From the NCBI RefSeq assembly GCF_025860405.1, contig NZ_CP063785.1, forward strand, positions 2,976,001 to 3,040,000: a stretch of 64,000 nucleotides of DNA. Direction: 5' to 3'. Position 1 is the first letter of the stretch. Every line of letters begins with the position of its first letter. The translations under genes and the position numbers were made by a program. A model generated the notes under the pieces. That model was not told the origin of the DNA, did no database searches, and saw only the letters and a program-made list of their open reading frames with translations. This stretch comes from Tolypothrix sp. PCC 7712 (lineage in GTDB: Bacteria; Cyanobacteriota; Cyanobacteriia; Cyanobacteriales; Nostocaceae). Shown one piece after another: positions 1 through 64,000 of this stretch.

Positions 1-243
1 TGACTTAATAACAATTTGCACTTCTGAAACTCTAATTTGAAGCCGAAATCAAGGCATAGGATAAATAGTAACCCCAAAATTGGTTGACCTGAATATATTT
101 GCTTTTGAAAAATTATCTTCTACTAATTTGTAATTAATAGCCGATTAATTACATTTGGTTAATTGATATTATTCATCACTAATATTTCTAGTAATGATTT
201 GCTCGCTACAAATACATGAATTTAATCATTATTAAATACCAAT

Positions 244-2910
244 ATGCCACTATCAGACTATGCAATTATAGAATCTATTGTAACTTTTGCTCCTGATACT
301 CCAGTTGAAAAAATTATCAGTTATATGGAGCAAATTAGGCAAGACATTGGCATGGAAAAAGGTATATTTGTGACTGACTCCAGTTTATATACCTCTCATC
401 CCCAGCTAAAAGTAGCTGCAGAACAATCCATTCCTCAAAATGCACAGCACCTTAACCTGAATTTATCGGTTGATTGTGTATATGTAGTAGATAAATCACA
501 TTTATTAGGTATACTCACTATTTTAAATCTGATCCGGCTGATGACTTCTGGCTTGAATTTAGCCACTATGAAGATTGCCGAAGTCATGCAAAAACCTTTA
601 ATTACTTTAGAGCCAGATTTTGATGTTAACAATATATTGCCGCTCATGCAGCAATATAACATGCGTAATTTACCTATTGTTAATGATATTGGGCAATTAT
701 TAGGAATTATTACCCCAGAAAGTTTAGCAGTGGGTTTACAAAAAGAACTTGTGAGAACGCGAGAAGATTTACAATTAGAAATAGTCCAGCGCCGTTCTTT
801 AGAGATAGCATTACAAAATGCTGAAACAGCATCTGAACGACGAGTTAATCAAGCAACTGCAGAGTTAATTAAAGCCAATAAAAATTTAAAGCGAGAAATC
901 AGCGATCGCATTGCTACAGAGGTGCAATTGCTGCAAACAACTTCTGACTTACAAGAAATTTTTCAAGCCTTTCCCGATGTATATTTTCGTATTGATCGCG
1001 ATGGCACTATCCTCAGTTATTACGCTAAAAATAACTCAGACTTGTATGTAGTACCAGAATTTTTTTTGGGGAGGAGAGTGCAAGATGTTTTTCCTCCAAA
1101 TGTTGCTAATAAATTTATGACTGCAATTCTGAATTCACAGAAAAATGCAGCCATTGTTACTATTGAATATTTATTATGTATTGCTGGTAGAGACGAAAGC
1201 TTTGAAGCCAGAATTTTACCTTCAACGCAGCAACAAATTATCGCCATCATTCGCAATATCACTGAAAGTAAGCAAGTACAAGAAGCATTACAAAAAGCTA
1301 AAGCAGAATTAGAAATTCGCGTAGCAGAAAGAACTAAAGAATTACAAGATATCAATAAACGCTTGGTGCTAGAGATTAGCGAACGCCAGCGAATTGAAGA
1401 AGCTTTACGATATCGAGTAGAATTTGAAAAACTAACTACTGCTATATCTACACATTTTATCAATCTTGCACCTAATGAAATTGAGAATGGTATCCATCAA
1501 GCATTACAGTTGATTGGTGAAATTACAAATGTTGATCGTGCTTATGTATTTGTATTTGCAGATAGCAATACCTATGAATGGTTTGCAGAATCCTTAGAAG
1601 GGCAAATTTATAATTTGCAGGATATTAGCAATGTTGTTTTATCTTGGGGACGAGACAAACTCAGTAATTTTGAAACTATTCACATTCCTCATATTGATGA
1701 TTTAGCTATTGCAGTTAATACTCACACTATTCAATCACTCATTATGGTGCCTATAGTATGTAGTGGTTTATTAATTGGTTATCTGGAATTTGATTCCGTA
1801 AAAGCTGCAAAAACCTGGACAGAAGATAGCATTATTATGCTGAGAATGGTTGGTGAAATTATTGGTAATGCTTTAGAAAGGCTGCGAGTAGAGCAAGCCT
1901 TACGCATTAGCGAAGAAAGATATATGAGAGCTATTAGTGCTGGGAAAGTTGGCATATGGGAATGGAATATTAAAACCAATGAAATTTACATAGATCCCAA
2001 TTTAAAAACTATGCTTGGTTATCCAGAAGCAGAAATTCCTAAATATTTTGATGATTGGCTAAAATTTGTGCATCATGATGATGTGGAATCGGTCAAAAAT
2101 GCAGTATACACATATTTAGCAGGTTTAACTCTAAAATACGAAATTGAACACCGAATGGTGAAAAAAGATGGTAGTTGTATATGGTTTTTAAGCCGAGGTA
2201 CACTACTGCGAGATCCTCAAGAGAATATCTGTTTTCTAGCTGGTTCTAATACTGATATTACTGCTCGTACACAAGCAGAAAACAAACTTAAGGTGTCTCT
2301 GAAAGAAAAAGATATTTTATTGAAAGAAATTCACCATCGCGTCAAGAATAATTTGCAAATCATTTCTAGTTTATTACGTCTTCAATCTAGATATATTAAT
2401 GATGAGCAAGCCTGTGAGCTGTTCCAAGATAGCCATAATCGTGTCAGAGCTATGGCAATAATCCATGAGAATTTATATCAATCAAATAATTTATCAAAAA
2501 TTAACTTCTCTGATTATTTAAGAAGTTTAGTGAATAATTTATTGCGTTCTTACGGTATAAAAATAAATATCAAAAGCCACTTAAAAATAGATAAAATTTT
2601 TCTCAAAATTGATACCGCTATTTCTTGTGGGCTAATTATTAATGAGTTGGTTTCTAACTCTATAAAATATGCCTTTCCTGAAAATCGAGAGGGGGATATT
2701 TACATAGAAATGTTACAAACAACTAGAAATCAATACTTCTTAAATATTAGTGATAACGGTGTGGGACTATCTCAGGATATAGAAGTTTATAAAAATCAAT
2801 CTCTTGGGCTGCAATTAGTTTGGAGTTTGGTTGAACAGTTACAAGGAACGATTACATTTAATGCATCTTTAGGGACTTCATTTACAATTACTTTTAGCGA
2901 ACAAAGGTAG
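244..2910 (+). CDS. CBS-PAS-GAF-PAS sensor histidine kinase (HisKA_2 family)
   Basis: Predicted cytoplasmic multi-sensor kinase of 888 residues with no membrane segment. In order: a CBS pair (about residues 1-165, ending in the typical [16 protein letters not shown]), a coiled coil (170-230), a PAS domain (235-345), a second coiled coil, a GAF domain (385-555), a PAS/PAC unit (560-685), a HisKA_2 phosphoacceptor helix with [11 protein letters not shown] (His697 or His698) and a HATPase domain with [14 protein letters not shown] and DNGVGL. CBS pairs usually bind adenine nucleotides and GAF/PAS bind small ligands or chromophores; no bilin-binding Cys is evident. It starts at the ATG at 244. 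The next gene, a receiver protein, begins 6 bases after the stop, so the two are probably one operon and signalling pair. The ligand cannot be named. Confidence 0.9.
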
Positions 2911-2916
2911 AATGTT

Positions 2917-4047
2917 ATGCAAGAAAAAATTTTGGTAGTTGAAGATGAAATAATTATTGCTTGTGACATCAAAAGTTGTTTAGAAAAAGCTGGGTATATT
3001 GTTCCTGCAATTGCTGCTCATGGCAAACAAGCAGTTGAAAAAGCCGCAGAAATACATCCAGATTTAATTTTAATGGATGTCATGCTTAAAGGTGATATGA
3101 GTGGCATAGAAGCTGCTGCTGAAATTGGTCATCTTTTCAATATTCCTGTCATTTATTTAACTGCATATTCAGACCAAACTCACTTACAAAAAGCTAAAAC
3201 TACACAACCTTTTGGTTACATACTTAAACCATTTGAAGAAACTCAATTAATTACCACCATTGAAATTGCTTTAAACAAACATCAAATAGAAGTGGTAATG
3301 CGTGAAGCATTAGAAAAAGAAAAAGAAAATAGAGCCATTAAAAACAAATTTGTTTCGATGGTTAGTCATGAATTTCGTAATCCTTTAAATAATATTTTAA
3401 CTTGTACTGAATTATTATCAGATTATAGTTTGCACGCGAATGATGAAAAAAGACATGAATATATTAGCCATATTCAAAAATCAGTAAAACATCTAGATAA
3501 TTTATTAACTGATGTTTTACTGATCAGCAAAGATGAACCCGAAAAATTACAATTTAATCCAGCACCTATAGATTTAGAAGATTTCTGCCAAGATTTATTA
3601 CAAGATATCCAATTGAATGCTAGTGAGAACCACAAGATTATATTTACTGTTCATGGTAGATTAGCAAATATACACAATAATCTCTCGATGCCAGATTCCC
3701 ATCTAATTAAATTAGATGCAAAGATGCTATATCATATTCTGAGTAATTTGCTTGCTAATGCTATCAAATACTCACCTTTAGGTGGAACAATTAGTTTTGA
3801 TGTTTTTTACGTCTCGGGAGAAGTTATTTTCCGGATACAAGATGAAGGTATTGGCATTCCTGAAGCGGATCAAGAAAATTTATTTAATTCTTTTCATAGA
3901 GGTAGTAATGTCGGAAATATTCCTGGCAATGGCTTAGGGTTAGCAATTGTAAAATATTACATTGATTTACACGGTGGTAATATTTCCTTTGCTAGTAAGC
4001 CGGGAATTGGTACAACATTTATTGTGAATTTGCCTATTAATAATTAG
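2917..4047 (+). CDS. Receiver-histidine kinase (REC-HisKA-HATPase)
   Basis: A 376-residue protein with an N-terminal receiver (acidic pair E9/D10, phosphoacceptor D54 in LILMDVMLKGD, later LKPFEE lysine) followed by a HisKA dimerisation helix with the H-box MVSHEFRNPLNN and a HATPase domain (N-box NLLANAIKYSP, G1 DEGIGIP, G2 GNGLGLAI). REC-first kinases take phosphate from another kinase and relay it, so the upstream CBS/GAF kinase, 6 bases away, is the obvious donor. No DNA-binding output domain is present; the final target is elsewhere. The TAG stop at 4045-4047 lies inside the first unit of a TTAGTCA heptamer tract. Confidence 0.9.
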   Translation: MQEKILVVEDEIIIACDIKSCLEKAGYIVPAIAAHGKQAVEKAAEIHPDLILMDVMLKGDMSGIEAAAEIGHLFNIPVIYLTAYSDQTHLQKAKTTQPFGYILKPFEETQLITTIEIALNKHQIEVVMREALEKEKENRAIKNKFVSMVSHEFRNPLNNILTCTELLSDYSLHANDEKRHEYISHIQKSVKHLDNLLTDVLLISKDEPEKLQFNPAPIDLEDFCQDLLQDIQLNASENHKIIFTVHGRLANIHNNLSMPDSHLIKLDAKMLYHILSNLLANAIKYSPLGGTISFDVFYVSGEVIFRIQDEGIGIPEADQENLFNSFHRGSNVGNIPGNGLGLAIVKYYIDLHGGNISFASKPGIGTTFIVNLPINN

Positions 4048-4078
4048 TCATTAGTCATTAGTCATTAGTCATTTGTCA
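4044..4078. repeat. STRR heptamer tract TTAGTCA
   Basis: Four TTAGTCA units and a TTTGTCA variant in direct tandem. The first unit contains the stop codon of the upstream kinase. This is the cyanobacterial short tandemly repeated repetitive (STRR) type. The rest of the gap to 4161 holds a partial palindromic repeat (GGTGCGTGATGCC...GGCATCACACACC) that could serve as a terminator between the convergent genes. Confidence 0.85.
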
Positions 4079-4161
4079 TATTCTACGAGATTTTATGATG
4101 GTGCGTGATGCCTGAAGCTAAATATTATGGCATCACACACCCTACTGTTGGGAGAGAATCT

Positions 4162-5523
4162 TTAGACGTTGACTGTATCTCTAATTTTGTCTGACGAATA
4201 ATAAGTAGGTTTATCGCCAAATTTAGTTGCGATTAGTGATTCTGCACCTGTAATCAATCTCGCTCTGCGATTTTGGGTAATGTAATTCCATGCCCACTGA
4301 ATCATGACTATTAGTTTATTGTCAAACTCGATTAAAAAGTATATGTGCACTATGAGCCAAAATAGCCAGGCAAAGAAACCTCTGAGTTTGATAAAACCTA
4401 AATCTACAACAGCAGTATTTTGTCCAATGATAGCTAAACTACCTTGATGATTGTAATTAAATTGTGGCAAAGTATGACCTTGTAGCCTTTGTTCAATTAA
4501 TTGAGCTACATATTCTCCTTCTTGCTTGGCTACTGGTGCTACACCTGGTAAAGGTTTCCCATCTTGATGAGAGAAATTGGCTAAATCACCCACAACAAAA
4601 ATATTGTCATATCCTTTAATACTTAAGTTTGGTTCAACAATCACCCTACCCGCACGATCAAGTTCAGCACCTGTATGTTCTGCTAAAACTTTACCCATTG
4701 GCGATGCTTTGACACCTGCTGCCCATAATATAGTTTTGGAAGCAATTTCTCGTTTATCATCGCCTTGTTTGATGGTAACAATATCATTTTCAATATTCGT
4801 TACCAAAGTTTTTGTTTGAACAATTACACCTAATTCTTTGAGAGATTTTTCTGCGGCTTGGGATAATTCTGGTGCAAAAGGTGGGAGGATGCGATCCAAA
4901 CCTTCTAATAGCAAAATCCGGGTTTCTGAGGTGTCGATTTTGCGAAAATCTTCTTTGAGAGTTTTGTAAGCTAACTCTGCGATCGCACCTGCTAATTCTA
5001 CTCCTGTAGGGCCACCACCCACAATCACGAAAGTTAACCAAGCACGGCGTTTGACGGGATCGCTTTCTCTTTCGGCGGCTTCAAAAGCCTTGAAAATCCG
5101 CCGACGCATTTCTACTGCATCTTCTACAGTCTTTAACCCTGGTGCAAATTCTTCCCAGTCATCCTTACCAAAATAGGAATGCTTCGCACCAGTAGCCACA
5201 ATTAACGTATCGTAGGGTATGGCTTCACCATCTACTAAAACTTTCTGAGCTTGAGGATCGATATCATCAACAGATCCCAATAATACTTGTGTATTTTTGC
5301 TTTTACTCAACACCGATCGCAATGGTGAGGAAATATCAGCAGGTGACAAAGTACCTGTAGCCACTTGGTACAGCAGTGGTTGAAACAAATGAAAGTTCCG
5401 CTTATCAATGAGTGTAACGTTCACCGAAGCCTTAGCAAGTGCTTTTGCCGCGTACAGTCCCCCAAAACCACCGCCAACGATAACTACTTCATGTGGTGGG
5501 TTATTGTCAAGCGAATTTGCCAT
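4162..5523 (-). CDS. Type-2 NADH dehydrogenase (NDH-2), copy 1
   Basis: Single-subunit, non-proton-pumping NAD(P)H:quinone oxidoreductase of 453 residues. The N-terminal FAD Rossmann motif VVIVGGGFGGLYAAKAL and the second NADH-binding motif VIVGGGPTGVELAGAIAEL are intact, as is the FAD-contact region DNIFVVGDLANF. A C-terminal hydrophobic stretch (FFAWLFWLIVHIYFLIEF) followed by basic residues fits membrane attachment. It probably oxidises NAD(P)H into the plastoquinone pool or senses its redox state, as proposed for cyanobacterial NDH-2 proteins. A close paralogue lies at 12056-13459 on the same strand, and the two share leader sequence just upstream of the start (CATAAGA-ATATTTCC on the plus strand). 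Confidence 0.92.
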   Translation of the reverse strand: MANSLDNNPPHEVVIVGGGFGGLYAAKALAKASVNVTLIDKRNFHLFQPLLYQVATGTLSPADISSPLRSVLSKSKNTQVLLGSVDDIDPQAQKVLVDGEAIPYDTLIVATGAKHSYFGKDDWEEFAPGLKTVEDAVEMRRRIFKAFEAAERESDPVKRRAWLTFVIVGGGPTGVELAGAIAELAYKTLKEDFRKIDTSETRILLLEGLDRILPPFAPELSQAAEKSLKELGVIVQTKTLVTNIENDIVTIKQGDDKREIASKTILWAAGVKASPMGKVLAEHTGAELDRAGRVIVEPNLSIKGYDNIFVVGDLANFSHQDGKPLPGVAPVAKQEGEYVAQLIEQRLQGHTLPQFNYNHQGSLAIIGQNTAVVDLGFIKLRGFFAWLFWLIVHIYFLIEFDNKLIVMIQWAWNYITQNRRARLITGAESLIATKFGDKPTYYSSDKIRDTVNV

Positions 5524-5650
5524 AAGAAATATTTCCTAGTGTTACGACTGGTGTAACGATTATTAAGAAATTAGTAACAAAATTGGCAAAATCCTTTCTG
5601 TTCGCTTGGCACAGATTAAAAAATGGAGAAAGTTAGGAAATATACAATTT

Positions 5651-5800
5651 GGGGCATGGGGCATGGGGCATGGGGCATTGGGCATTGGGCATTGGTAATT
5701 AGTAATTGGTAATTGGTAATTGGTGTTTGTTATTTCTCCTTGCCCCCTCATCTCCCTCATCTCCCTCATCTCCCTCATCTACCTCATCTCCTCATCTCCC
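5651..5800. repeat. STRR heptamer and nonamer tracts downstream of vapC-like gene
   Basis: First GGGGCAT/TGGGCAT units (about 5651-5697), then TTGGTAA-type units (to about 5724), then a nonamer tract of CATCTCCCT (about 5745-5800) that reaches the stop of the PIN-domain gene. These are tandem simple repeats with no coding signal; open frames across them reflect only the repeat period. Confidence 0.85.
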
Positions 5801-5806
5801 AATCGC

Positions 5807-6235
5807 TCAATCTCCCATTTCTTCTCGCAATAAGGCGCGGAATCCGGCTTGCTGAAAATGTTCGTTGGCGGTTAAGGCTTCGGTAATTCCGCCGTATTGC
5901 ATGACAATAAAAGATACGCAATCAACAAAGCTCCATTCTTTTTCGGAGCGATCGCAATATAGTTGAAAAGCTCTATCGTAAAGTTCTGGAGATAACGGTA
6001 CAATTGCAACTTTCGAGTCTGCTGCTAGGGCATTTAATAAGGTAACTGCACCATGACGAAATGGCTGTTTGCATAGGAGATTGCCGATTTCTAGCATCAC
6101 AGCTTGGGTAGTTACCAAGCGTGTACCGGCGGTTTCTAAAATTTCTGCGAGATGCACAGCACGTCTATGTAATTTATCTTGCGGTGCAGATAAGGCGATC
6201 GCAAATGTTGTATCAAGAAAGACTTCAGACTTCAT
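5807..6235 (-). CDS. PIN-domain protein, VapC-type toxin candidate
   Basis: A 142-residue PIN-domain protein. The N-terminal FLDTTFAIAL with Asp8, the central LEIGNLL acidic residue and the C-terminal FVDCVSF Asp match the VapC acidic cluster that coordinates metal for RNA cleavage; the fourth position reads ALTANEHF, where Asp is more usual. The antitoxin-like gene lies 16 bases upstream on the same strand. Family members are ribonucleases of type II toxin-antitoxin systems. Whether this one is toxic cannot be told from sequence. Confidence 0.85.
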   Translation of the reverse strand: MKSEVFLDTTFAIALSAPQDKLHRRAVHLAEILETAGTRLVTTQAVMLEIGNLLCKQPFRHGAVTLLNALAADSKVAIVPLSPELYDRAFQLYCDRSEKEWSFVDCVSFIVMQYGGITEALTANEHFQQAGFRALLREEMGD

Positions 6236-6251
6236 GCTGAATTTCTGAACC

Positions 6252-6458
6252 TTATAAATATTTGTCGATGTTGGTAGACCAATCAGTCGGCCCTGAAAGA
6301 TTCAGCGATCGCGCGGTCTGCAAGAATGATACACTTTCCTGCTTCTCAGGCGGTAAAATTTCGATACTCAACCGCACACGAGTATTGTTTGGTAATGCGA
6401 TCGGTTCAATAGGATAGAATACTCTGCCATCAAATACGGCTGTGATTTTATCTGCCAT
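6252..6458 (-). CDS. DUF104/AF2212-like putative antitoxin
   Basis: A 68-residue protein starting MADKITAVFDGRVFYP, with the short beta-strand pattern (F-DG-VF-P--P--LP--T-V-L-I) of the AF2212-like antitoxin family. I chose the ATG at 6458 because a GGGA-type ribosome site lies just upstream and the longer frame adds only seven unconserved residues. It precedes the PIN gene, the usual antitoxin-toxin order. The C-terminal tail (SLNLSGPTDWSTNIDKYL) probably contacts the toxin, by analogy with other VapB-like proteins. Confidence 0.75.
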   Translation of the reverse strand: MADKITAVFDGRVFYPIEPIALPNNTRVRLSIEILPPEKQESVSFLQTARSLNLSGPTDWSTNIDKYL

Positions 6459-6506
6459 GATTTTCCCAAAGCGCTGCAATTATATCCTAGTCTGGTTGTG
6501 TACTGA

Positions 6507-6597
6507 AGGGGGAAGGGTGAAGGGGGAAGGGGGAAAGGGGAAGGGTGAAAGGGGAAAGGGGAAAGGGGAAAGGGGAAAGGGGAAGGGTGAAAGGGGA
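6507..6597. repeat. STRR heptamer tract GGGGAAA
   Basis: About a dozen GGGGAAA/GGGTGAA heptamers in tandem upstream of the antitoxin gene. Low complexity, no coding signal. It adjoins the nested inverted-repeat block that starts at 6604. Confidence 0.85.
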
Positions 6598-6728
6598 AAT
6601 TTTATACCAATTTGAAAAAAGAATGCGACAGATTGTAGGGGCATGGGCATTACCATTGGTGTCAACTTAATGTGAAACCAGCTTGGTTGCAAGGTTTTGC
6701 CCTCACCCCCAGCCCCTCTCCCACACGG

Positions 6729-6952
6729 CTACGGTGTACACAGAAGTCTTGAAATCCTACCTGGAAGGGAGTTTTAAACTCAGATAAAAATCGCTCAAAA
6801 CCTGTCATTGCGAGCGAAGCGTTCGCGTAGCGTCTCGAAGAGAAGCAATCCCAGCACCAAGCGATTGCTTCGTCGTTCCTCCTCGCAATGACGATTTCAG
6901 GGGCTTGAAATCCCTGAAACGTATGCGGAGAGTACTTGTGTGTACACCGTAG
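6729..6952. mobile_element. Inner element with 14-bp terminal repeats and 11-bp direct duplication
   Basis: CTACGGTGTACACA at 6729-6742 is mirrored by TGTGTACACCGTAG at 6939-6952. CTCCCACACGG is repeated immediately outside both ends (6718-6728 and 6953-6963), as expected for an 11-base target duplication. The 224-bp element is non-coding and interrupts the palindromic block around it. Confidence 0.78.
6804..6892. repeat. Innermost palindromic repeat GTCATTGCGAG...CTCGCAATGAC
   Basis: An 11-bp perfect inverted repeat encloses a GC-rich core (AGCGTCTCGAAGAGAAGCAATC). Related copies lie at 11540-11658 and, degenerate, near 13835. It is the centre of the nested stack. Confidence 0.8.
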
Positions 6953-7336
6953 CTCCCACACGGAGAGGGGAGTAAGAGATTTAGTTCCCCTTCTCCTGCG
7001 GGAGAAGGGGTTAGGGGATGAGGGCGCGAGGTATTTGTACAACGCTCACCCTATATAGCTTTTAGCTTAAGTTGACACCAATGGGGCATTGCCCTGCCCT
7101 CTAGAATATTATTGATATGTCGCATACATTATTTGATTTGGTATTACCCTAGCCATTGATGGTTAGGGTAGGAATCAGGGAAAGCTGGATTTTTTTGCAA
7201 AGGCTTGTGCCAATTTTAACTTCATTGTTTATCGTTTCTTTGGTCAATTTTTTAATATACAAATACCCAAAAATTTTTAGTCAGAGAACAGTCAGCCATT
7301 TTGGAGAATTGAACATCCAAAATCCAAAATTTTTTG

Positions 7337-7987
7337 TCAAATCTTGCAAGATACCCAAATACCACGGCCATGTTTGGCAAATTCATCGATGGTTTGCAGT
7401 GATAGCTCGTGATTGGTCATATTTTGCAGCATTGCCAATGGTAGAGTGAGAGAATTTGCACCCGCTTGGAGGGAAGCTACTGCTTCTTCTGGAGATTTAA
7501 TACTAGCCGCCATAATTTTTGTATCGCTACCTTTGACCACATTAGCCATTTGCTGCACTAAGGCTATGCCATCACCTAAAAGTTTAGTAGCTCGATTAAC
7601 ATAGGCGATCGCATATTTTGCACCCGCTTCTTTGGCTATTGCGGCTTGCGCTGCACTATAAATTCCTGTCACCGCACAGGGAATTTCCCCCTGTAATGCT
7701 GCAACAACCTGAAAACCAACTAATGCTGCAGGAATTTTTAATATAGTTTGCTGACCAATAATTCCAAAAGCCGCCCGCCCTTCTGCTAACATCTCATCAA
7801 AATCGGATGACATTAGCTGGTAAAACAATGGGCCTGTAGTTAACTGTGCTAATCGTTTGAGTGTAGTCTCTACTGGTAAATCGCTTTTTGCTAAAAGAGT
7901 TGGGTTGGTTGTGATACCTTTTACCCAACCCAATTCCTTAGCAGCCTGAGCTTCAGCGATAATTGCCGAATCGAGATAAATGCTCAC
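7337..7987 (-). CDS. Transaldolase/fructose-6-phosphate aldolase-like protein
   Basis: A 216-residue TIM-barrel protein of the short transaldolase (FSA/TalC) subfamily. It begins SIYLDSA and keeps GITTNPTLLAK, the Schiff-base lysine strand ILKIPAA, and VNRATKLLGDG. Family members make or cleave fructose 6-phosphate or transfer a dihydroxyacetone unit. I prefer the GTG at 7987, because a GGAG site lies six bases before it and family proteins start at this point; a TTG at 7999 gives four extra residues. Cyanobacterial pentose-phosphate transaldolase is usually the longer type, so this may be a separate aldolase or a transaldolase-like protein. Confidence 0.85.
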   Translation of the reverse strand: MSIYLDSAIIAEAQAAKELGWVKGITTNPTLLAKSDLPVETTLKRLAQLTTGPLFYQLMSSDFDEMLAEGRAAFGIIGQQTILKIPAALVGFQVVAALQGEIPCAVTGIYSAAQAAIAKEAGAKYAIAYVNRATKLLGDGIALVQQMANVVKGSDTKIMAASIKSPEEAVASLQAGANSLTLPLAMLQNMTNHELSLQTIDEFAKHGRGIWVSCKI

Positions 7988-8032
7988 GTTTTGCTCCAAA
8001 GAAAGGTGATTTCGCTGTCATTTTACAGCTGA

Positions 8033-8220
8033 TTGGGGATTGGGGATTGGGGATTGGGGATTGGGGATTGGGGATTGGGGATTGAGGATTGGGGATTGGG
8101 GATTGGGGACTGGGGAACTCGGGGCCCCCTCTGGGGATAAGGGGTAATGGGGATTGGGGAACTCGGGGCCCCCTCTGGGGATAAGGGGTAATGGGGATTG
8201 GGGATTGGGGATTGGGGAAA
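8033..8220. repeat. GGGGATT STRR tract with two copies of a GGGGCCCC palindromic unit
   Basis: Runs of GGGGATT heptamers enclose two copies of a 41-bp unit (8112-8152 and 8156-8196) that starts GGGGAACTCGGGGCCCC and ends GGGGATAAGGGGTAATGGGG. The same unit occurs at 34640, 52852 and, reversed, 55701. It is intergenic, upstream of the glutamine-synthetase-like gene. Confidence 0.9.
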
Positions 8221-8234
8221 GGCTGACATTCAGA

Positions 8235-8278
8235 ACTCTTGTACAGACGCGATTAATCGCGTCTGTTGCAACTCAGCA
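8235..8278. repeat. Dispersed repeat with palindrome CAGACGCGATTAATCGCGTCTG
   Basis: A 44-bp sequence containing a 22-base near-palindrome; a second copy with one base changed in the centre lies at 34708-34751, and a partial one near 21424. Both full copies follow a GGGGATT/GGGGCCCC block. Confidence 0.8.
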
Positions 8279-8394
8279 CTGTTCCCTGAAATAAAGCTAT
8301 ACCTAGCTTCGCAAAAATCAAAAATCAGTTCTATCTCAATACCTTATATATAGTGAATATATTTCGTGGGCAGAACCACAGGATGGGGTGAGCG

Positions 8395-9744
8395 ATGGCA
8401 GCAAATTATACAGTTAAGAAAATCAAAAAATCCCTTCACGAAGCGGGTGTTAAATTTGTCCGCATTCTCTGGTGTGATAATGCCAACATCATTCGGGGGA
8501 AAGCTGTGCATTTAGAGATGCTTTCTCACTATTTTGAACATGGTGTAGGCATATCAGCAGGGGAACAAGGCATACCTGTAATGTATGATGCGATCGCACC
8601 TGATTGTGGTTTGGCTCCTGTGGGTGAAATCCGCTTGGTTGCAGATTGGGATAGCTTGGCACCTCTACCATACGCCCCTGGTCATGCCCGTGTGCTGGGA
8701 AATATGATACTTGATCGGCAACCTTGGGCGTTTTGTCCGCGCCATTTTCTCATGGAGATGATCGCCGCCGCAAAACGTGAAGGATTGGAAGTTAAAGCCG
8801 CTTTTGAAAACGAATTTTATCTATTGCGACAAACATCTGAGGGCATTGTACCTACAGAATCCACGGTGTTTGCTGCTACTCAAGCAATGGATATTAATCG
8901 GGAGGTAATTGATGCGATCGCAGATGCTTTAATTGCTCAAAAAATCCCTGTAGAACAGTATTACCCAGAATCCGGCCCCGGTCAGCAGGAAATATCTATG
9001 CGTTATACCGACGCTTTGCGTGCCGCTAACTACCAAATTGTATTTCGAGAAACCGTCAGAGCGATCGCGCGTCAGCACAATTTGACTGCATCTTTCTTAC
9101 CGAAAATCTTTCCTGAAGCAGCGAGTAGCGGTTGTCACATCCATCTCAGCTTGTGGCGTGACGGGGAAAACATTGTACCCGATGCTCAAGGTGCCGCAGG
9201 TCTGTCTCCGACAGCTAGAGCCTTTATTGCAGGTATTCTGCATCATCTGCCAGCACTGATGGCTATCACTACCCCTAGTCCCAATTCTTACCGCCGCATT
9301 CGTCCTCATACTTGGAGTGGGGCTTTCCGTTGTTGGGGAATCGATAACCGCGAAGCGGCTGTGCGAGTTCCCAGCGACCCTGAATTTGGCAATCCGACAC
9401 ATTTTGAGGTCAAAACTGTAGATGCAACCGCGAATCCTTTCTTAGCTTTAGGCGCAATCATTGCAGCCGGACTAGACGGAATACAACGCAATCTTGAACT
9501 TGCCAACCCTGTCAACGAAGACCCCGGAAATTTACCCAGCGAACAGCGCACAGCCAATGGTATTGACCCCTTACCCACAAATTTAGGAGAAGCGTTAGAG
9601 AACCTCAGACAAAATAACGTCTTATTAAATGCTTTAAATCCCCAATTATCGCAAGCCTTTGTCGCAGTCCGTCAAGCCGAATGGCTAGCAATGAAAGATT
9701 GGGACTTAGATGCAGAAGTAAAGCTGTTATTGGAGAGGTATTGA
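8395..9744 (+). CDS. Glutamine synthetase-like ligase (FluG/NodGS C-terminal type)
   Basis: A 449-residue member of the glutamine synthetase family. It keeps the metal and ATP site pieces AAFENEFYLL (Glu pair), SGPGQQEISMRY, the catalytic-domain SGCHIHLSLW His, and NSYRRIRPHTWSGAF with the substrate arginines, then ANPFLALGAIIAAG. It is divergent from true GlnA: the N-terminal beta-grasp is short (VKFVRILWCDNANIIRGKAV) and there is no adenylylation tyrosine segment. Such proteins are gamma-glutamyl ligases of amines or of unknown substrate. A ribosome site (GGGGTGAG) precedes the ATG. The amidohydrolase downstream on the same strand corresponds to the other half of fungal FluG and plant NodGS. 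Confidence 0.85.
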   Translation: MAANYTVKKIKKSLHEAGVKFVRILWCDNANIIRGKAVHLEMLSHYFEHGVGISAGEQGIPVMYDAIAPDCGLAPVGEIRLVADWDSLAPLPYAPGHARVLGNMILDRQPWAFCPRHFLMEMIAAAKREGLEVKAAFENEFYLLRQTSEGIVPTESTVFAATQAMDINREVIDAIADALIAQKIPVEQYYPESGPGQQEISMRYTDALRAANYQIVFRETVRAIARQHNLTASFLPKIFPEAASSGCHIHLSLWRDGENIVPDAQGAAGLSPTARAFIAGILHHLPALMAITTPSPNSYRRIRPHTWSGAFRCWGIDNREAAVRVPSDPEFGNPTHFEVKTVDATANPFLALGAIIAAGLDGIQRNLELANPVNEDPGNLPSEQRTANGIDPLPTNLGEALENLRQNNVLLNALNPQLSQAFVAVRQAEWLAMKDWDLDAEVKLLLERY

Positions 9745-9839
9745 GGAGAGTGGGCATGGGGGATAGGGCATGGGGCATGGGGCATTTGTCAAAGGTCAAG
9801 GGTCAAAGGTTAAGAGTTAAGGTTGGAATGTGGGTTTCA

Positions 9840-10110
9840 AAGGTGCAGTTTTGCAGATCAAAGGTGTAATGTTCAGGCTTAAAGCCGCAACTTTGGAGAT
9901 AAAAGCCGCAACGTTCAGGCTCAAAGCGGCAACTTTGCAGATAAAAGCCGCAATGTTCAAGCTCAAAGCTGCAAAGTCCAAGTTCAAAGCTGCAACTTCC
10001 ACCCTCAACACCTCAACATTCAAGCTCAAAAGTAGAAACCCCACCCTCAACACCTCAACCTCCAAGTTCAAAGCTACAACTTTCACCCTCAACACCCCAA
10101 TTTCCCCGCT
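9840..10110. repeat. Degenerate 21-22-bp tandem repeat between the FluG-like genes
   Basis: Units such as AAAGCCGCAACTTTGGAGAT, AAAGCGGCAACTTTGCAGAT and CTCAAAGCTGCAA recur about every 21 bases, grading into CACCCTCAACACCTCAAC units. Because the period is a multiple of three and seven, both strands stay open for about 90 codons and would give heptapeptide repeats (for example LKAATL.. / LNIAAFI..). No ribosome site or conserved domain supports coding. The block plus short flanking STRRs fills the 438-bp gap 9745-10182. Confidence 0.8.
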
Positions 10111-10182
10111 TAAAACCTAATCATTGTTCCTATCTCCCCCATTCCCCCTTCCCCCTTCCCCCTTCCCCATTTCCCAACCCCC

Positions 10183-11301
10183 ATGCAACTCAACCTCACC
10201 GACATTCCCCTCATTGATCAACACGCGCACAATATACTTAAGCCGGAAGTTGCGGCGCGTTATCCGTTTGCGGCTGCGTTTACGGAAGGATATGACGAGG
10301 AAATAGTTAATCATCATGCGCGCCACACATTCTTTTATCGCCGCAGTCTCAGAGAAATCGCAGCTTTATTGGAATGTGATGCTGAGGAAAGTGCGATCGC
10401 AGCTCGGCGGGAAAGTTTAGGATTAGAAAATCTGACGCGGCTTTATTTCCAAGCTGGGAACCTAGAAGCGATTTATTTGGATGATGGATTGGACACTGAA
10501 AGTATCCTACCTTTGTCATGGCACGAACAATTAATTACCGTCCGTAGAATTCTGCGGTTGGAAGTAATTGCAGAACAGCTAATTCCTCAAGTTACCAATT
10601 TTGAGGATTTTCTCGCCAGATTCCACAGCGAAATCGATCCGCCGCCGCCTGGAGTTGTGGGTTTTAAGAGTATTGTTTGTTATCGCAGTGGTTTAGATGT
10701 CCAGCCTGTAACTTATGAAGTGGCTGCATCTCGTTTTGATGAAATTAGACAAACACTCAATAATCAACCAGTGCGTCTGGTTGATAAAGCTTTGATTGAT
10801 TTTTTACTGCAAGAAGCCTTGTTAATTGCGGCGAAATATCAGCTACCCTTGCAGTTACATACTGGTTTTGGTGACCCCGATTTAGATTTACGATTAGCTA
10901 ATCCCCTACATTTGCGATCGCTTTTAGAATTACCCCAATATCGTCAAGCACCTTTGGTATTGTTACACGCGGCTTATCCCTTCATGCGAGAGGCAGGGTA
11001 TTTAGCTGCTGTTTATCCGCAAGTTTATTTAGATTATGGTTTGGCAATACCATCTTTAAGTGTATCGGGAATGCGTGAAGCCATCAGGCAATTGTTAGAG
11101 TTAGCGCCAACTAGCAAACTGATGTATTCCTCTGATGCTCATTCAATTCCCGAATTGTATTATTTAGGGGCAAAATGGGGTCGCCAGCTATTACAAGAAG
11201 TACTCACCCAGGCTATTCAAGATACCGATATTACTCTGAAAGAAGCAGAAGCGATCGCTCTTGCAATTTTACGCGAAAATTCCTTATCTCTGTATCAATA
11301 A
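10183..11301 (+). CDS. Amidohydrolase (FluG/NodGS N-terminal type)
   Basis: A 372-residue TIM-barrel amidohydrolase. Metal-ligand candidates are the HxH of LIDQHAHNI near the start, the strand LQLHTGFGDPDLD, LVLLHAAYPFMREAGYL and the Asp of LMYSSDAHSIPELYYLGA. These are the signatures of the amidohydrolase half of FluG. It follows the glutamine-synthetase-like gene on the same strand, so the pair may make and hydrolyse a gamma-glutamyl or related amide. The ATG at 10183 directly follows a CCCCCTTCCCCC tract and has no clear Shine-Dalgarno site. Confidence 0.85.
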   Translation: MQLNLTDIPLIDQHAHNILKPEVAARYPFAAAFTEGYDEEIVNHHARHTFFYRRSLREIAALLECDAEESAIAARRESLGLENLTRLYFQAGNLEAIYLDDGLDTESILPLSWHEQLITVRRILRLEVIAEQLIPQVTNFEDFLARFHSEIDPPPPGVVGFKSIVCYRSGLDVQPVTYEVAASRFDEIRQTLNNQPVRLVDKALIDFLLQEALLIAAKYQLPLQLHTGFGDPDLDLRLANPLHLRSLLELPQYRQAPLVLLHAAYPFMREAGYLAAVYPQVYLDYGLAIPSLSVSGMREAIRQLLELAPTSKLMYSSDAHSIPELYYLGAKWGRQLLQEVLTQAIQDTDITLKEAEAIALAILRENSLSLYQ

Positions 11302-11416
11302 GCCAGGGGGCAAGGGTCAGAGAAAAGGAATAGTAGTGATGAGTCTACAAATTGAATAATTTATGTTTACAATTTCCCCTTAAGGAAGAATTACTATCTT
11401 CCAACCCCCAAATTTA

Positions 11417-11515
11417 ATACCAAATCAAATAATGTTTGCGACACATCAATAATATTCTAGAGCGCACGGCGTGTCATACTCCTACAATTTGTCGCATTCT
11501 TTTTTCAAATTGGTA
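11417..11515. mobile_element. MITE-like element (ATACCAAAT family), copy B
   Basis: Runs from ATACCAAATCAAATAATG to TTTTTTCAAATTGGTA. Terminal inverted repeats (ATACCAAtT/ AATTGGTAt) and sub-terminal GCGACA/TGTCGC are shared with the other copies. About 100 bp, non-coding. Confidence 0.85.
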
Positions 11516-11526
11516 AGTAACCACGC

Positions 11527-11675
11527 AAAATTAATTACAGTCATTGCGAGCGCAGCGTAAAGCCTTCGGCATAGCTTCGCTTAACGCGTAGCGTCTCGAA
11601 GAGAAGCAATCTCAACCCTTGCGATTGCTTCATTCCGCTCCGCTCCATTCGCAATGACATTTTGTAATTAATTTT
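11527..11675. repeat. Palindromic element with AAAATTAATTACA ends
   Basis: A 13-bp perfect inverted repeat (AAAATTAATTACA / TGTAATTAATTTT) surrounds the GTCATTGCGAG...TCGCAATGAC repeat (11540-11658), the type also found innermost at 6804. The core includes AGCGTCTCGAAGAGAAGCAATC. Confidence 0.8.
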
Positions 11676-11696
11676 GTTTAACTACTTATTACTCAA

Positions 11697-11794
11697 CAAA
11701 AAACAGATCAATCATTTTGGAGGGGGTTTGGGGGACGCAACCGTCACCCAATCGGGGGTTTGGGGGAGAATCCCCCAATTCTTCTGGCTTCTTT
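11697..11794. repeat. Dispersed ~98-bp repeat (GGAGGGGGTTTGGGGGA type)
   Basis: Matches 18481-18579 in the opposite orientation over nearly its whole length, including CGCAACCGTCACCCAAT and the flank TTCTTCTGGCTTCTTT. Non-coding. Confidence 0.8.
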
Positions 11795-11803
11795 AATTCA
11801 GTG

Positions 11804-11907
11804 ATACCAAATCAAATAATGTTTGCGACACATCAATCAATAATATTCTAGAGGGCACAGCGTGCCATACTCCTACAATCTGTCGCATTCTTTTTTCAAA
11901 TTGGTAT
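11804..11907. mobile_element. MITE-like element, copy C
   Basis: Nearly identical to copy B with a four-base duplication (ATCAATCAATAATATT). Ends ATACCAAATCAAATAATG and TTTTTTCAAATTGGTAT. The close similarity to copy B, 290 bp away, suggests recent movement. Confidence 0.85.
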
Positions 11908-12055
11908 AACATCTTACTCCTAGCCTAATTACAAGTTATATCCCAAGGTAAAATACCACAACCAAGAAATGAAGAGCTATCTTTCCAGTCAACTGTCTAC
12001 TTTCAACAGTATTTTCAAGTCATACCAAGTTGGAATGCTAGGAGTTAAACTGAAT

Positions 12056-13459
12056 TTAAGGTGTAGTATTGCCAACTAAATTACCTTTATCTTTAGATGT
12101 ATGCAACTCGCTAGTAGTAACCACGATATTGTTAACAGCATTAGGATTGGTAACAGTTTTGATTTCTACAAAAGCCTCGCGATTTGTAATCAATCTAGAG
12201 CGACGGTTACGAGTGATATAGTTCCACGCCCACTGGAAGACTACTAGTAATTTAGTGTCAAATTCAATTAAGAAGTAGATGTGAACTACTAACCAAAATA
12301 CCCAAGCTAAGAAACCTGTGAGTTTGAGGAAGCCTAAATCGACAATGGCTAAATTCTGCCCAATCATCGCCAAACTACCGACGTGATTGTAATGGAATGG
12401 TGGCAAATTATAACCTTGGAGTCGTAGTTGAATGAGTGTGGCTACATACTCACCTTGTTGTTTAGCTACAGGTGCAACACCAGGTAAGGGTTTACCATCT
12501 TGATGGGAGAAGTTGCCTAAATCTCCGATGACGAAAATGTTGTCATAACCCTTGATAGTCAAGTCTGGTTCAACAATCACACGTCCAGCTTTATCGCACT
12601 CTACACCTGTACGTTTTGCTAAAACTCTCCCCATTGGCGAACCTTGCACACCAGCAGCCCACAGGATAGTTTTTGAGGGAATAGAGGTGATTTCGTCGCC
12701 TTGCTTGTAAGTAACGATGTCATTTTCAATATTTGTGACTCTGGTGTTGGTTTGAATATCCACACCCAATTTGCGTAGAGATTTTGCTGCTACTACTGAT
12801 AAATCTTGTGAAATGTGTGGCAGGATGTAATCGCCACCTTGTAATAAGACAATTTTCGCTTCTGAGGTGTTAATGTTGCGGAAATCTTCTTTGAGGGTTT
12901 TGTATGCCAATTCTGCGATCGCACCTGCTAATTCTACCCCTGTAGGGCCACCACCCACAATCACAAAGGTTAACAAAGCACGGCGTTTTTCAGGATCAGT
13001 TTCTTTTTCTGCGGCTTCAAAAGCGCCAAAGATCCGGCGACGCATTTCAATCGCATCTTCAACAGTTTTCAAGCCAGGGGCAAATTTTTGCCAGTTATCT
13101 TTACCAAAATAGGAGTGGTTAGCACCTGTAGCCACAATTAATGTATCGTAAGGTACTTCTTTATCGTTCAAGAAAACTTTTTGTGCTTTGGGATCGATAT
13201 CGCTTACTTCTCCCAGCAACACTTGTGTATTCTTACTTTTGCTGAATACAGATCGCAATGGTGAGGAAATATCAGCAGGTGAGAGCGCACCTGTGGCAAC
13301 TTGATATAAAAGCGGCTGAAATAGGTGGAAGTTACGTTTATCGATGAGAGTAACGTTTACATTTGCGTTAGCAAGATGCTTTGCTGTATATAGTCCACCA
13401 AAACCGCCGCCAATGATGACCACTTGATGTGGTGCTTTCTTTTCAAGTTTGCTTGTCAT
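12056..13459 (-). CDS. Type-2 NADH dehydrogenase (NDH-2), copy 2
   Basis: A 467-residue paralogue of the protein at 4162-5523, alike in most positions by eye. It has the same VVIIGGGFGGLYTAKHL FAD motif, VIVGGGPTGVELAGAIAEL NADH motif and C-terminal hydrophobic segment (LAWVFWLVVHIYFLIEF). It differs mainly in the last 40 residues, where it carries an extra Ser/Thr/Asn-rich tail (NNIVVTTSELHTSKDKGN). The same leader motif precedes both genes. It is probably the other half of a gene duplication now separated by about 6.5 kb. Confidence 0.92.
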   Translation of the reverse strand: MTSKLEKKAPHQVVIIGGGFGGLYTAKHLANANVNVTLIDKRNFHLFQPLLYQVATGALSPADISSPLRSVFSKSKNTQVLLGEVSDIDPKAQKVFLNDKEVPYDTLIVATGANHSYFGKDNWQKFAPGLKTVEDAIEMRRRIFGAFEAAEKETDPEKRRALLTFVIVGGGPTGVELAGAIAELAYKTLKEDFRNINTSEAKIVLLQGGDYILPHISQDLSVVAAKSLRKLGVDIQTNTRVTNIENDIVTYKQGDEITSIPSKTILWAAGVQGSPMGRVLAKRTGVECDKAGRVIVEPDLTIKGYDNIFVIGDLGNFSHQDGKPLPGVAPVAKQQGEYVATLIQLRLQGYNLPPFHYNHVGSLAMIGQNLAIVDLGFLKLTGFLAWVFWLVVHIYFLIEFDTKLLVVFQWAWNYITRNRRSRLITNREAFVEIKTVTNPNAVNNIVVTTSELHTSKDKGNLVGNTTP

Positions 13460-14089
13460 AAGACATATTTCCTTCTGTTAAGAAGCTGTAACTATTCTTA
13501 ACAAATATGTAACAGGATTTTGATATAAATTGCGGTTTCTTTAAAAACAATTAAAAAAATCAGAAAAGTAGCTAAAGCTACTAAATTGTAAAATTCTGCG
13601 ATCGCTTTCAGCCAGTGACCTTTATTAGCTGATTTTTGCTACAAAAACCGTATTTTTTATGACATACATCAGCAATGCCAATATCAGACTCATATTTAAT
13701 TTTGAAATTCACGTAGGATGCGTTAGCGATCGCGTAACGCATCCCTAGAAATGCTTAAATATTTCTTTCTCATTGGTTTTCGACATAATTTGAAGTCAAC
13801 CATTTTAAAAAATTAAGATTTTCTGCAAGCAAAATTTGTCATTGCGACCGGAACGAACTGTAGGGAAGCAATCCCAGAATCTCAGGCGATTACGTCGCTG
13901 CACTCGTGCGTAAGTCCTAATTGTCTCAATCTGCGAAGGCGATCGCTAAATTTTTTACAGTAATCAAATATGGCAGACTTCATTCAAATAATTGGTATTA
14001 CACCCTGCTTTAAATAACTCTAAACTTACTAGTTGACTAATTGTCTTTTAACAGAAATGAAACTTTTAGAACTGCACCATTAATAGCGC
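13460..14089. other. Intergenic region with repeats
   Basis: Holds a palindrome GGATGCGTTAGCGATCGCG...TAACGCATCC near 13716-13744, a type dispersed in this genome (variants near 37053 and 60799), and a degenerate GTCATTGCGA repeat near 13835. I see no gene. Confidence 0.6.
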
Positions 14090-14800
14090 TCATTTTGCTT
14101 GTACAGCTTCTTTGATACTAAAGTTAACTTCTTGCAAGTGTTCATTGATGTATGAAAGCAAAGCATATAAAAAAACAACAATGCCGAACATCTCGCAGAA
14201 CTCTTCAACAGCTGTAATCATTGCATAGGTTAGATCCAAATTATATATCTCGTTATGTCGTCCAGCAAACATTTCTGCACCTATGGCACCGCTAACAAAA
14301 ATAGTACCAGCAACCACAAATAAAAGCCTTGTTTTTTTTGGAAGATGAGTCAAAAATTTGAGATAAGACAACACAAAAATAATTGTTAGGGGAATACCAA
14401 CAGCAACCCAACCGAAGTGAAGAAACCCAGTTCTGCTAATGTGTGATCCTAAAATTATATCTGCATTCTCATGAATCATCGCTACTTCATCTATAGACAT
14501 ATACAAAAAAATAGCCGCTAAAACTTTCCAATGTAAGATGTAGCGAGTACGGGCCGTCTTTTGAGATTTAGCAATTAATGCTAAGAGCAGCGAACAAAAT
14601 AATAGCATGATAGATGAATACCAAGTGGGAATATTAGAATCCTGCCCCACATCGAACAACCTGACTAATCCAAAAACTCTACCATGACCAAGAACATAGG
14701 TAGAAAACTGTCCAGCAAAGCTGATAATGCTTAGTCCTATGACTACTATGGTCAGAAGTATGCCAACTCTTCGCGGAGAAATAAATAACGCTAGTCTCAC
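14090..14800 (-). CDS. Polytopic membrane protein of unknown function
   Basis: I do not recognise this 236-residue protein with confidence. It has about seven hydrophobic segments (for example VGILLTIVVIGLSIISFAG, WYSSIMLLFCSLLLALIA, LLFVVAGTIFVSGAIGAEM). Charged or metal-capable residues sit within or beside segments: YMSIDEVAMIHENAD, FLHFGWVAVGIP, GAEMFAGRHNE and AVEEFCEMFGIV. That pattern resembles membrane hydrolases or metal-binding membrane proteins, but this is inference only. It stands alone, with 630 bp before and 354 bp after, so operon context gives no help. Confidence 0.75.
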   Translation of the reverse strand: MRLALFISPRRVGILLTIVVIGLSIISFAGQFSTYVLGHGRVFGLVRLFDVGQDSNIPTWYSSIMLLFCSLLLALIAKSQKTARTRYILHWKVLAAIFLYMSIDEVAMIHENADIILGSHISRTGFLHFGWVAVGIPLTIIFVLSYLKFLTHLPKKTRLLFVVAGTIFVSGAIGAEMFAGRHNEIYNLDLTYAMITAVEEFCEMFGIVVFLYALLSYINEHLQEVNFSIKEAVQAK

Positions 14801-15154
14801 TAATGTAATTTCCTAAAAGCGAAACATCAATATCAGTATTTTAAATTTAATTAATCATTATTTAACTTGGATTTAACATTTAGTTTGTTGAAATTTAAAT
14901 GTTAAAAAAATCCCATGAGAGTATAATCTTCTCACTGAGAAGCATCAAGAAAATAATCTATAAAGTTAGCAATTTAATAGATATTAAAAGCTTTTAGCGG
15001 CTATATAACCTAAAAGTCTCGTTTTTCACTTTAAACAGCTCAATTATTCCTAATAAATTCTGATTCTTGTGATGCAGAAAAATAATTTTTATTTCTACCC
15101 TGGGAGAGATGACTAACTGTTGACATTAAGATGCTACTTTTCCCTGAAAACAAT
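14801..15154. other. 354-bp intergenic region, nothing recognised
   Basis: AT-rich DNA between the start of the membrane protein and the stop of the nucleoside hydrolase, both on the minus strand. I see no repeat, hairpin or gene that stands out. Confidence 0.4.
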
Positions 15155-16078
15155 TTACCTTGCCCATTGTTGCAAGATATAAGCATAAAAAGCTTCTTTA
15201 TCTACTTGATCCATTGCATAAATCTTGCGCCCACCAGACACTACTTTAGTCCGTCCTTGACTTGGCCCAGTAGTAATAATTTCTGTTTCCCATTCCCGTA
15301 ATTGATAAAATTCTGGATGTCCTAGATAAGCCGTCGCCAACACATCCCAAAAATAATAGTCTTGGGGAATAACTAAGGCATAACACTGTCCCGCCAAATC
15401 AGAAATAGGATAGTGACGTTGCTTTCCCATCTTTTGCACTAAATCTGATGTTACGGGTACATTATTAGTTAAATCCAAAGGACACATAATAATTTCAATT
15501 TGACTTTCCCACACCCGCGCTGCAGAAACTGCGTCCCAATAAACATTCCATTCCGCAGAACCATCTTGTCCTGGTTCCCAATTTTTTTCTACATTTCCAG
15601 GAACATTTAAAGCACCCCCCATCCAAACAATCTTTTGAATTTTCGCTTCAATATCTGGTGCTTGATCTAAAGCTGTTGCCACTGTAGTCAATGGCCCTGT
15701 TACCATCAACGTTACTGGTGCAGTCGCCTCACGCAAAACCTTCACCATAAAATCTTGCCCTGTCTCTGCAACCAAGCGTGTTTTCATGGTTTCGTTTTGA
15801 TTGAGAATTGGGAGATGATCAACTACAAAAGAATCACGGCGATAGAGATAAGGAAAAGCGTTAATACCCCGCACCGTGCTTTCCGCCACCGGGATATGCG
15901 AAAATCCCATCAAGTCTAAAATTTTACGCGTAGCACTAACAGCAGGTTGCACATAGCAATCAGCCGGAGTCACAACCACACCCAGTAATTCCACATGATC
16001 CATCGTCAACAGCAGCATAGTTGCTAGATAGTCGTCCACACCGCCATCGTGATCCATTAATACAAGTTGTTTGGACAT
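15155..16078 (-). CDS. Nucleoside hydrolase (inosine/uridine-preferring type)
   Basis: A 307-residue enzyme that would cleave ribonucleosides into base and ribose. The calcium-binding N-terminus MDHDGGVDDYLA matches the family DxDxxxDD signature; VTGPLTTVATAL and VWMGGALNVPGNV are also typical. I chose the ATG at 16078 because family proteins start here and the longer frame adds 23 unrelated residues that overlap the divergent gene. The cytosine deaminase starts only 18 bases away in the other direction, and a ribokinase lies 1 kb further on, which suggests ribonucleoside salvage. Confidence 0.9.
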   Translation of the reverse strand: MSKQLVLMDHDGGVDDYLATMLLLTMDHVELLGVVVTPADCYVQPAVSATRKILDLMGFSHIPVAESTVRGINAFPYLYRRDSFVVDHLPILNQNETMKTRLVAETGQDFMVKVLREATAPVTLMVTGPLTTVATALDQAPDIEAKIQKIVWMGGALNVPGNVEKNWEPGQDGSAEWNVYWDAVSAARVWESQIEIIMCPLDLTNNVPVTSDLVQKMGKQRHYPISDLAGQCYALVIPQDYYFWDVLATAYLGHPEFYQLREWETEIITTGPSQGRTKVVSGGRKIYAMDQVDKEAFYAYILQQWAR

Positions 16079-16096
16079 ACAAGGAGCATTAAATAT

Positions 16097-16528
16097 ATGG
16101 ATGAATTTATACAAGCTGCAATTCAAGAAGCAAAACAAGGTAGACAAGAAGGGGGAATTCCCATTGGTTCAGTGCTTGTCAAAGATGGCAAAATTCTCGG
16201 CAGAGGACACAACAAGCGCGTACAAGATGGTGATCCTGTTACCCACGCCGAAATTGATTGTCTCCGCAACGCCGGAAGAGTTGGTAACTACAGAGGTACA
16301 ACACTCTATTCAACCTTAATGCCATGCTACTTATGTGCTGGCGCAGTCGTGCAATTTGGCATTAAAAAAGTCATCGCCGGAGAATCGAGAACCTTTCCAG
16401 GTGCTAAAGAATTTATGATATCTCACGGCGTAGAAGTAATTGATCTCGGTCTAGATGAATGCGAACAAATGATGAGCGAATTTATCGAAACGAATCCCGA
16501 ATTGTGGAATGAGGATATTGGGAAGTAG
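16097..16528 (+). CDS. Cytosine deaminase (yeast Fcy1-like) of the CDA fold
   Basis: A 143-residue zinc deaminase. The HAE motif is in VTHAEIDCL and the second zinc motif is TLMPCYLCAGAVVQFGI. The C-terminal FIETNPELWNEDIG resembles the end of the small fungal cytosine deaminase rather than the large bacterial CodA, which is an amidohydrolase. It would turn cytosine into uracil. The ATG at 16097 has AAGGAG at 16080-16085. It is divergent from the nucleoside hydrolase with an 18-base gap, so the two are likely to be regulated together. A related guanine or riboflavin-pathway deaminase is less likely. Confidence 0.85.
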   Translation: MDEFIQAAIQEAKQGRQEGGIPIGSVLVKDGKILGRGHNKRVQDGDPVTHAEIDCLRNAGRVGNYRGTTLYSTLMPCYLCAGAVVQFGIKKVIAGESRTFPGAKEFMISHGVEVIDLGLDECEQMMSEFIETNPELWNEDIGK

Positions 16529-16693
16529 TTATTTGGGGTTTGTCATTTGTCATTTGTCATTTGTCGTTTGTTATTTGTCGTTTGTCATTTGGGAATTGGG
16601 TATTTGTCATTAATTATTTCTCCCCTGCTCCCTGCTCCCTGCTCCCTACCTTACTCAGTCTCCCTTGCTTGGAAATATAAACGTGCTATATTA

Positions 16694-16879
16694 ATGCACC
16701 GGGATGCAATGCCATTGTATTGGCTGACATCGTTAATGTATCAGGATGCAATGCCATTGTATCGGCTGACATTGTTTATGCATCCGGATGCAATGCCATT
16801 GTATTGGCTGACATTGTTAATGTATCGGGATGCAATGCCATTGTATCGAGTCACATTGTTAATGCATCCGGATGCAATG
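16694..16879. repeat. 42-bp tandem repeat, about 4.5 units
   Basis: Each unit carries GGATGCAATGCCATTGTAT and a CTGACATTGTTAATG half. The period of 42 is six heptamers and fourteen codons, so frames stay open and would encode 14-residue repeats. There is no start site or domain to support coding. It is followed by the CATCTCCCT tract at 16908. Together with short STRRs from 16540 these fill the gap between the deaminase and ribokinase. Confidence 0.85.
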
Positions 16880-16907
16880 TAATTTTAGTAGCCAATAGCC
16901 AATCTTT

Positions 16908-17049
16908 TACCCCCTCATCTCCCTTATCCCCCTCATCCCCCTCATCCCCCTCATCTCCCTCATCTCCCTCATCTCTCTCATCCCCCTCATCCCCCTCATC
17001 TCCCTCATCTCCCTCATCCCCCTCATCCCCCTCATCTCCCTCATCCCCA
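16908..17049. repeat. CCCTCATCT/CCCTCATCC nonamer tandem tract
   Basis: About sixteen nine-base units, mostly CCCTCATCT or CCCTCATCC, running up to the stop codon of the ribokinase gene. The same nonamer occurs at 5745-5800 and 52926-52965. Confidence 0.85.
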
Positions 17050-17051
17050 AA

Positions 17052-17975
17052 CTAAACTCCCCTCTCCTTTAAAAACGCATCAAACGTTAACTTATCAGGT
17101 AAGGAAGTTTGCGCCCCTGATTTTGTCGCAGCTAAAGCACCTGCAGCCGCACCCCAAACCACCGCCTGGCGTAAAGCAAGCCCTTCATAAAGCGCAGCAG
17201 CTAAACCACCATTAAAAGCATCACCAGCCGCAACTGTATCTACAACCTGAATGGGAAAGACTGGGACAAAGAAACTTTCTTCAGCAGTGGCACAAAAAAC
17301 GCCCTTAGCGCCGAGTTTGACGATCGCACATTTAACGCCCCGTTGCAATAAAACCGCAGAGGCTGCTTTTGCTGACTCTTCGTTATTTACAGGAAACCCC
17401 ACTAATTGCCCTGCTTCCACCTCATTGGGTGTAATGATATCTACTAGGGAATAAAGTTCATCTGGCACATGAGATTGTGCGGGTGCAGGGTCGAGAATCA
17501 CCTTTACTCCTGCTTGATGCGCTGCTTTCGCCGCAGCCACCACAGCAGCCAGTGGAATTTCAAATTGTAAAAGTATTGCGGTGCTATTTGGTAATAAATC
17601 AGACAATCGCTCTACATCTTCTTGATTGACACGCCCATTCGCACCAGGAATCACAATGATTTGATTTTCACCTCTATCATCGACTGCGATCGCAGCTACT
17701 CCCGAACTGACATTTTCATCAATAGAAACATTTTCAGTTTCTACACCAGAGTTTTGTAAATTGTATAGTAATTCTGAGCCAAAACTATCTGTACCTACAC
17801 GCCCAACCATGTGAGTGGGAATTCCCAAACGTGCCAGTGCAACAGCTTGATTTGCACCTTTACCTCCGGGAACTTGCACAAAGTTATGTCCTAATAATGT
17901 TTCTCCCGGATTTGGCAATCTAGGTACTGTGGCGACTAAATCAATATTGATGCTACCAAAAACAATAATACTCAT
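17052..17975 (-). CDS. rbsK: Ribokinase (PfkB family)
   Basis: A 307-residue PfkB-family sugar kinase. It shows the N-terminal [19 protein letters not shown], the [15 protein letters not shown] signature and the catalytic [18 protein letters not shown] (the family form is usually DTTGAGD; the catalytic Asp is kept). It would phosphorylate ribose released by the neighbouring nucleoside hydrolase, feeding the pentose phosphate pathway. It is separated from the deaminase by simple repeats, and the two genes converge. Confidence 0.9.
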
Positions 17976-19103
17976 AATGCTGATGTAAAAGGTGATTTAG
18001 CCTCATCCTACAAGAGGCTGTAAATAGCCAATCTACTTCGCCTGATGTTCTCGCAATATATCCATCGAGGCTAGAGGCGATAAATAACCGTATTTTTCGC
18101 ATAGTCACCTTCATTCAGTTTTACAGATGAGGTTTCCGTTTCTCAACCGCGTAACAACTTAGCTAAGAATAATTAATTAAACTCCCAGCTTGCTTGCACA
18201 ACTAAAAATTTAACCATAGCTCCCTACATATATCAAAACCGCCCTAAACTAACTATGGGGCGGCTTTGAGAGAAGAATTGTACATGGGGCTTTATAGCTT
18301 TATTGCCCCGGTTTCTGTATAAGAGGTTCTGTATGTATGTGTATACAAGATGCTTGTGACCCATTCCGGAAAAAATTTAGAACTTGTATGTTCCCATACT
18401 AGAGTCTGGGTAATGGGGGATGAGGAATATAAACCAATACGCTTGGGTTAAGCTCATTAGCAATTGATTTATCACTTATATAAAGAAGCCAGCTCAATTG
18501 GGAGATTCTCCCCCAAATCCCCTATTGGGTGACGGTTGCGTTCCCCAAACCCCCTCCAAAATTATTATTCTGTTTTTTGGTTTTGTGATCCATTCATTTG
18601 CTTAACTGAACTGTATTTGAATATAAACACCAAATACCAAATGACAATTGAAAGTAATAATTTACGATATTAATATTTAGGCTATAGATAATACTAGTTA
18701 ATCATTATTGTAAATTACATAATTAATCAAAGAATTACATTAAATCGACTGAATAAATGAGCCTGCTCTGCCTAGAGAGTGATTTTATCACCGGAATTCG
18801 CTAATTACTTTTCATTCTCCAGATTGATGCAAGCTTTAATAAATCAGGGTAAAAATAAATTATCGAACCTCAGACGAAGAGTTAACAACTTCAAATGTCA
18901 TATAACTTTTGAATAAGAATTATTATAAATTAATTTGTTATTCAAGTTATAAAGAAGTTAATTTCTCCGCTAGGTTTATCAGTAAAAAAACAGATGAAAG
19001 CATATCTAAAAAAAGGGAGTTTTCAATTAACTGAATTTAGGTATATGCATCTGTTTTGAAGTACAAATTATGCGTTTTTGACGCTTTTTATTGAGGAATA
19101 CAA
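17976..19103. other. 1.1-kb intergenic region
   Basis: Contains a GC-rich hairpin near 18239-18270 (ACCGCCC ... GGGGCGGCTTT), a dispersed repeat at 18481-18579, and long AT-rich DNA before the stress gene at 19104. I see no protein gene. Confidence 0.55.
18481..18579. repeat. Dispersed repeat, inverted copy of 11697-11794
   Basis: Shares AATTGGG-GATTCTCCCCCAAA, TTGGGTGACGGTTGCGT and the flank AAAGAAGCCAG with the copy at 11697, in opposite orientation. Confidence 0.8.
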
Positions 19104-19463
19104 ATGAAAATTATTGCTTTGGTTTCATCCATCTTACGTCCAGTACGTTTTTTAGTTCTCGCTTTTACCTGCACACTGCTCTTTGTATCTAATGCATTCC
19201 CTGCTTTTGCAATTGATAGCTATCAAAGCAATCCAGAAGAAGCCACTACACAACTTCTGGAAACTCAACGCAAGACTGACGAAGTAAGCAGATCTAACCC
19301 CCCTGGATTGAAAGAAGTTCAAAAGAAATCAAATGAAGGACTGAATGAAGTTCAGGGTGATGCAGATATTGACAAAATGAAACGCCCTGAAAATTCCACC
19401 AGTTCAACTTCAGTAGAAGATAATATCGAAAACTTTTTGGAAAAAGTAACAGGCAAGAAGTAA
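19104..19463 (+). CDS. Low-temperature-induced-type secreted protein
   Basis: A 119-residue protein with a signal peptide (LRPVRFLVLAFTCTLLFVSNAFPAFA, likely cut after AFA) and a hydrophilic mature part rich in Glu, Lys and Asn, with LNEVQGDADIDKMKRPENS. It resembles small proteins annotated as low-temperature-induced in Nostoc, a match made from memory. It would act in the periplasm or thylakoid lumen. GAGGAA sits ten bases before the ATG. Dps follows 340 bases downstream. Confidence 0.75.
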   Translation: MKIIALVSSILRPVRFLVLAFTCTLLFVSNAFPAFAIDSYQSNPEEATTQLLETQRKTDEVSRSNPPGLKEVQKKSNEGLNEVQGDADIDKMKRPENSTSSTSVEDNIENFLEKVTGKK

Positions 19464-19805
19464 GCCTTTTTTAGGCTCAGATTAATAGTCTAAGCCTAAA
19501 TTATAATGCTCTCCTGGTTTTAAATCTAAGCTAGCATCGGGTTATTTTCCCAAATAGTTTATAATCTCTGAATGTAAGAAGCATCTTGATAATCGTGAAG
19601 ATTCAAGATGCTTCTTATAATCTATGAGTAAATAAAAAACAATAATAACTAGTTCAAATTTTAATATTTAAGCATCTGCCTATAAGCAGAAAAATCAACT
19701 ATTTCATTGAAATTAAAAATAATTAACATTATTTCTGTAGGCTGATGTAGTTTAAGGCTGAAATTTGGACACTTAATAAAGAAGTTCGCCAAAAGAGAGA
19801 AAGTT
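19464..19805. terminator. Intergenic region with perfect 14-bp hairpin
   Basis: AAGAAGCATCTTGA (19576-19589) pairs with TCAAGATGCTTCTT (19603-19616) across a 13-base loop. It lies between the low-temperature-type gene and dps and is a likely terminator or processing site, although it has no long T run. The rest of the gap shows nothing. Confidence 0.55.
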
Positions 19806-20345
19806 ATGCCTAAACCAAACATAGGATTAACAGAACAACAGCGTCAAGGTGTCATTAATTTGCTCAATCAAGATTTAGCAGATTCTTATGTGCTGTTAGT
19901 TAGAACTAAAAAGTATCACTGGGATGTTGTTGGCCCTCAGTTTCGTACTCTGCACCAACTATGGGAAGAACACTACGAGAAACTAACTGAAAATATTGAT
20001 GCCATAGCAGAGCGGATTCGGACTTTGGGTGGTTACCCTGTTGGGACATTAGAGGGATTTTTAAAGATTGCTACCCTGAAAGAAAAAGCTGGACAAGTTC
20101 CGACAGCTACAGGAATGGTAGCTCAACTAGTAGAAGATCATGAGCAGGTAATTCGTAACCTGAGAGAGCATGTGAATAGCTCTAGCGAAGAATTTAATGA
20201 TGAAGGAACTGCTGACTTTTTAACTGGATTGATGGAAGAACATGAGCAGATTGCTTGGATGCTGCGCTCCTTTATTGAAGGACAAGCATTGGAAGCAACC
20301 AGTAAACCTTCAGCAGCTGATACTCAAACTCCTGTAGGTGTATAG
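19806..20345 (+). CDS. dps: Dps family ferritin-like protein
   Basis: A 179-residue four-helix protein of the Dps family, which stores iron and protects DNA from peroxide as a dodecamer. The ferroxidase segment KYHWDVVGPQFRTLHQLWEEHYEKL carries the His, Asp and Glu ligands shared between subunits, followed by DAIAERIRTLGGYP. The C-terminal tail (STKPSAADTQTP-like) is hydrophilic. It sits in the middle of the stress-gene island. Confidence 0.93.
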   Translation: MPKPNIGLTEQQRQGVINLLNQDLADSYVLLVRTKKYHWDVVGPQFRTLHQLWEEHYEKLTENIDAIAERIRTLGGYPVGTLEGFLKIATLKEKAGQVPTATGMVAQLVEDHEQVIRNLREHVNSSSEEFNDEGTADFLTGLMEEHEQIAWMLRSFIEGQALEATSKPSAADTQTPVGV

Positions 20346-20512
20346 CTAATAAAGCAGGTTCAGGGTTAGGGATAAGCGCGACAAGTTTTGTTTTAACTGA
20401 AAAGGATCGAAAGGGTAAAGGTTGCAATTAATCCTTTACCCTTTTTACCCTTCACCTTTCCCCAATCACAAACATATAAAAAATTGCAATAAAAAGATTT
20501 AAGGAGATTCAA

Positions 20513-21280
20513 GTGGCAGAAACCTATATAGCAGAACGTACTATTTCATCTGTATTTAAAGAACAGAAGCAAGTTGATGATGTAATTCGGCGTTTGTTAG
20601 ATCGAGGCGTACCGAGAGATCATATTTCTGTTTTGGGTAGAAACTTTCAATCAGAAACTCGAATTGCTGGGTTTATTACCAAAAGAGATGTGATTTTGGG
20701 AGGTTTAAGAACGGGAGCAATTTTTGGTTCCTTGTTTGGTTCCTTTCTCAGTTTGCTTACGGGTGTAGGTGTGCTGTTCATTCCGTTTGTTGGGCCAATT
20801 GTCGCAGCTGGCCCCATTAGTGCGGTATTACTGGGGGCTGCAACAGGTGCGATCGCAGGTAGTGCTGGTGCGGGATTAATATCAGTTCTTACGGCTTTAG
20901 GAATGCCGGAAGATAAGGCCACAATTTACCAAACCCGCTTACAAGCTGGCGAGTTTTTATTGATGGCAGAAGTCCCAAGCGATCGCACTGGCGAATTTCA
21001 ATTATTATTAGAAAGTGCTGGCGGTGAAGAAATTCACAGTAATGAGAAAATCTTAGCTCGTCCTTGTCCTGGCCCTTGCAATCGCCCAGAAGATTTATCG
21101 CCAGAAGTTCGCTCGCATTTATCGAATGAAGCACAGCGCACTTTTATTGAACGCTATAACGTCACCCTCGCTGAAACTAGCGACGAATTCACATCTGAAC
21201 AAGCGGCTTGGGATGCAGTGCGTCAGCAATTTGATGAAGATGAAAATGGTGTTTGGTCAAAGTCTAAGGTAGAAGCTTGA
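20513..21280 (+). CDS. GSP17M-like membrane-glycine domain fused to ChaB domain
   Basis: A 255-residue protein that starts at GTG (20513) with AAGGAG seven bases before it. Residues about 1-70 ([26 protein letters not shown]) match the general-stress-protein 17M domain; a Gly/Ala-rich hydrophobic stretch follows (about 60-135) and could form a helical hairpin in the membrane. A CPGPC motif leads into a ChaB domain ([22 protein letters not shown]...[10 protein letters not shown]). The function is unknown; the neighbours are all stress-response families. Confidence 0.85.
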
Positions 21281-21453
21281 TTTTTGAAAATTAATAATAA
21301 ATCCAGATGAAAACAGATGAATGCAGATTTATCTGTTTTTATCTGCAATTTTATCAAAAATAACTAAGCGCTAATACATAGTAAATAACGCCAAAAAATA
21401 TATAATTGGATTTTAATTTCGTTCAGACTTGATTAATCGCGTCTCTTCCAGTG

Positions 21454-21855
21454 CTAGGGCAATTTATAGCTAGCAACGCGGATAGTTAACTTACCTTTGT
21501 TGGGGTCTTGGCTAAATACAAATGCTCCTTCTTCTGTTTCACCGCCAGATAAAAAGTCTATTTGTTGTTCCCCGGTTTCTGTAACTTTGCCCTTAATTTC
21601 TAACTCAGCGATGATTTGTACTGATGCGGCTGTATCTCCACCTTTATTGATCACTTCAAAAGGGACATAAAACTGTCCATTAATTTGGCGCGTTCTTTGT
21701 TTGTTGATGATGGATACTATGGGGGGTTGATTTTTGTCATTTAGCCAAGTAAATCCCACCAATCCGATAATTACTGTGATAATAAATGAAGCAGCAGTAA
21801 ATGTGAGCCATTCAGCAAGCGATCGCTCTTCATGCTGGTTATCTTGATTATTCAT
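21454..21855 (-). CDS. TIGR02588-like protein, one membrane helix
   Basis: A 133-residue protein with a cytoplasmic acidic start (MNNQDNQHEERSLAEWL), a transmembrane helix (TFTAASFIITVIIGLVGFTW) and an external beta-rich domain (FYVPFEVINKGGDTAASVQIIAEL). I take the ATG at 21855, which overlaps the stop of the upstream gene as ATGA, rather than the longer frame. It matches, from memory, the family that is always found with TIGR02587. Function unknown. Confidence 0.8.
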   Translation of the reverse strand: MNNQDNQHEERSLAEWLTFTAASFIITVIIGLVGFTWLNDKNQPPIVSIINKQRTRQINGQFYVPFEVINKGGDTAASVQIIAELEIKGKVTETGEQQIDFLSGGETEEGAFVFSQDPNKGKLTIRVASYKLP

Positions 21856-22721
21856 ATTGCTAACCTGCCAGCTGCACCACCAATGGTTGCAGGTAACCCT
21901 AACATTAAAGTGTGATCTAACCACATTGTCCAGGGGTCACTCAAACTCAACTTTTGAAAAAACCACAGCATCAACGCAGCGGCTAACAGTGAAACTAAAT
22001 AAGACATAATGGTTTCGCTTGATGGGCGTTGAAAAATTCCTTTTTGCTGTCTGCGCTTTTGCTGGTCGGAAAAACCTGCCTGAAACACTATGCCATAGGA
22101 AATCACTAGTGATGTAGCGATTATTGCTAGTAACCACGGAGGTGATACTGTGGCTGCTAGCATGGGAATTTCATCTGTGGGGGCAATGTTAAATGCAATT
22201 ACGGTCGCACCAATAAGAGTGGCACCTAAATCGGAGAGGGTGGCGTGTAAGTTACTCCATTGTTTCTGAGTTGTTTGCCTTTCAGTATTGGTACTATCAG
22301 TATCCCCTAAAAATTGATTAGCTAATGCTACACCAAGAGTAAATGGTACACTTTCAAAGATGATTTTGCCTAGTGCTTCTCTCAGAGAAGTTTGCGGTGT
22401 CAGTTCTTGTAATAAAAATAGCATAAAGCTAGAGCAAGCTAGCCCGATCGCCATTGCTTCTATAGTATCTATTATATCCTCGTAAGCTCGTCTACCATGT
22501 CTGCGTTTGCGGAAGCCTTCTGCCTGGTTAACTAAGAACACGCCAATAAACATTAATGCGATCGCTAACATCATCATGGCTGGTTTTGCTAGCGATCCAA
22601 TCCACCATACTTCCATTGTGTACAACAAGGGAATACCAAACAAAAAGCCTCCACAAGTACCTCTAATGATGTCATTAATCTCACTTTTCCATATATTTTT
22701 TTGACGATATTTTTTAGACAC
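21852..22721 (-). CDS. TIGR02587-like integral membrane protein (DUF2391)
   Basis: A 289-residue protein with about seven or eight membrane segments. The N-terminus GTCGGFLFGIPLLYTMEVWW and the loop NQAEGFRKRR look like family signatures. It overlaps the downstream TIGR02588-like gene by the four bases ATGA, so translation is probably coupled and the two proteins probably form a complex. The function of the family is not known. The pair lies between Dps/ChaB and CsbD genes. Confidence 0.82.
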   Translation of the reverse strand: MSKKYRQKNIWKSEINDIIRGTCGGFLFGIPLLYTMEVWWIGSLAKPAMMMLAIALMFIGVFLVNQAEGFRKRRHGRRAYEDIIDTIEAMAIGLACSSFMLFLLQELTPQTSLREALGKIIFESVPFTLGVALANQFLGDTDSTNTERQTTQKQWSNLHATLSDLGATLIGATVIAFNIAPTDEIPMLAATVSPPWLLAIIATSLVISYGIVFQAGFSDQQKRRQQKGIFQRPSSETIMSYLVSLLAAALMLWFFQKLSLSDPWTMWLDHTLMLGLPATIGGAAGRLAI

Positions 22722-23032
22722 TACTAAATTTTCCTTTCAGTTATTACTTACTGAATTATTGTTAGTCTAAAATAAGTAATTAATTCGGTAGCAAGCAGGA
22801 GCGATCGCTTACTCAATCATGGGTGTTAGCTACGCCCAAAGCTTTATTTGATTTATGATTTAGGAATATTTTTATTATTTATTATAGAAGCTGCTAATTT
22901 CGCATCTACCTTGGGTAGATAAAAATAGAAAATAATTTACTTTCTCCTGACAGATGCAAAGGTTTTATTTTTTAGTCTAAATTATTTCTGTTACTAATAA
23001 TTCAACTTAACTAAGAGTGCAGGTAAAAACTT
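22722..23032. other. Divergent promoter region, 311 bp
   Basis: Lies between the TIGR02587-like gene (minus) and csbD-like gene (plus). AT-rich, with one GCGATCGC. No clear operator seen. Confidence 0.4.
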
Positions 23033-23215
23033 ATGAGTATTGAAAACAGAGTAGAAGCTACCGCCAAAAATATCGAAGGTAAAGTTCAAGAGGTCATTGG
23101 AGAAGTAACTGGTAACCCAGCAGATAAAGCTGAAGGTAAAGCAAAGCAAGCTGAAGCCCAAGTTACACACACCACCGAAAACATTAAAGATGAACTGAAA
23201 AAGGCGATAGATTAG
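23033..23215 (+). CDS. CsbD family stress protein
   Basis: A 60-residue hydrophilic protein with the CsbD pattern: RVEATAKNIEGKVQEVIGEVTGN, then KAEGKAKQAEAQV. CsbD-like proteins are general stress proteins of unknown mechanism, thought to be partly unfolded. It stands alone, with repeats downstream. Confidence 0.9.
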   Translation: MSIENRVEATAKNIEGKVQEVIGEVTGNPADKAEGKAKQAEAQVTHTTENIKDELKKAID

Positions 23216-23256
23216 TTCTCTAGATCCCAATGTTGGGTGCAACCTTTGATACTAGT

Positions 23257-23570
23257 TTGGAATTCGTAATTCGTAATTCATAATTCGTAATTATAGAAGG
23301 TTGACAAAATCTAATGCCTCTAGCTTTACAATTTATTACTCCCCAATTTCTTACCAGTTTAGTAGTTTAGTAGGTTGGGTTGACGTAAGGAAACCCAACA
23401 CAGAAATATAGGTTAAGCTTTAATCATCCATGTTGGGTTAAGCGCAGCGCTTAACTCAACCTACATCTGCTATATCTGCTGCTTGTGAGAAATACAGGTA
23501 TTAAATTATAAAGAATTAGAATGAATTGTAGAACTCCATTTCTGTAAAGAAAGTGGAGTTCTATTGTTCT
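23257..23570. repeat. STRR, palindromic repeat and terminator-like hairpin
   Basis: AATTCGT heptamers (23261-23294), then an inverted repeat GTAGGTTGGGTT (about 23370) / AACTCAACCTAC (to about 23465), then a near-perfect 15-bp hairpin TAGAACTCCATTTCT/AGAAAGTGGAGTTCTA at 23529-23563. The hairpin could end transcription from both convergent genes. Confidence 0.7.
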
Positions 23571-23618
23571 TAAGAAAGGTAATAGGTTAACTCTAGCCAT
23601 GAGCCTAATATTATGTGC

Positions 23619-23906
23619 TTAATAACTGCTACGACTAGTTATTAAGCCCCATAAGAAAATAGCAATTATTGCGCCAATGACAGCAATAATTAGACTAGGA
23701 ATACTGAGAGTAGCAGCAGCAAATGTTGCTCCTGGTGGACTCAAGAAAGAAACTAAAGTTCCTCCAATCAAAGCACCAATTATACCTAAAACCATTGTCG
23801 AAAGAATTCCGCCACCTTGACGACCTGGGTAAATAGCTTTAGCTATAGCACCAGCAATAATACCAAGAACAACCCAAGCAAGAAGGTTCATAATATTCTG
23901 TACCAA
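23619..23906 (-). CDS. GlsB/YeaQ/YmgE family stress membrane protein
   Basis: A 95-residue membrane protein with three hydrophobic, glycine-rich segments. The family signature is LAWVVLGIIAGAIAKAIYPGRQGGGILSTMVLGIIGA. Family members are induced by stress in many bacteria; the mechanism is unknown. An internal ATG (23891) may be the true start. It fits the stress island that begins at 19104. Confidence 0.88.
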   Translation of the reverse strand: MVQNIMNLLAWVVLGIIAGAIAKAIYPGRQGGGILSTMVLGIIGALIGGTLVSFLSPPGATFAAATLSIPSLIIAVIGAIIAIFLWGLITSRSSY

Positions 23907-24320
23907 ATGTAACTACTAGGTTATTGATTACAGTCTAAAGTGACTTCTGCCATAAGAGATAAGTATAAATTGTAAAAAAAAATTGCCTGATACTGCTAAA
24001 AAAATAAATTGCGATATATACCTAGAGTAAATTCTGCAAATAACCCCCCAAAAAATAAATTCTAGGCTTGGTATTGGTACTATTTAAGCAACATAGATAT
24101 CCAATTTTTTTCGCAACTTAAGATTACTAAAAACTCGCAAAATGTCACATACAATTACGTAACAGAGTAAACAAAATTTAGCATAACCAGCAATTTTCAT
24201 ATATTGTTTGGCTCTTTAGTAGTAGTTACTAACCCAAAAATGTTAGGTGAGGGATAGGGAAAAGGGCAAGGGATAAAAACCTTTCCCCTTTACCCCTTAA
24301 CCTTTACCCTTTGTAATTGG
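23907..24320. other. AT-rich intergenic DNA with short heptamer tract
   Basis: No gene is visible. Near 24241-24312 lie CCTTTACC-type heptamers, partly inverted against GGGAAAAGGGCAAGGG. Confidence 0.5.
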
Positions 24321-24367
24321 TAAAAAAAAATAGGGGTAACTCTGAGACTCCAGAATTACCCCTATTT
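24321..24367 (-). terminator. Rho-independent terminator of ftsH
   Basis: Read on the minus strand, AAATAGGGGTAATTCT and AGAGTTACCCCTATTT form a 16-bp stem with one mismatch and an eight-base loop, followed at once by a run of T. It starts 26 bases after the ftsH stop. Confidence 0.9.
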
Positions 24368-24393
24368 AAATCTTAAATTATAGAGGCGATCGC

Positions 24394-26241
24394 TTATGCA
24401 AAAGCGGCAGTTTTGACATCGTTGTTTGCCAAAATTTCTTGCAATTCATCGGCATCTACTGTTTCTTTGTCAACCAGCATATCCGCGATTTGGTCGAGGA
24501 TGTGGCGGTTATTGACTAATACTTCTTTGGCGCGAGCATAAGCTACATCTACCAGTTTGCGGACTTCTTCATCAATGGCAGCTGCTGTTTCTTCTGAGAA
24601 GTCACGCTCTGACATGATATCGCGGCCAAGGAACATATTACCTTGCTGGCGACCCAGAGCTACGGGCCCTAGTTTGTCACTCATTCCAAAGCGGGTGATC
24701 ATTTGACGAGCAACACGGGCTACTTGTTGTAGGTCATTAGAAGCACCAGTGGTAACTTCTTCTTCCCCAAAGATTAATTCTTCAGCAATCCGGCCACCTA
24801 AAGCTACTGCCATTTGGTTTTCCAAATAAGCGCGGCTGTATAAGCCAGTATCCATCCGGTCTTCGCTAGGAGTAAACCAAGTTAAACCACCTGCACGACC
24901 ACGAGGAATAATGCTAATTTTTTGTACTGGGTCATAATCTGGCATCAACGCACCCACTAAGGCGTGACCGGCTTCGTGATATGCAACCAAAGTCTTGCGC
25001 TTTTCGCTCATGACGCGGTCTTTCTTCTCTGGGCCAGCTAACACGCGGTCAATTGCGTCGTTGATTTCATCCATCGAAATTTCAGTTAAATTCCGCCGTG
25101 CTGCTAAAATTGCGGCTTCATTTAACAAGTTGGATAAATCTGCACCAGTGAAACCAGGGGTACGGCGAGCAATTCTGTCTAAGTCCACATCTTTAGCTAA
25201 GGTTTTACCACGAGCGTGAACTTTGAGAATTTCGCTACGTCCAGCATAGTCGGGACGGTCTACTACTACCTGACGGTCAAAACGACCGGGACGCAACAGC
25301 GCTGCATCTAGTACATCGGGACGGTTGGTAGCCGCGATAATGATGATACCAGTGTTACCTTCAAAGCCGTCCATTTCGGTAAGTAGCTGGTTGAGGGTTT
25401 GTTCCCGTTCATCGTTACCACCGCCTAAACCAGCACCCCGTTGACGACCTACTGCGTCAATTTCATCGATGAAGACGATACAGGGAGCATTAGATTTGGC
25501 TTGCTCGAACAAGTCACGGACGCGGGAAGCACCCACACCCACAAACATTTCTACGAACTCGGAACCAGAGATAGAGAAGAATGGTACACCAGCTTCCCCA
25601 GCAACCGCACGAGCTAGGAGGGTTTTACCTGTCCCTGGAGGGCCAACGAGTAATACACCTTTAGGAATTTTGGCACCAACGGCGGTAAAGCGATCGGCGT
25701 TCTTCAAAAAGTCTACGACTTCATTTAATTCCAGCTTGGCTTGGTCAATACCAGCGACATCACCAAAAGTAACCTGAGTTTGAGGTTCCATTTGCACTCT
25801 GGCTTTAGACTTACCAAAGTTCATAGCTTGGCTACCAGGGCCACTTTGAGCACGACGTAGTAAGAAAAATAAGCCAACTAGAAGCAATACAGGGAAAAAT
25901 AAGCTACTTAATGCCTTAAACCAAAATCCTTCGTCGGTTTGAGGCAAAACAGAAATATCAACGCCTTTGGCAGTAAGAGTATTAATTAAGTCAGGGTCAT
26001 TGACTAATGTGACTACTTTTTTATTACCGTCTCTAGATGTAACCAGGGCTGTAGAACGGTCTGCACTTAAACTGACTTTATCTATTCTGCCTTTTTCAAC
26101 TTCTTGAATAAATTGGCTGTAGCGTAATGGTTCTCGGCTTTGGGGTTGCTTATCAAAAAATGCTGTTCCTAAAGCAATTACAACTATAAAGAGCAGTGCG
26201 TACAGCCCCGCGTTTCTCCATCTTTTATTCACTGAGGTCAA
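24394..26241 (-). CDS. ftsH: ATP-dependent zinc metalloprotease FtsH
   Basis: A 615-residue membrane protease. Two hydrophobic helices ([20 protein letters not shown] and the [17 protein letters not shown] segment) flank a periplasmic/lumenal domain. The AAA module has Walker A GPPGTGKT, Walker [10 protein letters not shown], the second region of homology [19 protein letters not shown], and the protease site HEAGH with the third zinc-ligand region later. Cyanobacteria have four FtsH proteins forming hetero-hexamers in PSII repair and iron regulation; I cannot tell which this is. A strong terminator follows. Confidence 0.97.
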
Positions 26242-26459
26242 TCCTCCTAATATTTTTCGTGCGATCGCTTCTATTTGTCATTTGTTATTCGTTCCTTGTC
26301 ATTTTTTATGAATGACTCTGAGTAAATCACTCATGACTGTGGCGAAGCAGGGTTTCCCCTTGAGGTAACTTTACGTCCCATTCTCAGCAGAACTGGGCTG
26401 TTTTGCCACCTTTTGGTAACGTCTCTAAAAGAGAGGGTGTTTTTAAGAATTATGTTAAC

Positions 26460-27338
26460 TTATCTTAACGTATACCAAAATGGTGACGTTGTCATGCTAA
26501 AAAAACTCCTGAGCAATTGAAAACTAGAATGGTGAGGATTATATTGTAGCGACCCAGCAGGCTGGTGAACGGTATGGATAGGGAGGAATTCCACCACAGA
26601 GTTAGTGTAGGCGATCGCTGCAAATTCCTTGACTAACTCCATTGTCCAGGGTTCCTCTTTTACTTGTTGCTGCTGGGATTGCAGCCATTTTACAAGTTGC
26701 GATCGCACAATTCCTGGCAAAATTCCTTCAGCTAAAGGCGGTGTCCACCAACAACCATCACGCCAACCCCAAAGGTTACCAGTGCTGGTTTCTAGCCAAT
26801 TTCCTGCTTGATCGACTAAAATCGCTTCTTGAGCAGATGAGGTTAGGCTGCTATTTCTGGCTAACCAAGGGCTTAAGTAATTACCAGTTTTATGAGAAGC
26901 CAGAGTGCGATCGTATTCTGCACTGACAATGGCGCAAACTACTCCATTTGCTTGTTTTTCACTTAAATTTTCTGGTAATAACCTACCCGTTATCCATTCC
27001 CGTCCATCAGGGAATAGGGTAATTCTGAGAATGGGGAAATGTTGTAGCAGCATTTCCGCACCTTGACGTATCCGATTCCAGTCTGGTTGTTGCCAACCAA
27101 AAGTTTTGAGAGAGAATAGTAGGCGATCGCAATGTAAAGTCCAGTGAGTTAATCTACTATCCAGCGAATTCTCATAAACCCGCATCGTAGTAAAAATCGT
27201 CGCCCCATAAAGTAACCCTGGATCGTTAATGTTTAATTCTAGGGTTTGGGATTCAATTAATTGACCGTTGTACCAGTAAATCAGATAAATTCGTCTTTCC
27301 TCAGCAACTATTACGGCTGATTCTAGTACTTCTTCCAT
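26460..27338 (-). CDS. Class IV aminotransferase, aminodeoxychorismate lyase-like
   Basis: A 292-residue fold-type IV PLP enzyme. It has the strand YWYNGQLIESQTLEL, DPGLLYGATIFTTMRVY, the catalytic Lys in ASHKTGNYLSP, and ETSTGNLWGWRDG with EGILPGIVR after it. The fit is to PabC-type lyases that make 4-aminobenzoate for folate, although D-amino-acid or branched-chain aminotransferases share the fold. The ATG at 27338 is taken as start; a TTG 18 bases upstream is possible. The methyltransferase-HIT gene diverges from it. Confidence 0.82.
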   Translation of the reverse strand: MEEVLESAVIVAEERRIYLIYWYNGQLIESQTLELNINDPGLLYGATIFTTMRVYENSLDSRLTHWTLHCDRLLFSLKTFGWQQPDWNRIRQGAEMLLQHFPILRITLFPDGREWITGRLLPENLSEKQANGVVCAIVSAEYDRTLASHKTGNYLSPWLARNSSLTSSAQEAILVDQAGNWLETSTGNLWGWRDGCWWTPPLAEGILPGIVRSQLVKWLQSQQQQVKEEPWTMELVKEFAAIAYTNSVVEFLPIHTVHQPAGSLQYNPHHSSFQLLRSFFSMTTSPFWYTLR

Positions 27339-27473
27339 CCCAAGGGAAGAAATCAAAGTATGGTGCTGACGACTAACTAAAGACGAGAGTATAATAATTA
27401 GCTTCTCCTTGTGCCTTCTCTCTCCGTATTAATAACAACGAGATGTATCAGAAGCCAAGAAAAGCGGAATTTC

Positions 27474-28328
27474 ATGAAACAGCAAAAAAATATATTTAGC
27501 CATCTCACCGCTATAGAAAGAACTAGCTTGTCATTTCCAGCACAATATTTATTAAATCAAAACCTGCTTCAAGGCAAAATATTAGATTTTGGTTGTGGCT
27601 TTGGTAATGATGTGAAAATATTGCGGGACAAAGGCTGTGATATTACAGGTTATGACCCTTATTATTGTCCCCAATATCCTCAAGAAAAATTTGACACAAT
27701 CATTTGCTTTTATGTATTAAATGTGTTGTTTTCTGAAGAACAAGCTAGCGTACTCATGGAAGTAGCACATCTATTGCAGCCAGGAGGTAAAGCTTATTAT
27801 GCAGTGAGGAGAGATATCAAAAAAGAAGGTTTTAGAGAACATTACGTTCATAAAAAACCTACATATCAATGTATTGTAAGACTTCCTTTCAATTCTATTT
27901 ATTTAGATGACATTCGGGAGTTTTATGAATATCGGCATTACAATCACCAACGCAACTCCTCCAATAATTGTCTATTTTGCAATCCCTATACACATTTAAA
28001 ACTATTAACAGAATCCGCAACTGCTTATGCAATTTTTGATGGCTATCCCCTCAGTAAAGGACATATTTTAGTTATTCCTAAACGCCATGTGAGCAATTAT
28101 TTCGACCTACCATTTAAAGAACAATCTGCTTGCTGGTTTATGGTCAACAAAGTCCAAGAAATGCTCAAAGTAGAATTTAATCCTGATGGCTTTAATGTGG
28201 GAATCAACGTCAATCGCGCCGCAGGTCAAAATATGATGCACGTCAGTATCCATATTATCCCGCGTTACAAAGGTGATACTGTAGGTGTTAAAAGTGGGAT
28301 GAGAAATGTGATTCCTAAAAAGATATAG
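27474..28328 (+). CDS. Fusion of class I methyltransferase and HIT domain
   Basis: A 284-residue protein. Residues about 1-150 form a class I SAM methyltransferase: motif I ILDFGCGFGNDV, the acidic GYDPYYC, then FDTIICFYVLNVL and LLQPGGKAYYAVR. From about 165 on is an HIT (histidine triad) domain: CLFCNPY, AYAIFDGYPLSKGHILVIPKRH, NVGINVNRAAGQNMMHVSIHIIPRYKGD. The triad normally reads HxHxHxx, with the middle His as nucleophile; here it reads HVSIHII, with Ser in the middle. The start ATG at 27474 is chosen because the longer frame adds no recognisable residues. The substrate is unknown; a nucleotide conjugate is plausible. Confidence 0.85.
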   Translation: MKQQKNIFSHLTAIERTSLSFPAQYLLNQNLLQGKILDFGCGFGNDVKILRDKGCDITGYDPYYCPQYPQEKFDTIICFYVLNVLFSEEQASVLMEVAHLLQPGGKAYYAVRRDIKKEGFREHYVHKKPTYQCIVRLPFNSIYLDDIREFYEYRHYNHQRNSSNNCLFCNPYTHLKLLTESATAYAIFDGYPLSKGHILVIPKRHVSNYFDLPFKEQSACWFMVNKVQEMLKVEFNPDGFNVGINVNRAAGQNMMHVSIHIIPRYKGDTVGVKSGMRNVIPKKI

Positions 28329-28460
28329 GAATCCGCTTTGATTCGGAGAAATTATTTGCGTAGGGAGGGAAGAGGGAACAGGGAACGGGGAACAGGGAAG
28401 AAGAAATAAAAGTGTACTTAGTTTTTTTCAAAAATCAAATATGAGTCCTATATCTATTTG

Positions 28461-28490
28461 ATTGGTAATTGGTAATTGGTAATTGGTAAT
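28461..28490. repeat. STRR heptamer tract TTGGTAA
   Basis: Four ATTGGTA units directly downstream of the Uma2-type gene's stop. The same heptamer recurs at 5690, 50790, 55640 and 61630. Confidence 0.8.
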
Positions 28491-28492
28491 AG

Positions 28493-29209
28493 TCATTGCT
28501 CATCAGGGTTTATACCCAGCGCTCTCAATTTTTCTGCTAATTGTTGAGCGCGTTGTTCTGCTTGTTGAGCGCGTTGCTCTGCTTGCTGCGCGCGTTGTAC
28601 TTCTTGTTGAATCTGTTCTTTTGGCGTAGGATAACGCTTTCCTTGCTCATTGTACCAATACATCCATTCCCGCGTTACACCGGAATAGTTTCCCCTTTCG
28701 CAACCAATTCCTAAACCAATTTCTGGTAGCCAAATTGGGTTTCCGGCTTGCAATTCATAACTACCATTAACTAACTTATATACTTCTAAACGCGCTTTGC
28801 GACGACGGCGAGGAGCATAAATTACGTAGTAAAGTACACCTAATTCTGCATATTGTTGTAACTTAGCAGTGTATTCTTTGCGATAAGTTTGGGAAACTAC
28901 CTCTAGCACTAAAATAGGTAGAACATTTTCTTCCCACAACACATAACTGGGACGTAATTCTTCATCATAAAAACGCTCTACTCCTAAGCTCAGAAAGCCA
29001 TCGGGTACAATGGGCGGTTCATCTGGGTGATGATAAATACCCATATCTACGCCAAAGAACCAGTCCATGCGTTCTGACCAAAGAATTAGCAGTATTGCTT
29101 TTAATAAGCCTGGTATTAATTCTTGCAGTTCATTATCCACAGGTGTATCGTCAGAGTCGGGCAATTCTTCAGCAGAAGGCAAGTACCTCGGCAGGTTGTA
29201 GTTTAACAT
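28493..29209 (-). CDS. Uma2 family (DUF820) endonuclease-like protein
   Basis: A 238-residue member of the Uma2/DUF820 family, which has a PD-(D/E)XK nuclease-like fold and is greatly expanded in cyanobacteria. The core is seen in VPDGFLSLG (Asp) and LPILVLEVVSQ (Glu), followed by KLQQYAELGVLYYVIYAP. The last 40 residues are a heptad coiled coil (RAQQAEQ repeated), encoded by 21-bp DNA repeats. The role of the family is unsettled. The ATG at 29209 gives the usual family start. Confidence 0.88.
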   Translation of the reverse strand: MLNYNLPRYLPSAEELPDSDDTPVDNELQELIPGLLKAILLILWSERMDWFFGVDMGIYHHPDEPPIVPDGFLSLGVERFYDEELRPSYVLWEENVLPILVLEVVSQTYRKEYTAKLQQYAELGVLYYVIYAPRRRRKARLEVYKLVNGSYELQAGNPIWLPEIGLGIGCERGNYSGVTREWMYWYNEQGKRYPTPKEQIQQEVQRAQQAEQRAQQAEQRAQQLAEKLRALGINPDEQ

Positions 29210-29277
29210 GGCTGATTTTCCCAAAACTCACAAAAATTATACCCTGCGAGAATAACTAACGTCGAATGCGTCAAAAA

Positions 29278-31404
29278 TTATCGAGAATTTACTAGTTGTA
29301 ATAAATAAGGATTTGTCTTCCTAATTATCGCTTCCATATCCAGAATTTCTGTGATTTTACCTTGAATTACAGTAGAGAATAAAATACCTTCTCTACTAGG
29401 TATACCTTTAATTGTCAGCGCTTCCTCGACAATATCAAGAATGTGATCAACTACTAACGCTACGCTTACTGCTGGATAGGGAGAGACAATAATAATTGAT
29501 AATGTCTCGGTTTCTATTGCTAGATTATCAAAGGTGCGATCGCCAAATATAGTATGTAGATCAATTAGCGGTAAAATTTGCTTGTCATACCGCACAACCA
29601 ACTGATTAGCGACTTTCTCAATCGCAGTTGCGGGAATCTCCGCCAGTCGAGATGCGATCGCTAAAGGAATACCCATGTGTGCGTCTTGGGGGCCTGTAAA
29701 CAGTAAAAGAGTTTGGCGATCGCTTTCTGGAATACTGACATCTGTAGCATTCGCTAACTGCTGATATGTGGCGCTGACACCAGCTTGCTTGGCTAAACCG
29801 ACGACATCAATAATTAATCCGACTTTTCCATCTCCTAAAATTGTGGCTCCAGCAAATAAGGAGATATGCTTTAATTGTTTGCCTAAGGGTTTGACGACGA
29901 TTTCTTGAATATCTTCAATGCTATCTACTACCAAGCCGAAGCGATAGTTATCAGCTTGAATAATCACTATACTCAGCAGTTCGCTGTTAGTAGTACTAAT
30001 TTGTAATATTTGATTGAGGTAAATTAACGGTATAAGTTCACCCCGCAAGCGATACACGGGAACATCATAAAATATCTCAATATTTTTTAGTCCTGGCTCT
30101 GTTTCCAGGCGAACTAGTTCTTGGAGATTTCCTTGAGGAATGGCATAAAAATCGCCGCCACTGCTAATAATTAAGGCGGAAATAATCGCCAATGTCAGGG
30201 GAATTTTTAATTTAAATGTGGTTCCCTGTCCTAACTGACTTTCAATTTCGATGCTACCGTTAATTTTTTCGATATTGTCTTTGACGATATCCATTCCTAC
30301 CCCTCTTCCTGAGAGGTTGGTGATTTGTTCGGCGGTAGAGAAGCCACGTAAAAAAATTAAGTTCATTGCTTCTGAGTCAGTCATCGTTGCTGCTTGGGTG
30401 GCGCTGACTAATCCCAGTTGTTGCGATCGCGCTTTGAGGCGTTCGGGGTTGAGTCCCCTACCATCATCGCTAATTTCTAGATTGACTTTACCGTTTTCGT
30501 AAGCAGCTCCCAGAAATAACCTCCCCACAGCAGGTTTACCCTTAGCTGTGCGTTCTGCGGGGAACTCAATCCCATGATCTACACAGTTGCGGATTAAGTG
30601 CGTTAAAGGATCTTTGATGGCTTCAATAATACTTTTATCAAGCTCTGTATCTATCCCCGCCATTTCCACTGCAACTTGTTTACCAGAAGCGATCGCTAAA
30701 TCACGAACTACTCGGGGAAATTTTTGCCAGATACTATTTATTGGTTGGAGGCGAGTTTTCATCACCTGTTCTTGCAATTCGCCTGTAATTCCGTTTAAGC
30801 GTTGGCAAGCCGCAGTCAAGTCGCTATCTTTGAGCTTGGTAGATAATCTCATAACTTGGTTACGCGCTAACACCAGTTCGCCTACCAAATTCATCACCTG
30901 ATCTAACAACCCCACATTGACGCGGATATGAGATTCTGAGGTTGTCTGGGTGGAATCTTCCAAATCGCCATCGAATTCTACAGTTGGCGGTGCTGGGGAG
31001 GTTGCTGCTGGCTGAGTTTGTTGTAATGCGGTGATTTTCTCAATCAGTTGAGCATAATCGCGATCGCTTTCTTTTCTTGTCGTTGCGATCGCAGACAACA
31101 TCTGTCTGATACTGTCGATTGTTTGGAGTAACGTACTGACGATTTGAGGAGTAATGGCTAAAGTGCGTTCGCGCAGACTCGACAACAAACTTTCCGCCGC
31201 ATGAGCCAGCGCTTCTAACTTAGGAAACGGTAAAAAGCCACAATTACCTTTAAGGGTGTGCAGTGAGCGATAAATCCTGACTAACGATTCACCATTTCCA
31301 TATTCTTTCTCTAGCTCAATAATGTCACGTTCAATTTGATCGAGATTCTCGTAGCTTTCAACGAGAAATGCTTCTATGTCATCATCTATCTCTGTTAACT
31401 CCAT
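29278..31404 (-). CDS. CheA-type histidine kinase with two C-terminal CheW domains
   Basis: A 708-residue CheA homologue. An Hpt domain with His49 in SLHTLKGNCGF comes first; a Pro/Ala linker follows and no CheY-binding P2 domain is evident. The dimerisation helix (LLDQVMNLVGELVLARNQVM) and HATPase (HLIRNCVDHGIEFP, DDGRGLNPERL, GRGVGMDIVK) are intact. Two CheW-like domains follow (about 410-545 and 560-700), the second starting TLLLFTGPQDAHMGIPLA. There is no C-terminal receiver. The divergent cluster encodes a receiver, CheC and a hybrid kinase, so this is a chemosensory-type system without a receptor gene nearby. Confidence 0.92.
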   Translation of the reverse strand: MELTEIDDDIEAFLVESYENLDQIERDIIELEKEYGNGESLVRIYRSLHTLKGNCGFLPFPKLEALAHAAESLLSSLRERTLAITPQIVSTLLQTIDSIRQMLSAIATTRKESDRDYAQLIEKITALQQTQPAATSPAPPTVEFDGDLEDSTQTTSESHIRVNVGLLDQVMNLVGELVLARNQVMRLSTKLKDSDLTAACQRLNGITGELQEQVMKTRLQPINSIWQKFPRVVRDLAIASGKQVAVEMAGIDTELDKSIIEAIKDPLTHLIRNCVDHGIEFPAERTAKGKPAVGRLFLGAAYENGKVNLEISDDGRGLNPERLKARSQQLGLVSATQAATMTDSEAMNLIFLRGFSTAEQITNLSGRGVGMDIVKDNIEKINGSIEIESQLGQGTTFKLKIPLTLAIISALIISSGGDFYAIPQGNLQELVRLETEPGLKNIEIFYDVPVYRLRGELIPLIYLNQILQISTTNSELLSIVIIQADNYRFGLVVDSIEDIQEIVVKPLGKQLKHISLFAGATILGDGKVGLIIDVVGLAKQAGVSATYQQLANATDVSIPESDRQTLLLFTGPQDAHMGIPLAIASRLAEIPATAIEKVANQLVVRYDKQILPLIDLHTIFGDRTFDNLAIETETLSIIIVSPYPAVSVALVVDHILDIVEEALTIKGIPSREGILFSTVIQGKITEILDMEAIIRKTNPYLLQLVNSR

Positions 31405-31978
31405 TGTAATAATAGATTGCCAATTCTTTATTTTAATACTAATAACCTGCCAAAATCAATATATATCTCTCTCATGAGAGATGTTTATCGCCATAAATGC
31501 TGAAAATATAATGCTAAACTTAATAACGAAAGCAAAGAAATCCAATGCCAGCTTTGCGCTGCAAATCCAAACTTAAAAAGGGTTAGCATCAACCTAGACA
31601 ATGTTAAAAGTATCAGCGATGCAATTTTCAATAATTCTCATCTTAGCAATCTTGGAGTTACCTCAATTATATCAATAAAGTGTGTTTGTGAATGCATCTT
31701 CATGCCATAAATGTGATACCAATCTTGGTAATAACAAATATCACATCCAAAAATTTTATCTGGAGTGCGAAAAGCGCCAATGGCAATAAATTAACTGTGC
31801 AAGATATCAAGTTTTAATTATAGAAAATTATCAATATCATATTTTTGCTTATACTTGAGTAAAAACTGCTGTATTAACTAAAGATAAATTTTGAGAAATT
31901 AGCTGAATTTTTACGGATAATTCAAGAAGAGACTAATTTTGCAATTTCAGGAAGTCGCAGGTCAAAAGGGTAAAGTTG
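31405..31978. other. Divergent regulatory region, 574 bp
   Basis: Lies between the cheA-like gene and the receiver gene. AT-rich; I see no repeat or gene. A long leader before the receiver gene is possible. Confidence 0.4.
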
Positions 31979-32344
31979 ATGGCTTTGGTTTTAATTATCG
32001 ATGATGCAGCATTTTCTCGCAGAATGATTCGCAAGTTTCTGCAAGTAGATGGTTATGAAATCCTCGAAGCTAGTAATGGACGCGAGGGGTTAGAAATGGT
32101 GCATAAGCATCAGCCAAACTGTGTGTTAGCTGATATTTTAATGCCGGAAATGAATGGTTTTGAATTTTTGCAAGCTCTCCAAGATGAACAATTAAAAATT
32201 CCTACCATTATCATCTCAGCAGATATTCAAGATGGCTCACGCAATCAAAGTTATCAGTTAGGCGCAGTTAACTTTATTAACAAACCGCCAAAAGAAAGTG
32301 AATTGCGCGCAGCAGTTCAGCAAGTTCTCAATACCAAGGAATAA
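31979..32344 (+). CDS. CheY-like single-domain response regulator
   Basis: A 121-residue receiver with the acidic pair D8/D9, phosphoacceptor Asp52 (CVLADILMPEMNG), the Thr/Ser position (IIISAD) and Lys in FINKPPKES. It begins at the ATG at 31979, one codon after a possible TTG. It is followed seven bases later by CheC, the family that dephosphorylates CheY, and lies opposite the CheA gene, so it is the likely output of that kinase. Confidence 0.92.
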   Translation: MALVLIIDDAAFSRRMIRKFLQVDGYEILEASNGREGLEMVHKHQPNCVLADILMPEMNGFEFLQALQDEQLKIPTIIISADIQDGSRNQSYQLGAVNFINKPPKESELRAAVQQVLNTKE

Positions 32345-32351
32345 AGCCAAG

Positions 32352-32957
32352 ATGAATGTGACAGCAGAACAATTAGATGCCCTCCAAGAATTAATTAATA
32401 TTGGAGTTGGTAGGGCAGCAAGTTTACTCAATGAAATGGTAAACTCTCACATTCGTCTAGAAATTCCTTTTGTCAAGGTATTAACAGCTGTGGATGCCTA
32501 TGAAGAATTAGCTTTACGATTTCATGATGATAGTTTAGCCGCTGTGAGACTCGGCTTTACAGGCCCCTTTTACGGTACAGCTGGCTTAATTTTCCCAACT
32601 GACAGCGCCTCATCATTAGTAGCAGTTTTGACTGGTGAAAACCCAGATTCAACTGATTTGGATGCAGTTAAAATTGGCACATTAAGCGAAATCGGTAATA
32701 TTGTAATTAATGGGGTAATGGGTTCAATAGGTAATGTGTTGAGACAGCACATGAGTTACACAATACCTGTTTATTTAGAAGATAAAATTGAAAATTTATT
32801 AGCATCTGCCAATGTGAGCGAGTCAAAAATTTTGCTAGCACAAGCAAGATTTACGATTGAGCAATTAGAACTAATTGGAGATATCATTTTAATATTTGAA
32901 TTAGATACATTTGATACCTTAATTCAAATAATTAATCAGGAAATGGGAGTATCATGA
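32352..32957 (+). CDS. CheC-like phosphatase
   Basis: A 201-residue CheC-family protein. Two phosphatase helices are visible: QELINIGVGRAASLLNEMV and TLSEIGNIVINGVMGSIGN, each with the paired acidic residue and Asn. CheC removes phosphate from CheY-like proteins. The ATG at 32352 is chosen over a longer frame overlapping the receiver gene. It is in the same operon as the receiver upstream and the hybrid kinase downstream. Confidence 0.9.
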   Translation: MNVTAEQLDALQELINIGVGRAASLLNEMVNSHIRLEIPFVKVLTAVDAYEELALRFHDDSLAAVRLGFTGPFYGTAGLIFPTDSASSLVAVLTGENPDSTDLDAVKIGTLSEIGNIVINGVMGSIGNVLRQHMSYTIPVYLEDKIENLLASANVSESKILLAQARFTIEQLELIGDIILIFELDTFDTLIQIINQEMGVS

Positions 32958-33013
32958 AGCGAAAAAATCTTACAAAAAATAGTATAAATTTTTAAATTTA
33001 GTCTGATGATGAT

Positions 33014-34624
33014 ATGAATAGAATCGAACAAGCTCAAGAAAAATTCGCCCTGCTAGATAAAATTACTTTAGGAGCTTTTGTTCTACAGTCAGACTACAGT
33101 GTTTTATTCTGGAATAGCAGTTTAGAAGAATGGACACAAATTCCCCGCAGTCGGATTTTAGGTAATTCAATTCTGGAATATTTTTCCCATCTTAATCAAC
33201 CGCGCTACATTCATCGCTTAGAGCAAATTTTTCAAGGTGGCCCGCCTACAATATTTTCTTCGCAATTACATCAATATATTATTCCCGTACCGTTACCCCA
33301 AGAAAAATATCGCATTCAGCACACCACAGTAACTGCTGTAGAAGCTGATGGTGATTTTTATGCATTATTTTCCATTCAAGATGTTACCGAACTCACCTTC
33401 CGTGTTCAAGAATATAAAAACGTGCGCGATCAAGCATTAGCAGAAGCAGAAGCACGCCAGCGATCGCAAGAAGCCGCCGAAGCCGCAAACCGCATCAAAG
33501 ATGAATTTCTTGCTATTGTCTCTCATGAATTGCGATCGCCTCTTAATCCAATTTTAGGATGGGCGAAGTTACTCAAAAAACGTAATTTAAATGAAACAAC
33601 TACCCTACGCGCTGTAGAAACTATCGAACGTAATGCCGAATTACAAGCACAGTTAATTGATGATTTGTTAGATATTTCGCGTATTTTGCGAGGTAAACTC
33701 GGCTTAAATTTAGAAACAGTGAATCTCGCCACCACAATTGAAGCAGCTTTAGAAACAGTCAGATTAGCAGCAGAAGCCAAATCTATTCAAATTCATCTCA
33801 AATTAGATCGTAAAGTAGCACAGGTAAAAGGTGATAGTAGCCGATTGCAACAAGTAGTGTGGAATTTGCTTTCTAACGCCATCAAATTCACTCCATCTGG
33901 TGGAGAAATAGAAGTTAAATTACAACAAATAGATTCACAAGTAGAAATTCAAGTCAGCGATACAGGTAAAGGTATTAGTCCAGATTTTCTACCCCATGTA
34001 TTTGAATATTTCCGCCAAGCCGATAGTACAATCACCCGTAGATCGGGGGGATTAGGATTAGGTTTAGCGATTGTGCGTCAACTTGTAGAATTACATGGTG
34101 GTAGAGTTTGGGCAGAAAGTCTTGGAGAAGACAAAGGCGCAACATTTACAGTTTCTCTACCCGCGTTACCAAAAACCCTAAGATTATCAGCTAGAGATAG
34201 CGATTTATCACAAGATTCCTATTCTTTATCTGTACCTTATGCCCCATTAGAAGCAATCAAGGTATTAGTTGTAGACGATGATGTAGATACAAGAGAATTT
34301 CTCGCCTTTTTATTAGAACAGCATGGTGCAATCGTCACCAGCGCCGCCTCAGCCAACGAAGCACTGATTGCGATCGCTCAATCAAAACCCGATTTATTAT
34401 TAAGCGACTTAGGTATGCCAGAAGTTGATGGCTACGCCTTAATCCGTAAAATCCGCAGTATGCCAGCCCAGCAAGGAAAAGAAATTCCCGCGATCGCCCT
34501 CACCGCCTACGCCGCAGAAACCACACAACAACAGGTATTTGCGGCGGGATTTCAACTGCATATCGCAAAACCCGCCGATCCGTCAAAATTAATCGCTGCG
34601 ATCGTTGCACTGGTGAAACGGTGA
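33014..34624 (+). CDS. Hybrid sensor kinase PAS-HisKA-HATPase-REC
   Basis: A 536-residue cytoplasmic kinase: PAS (about 15-135, VLFWNSSLEEWTQIPRS), coiled coil, HisKA with IVSHELRSPLNPILGW, HATPase (NLLSNAIKFTP, DTGKGISP, GLGLGLAIVRQ) and a C-terminal receiver (about 415-536, DLLLSDLGMPEVDGYA, later HIAKP). It follows the CheC gene by 56 bases. The arrangement suggests that its signal joins the CheA/CheY branch. Confidence 0.92.
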   Translation: MNRIEQAQEKFALLDKITLGAFVLQSDYSVLFWNSSLEEWTQIPRSRILGNSILEYFSHLNQPRYIHRLEQIFQGGPPTIFSSQLHQYIIPVPLPQEKYRIQHTTVTAVEADGDFYALFSIQDVTELTFRVQEYKNVRDQALAEAEARQRSQEAAEAANRIKDEFLAIVSHELRSPLNPILGWAKLLKKRNLNETTTLRAVETIERNAELQAQLIDDLLDISRILRGKLGLNLETVNLATTIEAALETVRLAAEAKSIQIHLKLDRKVAQVKGDSSRLQQVVWNLLSNAIKFTPSGGEIEVKLQQIDSQVEIQVSDTGKGISPDFLPHVFEYFRQADSTITRRSGGLGLGLAIVRQLVELHGGRVWAESLGEDKGATFTVSLPALPKTLRLSARDSDLSQDSYSLSVPYAPLEAIKVLVVDDDVDTREFLAFLLEQHGAIVTSAASANEALIAIAQSKPDLLLSDLGMPEVDGYALIRKIRSMPAQQGKEIPAIALTAYAAETTQQQVFAAGFQLHIAKPADPSKLIAAIVALVKR

Positions 34625-34639
34625 TAGGGGTTAGGGACT

Positions 34640-34751
34640 GGGGAACTCAGGGCCCCTCTGGGGATAAGGGGTAATGGGGATTGGGGAGAAATGAATAATG
34701 ACTTTTGACTCTTGTACAGACGCGATGAATCGCGTCTGTTGCAACTCAGCA
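34640..34751. repeat. Composite repeat: GGGGCCCC-type unit and CAGACGCGAT palindrome
   Basis: A variant GGGGAACTCAGGGCCCC unit (34640-34679), GGGGATT, then the CTTGTACAGACGCGATGAATCGCGTCTG repeat (34708-34751; split here only for reading). The same order occurs at 8112-8278. Confidence 0.8.
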
Positions 34752-34823
34752 TAAATACGCTTAAAACGCTTACTAATGACTAATGACAGCCCTTGTCAGT
34801 TATTTTCAATTGCAACACTCTAC

Positions 34824-35261
34824 TTAAAATTGCGTTACAGTTACACTCAAGCCAGAATCAAGTTTAGGCACTTTCAAATATTCTATCGGTTCGCTGCTAT
34901 TGCGAGGTGTAGGATTATTGTTTGGCTGCTGACATTTTGCAAACGCAGCTGCTGGATCTTTCAAGAAATCTAAAGGATTGACTTTTTGACATCCTTGCTC
35001 TTCGATTCGAGAAATTCTATTATTAGTTGGCAATAAACTATTATTTGGTTGAATAATCACATTCTGCCACTTATTATTAATTGTTGCTGCTTCTGTCATC
35101 AGATTCACCGCTTGGTTGGGTACATCTGTCACAGGTTCTACAACAGCAGAATTAGCTGGTTCCATCATTGTGGGCATTAAATTTTCTTGTTGAGCATAGG
35201 CATTTTTAGTTCCTGCGATCGCACCCATCAAAACTAAGGAAATTAAAAGAAAATATTTCAT
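34824..35261 (-). CDS. Secreted hypothetical protein
   Basis: I do not recognise this 145-residue protein. It has a clear signal peptide (MKYFLLISLVLMGAIAGTKNAYA, cut after AYA), then a low-complexity region rich in Asn, Pro, Thr and Val and two cysteines (EEQGCQKVNPLDFLKDPAAAFAKCQQ) that could form a disulphide. It would lie in the periplasm. Start: the ATG at 35261 rather than six codons upstream, since the signal peptide begins there. Confidence 0.7.
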   Translation of the reverse strand: MKYFLLISLVLMGAIAGTKNAYAQQENLMPTMMEPANSAVVEPVTDVPNQAVNLMTEAATINNKWQNVIIQPNNSLLPTNNRISRIEEQGCQKVNPLDFLKDPAAAFAKCQQPNNNPTPRNSSEPIEYLKVPKLDSGLSVTVTQF

Positions 35262-35279
35262 AGGTAGATGCCTCAACAT

Positions 35280-35948
35280 TTAATATCAGTTTGGAATCTG
35301 TGCTTGCTGTATTAATAGTAACAAGTATAGTTATAGCAAAATAACAGTAAGAATAAGATAAATATTTCCTTTTATGTAGATAATTTGTGAACAATATTAC
35401 TTTTGTCACATATTGTAAAAAATCAATGCAACTACTAACTTCAAAAGCTATTCATCAATAATAGGACTGAGGCAGCACAAATATTTTCGGGGCATGACAT
35501 GGTCAAAAATTAGACTTTGGAACGCCAGTTGCTACCCTGCGGGTTCCGCGTTAGCGGTACAAGTCTGGCGAATGAACGCAGTAATTCCTTTTGACTCTGG
35601 ACAACCACTGCGGGAAAAATATGATACTTGCGTAAGTCCTAAAATATATAGAAATTCGCTTATTAAGAAAGATATAAAAAAGTAAAAATCCGGAAATTAT
35701 CTCATACAAAGCTTTACATATTTCGCTTGTATTCCCTTAATTAATTGGTTTTAAACATAATCTGATTTTTGTGTTCACAGATAGTTTAATCTACTAAATA
35801 CGGGTAAGTTGATAAGAAGATTTGTAGGAGTAGAAATAGATGCATTATGCAATAAGCAAATGCACCTAAAATTGCTAAATTTTAATTTCCTTAACCTTGA
35901 AATATTCTTGCCGGCTTACTGATTTCTTGTTGGAAACTCGAAAAAAAT
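35280..35948. other. Intergenic region with a dispersed repeat
   Basis: Around 35502-35545 is TTGCTACCCTGCGGGTTCC / GCGTTAGCGGTACAAGTC, also present inverted near 39318-39355 within another element. A 63-codon open frame there is probably chance. The rest is AT-rich with no gene. Confidence 0.55.
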
Positions 35949-37028
35949 ATGGGGAAATCTAAGCGGATTGGCATTCTTACCAGTGGCGGAGATTGTTCTG
36001 GTTTGAATGCAGTGATCAGATCTGTAGTTCATTGTGCTTCGGGAAAAGGTTGGGAAGTATTGGGAATTCGTCAAGCAACTGTAGGATTGATGGCGCGTCC
36101 ACCAGAATACACAAAACTAGAAATTGACCAAGTTGACCCACTGTTAACTGCTGGTGGCACAATGTTAGGAACCACAAATAAAGGCGATCCATTTGCATTT
36201 CCCATGCCTGATGGTAGTTTATGCGATCGCTCCGAAGACATCATTGCAGGTTATCATCAACTCGGTTTAGATGCTTTGATTGGCATTGGTGGTGATGGTA
36301 GTTTGGCGATTTTGCGGCGCTTGGCACAACAAGGCGGGATTAATTTAGTCGGGATTCCCAAAACCATTGATAATGATATTGGCATTACTGAACACGCCGT
36401 TGGTTTTGATACAGCAGTAAATATTGCCACAGAAGCATTGGATAGGTTACATTTCACCGCCGCATCTCACAGTCGAGTGATCATTTTAGAAGTGATGGGA
36501 CGTGATGCCGGACACATTGCGATTGCTGCGGGAATTGCTGGGGGAGCAGATGTAATTTTAATTCCCGAAATTCCCTACGACATGGATCAGATTTGCTACA
36601 AAATTAAACATCGCCAAGAACAAGGCAAAAACTACTGTTTAATTATTGTTTCTGAAGCAGTTCGGACTCAAGATGGTGAATGTGTAACAATGACCAATCG
36701 TGCTGGAGAATCTCGCTATGGTGGTATTGGTCAATACTTAGCCGATCAAATTAGCGATCGCATTGGTGCAGAAACACGCGTTACAGTTTTAGGACACCTG
36801 CAACGAGGTGGAACAGCTTCACCACTAGATCGTTTAGTAGCAGCAGCTTTTGGCGTAGCTGCGGTCAATCTTATTGATGAAGGTAAATACGATCACATGG
36901 TTGCCTGGCAAAATCGCCAAGTTTTTACTATACCAATTGCGGAAGCGATCGCTCAATATCGCGCCGTCAATCCAGGGGATACTTTAGTGAAAACTGCGCG
37001 TGGTTTAGGTATTTATTTGGGAGATTGA
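35949..37028 (+). CDS. pfkA: 6-phosphofructokinase
   Basis: A 359-residue enzyme that phosphorylates fructose 6-phosphate. The N-terminal LTSGGDCSGLNAVIRSVV, the IGIGGDGSLAIL loop, the catalytic GIPKTIDNDI and LGHLQRGGTASPLDR are all present. The GGDG (not GGDD) loop points to ATP rather than pyrophosphate as donor, while the Lys in PKTIDND is of the type found in both PPi enzymes and a subgroup of ATP enzymes. The gene stands alone. Confidence 0.94.
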   Translation: MGKSKRIGILTSGGDCSGLNAVIRSVVHCASGKGWEVLGIRQATVGLMARPPEYTKLEIDQVDPLLTAGGTMLGTTNKGDPFAFPMPDGSLCDRSEDIIAGYHQLGLDALIGIGGDGSLAILRRLAQQGGINLVGIPKTIDNDIGITEHAVGFDTAVNIATEALDRLHFTAASHSRVIILEVMGRDAGHIAIAAGIAGGADVILIPEIPYDMDQICYKIKHRQEQGKNYCLIIVSEAVRTQDGECVTMTNRAGESRYGGIGQYLADQISDRIGAETRVTVLGHLQRGGTASPLDRLVAAAFGVAAVNLIDEGKYDHMVAWQNRQVFTIPIAEAIAQYRAVNPGDTLVKTARGLGIYLGD

Positions 37029-37179
37029 AATAGGAAATAGGGCACAAATCAGTAGGGTGTGTTATCGCGTAGCGTAACGCACCTTGAATTATTCTACTCA
37101 CTAGATCGAGTCTATTTTGTGTATTTTGCGATCGCTTGTTCTTGCCAAAGCTTGGACTTTAAATCTATAGCAAGCGTTT

Positions 37180-37530
37180 TTACAAGAGTCTCATACGGAT
37201 GCGATCATCTTCAATCACGCTGAAATGAGCGGCCCAATCGTTTCGAGATGCGATCGCAGTCGCAACTTTTTGAGCCACAACTGCGCCCGAAGGAGCTTTA
37301 ATCCGAAACAAGATAATTCCACTGGTCGCTGGTAACTTTGAACGGAAGGCGAGTTCACCAAAGTCTTTGTCGAAGGTCAGGAGAATGCGATCTTCGGTTT
37401 GAGCGCGACTCAACACCTCAGGATCGGTAATCCCAGGCGCATCGGTGCGAATCCACACAACATCGTGCCCTTGTTGCCTAAGGGCTTCTACAGCATCAGA
37501 TGGGAAGTTCTCGTTGGCAAGAAATCGCAT
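37180..37530 (-). CDS. DUF5615 PIN-like protein (toxin candidate)
   Basis: A 116-residue PIN-like protein starting MRFLANENFPSDAVEALRQQGHD, with ILLTFDKDFGEL as the second acidic motif. DUF5615 proteins are typically encoded three to ten bases after a DUF433 gene, as here (three-base gap), and the pair is thought to be a toxin-antitoxin system. Activity cannot be inferred with certainty. Confidence 0.85.
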   Translation of the reverse strand: MRFLANENFPSDAVEALRQQGHDVVWIRTDAPGITDPEVLSRAQTEDRILLTFDKDFGELAFRSKLPATSGIILFRIKAPSGAVVAQKVATAIASRNDWAAHFSVIEDDRIRMRLL

Positions 37531-37533
37531 AGG

Positions 37534-37764
37534 CTATGCAGGAAAGGCGTAGACTTTTTCCGCTTTGAGGGTGGCGCTGGCATAGCTGAGGCAGGCTTGA
37601 ACATCCTCAAGGGTAATACCAGGGTAATTGCGGAGAATTTCATCGGTTGTCCAGCCTTGAGCAAGCAAGTCGATAATAAACTCGACAGCAAGGCGAGTCC
37701 CTTTGATAATGGGTTTGCCGACAAGGATATTAGGATCAATCGTGATTCGAGATTGCCAGTCCAT
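37534..37764 (-). CDS. DUF433 antitoxin-like protein
   Basis: A 76-residue winged or helix-turn-helix-like DUF433 protein: ITIDPNILVGKPIIKGTRLAVEFIIDLLAQGWTTDEILRNYPGIT (pattern G-P-I-GTR). It precedes the DUF5615 gene by three bases on the same strand. The family acts as putative antitoxin and operon repressor. Confidence 0.87.
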   Translation of the reverse strand: MDWQSRITIDPNILVGKPIIKGTRLAVEFIIDLLAQGWTTDEILRNYPGITLEDVQACLSYASATLKAEKVYAFPA

Positions 37765-38004
37765 AGGGTTACGTTGAGTGTATTGTCTTCAGTTTACGCT
37801 TGCTCTTACCCACCAAATCAAAAACTAATTCAGTCTGAGTATTTTGCGATCACTTGTTCCTTGCAAAAAGCTTGGTTATAACTTAATTTAATAAACATAA
37901 CATTAGTCTTAATTTCTTTAAGTTATGTTAGCACTGTGGTTGAGTCGCTAACAGCAACTTTTAGAGATACTATGATCAGCATAATTTGTTTATTAAATAG
38001 AAAG

Positions 38005-39009
38005 TTATTTAAACATCCACTTAAGAATTATATACACTATCAATCCTCCAACTAATAATCCGGCGAAAAAGTTCTTAAATGATTTATTTCTGGCATAATA
38101 TTGATTTAAATCTAGACCTTGTTGAAAACAAATTGCTTTCATAAATTCTCTATCTAAATCAGTATATTTTCTCTCCCGATCATCATATTTATCTTCAAGA
38201 TATTTAAAGAGTAAACCCGCTGCTAACTCTTTTTGTTTGGGTTGAGGCGTTGTTGGAAATTCTCTGGCTATTTGTATTGAGAGAGCCTTAAGCTTTGCAG
38301 CGTGATACAGCAATTTTTCATAGCTCCCAAAATCCTTCTTAAATACATTTTCTTGTAACTGGTTGCTATTTCCTACTTGTTTTCTACCTAAATTAGAGTT
38401 AGCACTTTGGATCTGTTGCAGAATCTTTTGAGCATTTTCATAATTAGGTAGGTCGTTCTGGTCAGAAAAAAGTTGTACAGCTTTTTTAATATCATGAATA
38501 GCTTCATCAAAGAGACGCAAATCTGCTTTAGCACCACCACGGCTAAAGTATGCCATTGCATAACTTGGATTGATCTTGATTGCTAGATCATAGTATTGAA
38601 TTGCCTCCGAGTATTTTTTACGTTCGCAAAAGTAGACTCCCAAGAAATTCAAGTAAACAGATAATTCTTTACTTAAAGTATTCCATGATGTCTTAGCTTT
38701 TTCTTTTGCTCTTGTCACAGAAGCAGCATTTGCAAGGAAATTTTCATAGGCAGTGTTGGCATCAATTGCTCCCTTTGCTAAAGTTTGACAGTATCGTTTG
38801 CCTGCCTCTGTAGTAGCTGTGTTAGAAGCCATTAAAAATAGATCTGCTGCTTCCGCATAATTTCCTTGGTCTGCATAATCAATTGCTTCTAAGACTCTAG
38901 CAGCATGACGATTTTCCATTGATTGAGTCATATCAGATCCAAAAGTAGCATCGAGAAAATCTTGGTATCTACCAACAGGGCGCTCAGGATTATTGCCTAG
39001 ATTAGTCAT
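38005..39009 (-). CDS. TPR protein with C-terminal membrane anchor
   Basis: A 334-residue protein. An N-terminal helical part (RHAARVLEAIDYADQGNYAEAADLF) is followed by two recognisable TPRs (about 120-195; YFCERKKYSEAIQYYDLAIKINP, AYFSRGGAKADLRLFDEAI). A polar region and a C-terminal hydrophobic helix (FFAGLLVGGLIVYIILKWMF) suggest a tail-anchored protein. No catalytic motif is seen. The ATG at 39009 is preferred over a GTG five codons upstream. Function unknown; it may be a scaffold. Confidence 0.8.
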   Translation of the reverse strand: MTNLGNNPERPVGRYQDFLDATFGSDMTQSMENRHAARVLEAIDYADQGNYAEAADLFLMASNTATTEAGKRYCQTLAKGAIDANTAYENFLANAASVTRAKEKAKTSWNTLSKELSVYLNFLGVYFCERKKYSEAIQYYDLAIKINPSYAMAYFSRGGAKADLRLFDEAIHDIKKAVQLFSDQNDLPNYENAQKILQQIQSANSNLGRKQVGNSNQLQENVFKKDFGSYEKLLYHAAKLKALSIQIAREFPTTPQPKQKELAAGLLFKYLEDKYDDRERKYTDLDREFMKAICFQQGLDLNQYYARNKSFKNFFAGLLVGGLIVYIILKWMFK

Positions 39010-39231
39010 AGCAATTGGATACACACTCTATATGATAATTATGCTTGCCCTAAATCTAAATCTGGGCAACTTTTTATAGACCTTTAGCTAGAGTACCCAA
39101 AACCTTGCTATAGATAAACTTCTGCAATTGCCCCACCAAAATTTCAAAACATTTGAGTGTAATCAACAAGCTAATAATTACAAGTATTAAATGTGTTTAT
39201 GTACAGGAAGGTACAAAGGATTTCGGAACTT

Positions 39232-39442
39232 ATACCAATTTAATGTGAAGTTGCACATATCTTGATCCCCCTAACTACCTCTTCAAAAGGGGGAAGCACT
39301 GCGTTGGGCGGCTTTGCCGACTTGTGCCGCTAACGCGGAACCCGCAGGTTAGCAAGTGGTGTGGACTTTGGTAGATGTATTCTGGTTTCCCCCTTTTTTC
39401 AAGGGGGATCGAATTCTATGCAGCCTCATAAAGAATTGGTAT
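39232..39442. mobile_element. MITE-like element with ATACCAATT/AATTGGTAT ends
   Basis: Terminal inverted repeats ATACCAATT (39232) and AATTGGTAT (39434-39442) enclose an inner palindrome (TTGATCCCCCT... / ...AAGGGGGATCGAA) and a CTAACGCGGAACCCGCAGG repeat also found near 35510. It ends exactly against the second stop of the SHOCT gene's extended frame. Confidence 0.65.
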
Positions 39443-39951
39443 TAGGCAATTAGTGCCAACTTTTTATTTTCAAATTCTTCATTGGTAATAATTGCTGCAT
39501 CTCTAGCATTTTTAAGTTATTTGATTTGATTGCTCAGTTCGGATTTTTGTTTAATTGCTAACTTCTGAATCTCATATTCTTCTTGGCTGAGAATTCCACA
39601 AGCCAAAGCAGCATTGAGTTTAGCAATTTGAACTTCTACTTCTGAGTGAGAAGACTCATGGATTAATTCAGATCTCTTCATCTCAAACTCACCTTGAGTT
39701 AAAATTCCCTCATCAAGGAGGTGCTGAAGTTTTATCAGTTTCTCTTCTGTGTCTACACACTGATTAAAAGCTTGCATTAATTCTTCAATTTCCAACCTTT
39801 TTGCGCTATAGGCAATTTCATCAATGAAGCCTTGCTCGTAAGCATCTCTGAGATGCTTGAGTTTTACCTCCAAAGAACTCTGAGATTCCATCAGAGCTAA
39901 CTCTACAGAAGATTGATCCCGATTATTGCCGTGGTAATTTTTGTTAGTCAT
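39442..39951 (-). CDS. SHOCT-repeat protein, probably truncated by an in-frame TAA
   Basis: The open frame 39517-39951 gives 144 residues with three SHOCT-like repeats (LKHLRDAYEQGFIDEIAY, LQHLLDEGILTQGEFEMK, LNAALACGILSQEEYEIQ). After the TAA at 39517-39519 the same frame continues for 24 codons as LKNARDAAIITNEEFENKK-LALIA, a perfect fourth SHOCT repeat, before a TAA at 39442-39444. A single change of CAA (Gln) to TAA would explain this. SHOCT motifs are thought to mediate oligomer or membrane contacts. The full-length frame is listed; the translated protein probably ends at 39517. Confidence 0.75.
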
Positions 39952-39991
39952 ATTTCACCCTTATAAATCTTGATGTATAAGCAGGATTCTC

Positions 39992-40089
39992 ATACCAATC
40001 CAAATAATGTTTGTGACAGATCAATGATTTGTCAGGACTCAACAATATTGTTTCCTTAACTATTTGTCATATCTTGTTCAAATTGGTAT
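39992..40089. mobile_element. MITE-like element, copy D
   Basis: Begins ATACCAATCCAAATAATG and ends TTGTTCAAATTGGTAT, matching the ends of the copies at 11417 and 11804, with a diverged middle. It lies in the gap between the SHOCT gene's start and mutL's end. Confidence 0.75.
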
Positions 40090-40266
40090 CAAGTCTGCTT
40101 ATTTTAGAATTCCCTGGATTTAATCTGCACTAACAATAAAGTTCAGAATTCCGATTACTTACATACTCAGACTTGATTGCTAAATTTGCTTAATATTACA
40201 AAATTCCGCAAAATCAACGACGACAATAAACTAACTTAATTTATCAAATAGCTCTCATCATCAAAA

Positions 40267-41970
40267 TTAAATTCCGTGGCTCTTCCCAATCACCCAGTTA
40301 CGCCGGAAAAATCGCGCTAAAGCGGATTCTTCTAATGATAAATAAATAGGCCTTCCGTGAGGACAGGTGCGAGGATTGCGAGTGCGTTGCCATTGATCTA
40401 AAAGAGTTTGCATTTCTGGCAAACTCATCGGTGTACCATTGCGTATAGCACTGCGACAAGCAACAGCAACTTGCGCGGCTTGTAAATCACCACCTAAACT
40501 CAGTTCTAAAATAGCATCGGCACAATCTTCTCGTTGTTGCAACATTGCGGGGATATTGCGAACCGCCCAAAGCTGTTCGCCAAAGGTTTCTATATCTAAA
40601 CCAATGCGTTGTAATTGTGCAACTTGTTTTGGCGTTAATTGATAAAGAATAATTGCTGGTTCAATGGGTATCATTTGCCAGCTATCGCATAATTGCTCAT
40701 ACAAAACTCGCTCATGGGCAATATGCTGTTCTACTAACCAAACTCCCTCAGAATGTTCCACCACAATATAAGTATTGCTAACTTGAGCAACAGCTTTTAA
40801 AGAATAAGGAGTACTCAATCCTGAGTTCTGAGTATGATCCTCATCTTTGGGATTTTTCGGATTAAAATTGTAGCCGCCTTTAGCTTCCGCAGCTTTGAGT
40901 AATTTACTGACGCGGGTAATATGAACGGCTTCTTTAATATTGGCAGAACTGAGGCGTAATGCTTGCTCAATTCCTTGAGTCACTTGTTCTTGCCAATAAC
41001 CGATTTCATTAAGATAAATTTCTGTTTTCGCTGGGTTACGATTCCAGTTAATTTGGTCTGGAGAAATATCAAGATGTAAGAAACAAACGGGATAGCGATC
41101 GCGTGGTAATGTGCGATGGAATGCTGCCAAAATTGTTTGCTCTAATTCTGCTGACTTCACCATCCGGCCGTTAATGGCTACACGTACCCAATCTGGACGA
41201 TGACGATGACAGCGATCGGGTAATCCTACCACTAATGTGAGTTCTGAGTTCTGAGTTCTGAGTTCTGAGTTAGCTGGATGGGGTATTGCTAGTTTGACTT
41301 CTTGGAAGTCGGCTTCTTTAACTTGGGGTATGAACTGCGGCAGTAATTTTTTGCTGGTGCTAGCCGGATAAATCGTAAACCAATCACGGTCATTTTGTTG
41401 CACTTGCCAGGTAACTTGGGGATGACATAAGGCAATTTGTTGAATTGCAGTTTGTACAGCTTTCATTTGCTGTGCAACTACTGGTAACCCCTGACGACGC
41501 GCTACACAATTGGCGAATAAATCAGATACTGTCACCACTGTACCAGGTGCGATCGCAGCGACTTCTACTTGCTGAACTTTTCCGCCATCGCTATAAACAA
41601 CTCGCCATCCCCAATTTTCACCAGCCGGACGACTCAAAATTTCTAAATTTGACAAATTTGTCAAACTGTGCAGTGCTTCTCCCCGAAATCCTAAACTGCT
41701 AATTTTCCATAAATCAGCACAAGTGTAAATTTTACTGGTGCTGTGAGTGGCTGCGGCTTTTTGCAAATCATCTAAGTTCATTCCGCAACCATTATCGGCT
41801 ACGCGCACTCGCCATTGCTGCGGCCAGAGAGACACAACAATTCTCGTCGCGCCAGCATCCAAGGAATTTTCTACTAATTCCCGCACGACAGAAGCTAAAG
41901 AGTCGATCACCTCTCCAGCTGTAATTAGATATACGACTTCTGTCGGTAAAGCGTGAATAGTAGATGTCAT
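40267..41970 (-). CDS. mutL: DNA mismatch repair protein MutL
   Basis: A 567-residue GHKL ATPase. The N-terminal motifs VVRELVENSLDAGATRI, DNGCGMNLDDL and THSTSKI...SLGFRGEALHSL are intact. The C-terminal part has EQHIAHERVLYE, close to the metal-endonuclease motif DQHA(X)2E(X)4E but with Glu and Ile at two positions, and CPHGRP near the end, so it is probably an endonuclease-type MutL. At 41239-41271 a GAGTTCT heptamer tract lies inside the frame and encodes NSELRTQNSEL; a gain or loss of one unit would shift the frame. Confidence 0.95.
   Translation of the reverse strand: MTSTIHALPTEVVYLITAGEVIDSLASVVRELVENSLDAGATRIVVSLWPQQWRVRVADNGCGMNLDDLQKAAATHSTSKIYTCADLWKISSLGFRGEALHSLTNLSNLEILSRPAGENWGWRVVYSDGGKVQQVEVAAIAPGTVVTVSDLFANCVARRQGLPVVAQQMKAVQTAIQQIALCHPQVTWQVQQNDRDWFTIYPASTSKKLLPQFIPQVKEADFQEVKLAIPHPANSELRTQNSELTLVVGLPDRCHRHRPDWVRVAINGRMVKSAELEQTILAAFHRTLPRDRYPVCFLHLDISPDQINWNRNPAKTEIYLNEIGYWQEQVTQGIEQALRLSSANIKEAVHITRVSKLLKAAEAKGGYNFNPKNPKDEDHTQNSGLSTPYSLKAVAQVSNTYIVVEHSEGVWLVEQHIAHERVLYEQLCDSWQMIPIEPAIILYQLTPKQVAQLQRIGLDIETFGEQLWAVRNIPAMLQQREDCADAILELSLGGDLQAAQVAVACRSAIRNGTPMSLPEMQTLLDQWQRTRNPRTCPHGRPIYLSLEESALARFFRRNWVIGKSHGI
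41239..41271. repeat. In-frame STRR GAGTTCT x4.7 inside mutL
   Basis: Four perfect GAGTTCT units and GAGTT. The tract falls between the ATPase domain and the following conserved part. The same heptamer is common in this genome's intergenic DNA (for example 60867-60899). Confidence 0.95.
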
Positions 41971-42066
41971 AAATTACAGTGTAGGCGAAAAGCCAGCACT
42001 GAATACAATAAGCAATTTTGTTTACTCTTCAACAAAATTTTTATTAATTTTAAAGCCATGTTGTTC

Positions 42067-42099
42067 AGATCCCCGACTTTTTCAAAAAGTCGGGGATCT
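42067..42099. terminator. Perfect 16-bp hairpin downstream of the ADA-like gene
   Basis: AGATCCCCGACTTTTT and AAAAAGTCGGGGATCT around a single base. It is a dispersed cyanobacterial palindrome and lies between the stop of the adenosine-deaminase-like gene and the start of mutL, both minus, where it could act as a terminator. Confidence 0.7.
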
Positions 42100-42134
42100 A
42101 TGACTATTGGGCAAATCCAAAACTGGCTGCGGAA

Positions 42135-43178
42135 TTAATCTCTCATTGCCAAAACTTTCGGAGGTTCCGGTTTCAGCAATTCATTTAACAGAGATGCAGG
42201 ACGTTCGCCATGAGGCCAAGCAAAAGCATGACGGAAAGCTGCATCCTGACAAGCTTGCAACTGTTTAAAGTTAATAATGTCGTATGTCAAAAGATTTTCA
42301 TACTCAAAAGGCAGACGCACATTATGTAACCCAGCGTTATCAGTACAAATTGCAATATCTACCCCAGCGTCAAAACATCGGTCAAAAACTAACTTTAGTT
42401 GACGGATATCCTGTAAAGTACCAGTTTTAATGTAAGTTGTGGGGCAAACTTCCAAACACTGTCCTCTTTGCGCTAACTCTGGCAGTAACTCAGGATACAA
42501 CAGAGGAATTTGAATACCATGTCCAATCCGCTTCAGGTAGGGTAGCAGTTCGGTGTAACAACCTGCAGTAGTTTCGTAAAGATGTCCTGTGGTGTTAATA
42601 CCTAAAGAACAGGCATAATCATACAGATTCAGCCATTCTTCTAAACGTTCAGCATAGTGGCTATCACCACCGGCGATATCTACCGCACAAACATACTGTT
42701 TACTTTGTGCCGCCAAATCAACAATGGCCTTATTCACCTCATAAGGTAAACGTGAGTGCATACAGAGAATTTGGCTAGTCACAATCGGATATTCTTCCAA
42801 CTGACTGGCTTTACCCACAACTTCAACAATTTCTGCCATCTTGTCAATTCTTTCGGATTGACTTAAATGTTCAGGTGTTCGTAAATAGGGGGTGTAACGC
42901 AGTTCCAAATAAGCCAAATTCTCAAATATATAAGCACCCCGTAACAATCGGTAGATAAAGTAAGGCAAAGTTTCTACAGTCTGTACACTTTCTACCAAGG
43001 TGTGTAATTCTAAATACTCGTCTAAGGTATTACGAGGTTTGGTATAAAACTCTTCAAATTCTGGATAGTTCGCAAAGCGGGAAATTAACTCAGACGTATG
43101 TCTCTCGAAATATCGCCACAACACACGAGGTACAACCGAACCGCCCAGATGCCGATGCAATTCAGCGTATAAAGCCAT
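42135..43178 (-). CDS. Adenosine deaminase-like amidohydrolase
   Basis: A 347-residue member of the adenosine deaminase family. It keeps the N-terminal zinc motif ELHRHLGGS, GHLYE (in ADA the motif is HAGE, with His and Glu in the same spacing), RIGHGIQ and the metal Asp in ICTDNAGL. In true adenosine deaminases the last motif is TDDP; here the second Asp is Asn and Pro is Ala. The substrate may therefore differ from adenosine, or the enzyme may be an N6-modified adenine or other deaminase. The start is ATG 43178. Confidence 0.82.
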   Translation of the reverse strand: MALYAELHRHLGGSVVPRVLWRYFERHTSELISRFANYPEFEEFYTKPRNTLDEYLELHTLVESVQTVETLPYFIYRLLRGAYIFENLAYLELRYTPYLRTPEHLSQSERIDKMAEIVEVVGKASQLEEYPIVTSQILCMHSRLPYEVNKAIVDLAAQSKQYVCAVDIAGGDSHYAERLEEWLNLYDYACSLGINTTGHLYETTAGCYTELLPYLKRIGHGIQIPLLYPELLPELAQRGQCLEVCPTTYIKTGTLQDIRQLKLVFDRCFDAGVDIAICTDNAGLHNVRLPFEYENLLTYDIINFKQLQACQDAAFRHAFAWPHGERPASLLNELLKPEPPKVLAMRD

Positions 43179-43313
43179 ATTGGTGTTTTCCGGAGAAATT
43201 TTACTAATCTTAACAAGAACTTCGGGAAAAAAAATCTATACCTTTAGGGAGATTGTATAAAGGTAAGGTTAATTTATTTGTTTCGATGTTCAGTAGTTGT
43301 CATTAACTCATTG

Positions 43314-43343
43314 GTTAACAGTCAACAGTTAACAGTCAACAAC
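43314..43343. repeat. STRR AACAGTC/AACAGTT overlapping a stop codon
   Basis: Four heptamers of AACAGTC/T in tandem. The TGA at 43336-43338 of the kinase gene read on the minus strand lies within this tract. Confidence 0.8.
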
Positions 43344-45864
43344 CAAGGACTTTTATTCTAGCGATTGTTTGTAATAACTCGTTGCTAGTACAGGGTTTAG
43401 ATAAAAATGCACTAACACCCATATCAGTAACTTCCTTGATGTTCTGAGGGGATAATAGTCCACTCAAAGCAATAATTTTGACATGAGGATTAATTGTTTG
43501 TAATTTGCGAATTGCGATCGCACCATCCATTACTGGCATCATCATATCTAGCAACACTACGCTTATTTGCTGTTGATACTGAGCATAAATTGCTACGGCT
43601 TCAATGCCATTGCTAGCAGTTAACACCTGATAATTATGTTTTTCTAAGGATGATTTGGTAATTTCTCGAATGGCGGCTTCATCATCAACTAGCAAAATCC
43701 ATTCACCATTTCCTGTTGGTGCTGCAATTTCGGGGGTATGCAGAGGTTGAGTGCTATTACTAAATGCTGGTAAATATACTTGAAACTCTGTGCCTTGGTT
43801 AACTTTACTATTGACATTGACAAAACCATTATGGTTTTTAATAATACCAATGGCTGTAGATAGTCCTAATCCTGTACCTTTACCCACCTCTTTTGTGGTA
43901 AAAAAGGGTTCAAAAATCCGCTCTTGAATTTCTGGTGGTATTCCCGTACCCGTATCCCTAACAGAAATAGCAATATAAGCGCCTATTTGAGCATCAATAT
44001 TAATTAGGGTTGATTTCTCATCAATTACCACATTTTCTGCACTAATTTTCAAGATACCACCGTCGGGCATGGCATCACGGGCATTCACTACCAAATTCAT
44101 CAGCACTTGATGCAGTTCAGTGGTATTGCCAAACACATACCACAGACTTGCTGATAAATCTACTTGACAGGTAATCGATTTAGGAAATGTTTGTTGGATA
44201 ATTTGCTCAATTTCCTGTATCAAAAGTCTAGTTTGGACAATTGTCTTTTTGCCTTCAATACCTCGAGCAAAAGACAACACTTGCTTGAGCAAATTAGCGC
44301 CACGTTTAACATTACTTTCTAGGGTTTGCAGAATGCGTTGACTTTGTTGGTCTGGTAATTTCATCCGCAATAGTTCAACTGACATTAGCACAGGAGCTAG
44401 AACATTGTTAAGGTCATGGGCAATCCCACCTGCTAGAGTACCAATACTTTCTAACCGTTGCGATCGCAAAAGCTGTGCTTCTAGTTGTTTCTTTTGAGTA
44501 ATTTCTGTACTGACACTCAAAATTGATTTTGGTTGATTCTGACTATCCCGCATGAGTGTCCAGCGGCTTTCGACAATAATTTCTTTCCCCTGTTTTGTAA
44601 GTTGCTGCAATTCGCCGCGCCATTCACCTGCACGTAAGACTGTTAAAAATGCATCTTCTAGTTGTGGTGAACTATCTTTGTATAACAAATCAACCACATT
44701 TTTACCTAAAACTTCCTCAGCCTTCCAGCCATAAACGCCTTCAGCACCTTGATTCCAAAATAATATTTGGTTGTGGATATTTCTGACTACAATTGCATCA
44801 GTTGCAACATCTAAAAGTGCAGCCTGTTCACGAATTTTCTGTTCTGCTTGTTGGCGCTTGGTAATATCTCGCGTTACCGCTAAATGCAAAAATGTACCAT
44901 CAGCTTCGTTATGTAGTGGTACAGCATGAGTTTCTAACCAACGACGAGTACCCTGACTACCGACAATCTCGTATTCTAAATTCCCTTTATAGCCCTGACA
45001 AACACGTTCATGTAGAGATACAAAGGCTTCTCGGTACTCTGGTAAAATAGTCGCAGTAAATGCTTGCCCAATCAAATTTTCTGCACTTTCTAGCTCCAAC
45101 ATTGCCAAGCCAGAGGCATTAATTTCTAATAAGGTACCATCCTTAGCAATTAACTTCAGACACTCTGGTTCTGCATCAATAATTGCTCGCAACCGATTCT
45201 CACTTTGACGTAAATTTAATTCTGTCTGTTGAAGCCGCTTGATGTAACACCATAACAAGTCATATAACAAAGCCACCAATAAAAAATCGATGATAGCAGC
45301 TAATAAAAATGTCGCCATTGACTTACGAGAAGTCACTTGTAACTGCTGATTGCGCTGTTGTAATATTTTTTGCTCACTTGCTAAAGACTCATGAATAAAT
45401 CTTGGGATATCATGACTCAGCATTTCCTGTTGATGAGACAACACTGATTGCCTTGCAGTATCAAACCCTTGGTTTTGCAAAACAACAACTTCTGCTTGCA
45501 AGATGTTGAGTCTGTCAGTAATTTTTTGTTCTAGTACAGCAACCCATTGATGATTTTGTTGCGCTTGAGTGAGCTGTTTGAGAATTTGAATATTATTATT
45601 AATTTGTTGACTTGCTTGTAAATAGGTTACTAAGTTATTTGTGCTTATAGTTATTAAGTAGTTACGCTGTGCCGTTTCAGCATTGTTTAGCGTTGTCAGT
45701 AGCGTTTGAACTTGAGTAATAATTTCTTGGGAGTGTGTTATTAATTGCCAATTCTGTACCAGTTGCATCGTAGTGCTATGGGAAACTACAGCATTCGTAA
45801 ACAAAACCGCCAAGACTAGAATAAATACTGCTTTCAGCTTTTGGATGACAGACCATTTCATCAT
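43336..45864 (-). CDS. Hybrid sensor kinase: CHASE3-like, PAS-PAS-HisKA-HATPase-REC
   Basis: An 842-residue membrane kinase. An N-terminal helix (LKAVFILVLAVLFTNAVV), an external helical domain (about 40-185; NNAETAQRNYLIT is the CHASE3 type), a second helix (MATFLLAAIIDFLLVALLY), two PAS/PAC units, HisKA (LAGGIAHDLNNVLAPVL), HATPase (NLVVNARDAMPDGG, DTGTGIPPE, GLGLSTAIGI) and a C-terminal receiver (VVLLDMMMPVMDG, FLSKPCT) follow in order. The ligand is unknown; CHASE3 domains sense extracellular cues. The last codons read VLGC and the stop falls in an STRR. Confidence 0.92.
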   Translation of the reverse strand: MMKWSVIQKLKAVFILVLAVLFTNAVVSHSTTMQLVQNWQLITHSQEIITQVQTLLTTLNNAETAQRNYLITISTNNLVTYLQASQQINNNIQILKQLTQAQQNHQWVAVLEQKITDRLNILQAEVVVLQNQGFDTARQSVLSHQQEMLSHDIPRFIHESLASEQKILQQRNQQLQVTSRKSMATFLLAAIIDFLLVALLYDLLWCYIKRLQQTELNLRQSENRLRAIIDAEPECLKLIAKDGTLLEINASGLAMLELESAENLIGQAFTATILPEYREAFVSLHERVCQGYKGNLEYEIVGSQGTRRWLETHAVPLHNEADGTFLHLAVTRDITKRQQAEQKIREQAALLDVATDAIVVRNIHNQILFWNQGAEGVYGWKAEEVLGKNVVDLLYKDSSPQLEDAFLTVLRAGEWRGELQQLTKQGKEIIVESRWTLMRDSQNQPKSILSVSTEITQKKQLEAQLLRSQRLESIGTLAGGIAHDLNNVLAPVLMSVELLRMKLPDQQSQRILQTLESNVKRGANLLKQVLSFARGIEGKKTIVQTRLLIQEIEQIIQQTFPKSITCQVDLSASLWYVFGNTTELHQVLMNLVVNARDAMPDGGILKISAENVVIDEKSTLINIDAQIGAYIAISVRDTGTGIPPEIQERIFEPFFTTKEVGKGTGLGLSTAIGIIKNHNGFVNVNSKVNQGTEFQVYLPAFSNSTQPLHTPEIAAPTGNGEWILLVDDEAAIREITKSSLEKHNYQVLTASNGIEAVAIYAQYQQQISVVLLDMMMPVMDGAIAIRKLQTINPHVKIIALSGLLSPQNIKEVTDMGVSAFLSKPCTSNELLQTIARIKVLGC

Positions 45865-48010
<2,146 letters not shown>

Positions 48011-48040
48011 CACTAGTCATCAGTCGTTTCGTCATCAGCA

Positions 48041-48092
48041 AATGACAAATGACAATTGACCAATGACAATTGACAATTGACAAATTACCACT
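48041..48092. repeat. STRR tract ATGACAA/TTGACAA
   Basis: Heptamer variants of ATGACAA and TTGACAA between purA and rplY. It ends about ten bases before the rplY start. Confidence 0.8.
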
Positions 48093-48102
48093 AACAACTT
48101 GT

Positions 48103-48402
48103 ATGAGCCTCACAGTCGAATCTAAAACCAGACCAGAAGGCAGCAAGCCTAAAGCTTTGCGTCGTTCTGGATTAATTCCCGCTAATTTATACGGTCACAA
48201 AGGCGCAGAATCAATTTCTTTAGTAGTTGAAGCAAAAACCGTTGAGCGCTTGCTCAAACACGCTGTTGTCAACAAAACAGAAGTTGAACTCACCATTCCC
48301 GAGCTTGAGTGGACTGGTAAAACTATAGTTCGGGAAGTTCAAACCCATCCCGCAAAAGGTACAACCTACCACGTCAGCTTTTTTGCCACTCCTCAAAGCT
48401 AA
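48103..48402 (+). CDS. rplY: Ribosomal protein bL25
   Basis: A 99-residue short-form L25, which binds 5S rRNA. Motifs: [23 protein letters not shown] and the later [18 protein letters not shown]. The ATG at 48103 gives the family start (SLTVESKTR); a longer frame adds eleven residues from the repeat. The gene lacks the C-terminal CTC domain found in some bacteria. Confidence 0.92.
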
Positions 48403-48693
48403 TTGCGGAAGATATTTCATCTTTTTTGCTACCTAAATTTTGTGATAATTGCTGATAATGCCAGGGGTAACACCCTGGTTTTTTGTTAAGCTATCAGCGG
48501 CAGTAGAAGGATGAAGTCTCAAGGATGAAGTATAAAAACCACATCTATATATTAAGGATATAGTTTTTAGATATTGGGCATTTGGTGCTTGTCAAAAGTC
48601 AACATTCAAAGACTATTGATAATTTCTTCCTTGTCCCCATTACCCATTCCCCATTACCCATTCCCCATTCCCCATTCCCATTCCCCAACAAAT

Positions 48694-50235
48694 ATGACAG
48701 AAGCAACTCTTCCCGCCTTAATTCAGCAAATGTTGCAGCCAGGATTTTATCCTCATGCAGTTTCAGAACCTATTCAACTGATTCAAACCCATGTTTCCTA
48801 TGTGCTGCTCACTGGTGATTATGTTTATAAATTGAAAAAGCCTGTGAATTTTGGCTTTTTAGACTACTCCACCTTAGAAAAGCGACAACATTTTTGCCAA
48901 GAAGAATTGCGCTTAAATCAGCGCGGTGCAGGTGAATTGTATTTAGAAGTCTTACCTCTAACTCTAGAAAGCGAGCAATACCATCTCGGAGGAACAGGTG
49001 AGGCTGTAGAATACACGCTGAAGATGCGCCAGTTTCCTCAAGAGGCGCTGTTTAGCAGCCTATTTGAGCAAGGTAAGTTAAATGAAACGCACCTGGAAGA
49101 ATTGGGACGGATAGTAGCGCAATATCACGCCAAAACTGAGACAAATGATTATATTCGCAGTTTTGGTGAAGTTCCTAAAGTTCGGGAGGCGTTTGATGAA
49201 AATTACGTGCAAACCGAGAAATATATCGGTGGGCCTCAAACTCAGGAACAGTTTGACGAAACCAAAGCATACACTGAGCGTTTTTTTGCAGAACGAGGAG
49301 AATTATTTGCCAGCAGAATTAAAAATAACTATATTCGCGAATGTCATGGCGATTTACACCTGAGAAATATCGCTCTATGGCACAATCAAATCCTGCTGTT
49401 CGACTGCATTGAATTTAATGAACCCTTCCGCTTTGTAGATGTCATGTTCGATATTGCTTATGCGGTGATGGATTTAGAAGCACAGCAGCGAAAAGACTTG
49501 AGTAATGCTTATTTAAATACTTATGTAGAACAGACTGGCGATTGGGAAGGCTTACAGATTTTACCCATATATTTAATTCGTCAGTCTTATGTGAGAGCAA
49601 AAGTCACTTCATTTTTGTTAGATGATCCAGCTGTACCAGATGCAGTAAAAGAACAGGCGACAAAAACCGCAGCCACATATTATCAGCTAGCTTGGGAATA
49701 TACTAAACCCAAACAAGGGCAACTGTTCTTAATGTCGGGTTTGTCTGGTTCTGGTAAGAGTACCACAGCTCGGTCTTTAGCCCGTGAAATCGGCGCAATT
49801 CACCTGCGTTCAGATGCAGTCAGAAAACACTTAGCGGGAATTCCCCTGATGGAACGAGGCGGGGATGAAATCTACACACCCGAAATGACTCAGAAAACTT
49901 ATGCACGGCTGTTGGAATTAGGGACTATACTTGCTAATCAAGGTTTTTCCGTAATTTTGGATGCCAAATATGACCAACAACAGCTACGCCAAGAGGCAAT
50001 TACCCAAGCCGAAAAACACCAAATTCCTCTCCAGATTATTCAATGCACAGCACCGCTAGAAGTTGTACAAGAACGTCTGCTGAAGCGTACTGGGGACATT
50101 GCTGATGCTACCGCCGATTTACTAGCATCCCAAATTAAACTATTTGAAGAATTTACTGAGACAGAAAAACCCTACCTTAAGATTTTGGATACAACTCAGC
50201 CACAACAGGCACAATTAAAAGAAATTATTCACTAA
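48694..50235 (+). CDS. APH-like kinase fused to P-loop kinase
   Basis: A 513-residue protein with two kinase folds. The N-terminal 330 residues resemble aminoglycoside/choline kinases (VYKLKKPVNFGFLDYST, then CHGDLHLRNIAL with the catalytic Asp and the LLFDCIEFNEPFRFVDVMFD metal site). The C-terminal 180 are a P-loop ATPase with GLSGSGKSTTAR and LRSDAVRKHL, like gluconate or zeta-toxin-type kinases (AAA_33). Such fusions are common in proteobacteria and cyanobacteria; the substrate is unknown. The ATG at 48694 is chosen because the upstream frame covers only a CCCATTAC repeat tract. Confidence 0.88.
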   Translation: MTEATLPALIQQMLQPGFYPHAVSEPIQLIQTHVSYVLLTGDYVYKLKKPVNFGFLDYSTLEKRQHFCQEELRLNQRGAGELYLEVLPLTLESEQYHLGGTGEAVEYTLKMRQFPQEALFSSLFEQGKLNETHLEELGRIVAQYHAKTETNDYIRSFGEVPKVREAFDENYVQTEKYIGGPQTQEQFDETKAYTERFFAERGELFASRIKNNYIRECHGDLHLRNIALWHNQILLFDCIEFNEPFRFVDVMFDIAYAVMDLEAQQRKDLSNAYLNTYVEQTGDWEGLQILPIYLIRQSYVRAKVTSFLLDDPAVPDAVKEQATKTAATYYQLAWEYTKPKQGQLFLMSGLSGSGKSTTARSLAREIGAIHLRSDAVRKHLAGIPLMERGGDEIYTPEMTQKTYARLLELGTILANQGFSVILDAKYDQQQLRQEAITQAEKHQIPLQIIQCTAPLEVVQERLLKRTGDIADATADLLASQIKLFEEFTETEKPYLKILDTTQPQQAQLKEIIH

Positions 50236-50251
50236 TAGCCTGGTTTATCTC

Positions 50252-50752
50252 ATGGCACAGAAAAAAGACTTCATGAATATGTCGCCAAACTTCCTATCGC
50301 AACTGATATTTGGCTTAATTTTAACCCTGATATTAAAGATGACAGGGTCTTCGCTATCCCTCAGTATCTTTTTAGGAATCATTGGCGGTTTCACCTTAGG
50401 TTGGATCACCGCAGCCGGTAAGAACAGTGCTCAACCGCAGTCTGTAGACTCTTCCGAGGGGATTGATGCAGCGCTGAAATATTGGTTATTGTTCTTAGCT
50501 GGCTTTAGCTGGTTAGGATATCCAGCACCGATGAGTATCTTATTAGGGGCATTAGGTGCTTTGGGCGGTGGCTGGATGATTGCTTGGTGGGGAAGTAAAG
50601 AAGAAACTAGAACTCAGTTACCCCTTGAACCTACAGAAGAAATTGAGGACGAGCAACCCAGTCCTAGAAGCAATGTTAGGCGCACTAGAAAAATAGCTCG
50701 ACGTTTCCGCCGTACACCCGGAGGTATCAATTTAAAGTTTTGGGAACGGTAG
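50252..50752 (+). CDS. Small membrane protein of unknown function
   Basis: I do not recognise this 166-residue protein. It has four hydrophobic segments (LIFGLILTLILKMTG, LGIIGGFTLGWITAA, WLLFLAGFSWLG, LLGALGALGGGWMIAWW) and a charged C-terminal tail ending in an Arg-rich stretch (RRTRKIARRFRRTPGG) that could bind nucleic acid or lipid. It starts 16 bases after the APH/P-loop gene, so it is likely co-transcribed. Confidence 0.72.
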   Translation: MAQKKDFMNMSPNFLSQLIFGLILTLILKMTGSSLSLSIFLGIIGGFTLGWITAAGKNSAQPQSVDSSEGIDAALKYWLLFLAGFSWLGYPAPMSILLGALGALGGGWMIAWWGSKEETRTQLPLEPTEEIEDEQPSPRSNVRRTRKIARRFRRTPGGINLKFWER

Positions 50753-50822
50753 AATTTGGTAATTGGTCAAAGGTCATTTTTTCCTATTACCAATTACCAA
50801 TTACCAATTACCAATCCCCAAT

Positions 50823-51614
50823 ATGTTCTTATATCTCTCCAAGTTGCTACCGCTATTTTTCTATCCGCTGGGATTAGCTTCTATTAGCTTGGTAGTAGCA
50901 TTAATAACAATATGGAAACGACCGCGCACGGCTGCGATCGCAATTGCTTTATCCCTATTTTTATTGCTATTTTGCAGCAATGCTTGGATCTCTCATTTAC
51001 TAGTGCGATCGCTAGAATGGCAAAATACTGCAACTGCTCAAATACCGAATGCGGAAGCTATTGTGGTTTTGGGTGGTGCTACTAAATCGGCTTTTTGGCC
51101 CCGTCCCGGTGCTGATTTAAGCGAACAGGGCGATCGTGTGATTTATGCTGCTCAACTATATCGTCAACAAAAAGCCCCGATCATTATCCTTAGCGGCGGT
51201 AGAATTGATTGGCGTGGTAGCGGTACTTCTGAATCGGCAGATATGGCAAATATTCTCACGTCTGTTGGCATACCTGCTACTGCGCTTGTGCAAGAGCCGG
51301 AATCGCTCAATACTTATCAAAATGCCGTAAATGTCAAGAAAATTTTGCAATCGCGTAACATCAAGCAAGTATTATTAGTCACTTCGGCAATGCATATGCC
51401 GCGATCGCTCAAAATTTTTCAGCGTCAAGGAATTGATGCGATTCCAGCACCTACTGATTTTCTAGTCAGTGCAGGCGAAATGCAAGAACTGGGTAATAGC
51501 CCTAAATCCGCTATTTTGAATTTACTACCTGATACTAATAATTTAAACGAATTTACCAGCGCTTTAAAAGAATACGTTGGTTTGTTTATATATAGTTTGC
51601 GGGGTTGGCTCTAG
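50823..51614 (+). CDS. YdcF-like DUF218 membrane protein
   Basis: A 263-residue DUF218 protein. Two N-terminal helices (FFYPLGLASISLVVALITIW, AAIAIALSLFLLLFC) precede the conserved domain: AEAIVVLGGA, GDRVIYAAQLY, IILSGG, TYQNAVNVKKIL and VLLVTSAMHMPRSL. SanA/ElyC relatives act in cell-envelope polymer metabolism. The start is the ATG at 50823; the longer frame only covers an STRR. Confidence 0.9.
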   Translation: MFLYLSKLLPLFFYPLGLASISLVVALITIWKRPRTAAIAIALSLFLLLFCSNAWISHLLVRSLEWQNTATAQIPNAEAIVVLGGATKSAFWPRPGADLSEQGDRVIYAAQLYRQQKAPIIILSGGRIDWRGSGTSESADMANILTSVGIPATALVQEPESLNTYQNAVNVKKILQSRNIKQVLLVTSAMHMPRSLKIFQRQGIDAIPAPTDFLVSAGEMQELGNSPKSAILNLLPDTNNLNEFTSALKEYVGLFIYSLRGWL

Positions 51615-51829
51615 ACAGTGCTGAGTTCTAAGTTTTGAGTAGTATAAGCAGTAGTTTGAATTTCGGAAGTCTAATTTGCAATCGCTATAATTTCAATAGT
51701 CACAAAGCTTTGATTTTTAGATCTGATTCAAAGGTTATACATACATAGTTCCTAGGTGAAGATTTTAACCTTTGACCCTTGACTCTTGACTTTTATTAAA
51801 TTTCTCAGGAATCAGCACTCCCTGATATT

Positions 51830-52051
51830 ATGTCTAAAAATTTACCTTATATTATTCCTGCGACTCCCAGCGAAGTTGATGAAACCTTTGCTGCTTATCA
51901 AACAACTCACCAGTTTTACCATGAAGTTAGGGAGCGCTCAGAATTTCGGCAACATTGTGAGTGGTATTATACAACAGCAATGCAACACCGTCAAGAACTA
52001 GAAAGAATGCGCGGCGAATTGAATATTTTCCGATGGTTTCGCCGCTCCTGA
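51830..52051 (+). CDS. Conserved hypothetical small protein
   Basis: A 73-residue, Tyr- and Arg-rich soluble protein (PYIIPATPSEVDETFAAYQ, FHRQELERMRGELNIFRW-like end). I do not recognise a family. It is convergent with ftrV, with a five-base gap between the stops. Confidence 0.6.
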   Translation: MSKNLPYIIPATPSEVDETFAAYQTTHQFYHEVRERSEFRQHCEWYYTTAMQHRQELERMRGELNIFRWFRRS

Positions 52052-52056
52052 GGGAT

Positions 52057-52278
52057 TTAGATGATTTCTAATTCACTCTCGCGTAAGTGAGCTTTAAATC
52101 TTTTACTAAACTGGACTAAGATTGGCAGATTGGCACTTACAGGTCTACCTTGCCATTGGGTGACAATAGATACAATTTCACCGTCTGAGCCTTTAAGGTC
52201 AAAACCCTGACCGCGATGTTCAGGATGGTGGTAAACTACTACCGATTCTTTAACACGAACGCGATCGCCAACTTTCAT
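52057..52278 (-). CDS. ftrV: Ferredoxin-thioredoxin reductase variable chain
   Basis: A 73-residue SH3-like protein, the variable subunit of ferredoxin-thioredoxin reductase, which joins photosynthetic electron flow to thioredoxin. MKVGDRVRVKESVVVYHHPEH, then WQGRPVSANLPILVQF and FKAHLRESEL fit the family. The ATG at 52278 matches the usual length; an in-frame ATG at 52329 would add 17 residues with no homology that I recognise. It pairs with a catalytic chain (ftrC) not in this window. Confidence 0.92.
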   Translation of the reverse strand: MKVGDRVRVKESVVVYHHPEHRGQGFDLKGSDGEIVSIVTQWQGRPVSANLPILVQFSKRFKAHLRESELEII

Positions 52279-52329
52279 AGCAACATTTACACCTAGCTTT
52301 TCCTGTTCCACAAGTATCTCCACAGCCAT

Positions 52330-53027
52330 CCCTTACTGAATTAGCTTTTTTGAAAAATAGACTGCTGGCAACAGTCACACTTTTGATCACATCTGTACAG
52401 ACTGGCTGTTGAATGCTTCCGTAACTGCTATACGAACAAAGCCTGCCATGCAGGCTTTGTTGTCGATCAATTAGCAACATTAGACTCACCTAATGCTTTA
52501 GCAACAGGTCTGATCTTTTGATTGTGAGTTAGTTTTTCATCCTAACCACTTGTTAAACAAACTCTGCCAAAGAGCTTGCCAAAAACGAGATTTACCCAAT
52601 AAGAGACTATCTGATGATGACAAAAATCTACACCATGATTGCCTGCTCAGTGAACTTGTTCACTTCTAGGCGTGTCTCAGAAGCGTTTTGTTGAGGATGA
52701 TCTGCATCACGGGTAAGCAAAACCCGCTTTAGCTGTTATTTTGCGCTTTAACGCCAAGTCTCATTCTACAACAAGTTGGTGTTGTGAATTGGATTGGGGA
52801 CTGGGGATTAGGGACTGGGGATTGGGGACTGGGGACTGGGGATTGGGGATTGGGGAACTCGGGGCCCCCTCTGGGGATAAGGGGTAATGGGGATTGGGGA
52901 TTGGGGATTGGGGATTGGGGATTGGGGAGATGAGGGAGATGAGGGAGATGAGGAAGATGAGGGAGAAATAACAAACACCAATGACAAATGACCAATTACC
53001 AATTACCAATTACCAATTACCAAACCC
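52330..53027. other. Intergenic region with hairpin and repeats
   Basis: Perfect 12-bp hairpin AACAAAGCCTGC/GCAGGCTTTGTT at 52435-52461, upstream of ftrV. At 52788-52925 lies a GGGGATT/GGGGACT STRR with a GGGGCCCC-type unit (52852-52892), then nonamers to about 52965 and TTACCAA heptamers to 53020. Confidence 0.7.
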
Positions 53028-54941
53028 CTATTTAGGACATACCTGCTGTACGCTTGGGGGAAGTTGGCGACACATTTGTTGGAATGTTTGTGGCTGGAAT
53101 TGGGATAAGACGAATAAGCCGATGGTTGTTCCGCCCAGAAGCAACAATAATAATCCGCCAACCAACAGCGCAGGTTTGCCTCGGCTGGGTTTTTCTGCTG
53201 GGGTTGAGGTAGCTTCTTCGGCGGTGATATCCAAATCTACTAGGACTGGTGAACTTTCTGGGATCGCTGCTTCGGATGGTTCTGCTTCGATGATTTCTAC
53301 TTGTGGTTGTTTGTAAGTTAAAGAAATTAAGTATTCTCGGGAAATGCCGTATAAGGTCATCACTACAGATGCATTGTCATGACCATTTTTCTGATTAGCT
53401 AAGTTAATCCAGCGTTGGAGAGCATCTTCAAGAGCTAGTTTTCCAGTTAACACTGGAACTGCGTATTGTTGCCAGGATTGTTCTACCCAGTTATTGTCAC
53501 TTAAACCATCGGAACATAACAACAAGATGCCATCTTCTTCCAAAATGAAGCGCCTGATTTCAACCCGAAGAGATTCGGCATCTCTGGCTCCTAAAGCCTG
53601 GGTAAGAGCTGTTGCATCTGGTCTCATTAATGCTTGACGATAAAAATTGCGAGCAAAACGGACTTCCCGCGCTGCGACATCATCGTCTACTGTTAGAAGT
53701 TGGCAATAATTACGGGTAATCCAGTAAGCACGGCTATCGCCAACACTAGCTAGGTAAAGTTCATGGGCATTTTTAGATTCCTTACCAGAGGTAGTCTGTA
53801 CTCGCTGCGGCACTTGCAATGCCATCACGAGGGTTGTGGCCATGCGTTCTCTACCTTGGCGGTTTTGCTCGTCGTTACGGGCACAAATAACGTTATTTAC
53901 TATCCTTAAGCAGGCTTCTAGTTGTTCTGCAAACAAGTCAGGCTTGACAATTTGACCTTCTTGTGAAACATCTGCTAATAAGGCACGGATTTGCAATTTT
54001 AAGGATTGTACTGCTAGTTGACTAGCTACCTCACCACCTTGATGACCGCCAATACCATCACAAACAATTGATAACTGTGGTACGAGGAATTCTTCTAAAT
54101 CGTTAACATTAGCAGGGTAGCAAGCATCTTCATTTGTGATCATTTGCATCCCCGCATCGGTTGCACCCAAAACTTCCACGTTAAATGGTAAGTCTGCTGC
54201 GGCTGAAAGTAATAAGGCATTGAGTTGATTAGTAATTTCTGCCAAATCAGCTTCCTGTGTACACATCTGCTTGACGATGTTCTGCAACTTTCCGGCTACG
54301 GCTGGTTTTGCAGATGCTACCAAAGGTTGCCAAAATCGGCCTAAATCTTGCAAACTCACTAAATTTTCTTGTGTCTGGTGAAGTTCTAACAGGCGGATAC
54401 ACCAACCTTGTACCCGCAGGTTGTTTAACATGAGTAAACTGTTAGCAACTTCTAATTCTGATAACGGCTTCCACAGTTGGAGAATTTGCCACAGCCAATA
54501 AACCTGTCTGACTGCTGTTGCTTGTTCCCATGCATCTGCGATCGCCGGATAGACATTGCCATTTTCTGCGATCGGTACATTTTCCAGTAACAGGATATGA
54601 TCTCCACCGCCCTCAAATTCTGGAATATATCCATAGGCTTGGGGGATATGCAATCGCTCATAATATAACCGCAAATAAGCAAGCACTTCATTTGGCAATT
54701 CTTCTGGGATATCTGGTAGTAGCCCCGGTTGCGTATCTAACCAAACTTGCTGCGTAATAACCTCATATCTATTTGCCACCGTTGTTCCTGGTGGTATTTT
54801 TGCTGCTTTTGGGCCAGTCGCCCAAAGATAGCGATGAACTAAGGGAGTCTGGCAATTAGCGCAAACACGACTCTCTAAAGAATTAATAGGACTAGTACAG
54901 TCTGGATTGATGCAATAAATGACCTGTTGAGTAGAAATCAT
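53028..54941 (-). CDS. PP2C phosphatase with zinc ribbon and membrane anchor
   Basis: A 637-residue Ser/Thr phosphatase. The N-terminus has four cysteines (C10, C15, C27, C30) of a zinc ribbon, then about 210 residues of a degenerate kinase-like domain (YEVITQQVW) without catalytic motifs. The PP2C domain (about 255-530) has NEDACY, VCDGIGGHQGGEVAS, LLLCSDGLSDN and GHDNASVVMTL. A Pro/Glu/Ala linker leads to a transmembrane helix (LLVGGLLLLLLGGTTIGLFV). It resembles the PP2C proteins studied in Anabaena heterocyst development (PrpJ-like), which I cannot confirm. Its substrate is unknown. Confidence 0.88.
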   Translation of the reverse strand: MISTQQVIYCINPDCTSPINSLESRVCANCQTPLVHRYLWATGPKAAKIPPGTTVANRYEVITQQVWLDTQPGLLPDIPEELPNEVLAYLRLYYERLHIPQAYGYIPEFEGGGDHILLLENVPIAENGNVYPAIADAWEQATAVRQVYWLWQILQLWKPLSELEVANSLLMLNNLRVQGWCIRLLELHQTQENLVSLQDLGRFWQPLVASAKPAVAGKLQNIVKQMCTQEADLAEITNQLNALLLSAAADLPFNVEVLGATDAGMQMITNEDACYPANVNDLEEFLVPQLSIVCDGIGGHQGGEVASQLAVQSLKLQIRALLADVSQEGQIVKPDLFAEQLEACLRIVNNVICARNDEQNRQGRERMATTLVMALQVPQRVQTTSGKESKNAHELYLASVGDSRAYWITRNYCQLLTVDDDVAAREVRFARNFYRQALMRPDATALTQALGARDAESLRVEIRRFILEEDGILLLCSDGLSDNNWVEQSWQQYAVPVLTGKLALEDALQRWINLANQKNGHDNASVVMTLYGISREYLISLTYKQPQVEIIEAEPSEAAIPESSPVLVDLDITAEEATSTPAEKPSRGKPALLVGGLLLLLLGGTTIGLFVLSQFQPQTFQQMCRQLPPSVQQVCPK

Positions 54942-55175
54942 AATGGTATAAATTTAGGAAACAAACTAAGTCGTGAATTTCGATTACATATTGCTGTCAA
55001 ATACTTAAGGGCTAGAATAGACTGGATTTTTGTACCTCTGGCTACATGTTGTTACGGAAATTAATCAAAATTGATGGTTAAAATACCATATTTTGTCTTT
55101 TGGAAACAGCCAGCCTCTAGGTGGATCTAATAGGAGAAATACATTTACGCAAATGTAACGTCTTAGGATGACGCT

Positions 55176-55610
55176 ATGCCAAGTTATACCGTAATCTGGC
55201 TCTTAGCAGGAGCAGTTTTATGTTTAATGGAACTGTTCTTGCCGTCTGCTTTTGTCGCTTTCATGATGGGAATTAGCGCTTTTATTGTGGCGCTACTGTC
55301 TCAATTCATTCTGCGGACTGTATGGCTGCAAGTTATAGCCTGGCTGTTGCTGTCCACATTGCTAATTGTGGGTTCTCGCAGGTTTTTACAACCACGACGA
55401 CGTAAATCAAACATCCAAGATGCAATTACAGCTGAAACTCTAACAGAAATTCCGCCTGGGAAAACAGGCCGGGTACTATACGAAGGAAATTCTTGGCAAG
55501 CAAGATGTGACGATGACAAACTCAGCGTTGCATCTCATCAAAGGGTTTATATTGTCCGCAGAGAAGGCACCACCTTGATTGTGATGCCGGAACATTTGTT
55601 GCATTCGTAG
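55176..55610 (+). CDS. NfeD family membrane protein
   Basis: A 144-residue NfeD-like protein: N-terminal helices (VIWLLAGAVLCLMELFLPS, FVAFMMGISAFIVALLS, VIAWLLLSTLLIVGS) and a C-terminal OB-fold domain (GKTGRVLYEGNSWQARCDD...VASHQRVYIVRREGTTLIV). NfeD proteins work with SPFH/slipin proteins, and the slipin follows here by 160 bases. Confidence 0.92.
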   Translation: MPSYTVIWLLAGAVLCLMELFLPSAFVAFMMGISAFIVALLSQFILRTVWLQVIAWLLLSTLLIVGSRRFLQPRRRKSNIQDAITAETLTEIPPGKTGRVLYEGNSWQARCDDDKLSVASHQRVYIVRREGTTLIVMPEHLLHS

Positions 55611-55611
55611 T

Positions 55612-55741
55612 TGGGCATGGGGCATTGGGCATTGGGCATAGGTAATTGGTAATTGGTAACTGGTAATTGGTAATTAGAATTTTCTCCCCTTGTCCCCAGT
55701 CCCCATTACCCCTTATCCCCAGAGGGGGCCCCGAGTTCCCC
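55612..55741. repeat. STRR and reversed GGGGCCCC-type unit upstream of the slipin
   Basis: GGGCATT and TTGGTAA heptamers (55614-55677), then the 41-bp unit in reverse orientation (55701-55741). A longer open frame upstream of the slipin covers this tract and is not real. Confidence 0.85.
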
Positions 55742-55771
55742 AATCCCTACAGAAAAATTAGGAGAATTATT

Positions 55772-56746
55772 ATGGAACAGTTCTTGTTACTGATATTTTT
55801 GGCTCTTGGAGGTTCTGCTTTAGCAGGTTCAGTCAAAGTTATTAATCAAGGTGATGAAGCCTTAGTGGAAAAATTGGGTAGCTACAACAAAAAATTAGGC
55901 CCTGGGCTAAACTTTGTTACTCCTTTCCTCGATAAGATTGTCTACAAGCAAACTATTCGCGAAAAAGTCTTAGATATTCCGCCACAACAGTGTATTACCC
56001 GTGATAACGTTTCCATCACAGTTGATGCCGTAGTTTACTGGCGCATCATGGATATGGAAAGGGCTTATTACAAAGTAGAAAATCTCCAGTCGGCGATGGT
56101 GAATTTGGTGTTAACTCAAATTCGTTCGGAAATGGGACAACTGGAGTTAGATGAAACCTTTACCGCCCGTTCTCAAATTAATGAACTTCTCTTGCGGGAT
56201 TTGGATATTGCGACTGATCCCTGGGGTGTGAAAGTCACGCGGGTAGAACTGCGAGATATTATCCCCTCGAAGGCGGTGCAAGAATCGATGGAATTACAGA
56301 TGTCGGCAGAACGGCGCAAACGGGCATCCATCTTAACATCAGAAGGCGATCGCGAATCTGCTGTTAATAGCGCTAGAGGTAAAGCCGATGCCCAAATTCT
56401 AGACGCAGAAGCCCGGCAAAAAGCTGTAATTTTACAAGCAGAAGCCGAACAAAAAGCGATCGTTCTCAGGGCACAAGCTGAACGTCAGCAGCAAGTTCTC
56501 AAAGCCCAAGCTATTGCTGAATCTGCAGAAATTATTGCCCAAAAAATCAAAAACAACCCCGACGTTCAAAAGTCTTTGGAAGTTTTATTTGCTTTGGGTT
56601 ATCTAGATATGGGCGCGACAATTGGTAAAAGCGATAGCAGCAAGGTCATGTTTATCGACCCACGCAGTATTCCCGCTACCTTAGAAGGTATAAAGTCCAT
56701 TATTGCTGATGGGCAGGAATTACCGGGGATTAATCATCGGGGGTGA
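55772..56746 (+). CDS. SPFH/Band-7 paraslipin
   Basis: A 324-residue membrane-anchored SPFH protein. A short hydrophobic N-terminus ([17 protein letters not shown]) is followed by the Band 7 domain ([41 protein letters not shown]) and an Ala/Glu-rich coiled coil ([19 protein letters not shown]). SPFH proteins form membrane microdomain scaffolds with NfeD partners, and the gene pair here fits. ATG 55772 is chosen because AGGAG lies nine bases upstream. Confidence 0.94.
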
Positions 56747-56836
56747 GGCAAGGGGATAGGGAGCAGGGAGCAGGGGAGAAATATCTACCAATTACTCATT
56801 ACCAATGCCCAATGCCCAATGCCCCATGCCCAAATT

Positions 56837-58669
56837 TCAAATTCCCCAAATGAGGCTAAAACCAAAATTTGTACCGTCTGGTTCTGCGTTTAAATTTCCT
56901 AAGCCACTTTGCCCAATGGCGTTAGTAGCAAAAATATCTAATCCGAAGCGAGAACTGGGTAAGAAGCGCAAGCCTGTGGCCCAAGTACTGCTTTTGCCAT
57001 CTACAACCGGGGTGAATTCTCCAATCAATTGCAGCCAATCTGCGATCGCCTGATTAATTCCTATCCCTATCCCTATACGCCTAGTCGATCCAAAAAATGC
57101 TCCCTTGGGATTAATGGAAATGGCAGTTTGGGAATTGAGTTGATAGGTGATAGGCAACTCTACGTACAGAGTGCCATTGATACCACCTCTTTGCAATGCT
57201 GTCTCACTAATTCCTGCCAGTTTAGCACTGAGGGTGACTCCATCCCCTCTTGCTTGGTCGAAAAACTTGAGTTTTATGGCACCGCCAATTTTGATTCCCG
57301 GCCCAGATATATCTCTTTCGGAAAAGCGATCGCTTGAAGCAAATTGATCGACACTCAGCTCTAACTGTGAATCTTCCGTTAAGCCATAGGCTAGGGCAAA
57401 ACTAGAACTACCATGTGTACCTAACCCGCCTCTAAATTGGAAATTACTAGTTGGTAGAGTACTTGCCGTTGACAGTGTCAGACCATCAAATAGCAATGTA
57501 TGATCGCGGTAGGCAAGTGTGGTGCGGGGAAAATTACTAAAATTAGCTGCATACCCTTGCCCCAAATCAATAACATGCTTGACGCGAACACCCAATAATA
57601 AATCATCGCCATCAGGAATAAAGCCTAACAAGCCTGTGGTCGGTGTAGCACCATAACTATTGGTAGCATAAACCTCTGCCCCTATTTTGGGGTTAAGGGT
57701 ATAATCTATACCCACAGTCCAAAGTAATTTACGAGTGATAGAGCGGTCTTTGGCAATGAAAGTATTGCCTCCTGGCCCCAAGGGAGTTTGTATATTGGCA
57801 AACAAGTTAACTCTTTTGGAAGTTTGCCAGCTAAACCCTGTGCCAATATTGAAAAAAGTCCCAAAAAAATCTCCCCCGGCAACTTTATCTGGAAAGAAAA
57901 CAACTCCTGGGGTGAAATGTAATTGCAGATTGGGAGATGCTTTGTAGGTAATTGGCAAGTGTAAAGCGCCAACTGGCCTCACATTAAAAAATGGTTGGTT
58001 GGGGCTATTCTTAAAAATCCCGGTATCTGAAGATATATGTAATAACTGAAACGCGCCTGCAAGACCAACAGCCCAAGAATTCTGGTTGAGAATTTGATAC
58101 TTTAGCTTAGTGCCATAACTAATAGTTGCGAAAAAAGGACATTCGCTTCTCACTGGGCATTTTAAATAATCATCGAAAATATCGCCAGTAAAACCTATCT
58201 GGAAATTGTCTGTAATTCCCCAGTCGAGATTTAACTGATAGGTTTGTAAACCTGTACCTGAAACAGAAGCATCCGTTGGCAGAACTTGCAAAAAACCAGC
58301 TTCCAACTGCACTACACCCTTTGGTAATTGATTGGCTGTTTCCAAGTTATGCAATTGAGTTGGCGGTGTTTGTAATGGGGAAAGCGGCACCTCTGGCTGC
58401 ACATTCTGAGTTGAATTGTCACTCATGAGCCACAAAAAATTTGCGTCTCGCTGTTTTTGCAATTTCTTTGCTGGAATATCTGGGAAAGCGATTAGCGGTA
58501 CTTGTCCTTGCAAATCTCTAGCTTCAGTACTGATAGGCGATCGCACTGGCGTAACTGCTTCTGTGATCGCTTCTCGAGAATAGCTAGAGGTTAACCCTTC
58601 AGATCCATAACTGAGACTTGGACAAGCCAGAAACAGCAAACCACAGGAAAGGATTTTGATTTTACGCAT
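56837..58669 (-). CDS. Putative outer-membrane beta-barrel protein
   Basis: A 610-residue exported protein with signal peptide MRKIKILSCGLLFLACPSLSYG. A low-complexity linker (about 40-110) leads to a long beta-strand-rich domain of alternating hydrophobic residues with many Gly, Asn and aromatics, ending in the aromatic FGFSLIWGI, as many outer membrane barrels do. No plug or known domain is seen. A transport or lipid-anchor role is possible. It converges with the slipin gene. Confidence 0.72.
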   Translation of the reverse strand: MRKIKILSCGLLFLACPSLSYGSEGLTSSYSREAITEAVTPVRSPISTEARDLQGQVPLIAFPDIPAKKLQKQRDANFLWLMSDNSTQNVQPEVPLSPLQTPPTQLHNLETANQLPKGVVQLEAGFLQVLPTDASVSGTGLQTYQLNLDWGITDNFQIGFTGDIFDDYLKCPVRSECPFFATISYGTKLKYQILNQNSWAVGLAGAFQLLHISSDTGIFKNSPNQPFFNVRPVGALHLPITYKASPNLQLHFTPGVVFFPDKVAGGDFFGTFFNIGTGFSWQTSKRVNLFANIQTPLGPGGNTFIAKDRSITRKLLWTVGIDYTLNPKIGAEVYATNSYGATPTTGLLGFIPDGDDLLLGVRVKHVIDLGQGYAANFSNFPRTTLAYRDHTLLFDGLTLSTASTLPTSNFQFRGGLGTHGSSSFALAYGLTEDSQLELSVDQFASSDRFSERDISGPGIKIGGAIKLKFFDQARGDGVTLSAKLAGISETALQRGGINGTLYVELPITYQLNSQTAISINPKGAFFGSTRRIGIGIGINQAIADWLQLIGEFTPVVDGKSSTWATGLRFLPSSRFGLDIFATNAIGQSGLGNLNAEPDGTNFGFSLIWGI

Positions 58670-58912
58670 ATTTTTTCTGGGGCGATCGCGCTATTTCCAG
58701 ATAAGAAAGAGTATAAAAAAAATTCCATTTCCTTGAGAGCGACATGAAAATCACTGCCAGAGAGGTTTTCCGTTCTCAGTGTATTACTAAATGCCTACCC
58801 AATTTCACATTTGCATAGGATGGGGGGATGAGGTAGATAAGGTAGATGAGGCAGAAAGGAGCACAAGCGAATAATAGCAATTACCAATTACCCATTACCC
58901 ATTCCCCCTTCC

Positions 58913-59317
58913 CTACTCATTCACCTCAGCCGCCTGGTTACTCTGACACTGGGTACACAAACCAAAAAACTCAAGCGTGTGGTAAAAAATTTTAAATTTA
59001 TGCTTTTCTTGCAACTTCTCTTCTAAGTCATGTACTGGGCATTGATTAATCGGAATAGAGACACCGCATTGCAGACAAGTGAGGTGATGTTTATCTTGTT
59101 GCGCTAGGCTATAGAGGGCTTCACCATTTGCTAGAGTTCTGATTTGTACCAGACCTTCCATTTTTAAGGCTTCTAAAGAGCGGTAAACAGTTGCTAATCC
59201 CATACTCTGATTGCGATTACGTAATTCAACGTAAATATCCTGCGCGGAAATACCTTGTTTAATGTTTTTCAACAGGTTCAAAATTTTATCCTGACTGCGG
59301 GTGCGTATGGCTCTCAT
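58913..59317 (-). CDS. Fur-family regulator, FurB/Zur-like
   Basis: A 134-residue winged-helix metalloregulator (RAIRTRSQDKILNLLKN, SMGLATVYRSLEALK as recognition helix, then the Cys4 site CLQC...CTQC). The sequence resembles Nostoc FurB, which is the zinc regulator Zur, rather than FurA or PerR; this is a match from memory. The MRAIR Met at 59317 is taken as start, two codons after another ATG. It diverges from purS with a 145-base gap; no clear Zur box was found there. Confidence 0.85.
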   Translation of the reverse strand: MRAIRTRSQDKILNLLKNIKQGISAQDIYVELRNRNQSMGLATVYRSLEALKMEGLVQIRTLANGEALYSLAQQDKHHLTCLQCGVSIPINQCPVHDLEEKLQEKHKFKIFYHTLEFFGLCTQCQSNQAAEVNE

Positions 59318-59462
59318 AGACAATTATTTGAATTTGCCGCTGTGGTTGAAGCCTTCATACTGGCTAACTGATAAATTAACTGTAGTCGCTTCCTAATCTT
59401 ATTTTCACTCAGTTGGAACAGAAAGTTATAGTATAGCGATCGCAGCATTCAGCGTTAAGCCC

Positions 59463-59741
59463 GTGCAAAGTAAGTATTTAGCTAAAATTTTCGTGACACT
59501 TCGTCCCTCAGTTTTAGACCCAGCTGGTGTGGCTGTACAATCTGGCCTCAAACAAATGGGATACGACAACGTAGAACAGGTGCGGATTGGTAAGTACATT
59601 GAATTAACCATCACCTCAACCCAAGAGGCTAAAGCCCGCCAAGAACTGAATAACATCTGTGACCAAATGCTAGCAAATCCGGTAATTGAAAATTATCGCT
59701 TTGAATTAATCGAAGTCGAAACGCAGACAGGGGTGTTTTAG
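59463..59741 (+). CDS. purS: FGAM synthase subunit PurS
   Basis: A 92-residue PurS, which bridges PurL and PurQ in formylglycinamidine ribonucleotide synthesis. Motifs: AKIFVTLRPSVLDPAGVAV, MGYDNVEQVRIGKYIELTI, then NICDQMLANPVIENYRFEL. The frame begins at a GTG. The purQ gene is 70 bases downstream, with an STRR between them. Confidence 0.93.
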   Translation: MQSKYLAKIFVTLRPSVLDPAGVAVQSGLKQMGYDNVEQVRIGKYIELTITSTQEAKARQELNNICDQMLANPVIENYRFELIEVETQTGVF

Positions 59742-59767
59742 GTTTGGGGATTGGTGTTTGGGATAGT

Positions 59768-59817
59768 AAATGACAAATGACAAATGACAAATGACAAATG
59801 ACAAATAACAAATGACA
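59768..59817. repeat. STRR ATGACAA ending in the purQ start codon
   Basis: Six or seven ATGACAA units (one changed to ATAACAA). The last unit supplies the ATG of purQ at 59812, and each unit carries an ATGA stop/start overlap. Confidence 0.9.
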
Positions 59818-60489
59818 AAATTTGGTGTTGTTGTTTTTCCGGGTTCTAATTGCGATCGCGATGTTGCTTATGTCACCAGAGACTTACTACAGCAACCAAC
59901 TCGCATGGTTTGGCATCAAGAGACGGATATTGCTGATTTGGATGTGATTGTCATCCCTGGTGGCTTTAGTTACGGGGATTACTTGCGTTGTGGTGCGATC
60001 GCTCGTTTTTCGCCTGTGATGCAGCAGGTGGTTGAACATGCCCAAAAGGGGAAATATGTCTTAGGTATTTGCAACGGGTTTCAAGTATTAACTGAAGCAG
60101 GATTGCTGCCAGGTATATTAACCAGAAATCAGGATTTGCATTTTATCTGCGATCGCCTTCCTCTGAAAGTTGAGCGTACCAATTTGCCTTGGACGCAGGG
60201 TTACTCAGATGATGAAATTATCACTGTGCCTGTTGCTCACGGAGAGGGCAGATTCTACGCTGATGCAGCTACCCTCGCAGAATTGGAAGATAACGGGCAA
60301 GTGGTTTTCCGCTACGCAGGTGAGAATCCCAACGGTTCGTTAAATAACATTGCTGGAATTTGTAACCGCCAAGGCAACGTTTTAGGGATGATGCCACACC
60401 CTGAACGAGCCTCCGACCCCGTGTTAGGTGGTAATGATGGTTTACGGATGTTTCAAGGCTTATTAGATAAAGTAGCTGCGATCGCCTAA
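59812..60489 (+). CDS. purQ: FGAM synthase glutaminase subunit PurQ
   Basis: A 225-residue class I glutamine amidotransferase. [37 protein letters not shown], the nucleophile Cys in [18 protein letters not shown] and the His/Glu of [10 protein letters not shown] are all there. It supplies ammonia to PurL. The ATG sits in the last heptamer of a tandem repeat with no Shine-Dalgarno sequence, so initiation may depend on purS translation or the repeat itself. Confidence 0.96.
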
Positions 60490-60600
60490 AGTCAGTAGGG
60501 TCATCATAATATTTGTGCCCTCAAAATCATCTCTACCCAAAAAAATTACAATCTGCTACTAAATCTTGTGGGGTGGGCATCTTGCCCGCCTCATTATGTA

Positions 60601-60700
60601 ATACCAATTTGAAATAAAAATGCTACATATTGTAGAGGCACTGCATTGCCCTTTCCTCGAAAATATATTGATGTGTCGCCAACATTATTTGAATTGGTAT
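60601..60700. mobile_element. MITE-like element, copy E
   Basis: Begins ATACCAATTTGAAATAAAA and ends ATTATTTGAATTGGTAT. It has the same end structure as the copy interrupted at 6604. The gap 60490-60929 also holds a partial GGTGCGTTAGCGATAGCGTAA palindrome near 60805 and an STRR (60867-60899). Confidence 0.8.
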
Positions 60701-60929
60701 AATTTGTATATCTCAAACCTGATTATTAAAGTATTTTTGCAATCTCAAACATATTTAAACAAATATCTAAAACCGAATTATTGCTAAATTTTTAAGTCCA
60801 GTATGGTGCGTTAGCGATAGCGTAATTTACCATATTTTTAGGTGCATTACTCATTTATCTTCTTACTCAGAACTCAGCACTCAGAACTCAGCACTCAGAT
60901 TATCCCAAGTTGCATAATGAATATTGAAG

Positions 60930-61301
60930 ATGATTGATCCCTATAACTTTGAAGATGATAACTTTGATTGTGATGAGGAGGAGTTATTTTCCCAAAAACG
61001 TATTAGCCAAATGACAGAAAGCGAAAAGCTACAGCGTTTTAAACGTTTTTTCGACAGTAGCATCCGTGCTATTTTACAAGATTGCCTGTTTCGCATTCTC
61101 AATCATGAAGATGGTACTGGCACTTTGCAAATTCTTTGCCCCAACGAAGTTGTGCAGCAACGCCTCAGCAAGAAAAAACGCAAAATCACTAATAATATCA
61201 ACACTTGCTGGAACCACATTAAATTGTTTGGGTTATGTGTTGAGCAAAATGGTGAAAAAAATTGTCAAACTTTTGACCTGAATGGCGATTTAGTCAACTG
61301 A
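60930..61301 (+). CDS. Hypothetical protein, soluble
   Basis: I do not recognise this 123-residue protein. It starts with an acidic, Asp/Glu-rich stretch (DPYNFEDDNFDCDEEELF), followed by a helical, basic part (RRFFDSSIRAILQDCLFRIL-like; KKKRKITNNINTCW). The ATG at 60930 is six bases after a TTG. It is 58 bases upstream of the Trp-rich gene and may be in an operon with it. Confidence 0.65.
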   Translation: MIDPYNFEDDNFDCDEEELFSQKRISQMTESEKLQRFKRFFDSSIRAILQDCLFRILNHEDGTGTLQILCPNEVVQQRLSKKKRKITNNINTCWNHIKLFGLCVEQNGEKNCQTFDLNGDLVN

Positions 61302-61359
61302 AGGCTGAAGCCTGAAGTATGAAGTGTAAAGTATAAATTTAACAAACAATAAATAAAAT

Positions 61360-61614
61360 ATGCCTAAAAAACAGAAATTTCCTTACCTTTTGGGTTCTAA
61401 ATGGACAGCCCAGCAAAAAGTAGATGGTTGGCGACATTTCCAAGTTGTTAATCGCAAAAATCAGGGTAAATGGGTTTACGCAGAATTAGTTGCAGCTTGT
61501 GACCCAAATGTCCGGTTTTGGATGAATGCCAAATTATTACAAGATAACTCTCAGTGGCAACCTGGCTGGCAACCTTTAAAAGAAATCAACCAAATTGAAA
61601 GCGAGGTGTCTTGA
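61360..61614 (+). CDS. TIGR02450-like Trp-rich protein
   Basis: An 84-residue protein with seven Trp: LGSKWTAQQKVDGWRHFQVVNRK, WVYAELVAACDPNVRFWMNAK, then WQPGWQPL. It matches the small Trp-rich family seen in cyanobacteria. Function unknown. Confidence 0.85.
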   Translation: MPKKQKFPYLLGSKWTAQQKVDGWRHFQVVNRKNQGKWVYAELVAACDPNVRFWMNAKLLQDNSQWQPGWQPLKEINQIESEVS

Positions 61615-62304
61615 ATAAGGGTTTGGTAATGGGTAATTGGTAATTGGTAATTGGTAATGGGGATTTTTCCCCTAATCTACCTAATCTCCCTCATCCACCT
61701 CATCCCCAATCCCCAGTCACTTTATCTAGCCAAACACTGACCGTTTAAAAATTTAATAATTTGTTGCATATTAAAAATTACCTGCATCAACAATAGCTGC
61801 GGACGAATCTAATAAATTGAAAGGTTATCGCTATAAAAGCAATATTTTCCGGAATAACTTAGAATTTCAGTCTCAATTGGCCCTTAGCGTTCCCTAGCTT
61901 CATAGGCTAACCGACAGCTAGGAAGATAATTCATGGAATTTAGCCAGCAGCTTCTATCCTGCGAGCGTTTTTGGTATGTATAGAGACTTTTTTAATATCT
62001 CATCCTTAGAAGCATGAATCTCGATATTCTCCACTGACATTAAGTATTTATGCCTCTCATCTGCAGAGATTAGCATAAGCAAAATCAATGGAAAGCATAG
62101 ATAATAGCCGATTTATTCATTTTGTCTTTTGTTACTAATTTTATTTAAATAAAACATAAATAATTTAAATAAAGCTATAAAAAAGTTTTTTATGGATTTT
62201 ATGAGCCTTTAAGCTGTAAATATCTTTTAAATATACTTAAATATCTCTATATCTTCTAGTTACATATTTACAGCCCCTTTATTTTCCTTGTAGTTTGGAC
62301 AATA
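61615..62304. other. Long leader region of chlL with STRR tract
   Basis: TTGGTAA heptamers (61623-61660), nonamer-like CCCTCATCC units to about 61720, then 580 bp of AT-rich DNA. A CTAGCTTC...ACAGCTAG inverted pair lies near 61895-61921. I see no gene; a long 5' untranslated leader is possible. Confidence 0.5.
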
Positions 62305-62406
62305 ATGACATCACAAGACCTCACGCATCGCCATCTCAGGCTAGGTGAAGGCAAATGTTTCAGCCAAGAGTTTGAAAATAAACTATTAAGAGGCCAACGA
62401 AAGTGA
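62305..62406 (+). CDS. Possible 33-codon leader ORF overlapping chlL (GTGA)
   Basis: From the ATG at 62305 the frame reads [19 protein letters not shown] and ends in TGA at 62404-62406, which overlaps the chlL GTG start. The ORF has only a weak GGAC before its ATG. Translational coupling to chlL is inferred; it may be chance. Confidence 0.4.
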
Positions 62407-63269
62407 AACTAGCAGTTTATGGAAAAGGTGGAATCGGCAAATCCACAACTAGCTGTAACATCTCAGTCGCCCTAGCAAAACGCGGCAAGAAAGTACTACA
62501 AATTGGCTGCGACCCCAAACACGATAGTACTTTTACGCTCACCGGATTTTTGATTCCGACGATTATTGATACTCTGCAAGAAAAAGACTATCACTATGAA
62601 GATGTCTGGCCGGAAGATGTAATTTACAAAGGCTACGGTGGTGTTGATTGCGTAGAAGCAGGTGGCCCGCCAGCAGGTGCTGGGTGTGGTGGATATGTTG
62701 TTGGTGAGACCGTGAAATTACTGAAAGAACTCAACGCTTTTGATGAGTATGACGTAATTTTATTTGATGTACTTGGTGACGTTGTGTGCGGCGGTTTTGC
62801 AGCGCCACTCAACTATGCTGATTACTGCATGATTGTTACCGACAACGGCTTTGATGCTTTGTTTGCCGCCAATCGGATTGCTGCTTCCGTGAGAGAGAAA
62901 GCCAGAACTCACCCACTGCGTTTAGCTGGTTTAATTGGTAATCGCACTTCCAAGCGCGATTTGATTGAAAAATATGTAGAAGCAGTACCAATGCCAGTTT
63001 TGGAAGTTCTACCTTTAATAGAAGATATTCGAGTTTCTCGGGTTAAGGGTAAAACTTTGTTTGAAATGGCAGAATCCGACCCTTCTTTAAGCTACGTTTG
63101 CGATTACTATCTCAACATTGCCGACCAAATTCTTGCACGTCCAGAAGGGGTAGTACCAAATGATGCCCAAGACCGTGAATTGTTCTCTTTATTATCAGAT
63201 TTTTATCTAAATCCGAATAAACCCCAGGTGCGTAATCCGGAAGAGGAATTAGACTTGATGATTGTATAA
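62403..63269 (+). CDS. chlL: Light-independent protochlorophyllide reductase, ChlL
   Basis: A 288-residue NifH-like ATPase and electron donor for dark chlorophyll synthesis. It has the P-loop [28 protein letters not shown], the two 4Fe-4S cysteines ([13 protein letters not shown] and [15 protein letters not shown]) and [13 protein letters not shown]. It starts at GTG (62403) after AAGAGG. chlN, expected after the next gene, lies beyond the window. Confidence 0.97.
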
Positions 63270-63300
63270 ATCATCAAAATTCCAGGATGGGGAAAATAGT

Positions 63301-63999
63301 ATGGCTTTTTTTCATAGCTTTACAGATTCATTAAAGCAAAAATGGTTGGAGTTTTTCCAGGCTAATCGTGACTGGATTACTCTCCATATGGAAGTGGAAT
63401 CAGTGTACACCCCCGATGGAGGGAAGCGACCACCTTCTTACCTCATCCTGGGAGTTGCCAACGCGTTAGAACCAAAACTAGCGCAGTTAATGCTACCCTT
63501 TTCTAAACTTAATCCTGACGCTGACACGTTAATTGAAGTACTGGATTTACATTTTGACCCAGACATGGCTCTTGGTAATCGCGTAAATCCTAGAGATTTA
63601 GATAATTATCACTATCAAGATGCTGCTGTTGCTGAAGAAAGCGCCCATCATCATACAGAAAACAATCCTCAAAGTAATGGCTTTGCTAATGTAGCAGTTG
63701 CTCAAGAATTTACGATTGTAAATGGGCTAAACGCCACTAACTCACAACAAGCTGCTGATGAAGATGAGTTTGGTGATATTTCCTTTGAGACAACATCATC
63801 AGAAATCAAGCTGGATGACCAAATACTGGAAGATTTAGAGTCACCAGATGAGAACGCCTTCAGTGACGTGTTATCAGATGTTTGGGGTGATGAAACATCG
63901 CTACACAAGGGTGATGCAAGTAATGACTTTTTAGGGGAAGAACTGCCAGCTGGCGTTTTCGATGATTCCGAAATTGCCCGTCTCTTCCCCAACGCTTAA
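63301..63999 (+). CDS. DUF5331 protein, in the chlL-chlN interval
   Basis: A 232-residue protein that starts MAFFHSFTDSLKQKWLEFFQ. It has a conserved N-terminal part (residues about 1-95, with RPPSYLILGVANALEPKLAQL and LIEVLDLHFDPDMALGNRV) and a long acidic, Ser/Asp-rich C-terminal region without recognisable domain, ending at the window edge. Genes of this family, placed between chlL and chlN in cyanobacteria, are known only as DUF5331. Context suggests a link to dark-operative protochlorophyllide reductase. The ATG at 63301 is 31 bases after chlL; the longer frame overlaps chlL. Confidence 0.82.
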   Translation: MAFFHSFTDSLKQKWLEFFQANRDWITLHMEVESVYTPDGGKRPPSYLILGVANALEPKLAQLMLPFSKLNPDADTLIEVLDLHFDPDMALGNRVNPRDLDNYHYQDAAVAEESAHHHTENNPQSNGFANVAVAQEFTIVNGLNATNSQQAADEDEFGDISFETTSSEIKLDDQILEDLESPDENAFSDVLSDVWGDETSLHKGDASNDFLGEELPAGVFDDSEIARLFPNA

Positions 64000-64000
64000 T

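Follow-up and report, generated by a model that had tools for sequence, protein, structure and literature searches.

A stack of nested inverted-repeat elements in Tolypothrix sp. PCC 7712 that probably records three transpositions into palindrome centers

The window analyzed here, a 64,000-nucleotide stretch of the 10.1-Mb genome of Tolypothrix sp. PCC 7712 (G000), contains a non-coding stack of nested inverted-repeat elements at 6604-7144, confirmed by direct reading of the sequence and by a repeat search. Reading of the translations by eye placed a PIN-type ORF (5807-6235) and an upstream partner to the left of the stack, in a region that reaches position ~6460, and to its right an ORF (7337-7999) that is transaldolase-like; judging by their sequences, the left-hand neighbors form a toxin-antitoxin-like pair. 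A tandem GGGGAAA-type heptamer array (6504-6601) adjoins the outermost element, and the same place in a second genome of the genus (G008, locus L211) holds a shorter heptamer stretch of other composition. The DNA fold of the stack had z = -12.65, with an equal or better fold in 0 of 100 shuffles, and searches of the stack against Rfam returned zero matches. A 126-aa minus-strand frame (6662-7042) also runs across the stack, and was taken as spurious because its path crosses the elements named B, D, and E below.

Three transposition levels are present at the locus, A, B, and D from the outside in (Table 1), and they were inserted in the order A, then B, then D. The sequence-only reading had proposed four to five successive insertion events, in an order that could be read. 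Successive insertion and a readable order were borne out, as were empty sites, one of which is the G008 ortholog; the number of events was too high, as a GC-rich block counted as one level is the body of B, while the central palindrome (E) and a 22-bp insert within it are cargo of D. Its preference for transposition over recombination, argued from direct duplications, gained from the duplications found at both the B and D junctions. What it lacked was the rule of nesting, namely that every level sits in the palindrome center of the next-outer level.

Table 1. Features of the nested stack, with positions counted from the first nucleotide of the window.
Feature	Position	Strand	Evidence
A, MITE (about 100 bp without its insert)	~6604-7144		A-only copies in window and genome; uninterrupted G008 ortholog
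B target duplication (9 bp), left copy, GGGCATTAC	6645-6653	+	One mismatch to right copy
B, MITE (about 195 bp without its insert), ends CATTGGTGTCAACTTAA	6654-7083		Repeat search; copies with and without D
B body, GC-rich, two YR hairpins	6700-7024		Present in B copies inspected
D target duplication (11 bp), left copy, CTCCCACACGG, at B hairpin apex	6718-6728	+	Exact repeat
D, MITE, 224 bp, ends CTACGGTGTACACA	6729-6952		End searches, duplications, autonomous relatives
E, palindrome GTCATTGCGAG...CTCGCAATGAC inside D	6804-6892		Same position in ten D copies
22-bp insert GTTCGCGTAGCGTCTCGAAGAG (+/-1 nt) in E left arm	6821-6842	+	Comparison of D copies
D target duplication (11 bp), right copy, CTCCCACACGG	6953-6963	+	Exact repeat
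B target duplication (9 bp), right copy, GGGCATTGC	7084-7092	+	Junction comparison

Element A was bounded by ATACCAATTTG...ATTTGGTAT and had at its center a REP-like palindrome, GTAGGGGCA(C/T)GGGCATTGCCCTGCCC, that is split by B at this locus. Three A-only copies of about 100 bp elsewhere in the window (~11411-11520, ~11798-11912, and ~60596-60705) join both outer halves of the stack, upholding the outer MITE that had been proposed, and dozens of such copies occur genome-wide. In the G008 ortholog, where a neighboring gene was 97% identical, A is intact (GTAGGGGCACGGGCATTGCCCTGCCC). Specifically, BLAST aligned window positions 5820-6654 and 7084-8000 to L211 positions 480-1272 and 1263-2161, respectively; the two flank alignments overlap by 10 bases in L211, which correspond to a single target copy, and the B target is present there once (GGGCATTGC), making this an empty site for B and D together. 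The flanking DNA of another genus-mate (G005) was continuous without A. On the simplest reading of these alignments, A was the first arrival, and B and D would have followed after the split from G008. The flanks of A resembled TNA, but the N bases lend no support to TNA as a target duplication, being equal on the left and right in only ~13 of 30 copies in an alignment counted by eye.

Element B is seated in the center of the A palindrome, with arms (6653-6677 and 7060-7084; 25 nt) that are 88% complementary. An element at 6652-7083 flanked on both sides by GGGCATT had been described previously; the element itself is real, its left limit moves to 6654, and its duplication is the 9-bp pair GGGCATTAC/GGGCATTGC. 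The B ends had at least 118 + 135 (253) own-genome matches with up to two mismatches versus 2 + 2 (4) for the control, and here, as throughout, copy counts from genome searches are lower bounds. Of the 77 B sites sampled from G000 and further genomes, 70 had a duplication of 9 bp and 7 had one of 10 bp. The identity of left and right duplications was 0.93 within a copy versus 0.71 between copies. In its own genome, B was located within A in both orientations (at least 21 A+ and 5 A-) and outside A (at least 20), and BLAST exposed at least about 25-30 B copies without D, in which query position 129 was joined to 354 with an 11-bp overlap, alongside at least about 13 copies with D. The GC-rich block (CCCTCACCCC), previously given a level of its own at about 6700-7026, was rejected as a separate insertion and assigned to the B body because it was present in the B copies inspected and no B without it was found in the own genome. 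The body carries two YR hairpins, the first of which (CCCCTCTCC..GGAGAGGGG) is split by D, with the second (CCCCTTCTCC..GGGAGAAGGGG) at 6987-7010.

Two further observations were made on B in this genome. Six reverse-strand B ends at 187-bp spacing (G000:C1:6136805-6137933) suggest a tandem B array. Additionally, among own-genome copies of B in A, four of six duplication mismatches at the palindrome center were A/T or T/A, such that the copies are reverse complements, a pattern that may have been left by the flipping of a hairpin or by insertion into one that was extruded.

Element D occupies the loop of one of the B hairpins and has 20-nt arms (6728-6747 and 6934-6953) that are 95% complementary; its extent and its 11-base duplication, an exact repeat, had been read correctly from the outset. 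The 14-bp D end motif, with up to one mismatch, was found at least 19 + 19 (38) times in the 10.1-Mb genome versus 1 + 0 for a reversed control, and the exact motif was present in 33 of the 59 genomes searched. At 34 sites, the D duplications were 9-12 bp long with a mode of 11, and nearly all copies had a duplication of their own, with left/right identity of 0.95 within a copy versus 0.63 between copies; one copy, L007, was without matching duplications. The own-genome targets were the B hairpin in at least 12 of 16 cases, and D also entered unrelated hairpins (L033, L059, L093, L098, and L108, the first two being GC hairpins). Entry of D in place at this locus, as opposed to the arrival of a B already holding D, is favored because the D duplication seen here was absent from the other own-genome B+D copies inspected. 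In terms of classification, both B and D are MITEs, being under 500 bp, multicopy, and without a transposase, with terminal inverted repeats and a target duplication. At L008 (G000:C1:5752815-5753063), D and its duplication were followed by a second D left end, that is, two D elements were back to back in one hairpin.

The palindrome at the center of the stack had been read as a separate insertion. It exists as described, and comparison of D copies led us to reject its insertion at this locus: ten D copies of 223-224 bp at different sites, nine of them besides the one studied here, had E at the same position. The 22-bp insert was in the E left arm in 6 of the 10, this locus included, while in L005, L008, and L012 the left arm lacked it and the right arm carried a related insert of 22 bp. 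Because the nine other copies carry E in the same position, E and the insert were on D before its arrival and had become part of it earlier, at another place. We take the 22-bp insert to resemble a small dispersed repeat (SDR), with SDR5 as the candidate, as a lead only. A related copy of E outside D (11585-11662), with the GTCATTGCGAG palindrome, was in another inverted-repeat element of the window (11514-11688), which adjoins one of the A copies.

The placement of B and D followed palindromes of opposite polarity. D was found at the apex of pyrimidine-arm/purine-arm hairpins in 31 of 34 sites and at the opposite polarity in none, while B was at the center of purine/pyrimidine palindromes of the GTAGGGG...CCCCTAC type in 47 of 77 and, again, at the opposite polarity in none. 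The GTAGGGG..CCCCTAC sequence is present in many B targets, and the center of A is a candidate GTAG-tagged REP, a class of stem-loop linked to a tyrosine transposase (RAYT). Relative to shuffled sites, which preserve composition only, palindrome scores were 7.74 versus 3.51 for D targets (p = 6e-18) and 6.74 versus 3.53 for B targets (p = 3e-23), p-values that overstate independence because one and the same A or B element, in its various copies, supplies many of the own-genome targets, leaving the B and D site samples partly non-independent. The targeting argument rests on sites spread across palindromes that are unrelated and across further genomes. Both B and D insert at the axis of a repeated palindrome, as REP-targeting elements do. 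By comparison, the sites of eight IS10-like control elements, which come from the same bacterial family and make duplications of 9 bp, had a random-like mean palindrome score of 3.25.

These placements bear on the possibility that insertion was random and that the palindromes reflect survival, intergenic hairpins being harmless. Such a bias could operate in principle, but insertion within a few bases of the apex, the opposite polarities of D and B with zero crossover (31 versus 0 and 47 versus 0), and the non-palindromic sites of the IS10-like elements make it very improbable as the explanation. It is at least as improbable that A, B, and D form one composite repeat multiplying as a unit. One locus, L002, did match nearly the whole stack at 93%; however, L001 and L002 differed from each other in both junction duplications, as did nearly all other copies, and A alone, A with B but not D, and B with D outside A all occur. 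No fixed composite was seen at many loci, since duplications and orientations vary from copy to copy, and because almost every B or D copy has its own duplication, repeated independent insertion is indicated rather than amplification of one composite. Construction of the stack by template switching or homologous recombination between palindromes, without transposition, seems least probable of all: the palindromes have arms in common, and recombination at inverted repeats does occur here, as shown by the opposite orientations that the E loop, flanked by AGCAATC and GATTGCT, has in the D copies L001 and L004 (CCAGCACCAAGC versus GCTTGGTGCTGG), but the element ends are fixed, the duplications keep a constant length of 9 bp in B and mostly 11 bp in D at sites of unrelated sequence, and a coding IS exists with the same ends and target habit.

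That coding IS belongs to a group of autonomous D-type elements. Three genomes (G003, G018, and G022) contained elements, 1.45-1.57 kb long, that share the D ends and target hairpins; at three of four, the duplication was 10-11 bp long and lay in a hairpin, and the reading frames of those that were translated were broken. Diverged relatives had long open frames in G002 and G006 (471 aa, 71% identity) and in G035 (457 aa, 63%). Moreover, in G002 an intact 446-aa ORF of a D-type IS sits in the same hairpin of B inside A, so that a full-length IS has undergone this nesting too. The protein of the 446-aa ORF matched the Tn5 transposase (E = 8e-35), with AISD, GDRESD, and RWKIEQ blocks that align to those of Tn5, the D-type transposase matched the IS4-family model NF033590 (E = 2e-63), and the 446-aa ORF of L171 contained the Y(2)R(3)E(6)K motif (YGWRWKIEQLFATLK). 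D-type ends (CTACGGTGTACACACAAGTC) fit every fixed position of the IS50 (Tn5) signature, CW------Y---CA-A--W-, and the D duplications, of about one helix turn, are as known for the IS4 family. We file D, as a derivative of such an insertion sequence, only as Tn5-like within that family because its duplication, mostly 11 bp, exceeds the 8-9 bp of the IS50 subgroup. A 279-aa D-type transposase query matched other genomes and had no match in the own genome. The enzyme that mobilized D in trans was most likely a Tn5-like transposase of the IS4 family, with ends that match, which is no longer detected in this genome.

For B, the ends (CATTGGTGT...) agree with the IS4Sa pattern CA------T, and the 9- and 10-bp duplications (70 and 7 of 77 sites) fall within the 8-10 bp of that subgroup. 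B was probably mobilized by an IS4Sa-type transposase, the gene for which was not found. None lay between matching ends among 30 of the 58 PF01609 matches in the own genome, and none was detected in 109 end-bearing stretches of public genomes or among 30 NF033591 loci from 60 genomes of the family. The NF033591 group, being IS10-like with mostly CT ends, was rejected as a partner of B and used as a control only. Separately, a 446-aa DDE_Tnp_1 IS (L209, L202, and others) with ends TTAACCCTSTTTTGTCACTCT had at least about 30 own-genome matches, and the flanks of its L209 copy extend as a longer palindrome, GCGATTAACCC...GGGTTAATCGC.

Insertion sequences that target REPs are already known; what is new here is why the elements nest, that is, the target rule of D and B. 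The closest parallel is ISRm22, an IS4-family element placed in IS4Sa (PMC2266710), all nine of whose copies lie in REPs (PMC1525189, PMC2266710), and which likewise enters repetitive extragenic palindromes on their axis of symmetry. It differs in a reported duplication of 6 bp, versus 9 bp for B and 11 bp for D, and in that the target palindromes here are inside MITEs, with two families of opposite polarity stacked and inserts that are mostly MITEs themselves. The D-type transposase shares homology, the YREK motif, and the end signature with IS50/Tn5, but D duplications are 9-12 bp, mostly 11, against 8-9 bp for the IS50 subgroup and 7-13 bp across IS4 subgroups (PMC2266710), and D is strongly selective for hairpin apices whereas Tn5 is described as having a bias toward palindromes and GC pairs. 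In Coxiella burnetii, IS1111 enters a GTAG-type REP within the MITE QMITE2 (PMC10969869), similarly an IS inside a REP carried by a MITE, although of another IS family and at a single level. The Y-R-R layout of the B hairpins recalls the intrastrand triplex motifs CCCTCNCCC(N3-6)GGGNGAGGG(N3)GGGNGAGGG that are abundant in cyanobacteria (PMC4666352), although the B arms depart from the strict motif. More generally, the stack resembles cyanobacterial SDRs and Nezha MITEs as very small mobile repeats. Searching the literature with the element sequences turned up no relevant match among the listed papers, and the literature searched held no report of recursive palindrome-in-palindrome stacking, a weak absence as a key cyanobacterial repeat paper was outside the search.

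We consider it highly probable (roughly 0.9) that three transpositions followed one another at this locus, each targeting a palindrome center. MITE A would have entered between the toxin-antitoxin-like pair and the transaldolase-like gene, bringing the REP-like palindrome GTAGGGGCA.GGGCATTGCCCTGCCC. MITE B would then have inserted into the axis of that palindrome, a staggered cut generating the 9-bp duplication, and would have brought two GC-rich hairpins, into the first of which, at its apex, MITE D, already with the GTCATTGCGAG palindrome and the 22-bp insert, would have inserted with an 11-bp duplication. Cut-and-paste chemistry and mobilization in trans appear to underlie these steps, and the nesting itself would arise from target supply, with each element providing the preferred target palindrome of the next. 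More speculatively, and with considerably more doubt than confidence, a cyanobacterial Tn5-like lineage may recognize extruded Y/R hairpins, or triplex-prone DNA, as a structure, in which case palindromes would act as landing pads for self-propagating nesting and the formation of mosaic repeats.

If it is true that a Tn5-like enzyme reads hairpin apices, a transposase in wide laboratory use would have a relative that selects its targets, and recognition of structure versus sequence could be compared directly with Tn5. The duplications offer a relative clock for repeat families that are free of genes. For cyanobacterial genomes, the arrangement provides a testable reason for their mosaic short repeats, namely that each carries the favorite target of another element.

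Follow-up and report, generated by a model that had tools for sequence, protein, structure and literature searches.

Recurrent frame-preserving repeat inserts at one site of MutL in Tolypothrix sp. PCC 7712 and its relatives

The heptamer array of the window mutL

The window, i.e. the whole 64,000-nucleotide stretch of Tolypothrix sp. PCC 7712 DNA that was analysed, carries a mutL gene with a perfect heptamer array and a shorter remnant of the same heptamer (Table 1). By family model the product is an ordinary MutL, with a full-length match to NCBIfam NF000951 (1-559 of 559) at 927 bits and a cut-off of 391. Tandem Repeats Finder reported the array as 34 bp with GAGTTCT as unit, 4.9 copies and a 100% match, and the letters from 41239 to 41271 are four GAGTTCT followed by GAGTT (33 bp). 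The four perfect units plus five bases that a first-pass annotation had placed in the mutL coding frame were thus confirmed, by the repeat search as well as by the open reading frame. The string GAGTTCTGAGTTCT occurs three times in the window, every time in the mutL array, and gave 0 occurrences in 100 dinucleotide-preserving shuffles. (AACTCAG)3 was found at 3 separate places of the window's own genome (7 overlapping matches), and a reversed control gave 0.

On the coding strand (AACTCAG)n is read in the mutL frame as NSELRTQ per 21 bp; the unit is free of stops in every phase on this strand and carries a stop on the opposite one. The residues NSELRTQNSEL are encoded immediately ahead of the DNA_mis_repair domain. 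They had been described as a short insert between conserved parts of MutL, and the array does encode all 11 of them, but this overcounts the insert, since NSEL is native: compared with the insert-free genus-mate G001, which has PQPENSELLLVV at the site, the net insert is 21 bp or 7 aa. We refer to this position as site A. The 13-bp remnant sits in the linker ahead of the MutL C-terminal domain, which is the second variable site of the family (site B). In a predicted structure the array falls in a loop between strands 222-229 and 242-249, with pLDDT below 50 at residues 234-239; this AlphaFold model (alignment of 35 rows, the window and 34 of 80 named loci) is of low confidence, mean pLDDT 56.5, and was used for loop placement only.

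Table 1. Positions of the features discussed in the text (handles beginning with L denote loci, G genomes and C contigs)
Feature	Position	Strand	Description	Basis
mutL	40267..41970	minus	567 aa, MutL of NF000951 type (DNA mismatch repair endonuclease MutL)	ORF + NCBIfam
HATPase_c_3	MutL residues 25-134		domain	Pfam
DNA_mis_repair	MutL residues 238-338		domain	Pfam
MutL_C	MutL residues 394-513		domain	Pfam
Perfect heptamer array (site A)	41238..41271	minus	sense (AACTCAG)4.9, residues about 234-244, NSELRTQNSEL	
13-bp remnant of AACTCAG heptamer (site B)	40821..40833	minus	sense ACTCAGAACTCAG, residues TQNSG	
9-bp repeat	window 16910-17048		CCCCCTCAT	
9-bp repeat	window 52925-52966		GGGAGATGA	
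Array in RecJ-like gene	L285:2529-2561		in-frame heptad array	
Array in PEP-synthase-like gene	L281:16828-16861		in-frame heptad array	
Array in MobA-like gene	L290:18139-18215		in-frame heptad array	
mutS of the own genome (L276)	G000:C1:4194617-4197169		about 11 SSP units (9-bp repeat)	

The consequences of changes in unit number were analyzed by translating simulated variants of the window mutL. Loss of one or two heptamers gave products of 243 and 261 aa, and gain of one or two gave 268 and 250 aa. This confirmed the claim that a change of one unit shifts the mutL frame. Truncation does occur, as had been predicted, but its extent was understated: more than the C-terminal half is lost, with both DNA_mis_repair and MutL_C gone, and by the Pfam boundaries the remaining 243-268 aa are the ATPase part alone. 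Three units equal 21 bp or 7 aa, and with changes of -3, +3 and +6 heptamers the frame was kept (560, 574 and 581 aa).

Inserts at the MutL site in the genus and the family

The mutL comparison covered eight genomes of the genus, 80 named loci and the GTDB family of the source genome (Nostocaceae-type relatives, 217 genomes, 214 with a match); the nearest named relatives were Calothrix, Nostoc and Tolypothrix. From 187 of the 214 matched genomes 188 mutL loci were read, and some of the 27 left out are full-length open frames. The gene was complete in 182 of the 187 genomes; in G082, G108 and G180 it ends at a contig end and was not counted. For the frame of the array 183 genomes are informative (the 182 with complete genes and G205), with one assembly per species, where minority alleles of a culture are invisible.

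Within the genus seven of the eight genomes have an insert, G001 being insert-free. Whole-flank alignments gave noisy indel lists, as the flanks were often not orthologous, and two differences were kept: a gap in mutL of exactly 21 bp against L013 and L014, and a flanking noncoding array that differs by 7 bp (L010, position 43330, one case). The longest perfect period-7 run is 34 bp in the window and 21, 26, 21, 27, 12, 12 and 10 bp in the other genomes, and a run of at least 28 bp is present in one genome of the eight. Judged from these letters the genus does not conserve the slip-prone perfect array, since the other members have perfect runs of 10-27 bp. Aligned with its relatives, the insert was missing in some (as in G001) and variable in others; constancy throughout the family, which the first-pass annotation had set as counting against its proposal, was not found.

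Across the family an insert at site A is present in 126 of the 182 complete genes and absent from 56, and the length of the segment varies from 13 to 100 aa (19-20 aa when insert-free). Sixty of the 126 inserts are multiples of 7 aa, where 18 were expected (binomial 5e-19, a strength inflated by kinship among the genomes); the other 66 are not. Perfect period-7 runs reach 20 bp or more at site A in 44 of the 182 genes, 34 of these 44 inserts being multiples of 7 aa, and runs of at least 34 bp occur in 8 of 182 species. The 44 arrays are built from 11 different heptamers, chiefly ACTCAGC (16), ACTCCCC (8), AACTCAG (6) and AACAGTC (5). Their units are stop-free in sense in 42 cases, and in 32 they would carry a stop in antisense, so it is the readable orientation that survives.

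Heptamers are not all that this site takes up. An element of the D-A-I/M-N/H-R type (DA[IM][NH]R) was found in 24 of 182 site-A segments and 23 of 182 site-B segments, the latter varying in length from 29 to 75 aa (182 genes). The 27-bp DNA of this element is dispersed 11-93 times per genome in all five genomes searched, and in G104 and G109 it lies in mutL at both sites. Turnover of the insert is visible between close relatives. Among nearest pairs at least 93% identical elsewhere (n=65) the site-A length is equal in 31 and different in 34, and L111 and L169, 98.3% identical elsewhere, have different element types in the insert. At least 98 length changes and 25 heptad-state changes were counted by parsimony, on a fasttree tree with the insert columns removed and without support values. 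We also noted that the MutL of L104 and L105, 99.4% identical outside the variable sites, have inserts of equal length with different heptamer consensus (TCCCCAG vs. ACTCCTA/ACTCCCC), which is a sign of unit turnover within the array at constant length.

Taken together, the inserts at this one MutL site are recurrent, diverse, orientation-biased and frame-preserving. Short arrays can be mis-sized, and G105, where mutL, mutS and gyrB are all broken, looks like a genome with base-level errors in its assembly, but that the repeat has been collapsed or expanded by an assembly or annotation artefact is exceedingly improbable in view of the 182 open frames and of the separate genomes G002, G003 and G004, which have inserts of the same length with different substitutions. 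We also regard it as highly improbable that the insert has a selected protein function (e.g. tuning the contact of MutL with MutS or with the clamp), the repeats being merely the mode by which the segment evolves. Such a function would fit that MutL site A, linker B and one MutS loop vary in the same genomes; however, the 56 genes that do without an insert, the unrelated insert sequences of species as close as L111 and L169, and an insert that by eye conserves nothing beyond frame and polar make-up all argue against it.

Arrays in other genes, a proposed frame filter and broken mutL genes

A survey of heptad arrays covered 464 kb of the own genome (the window and 20 stretches of 20 kb, with ORFs from a crude gene caller). 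Of 164 heptad arrays 113 lie outside ORFs and 34 inside, in agreement with the first-pass view that arrays of this type are mostly intergenic. Pfam domains were identified in the genes that contain four of the in-ORF arrays (ABC transporter, PEP-synthase-like, RecJ-like and MobA-like), hence mutL is not the sole gene with a heptamer array. In the window 9-bp repeats are also present beside many heptad arrays (Table 1). Repeats thus collect in tolerant loops; these are present in MutL and MutS and lacking in the controls GyrB and UvrB. MutS has a variable loop of 25-67 aa ahead of the P-loop (27 of 30 loci, where readable) and a run of at least 20 bp in 7 of 29 loci scanned, and no such run was found in GyrB or UvrB (0 of 30 genes each, in 30 genomes). 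The SSP units of the own-genome MutS lie just ahead of the P-loop, where the segment of the genus-mates G002, G003, G004 and G007 is shorter and of another sequence. Separately, gyrB of G022, G109, G103, G112 and G199 (L353, L355-L358) has large in-frame inserts, with open frames of 910-1212 aa, which we take to be inteins, probably.

The explanation that we consider highly likely is that a hypervariable, tolerant loop of MutL recurrently gains short tandem repeats and that purifying selection keeps the frame-neutral lengths. A short tandemly repeated repetitive (STRR) array would have expanded within, or inserted into, a beta-hairpin loop in the N-terminal half of MutL, a loop tolerant of very different inserts; this tolerance we infer from the predicted model, of low confidence, and from the length spread. 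Replication slippage or recombination would then alter the heptamer number blindly. Alleles off by one or two units would lose MutL function by frameshift and be purged by selection, whereas a net change of three units would add or remove seven loop residues at little cost and so produce the 7-aa length ladder. Such a frame filter is built in, as a 7-bp unit meets a 3-bp code. The array would have no dedicated switching role, and an occasional out-of-frame cell would be a by-product.

The first-pass annotation had proposed a possible mutator switch. As a reversible (contingency) switch, a slip of one heptamer would turn MutL off in a mutator subpopulation, a second slip would restore it and the array would be kept for this purpose. 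In its favour the frame consequences are exact, a unit change shifting the reading frame in the simulation, the window genome has a perfect array, 8 of 182 species have perfect runs of at least 34 bp, one genome (G205) is off inside its array, and reversible copy-number change has been reported for a repeat in enteric mutL (PMC2955026). Apart from genes at contig ends, mutL is broken in two of the fetched genomes, G205 and G105. In G205 (L096) the frame shifts inside the heptamer array, where one unit has five C and its neighbours four; MutS (905 aa), GyrB and UvrB are intact. This extra C is possibly a real off allele or a homopolymer assembly error. G105 (L097) was rejected as a second off genome, as its mutL breaks at residues about 114 and 470, outside the array; assembly error is the likely cause, because frameshifts or stops interrupt its mutS and gyrB too. 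In G095 mutL is intact and no close MutS1 match was found in the genome, just a distant MutS-family match. Thus a frameshift inside the array is seen in one of the 183 informative genomes, and it is apparently due to one extra C within a run of C rather than to a heptamer. This, the lack of conservation of the perfect array in the genus and a loop that also takes 27-bp elements and other non-slipping inserts leave the switch unsupported, and we consider it very unlikely. Mismatch repair by MutS-alpha/MutL-alpha in S. pombe does not reach loops of seven nucleotides, its limit being about 4 nt (PMC5427490); if this limit held in bacteria, MutL loss would not raise the array's own slippage, and an off state would not hasten its own reversion. 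An in-frame repeat in mutL is, by itself, weak evidence for a mutator switch.

Returning to a tolerant loop with a frame filter, the way in which units are gained was looked into further. Growth in blocks of three units was not borne out, as lag 21 was favoured in only 14 of 28 coding and 8 of 14 noncoding arrays. In the 28 long coding arrays the mean unit identity decays steadily (0.74, 0.71, 0.70 and 0.65 at lags 7, 14, 21 and 28), and clear 21-bp higher-order repeats are found in few arrays (L113, L130, L131 and L132). L130, the mutL of G199, has an 80-aa insert of about 12 copies of such units (CAATAGT CAATAGT CCACAGT). Growth by 21-bp blocks alone would have made lag 21 as prominent as in L130 to L132, so that steps of a single heptamer, which are out of frame, or unit conversion probably contributed. 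The smooth decay and the unfavoured lag 21 together suggest that units were not added only in threes, with room for brief out-of-frame states. It is conceivable, though unlikely, that single-heptamer turnover thereby led to short mutL-null episodes, i.e. unselected, recurrent transient mutators in the family, with G205 at or close to this stage; on that view the 7-aa ladder is a fossil record of completed off-on cycles. The idea of an in-situ seed in native NSxL codons with a 7-bp period was rejected as well, as ACTC occurs twice at 7-bp spacing in only 4 of the 56 insert-free genes; in-situ seeding is possible for pairs such as L168/L176.

The 126 in-frame insert alleles, all at a single position in a core protein of DNA repair, form a natural series with which STRR growth by one or three units and transient null states of repair genes become testable.

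Relation to known repeat systems

The name of the STRR heptanucleotide repeats of cyanobacteria is said to come from Mazel et al. 1990. The first-pass assignment of the heptamer to this type holds, as the 7-bp unit is tandem, has an array elsewhere in the genome and is found in a host with many heptamer families. Like STRR in general it consists of head-to-tail units, with many families per genome that lie mostly outside coding regions; unlike these, the window array lies in frame within a conserved gene, at a single site family-wide and with a 7-aa length ladder. A second comparison is with the small dispersed repeats (SDR) of Nostoc, reportedly described by Elhai et al. 2008: the 27-bp element is likewise present in tens of copies per genome, and many relatives have it in mutL, at sites A and B. 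It is a different element from the window array, and is likened here to SDR in general and to no named SDR class.

Heptamers of Nostoc PCC 7120, e.g. GGGGA(C/T)T, are reported as over-represented in non-coding regions (PMC4692102). The TAACTGA heptamers of Beggiatoaceae are similar in that few lie within ORFs and stop codons constrain one orientation, but they differ by lying mostly upstream of starts and, in ORFs, mainly at protein ends (PMC4679880). A survey of cyanobacterial repair genes lists both mutL and mutS for Nostoc PCC 7120 and reports that cyanobacteria have no mutH (PMC5101192). By title and abstract, no paper on heptamer arrays in cyanobacterial mutL was found in the open-access literature searched.

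The closest parallel by gene is the mutL of Salmonella and E. coli, where, as in the window, a tandem repeat lies within mutL and a copy-number change by slippage can inactivate the protein (PMC2955026). That study surveyed the mismatch-repair genes of more than 100 species for tandem repeats; neither cyanobacteria nor Nostoc or Anabaena are named in the main text. The parallel drawn in the first-pass annotation stands as far as a reversible 6-bp repeat is reported; it fails in site, unit and effect. The enteric locus has three 6-bp repeats (GCTGGC) near nt 212; MutL is inactivated when one of them is lost, with the frame unaffected, and the repeat number is reported as conserved (PMC2955026), whereas the window array has a 7-bp unit at about residue 234 (234-244), would act by frameshift and has an unconserved repeat number. 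A frame-capable STRR in a MutL loop is ordinary in kind, and unusual in its place and in its 7-aa ladder.
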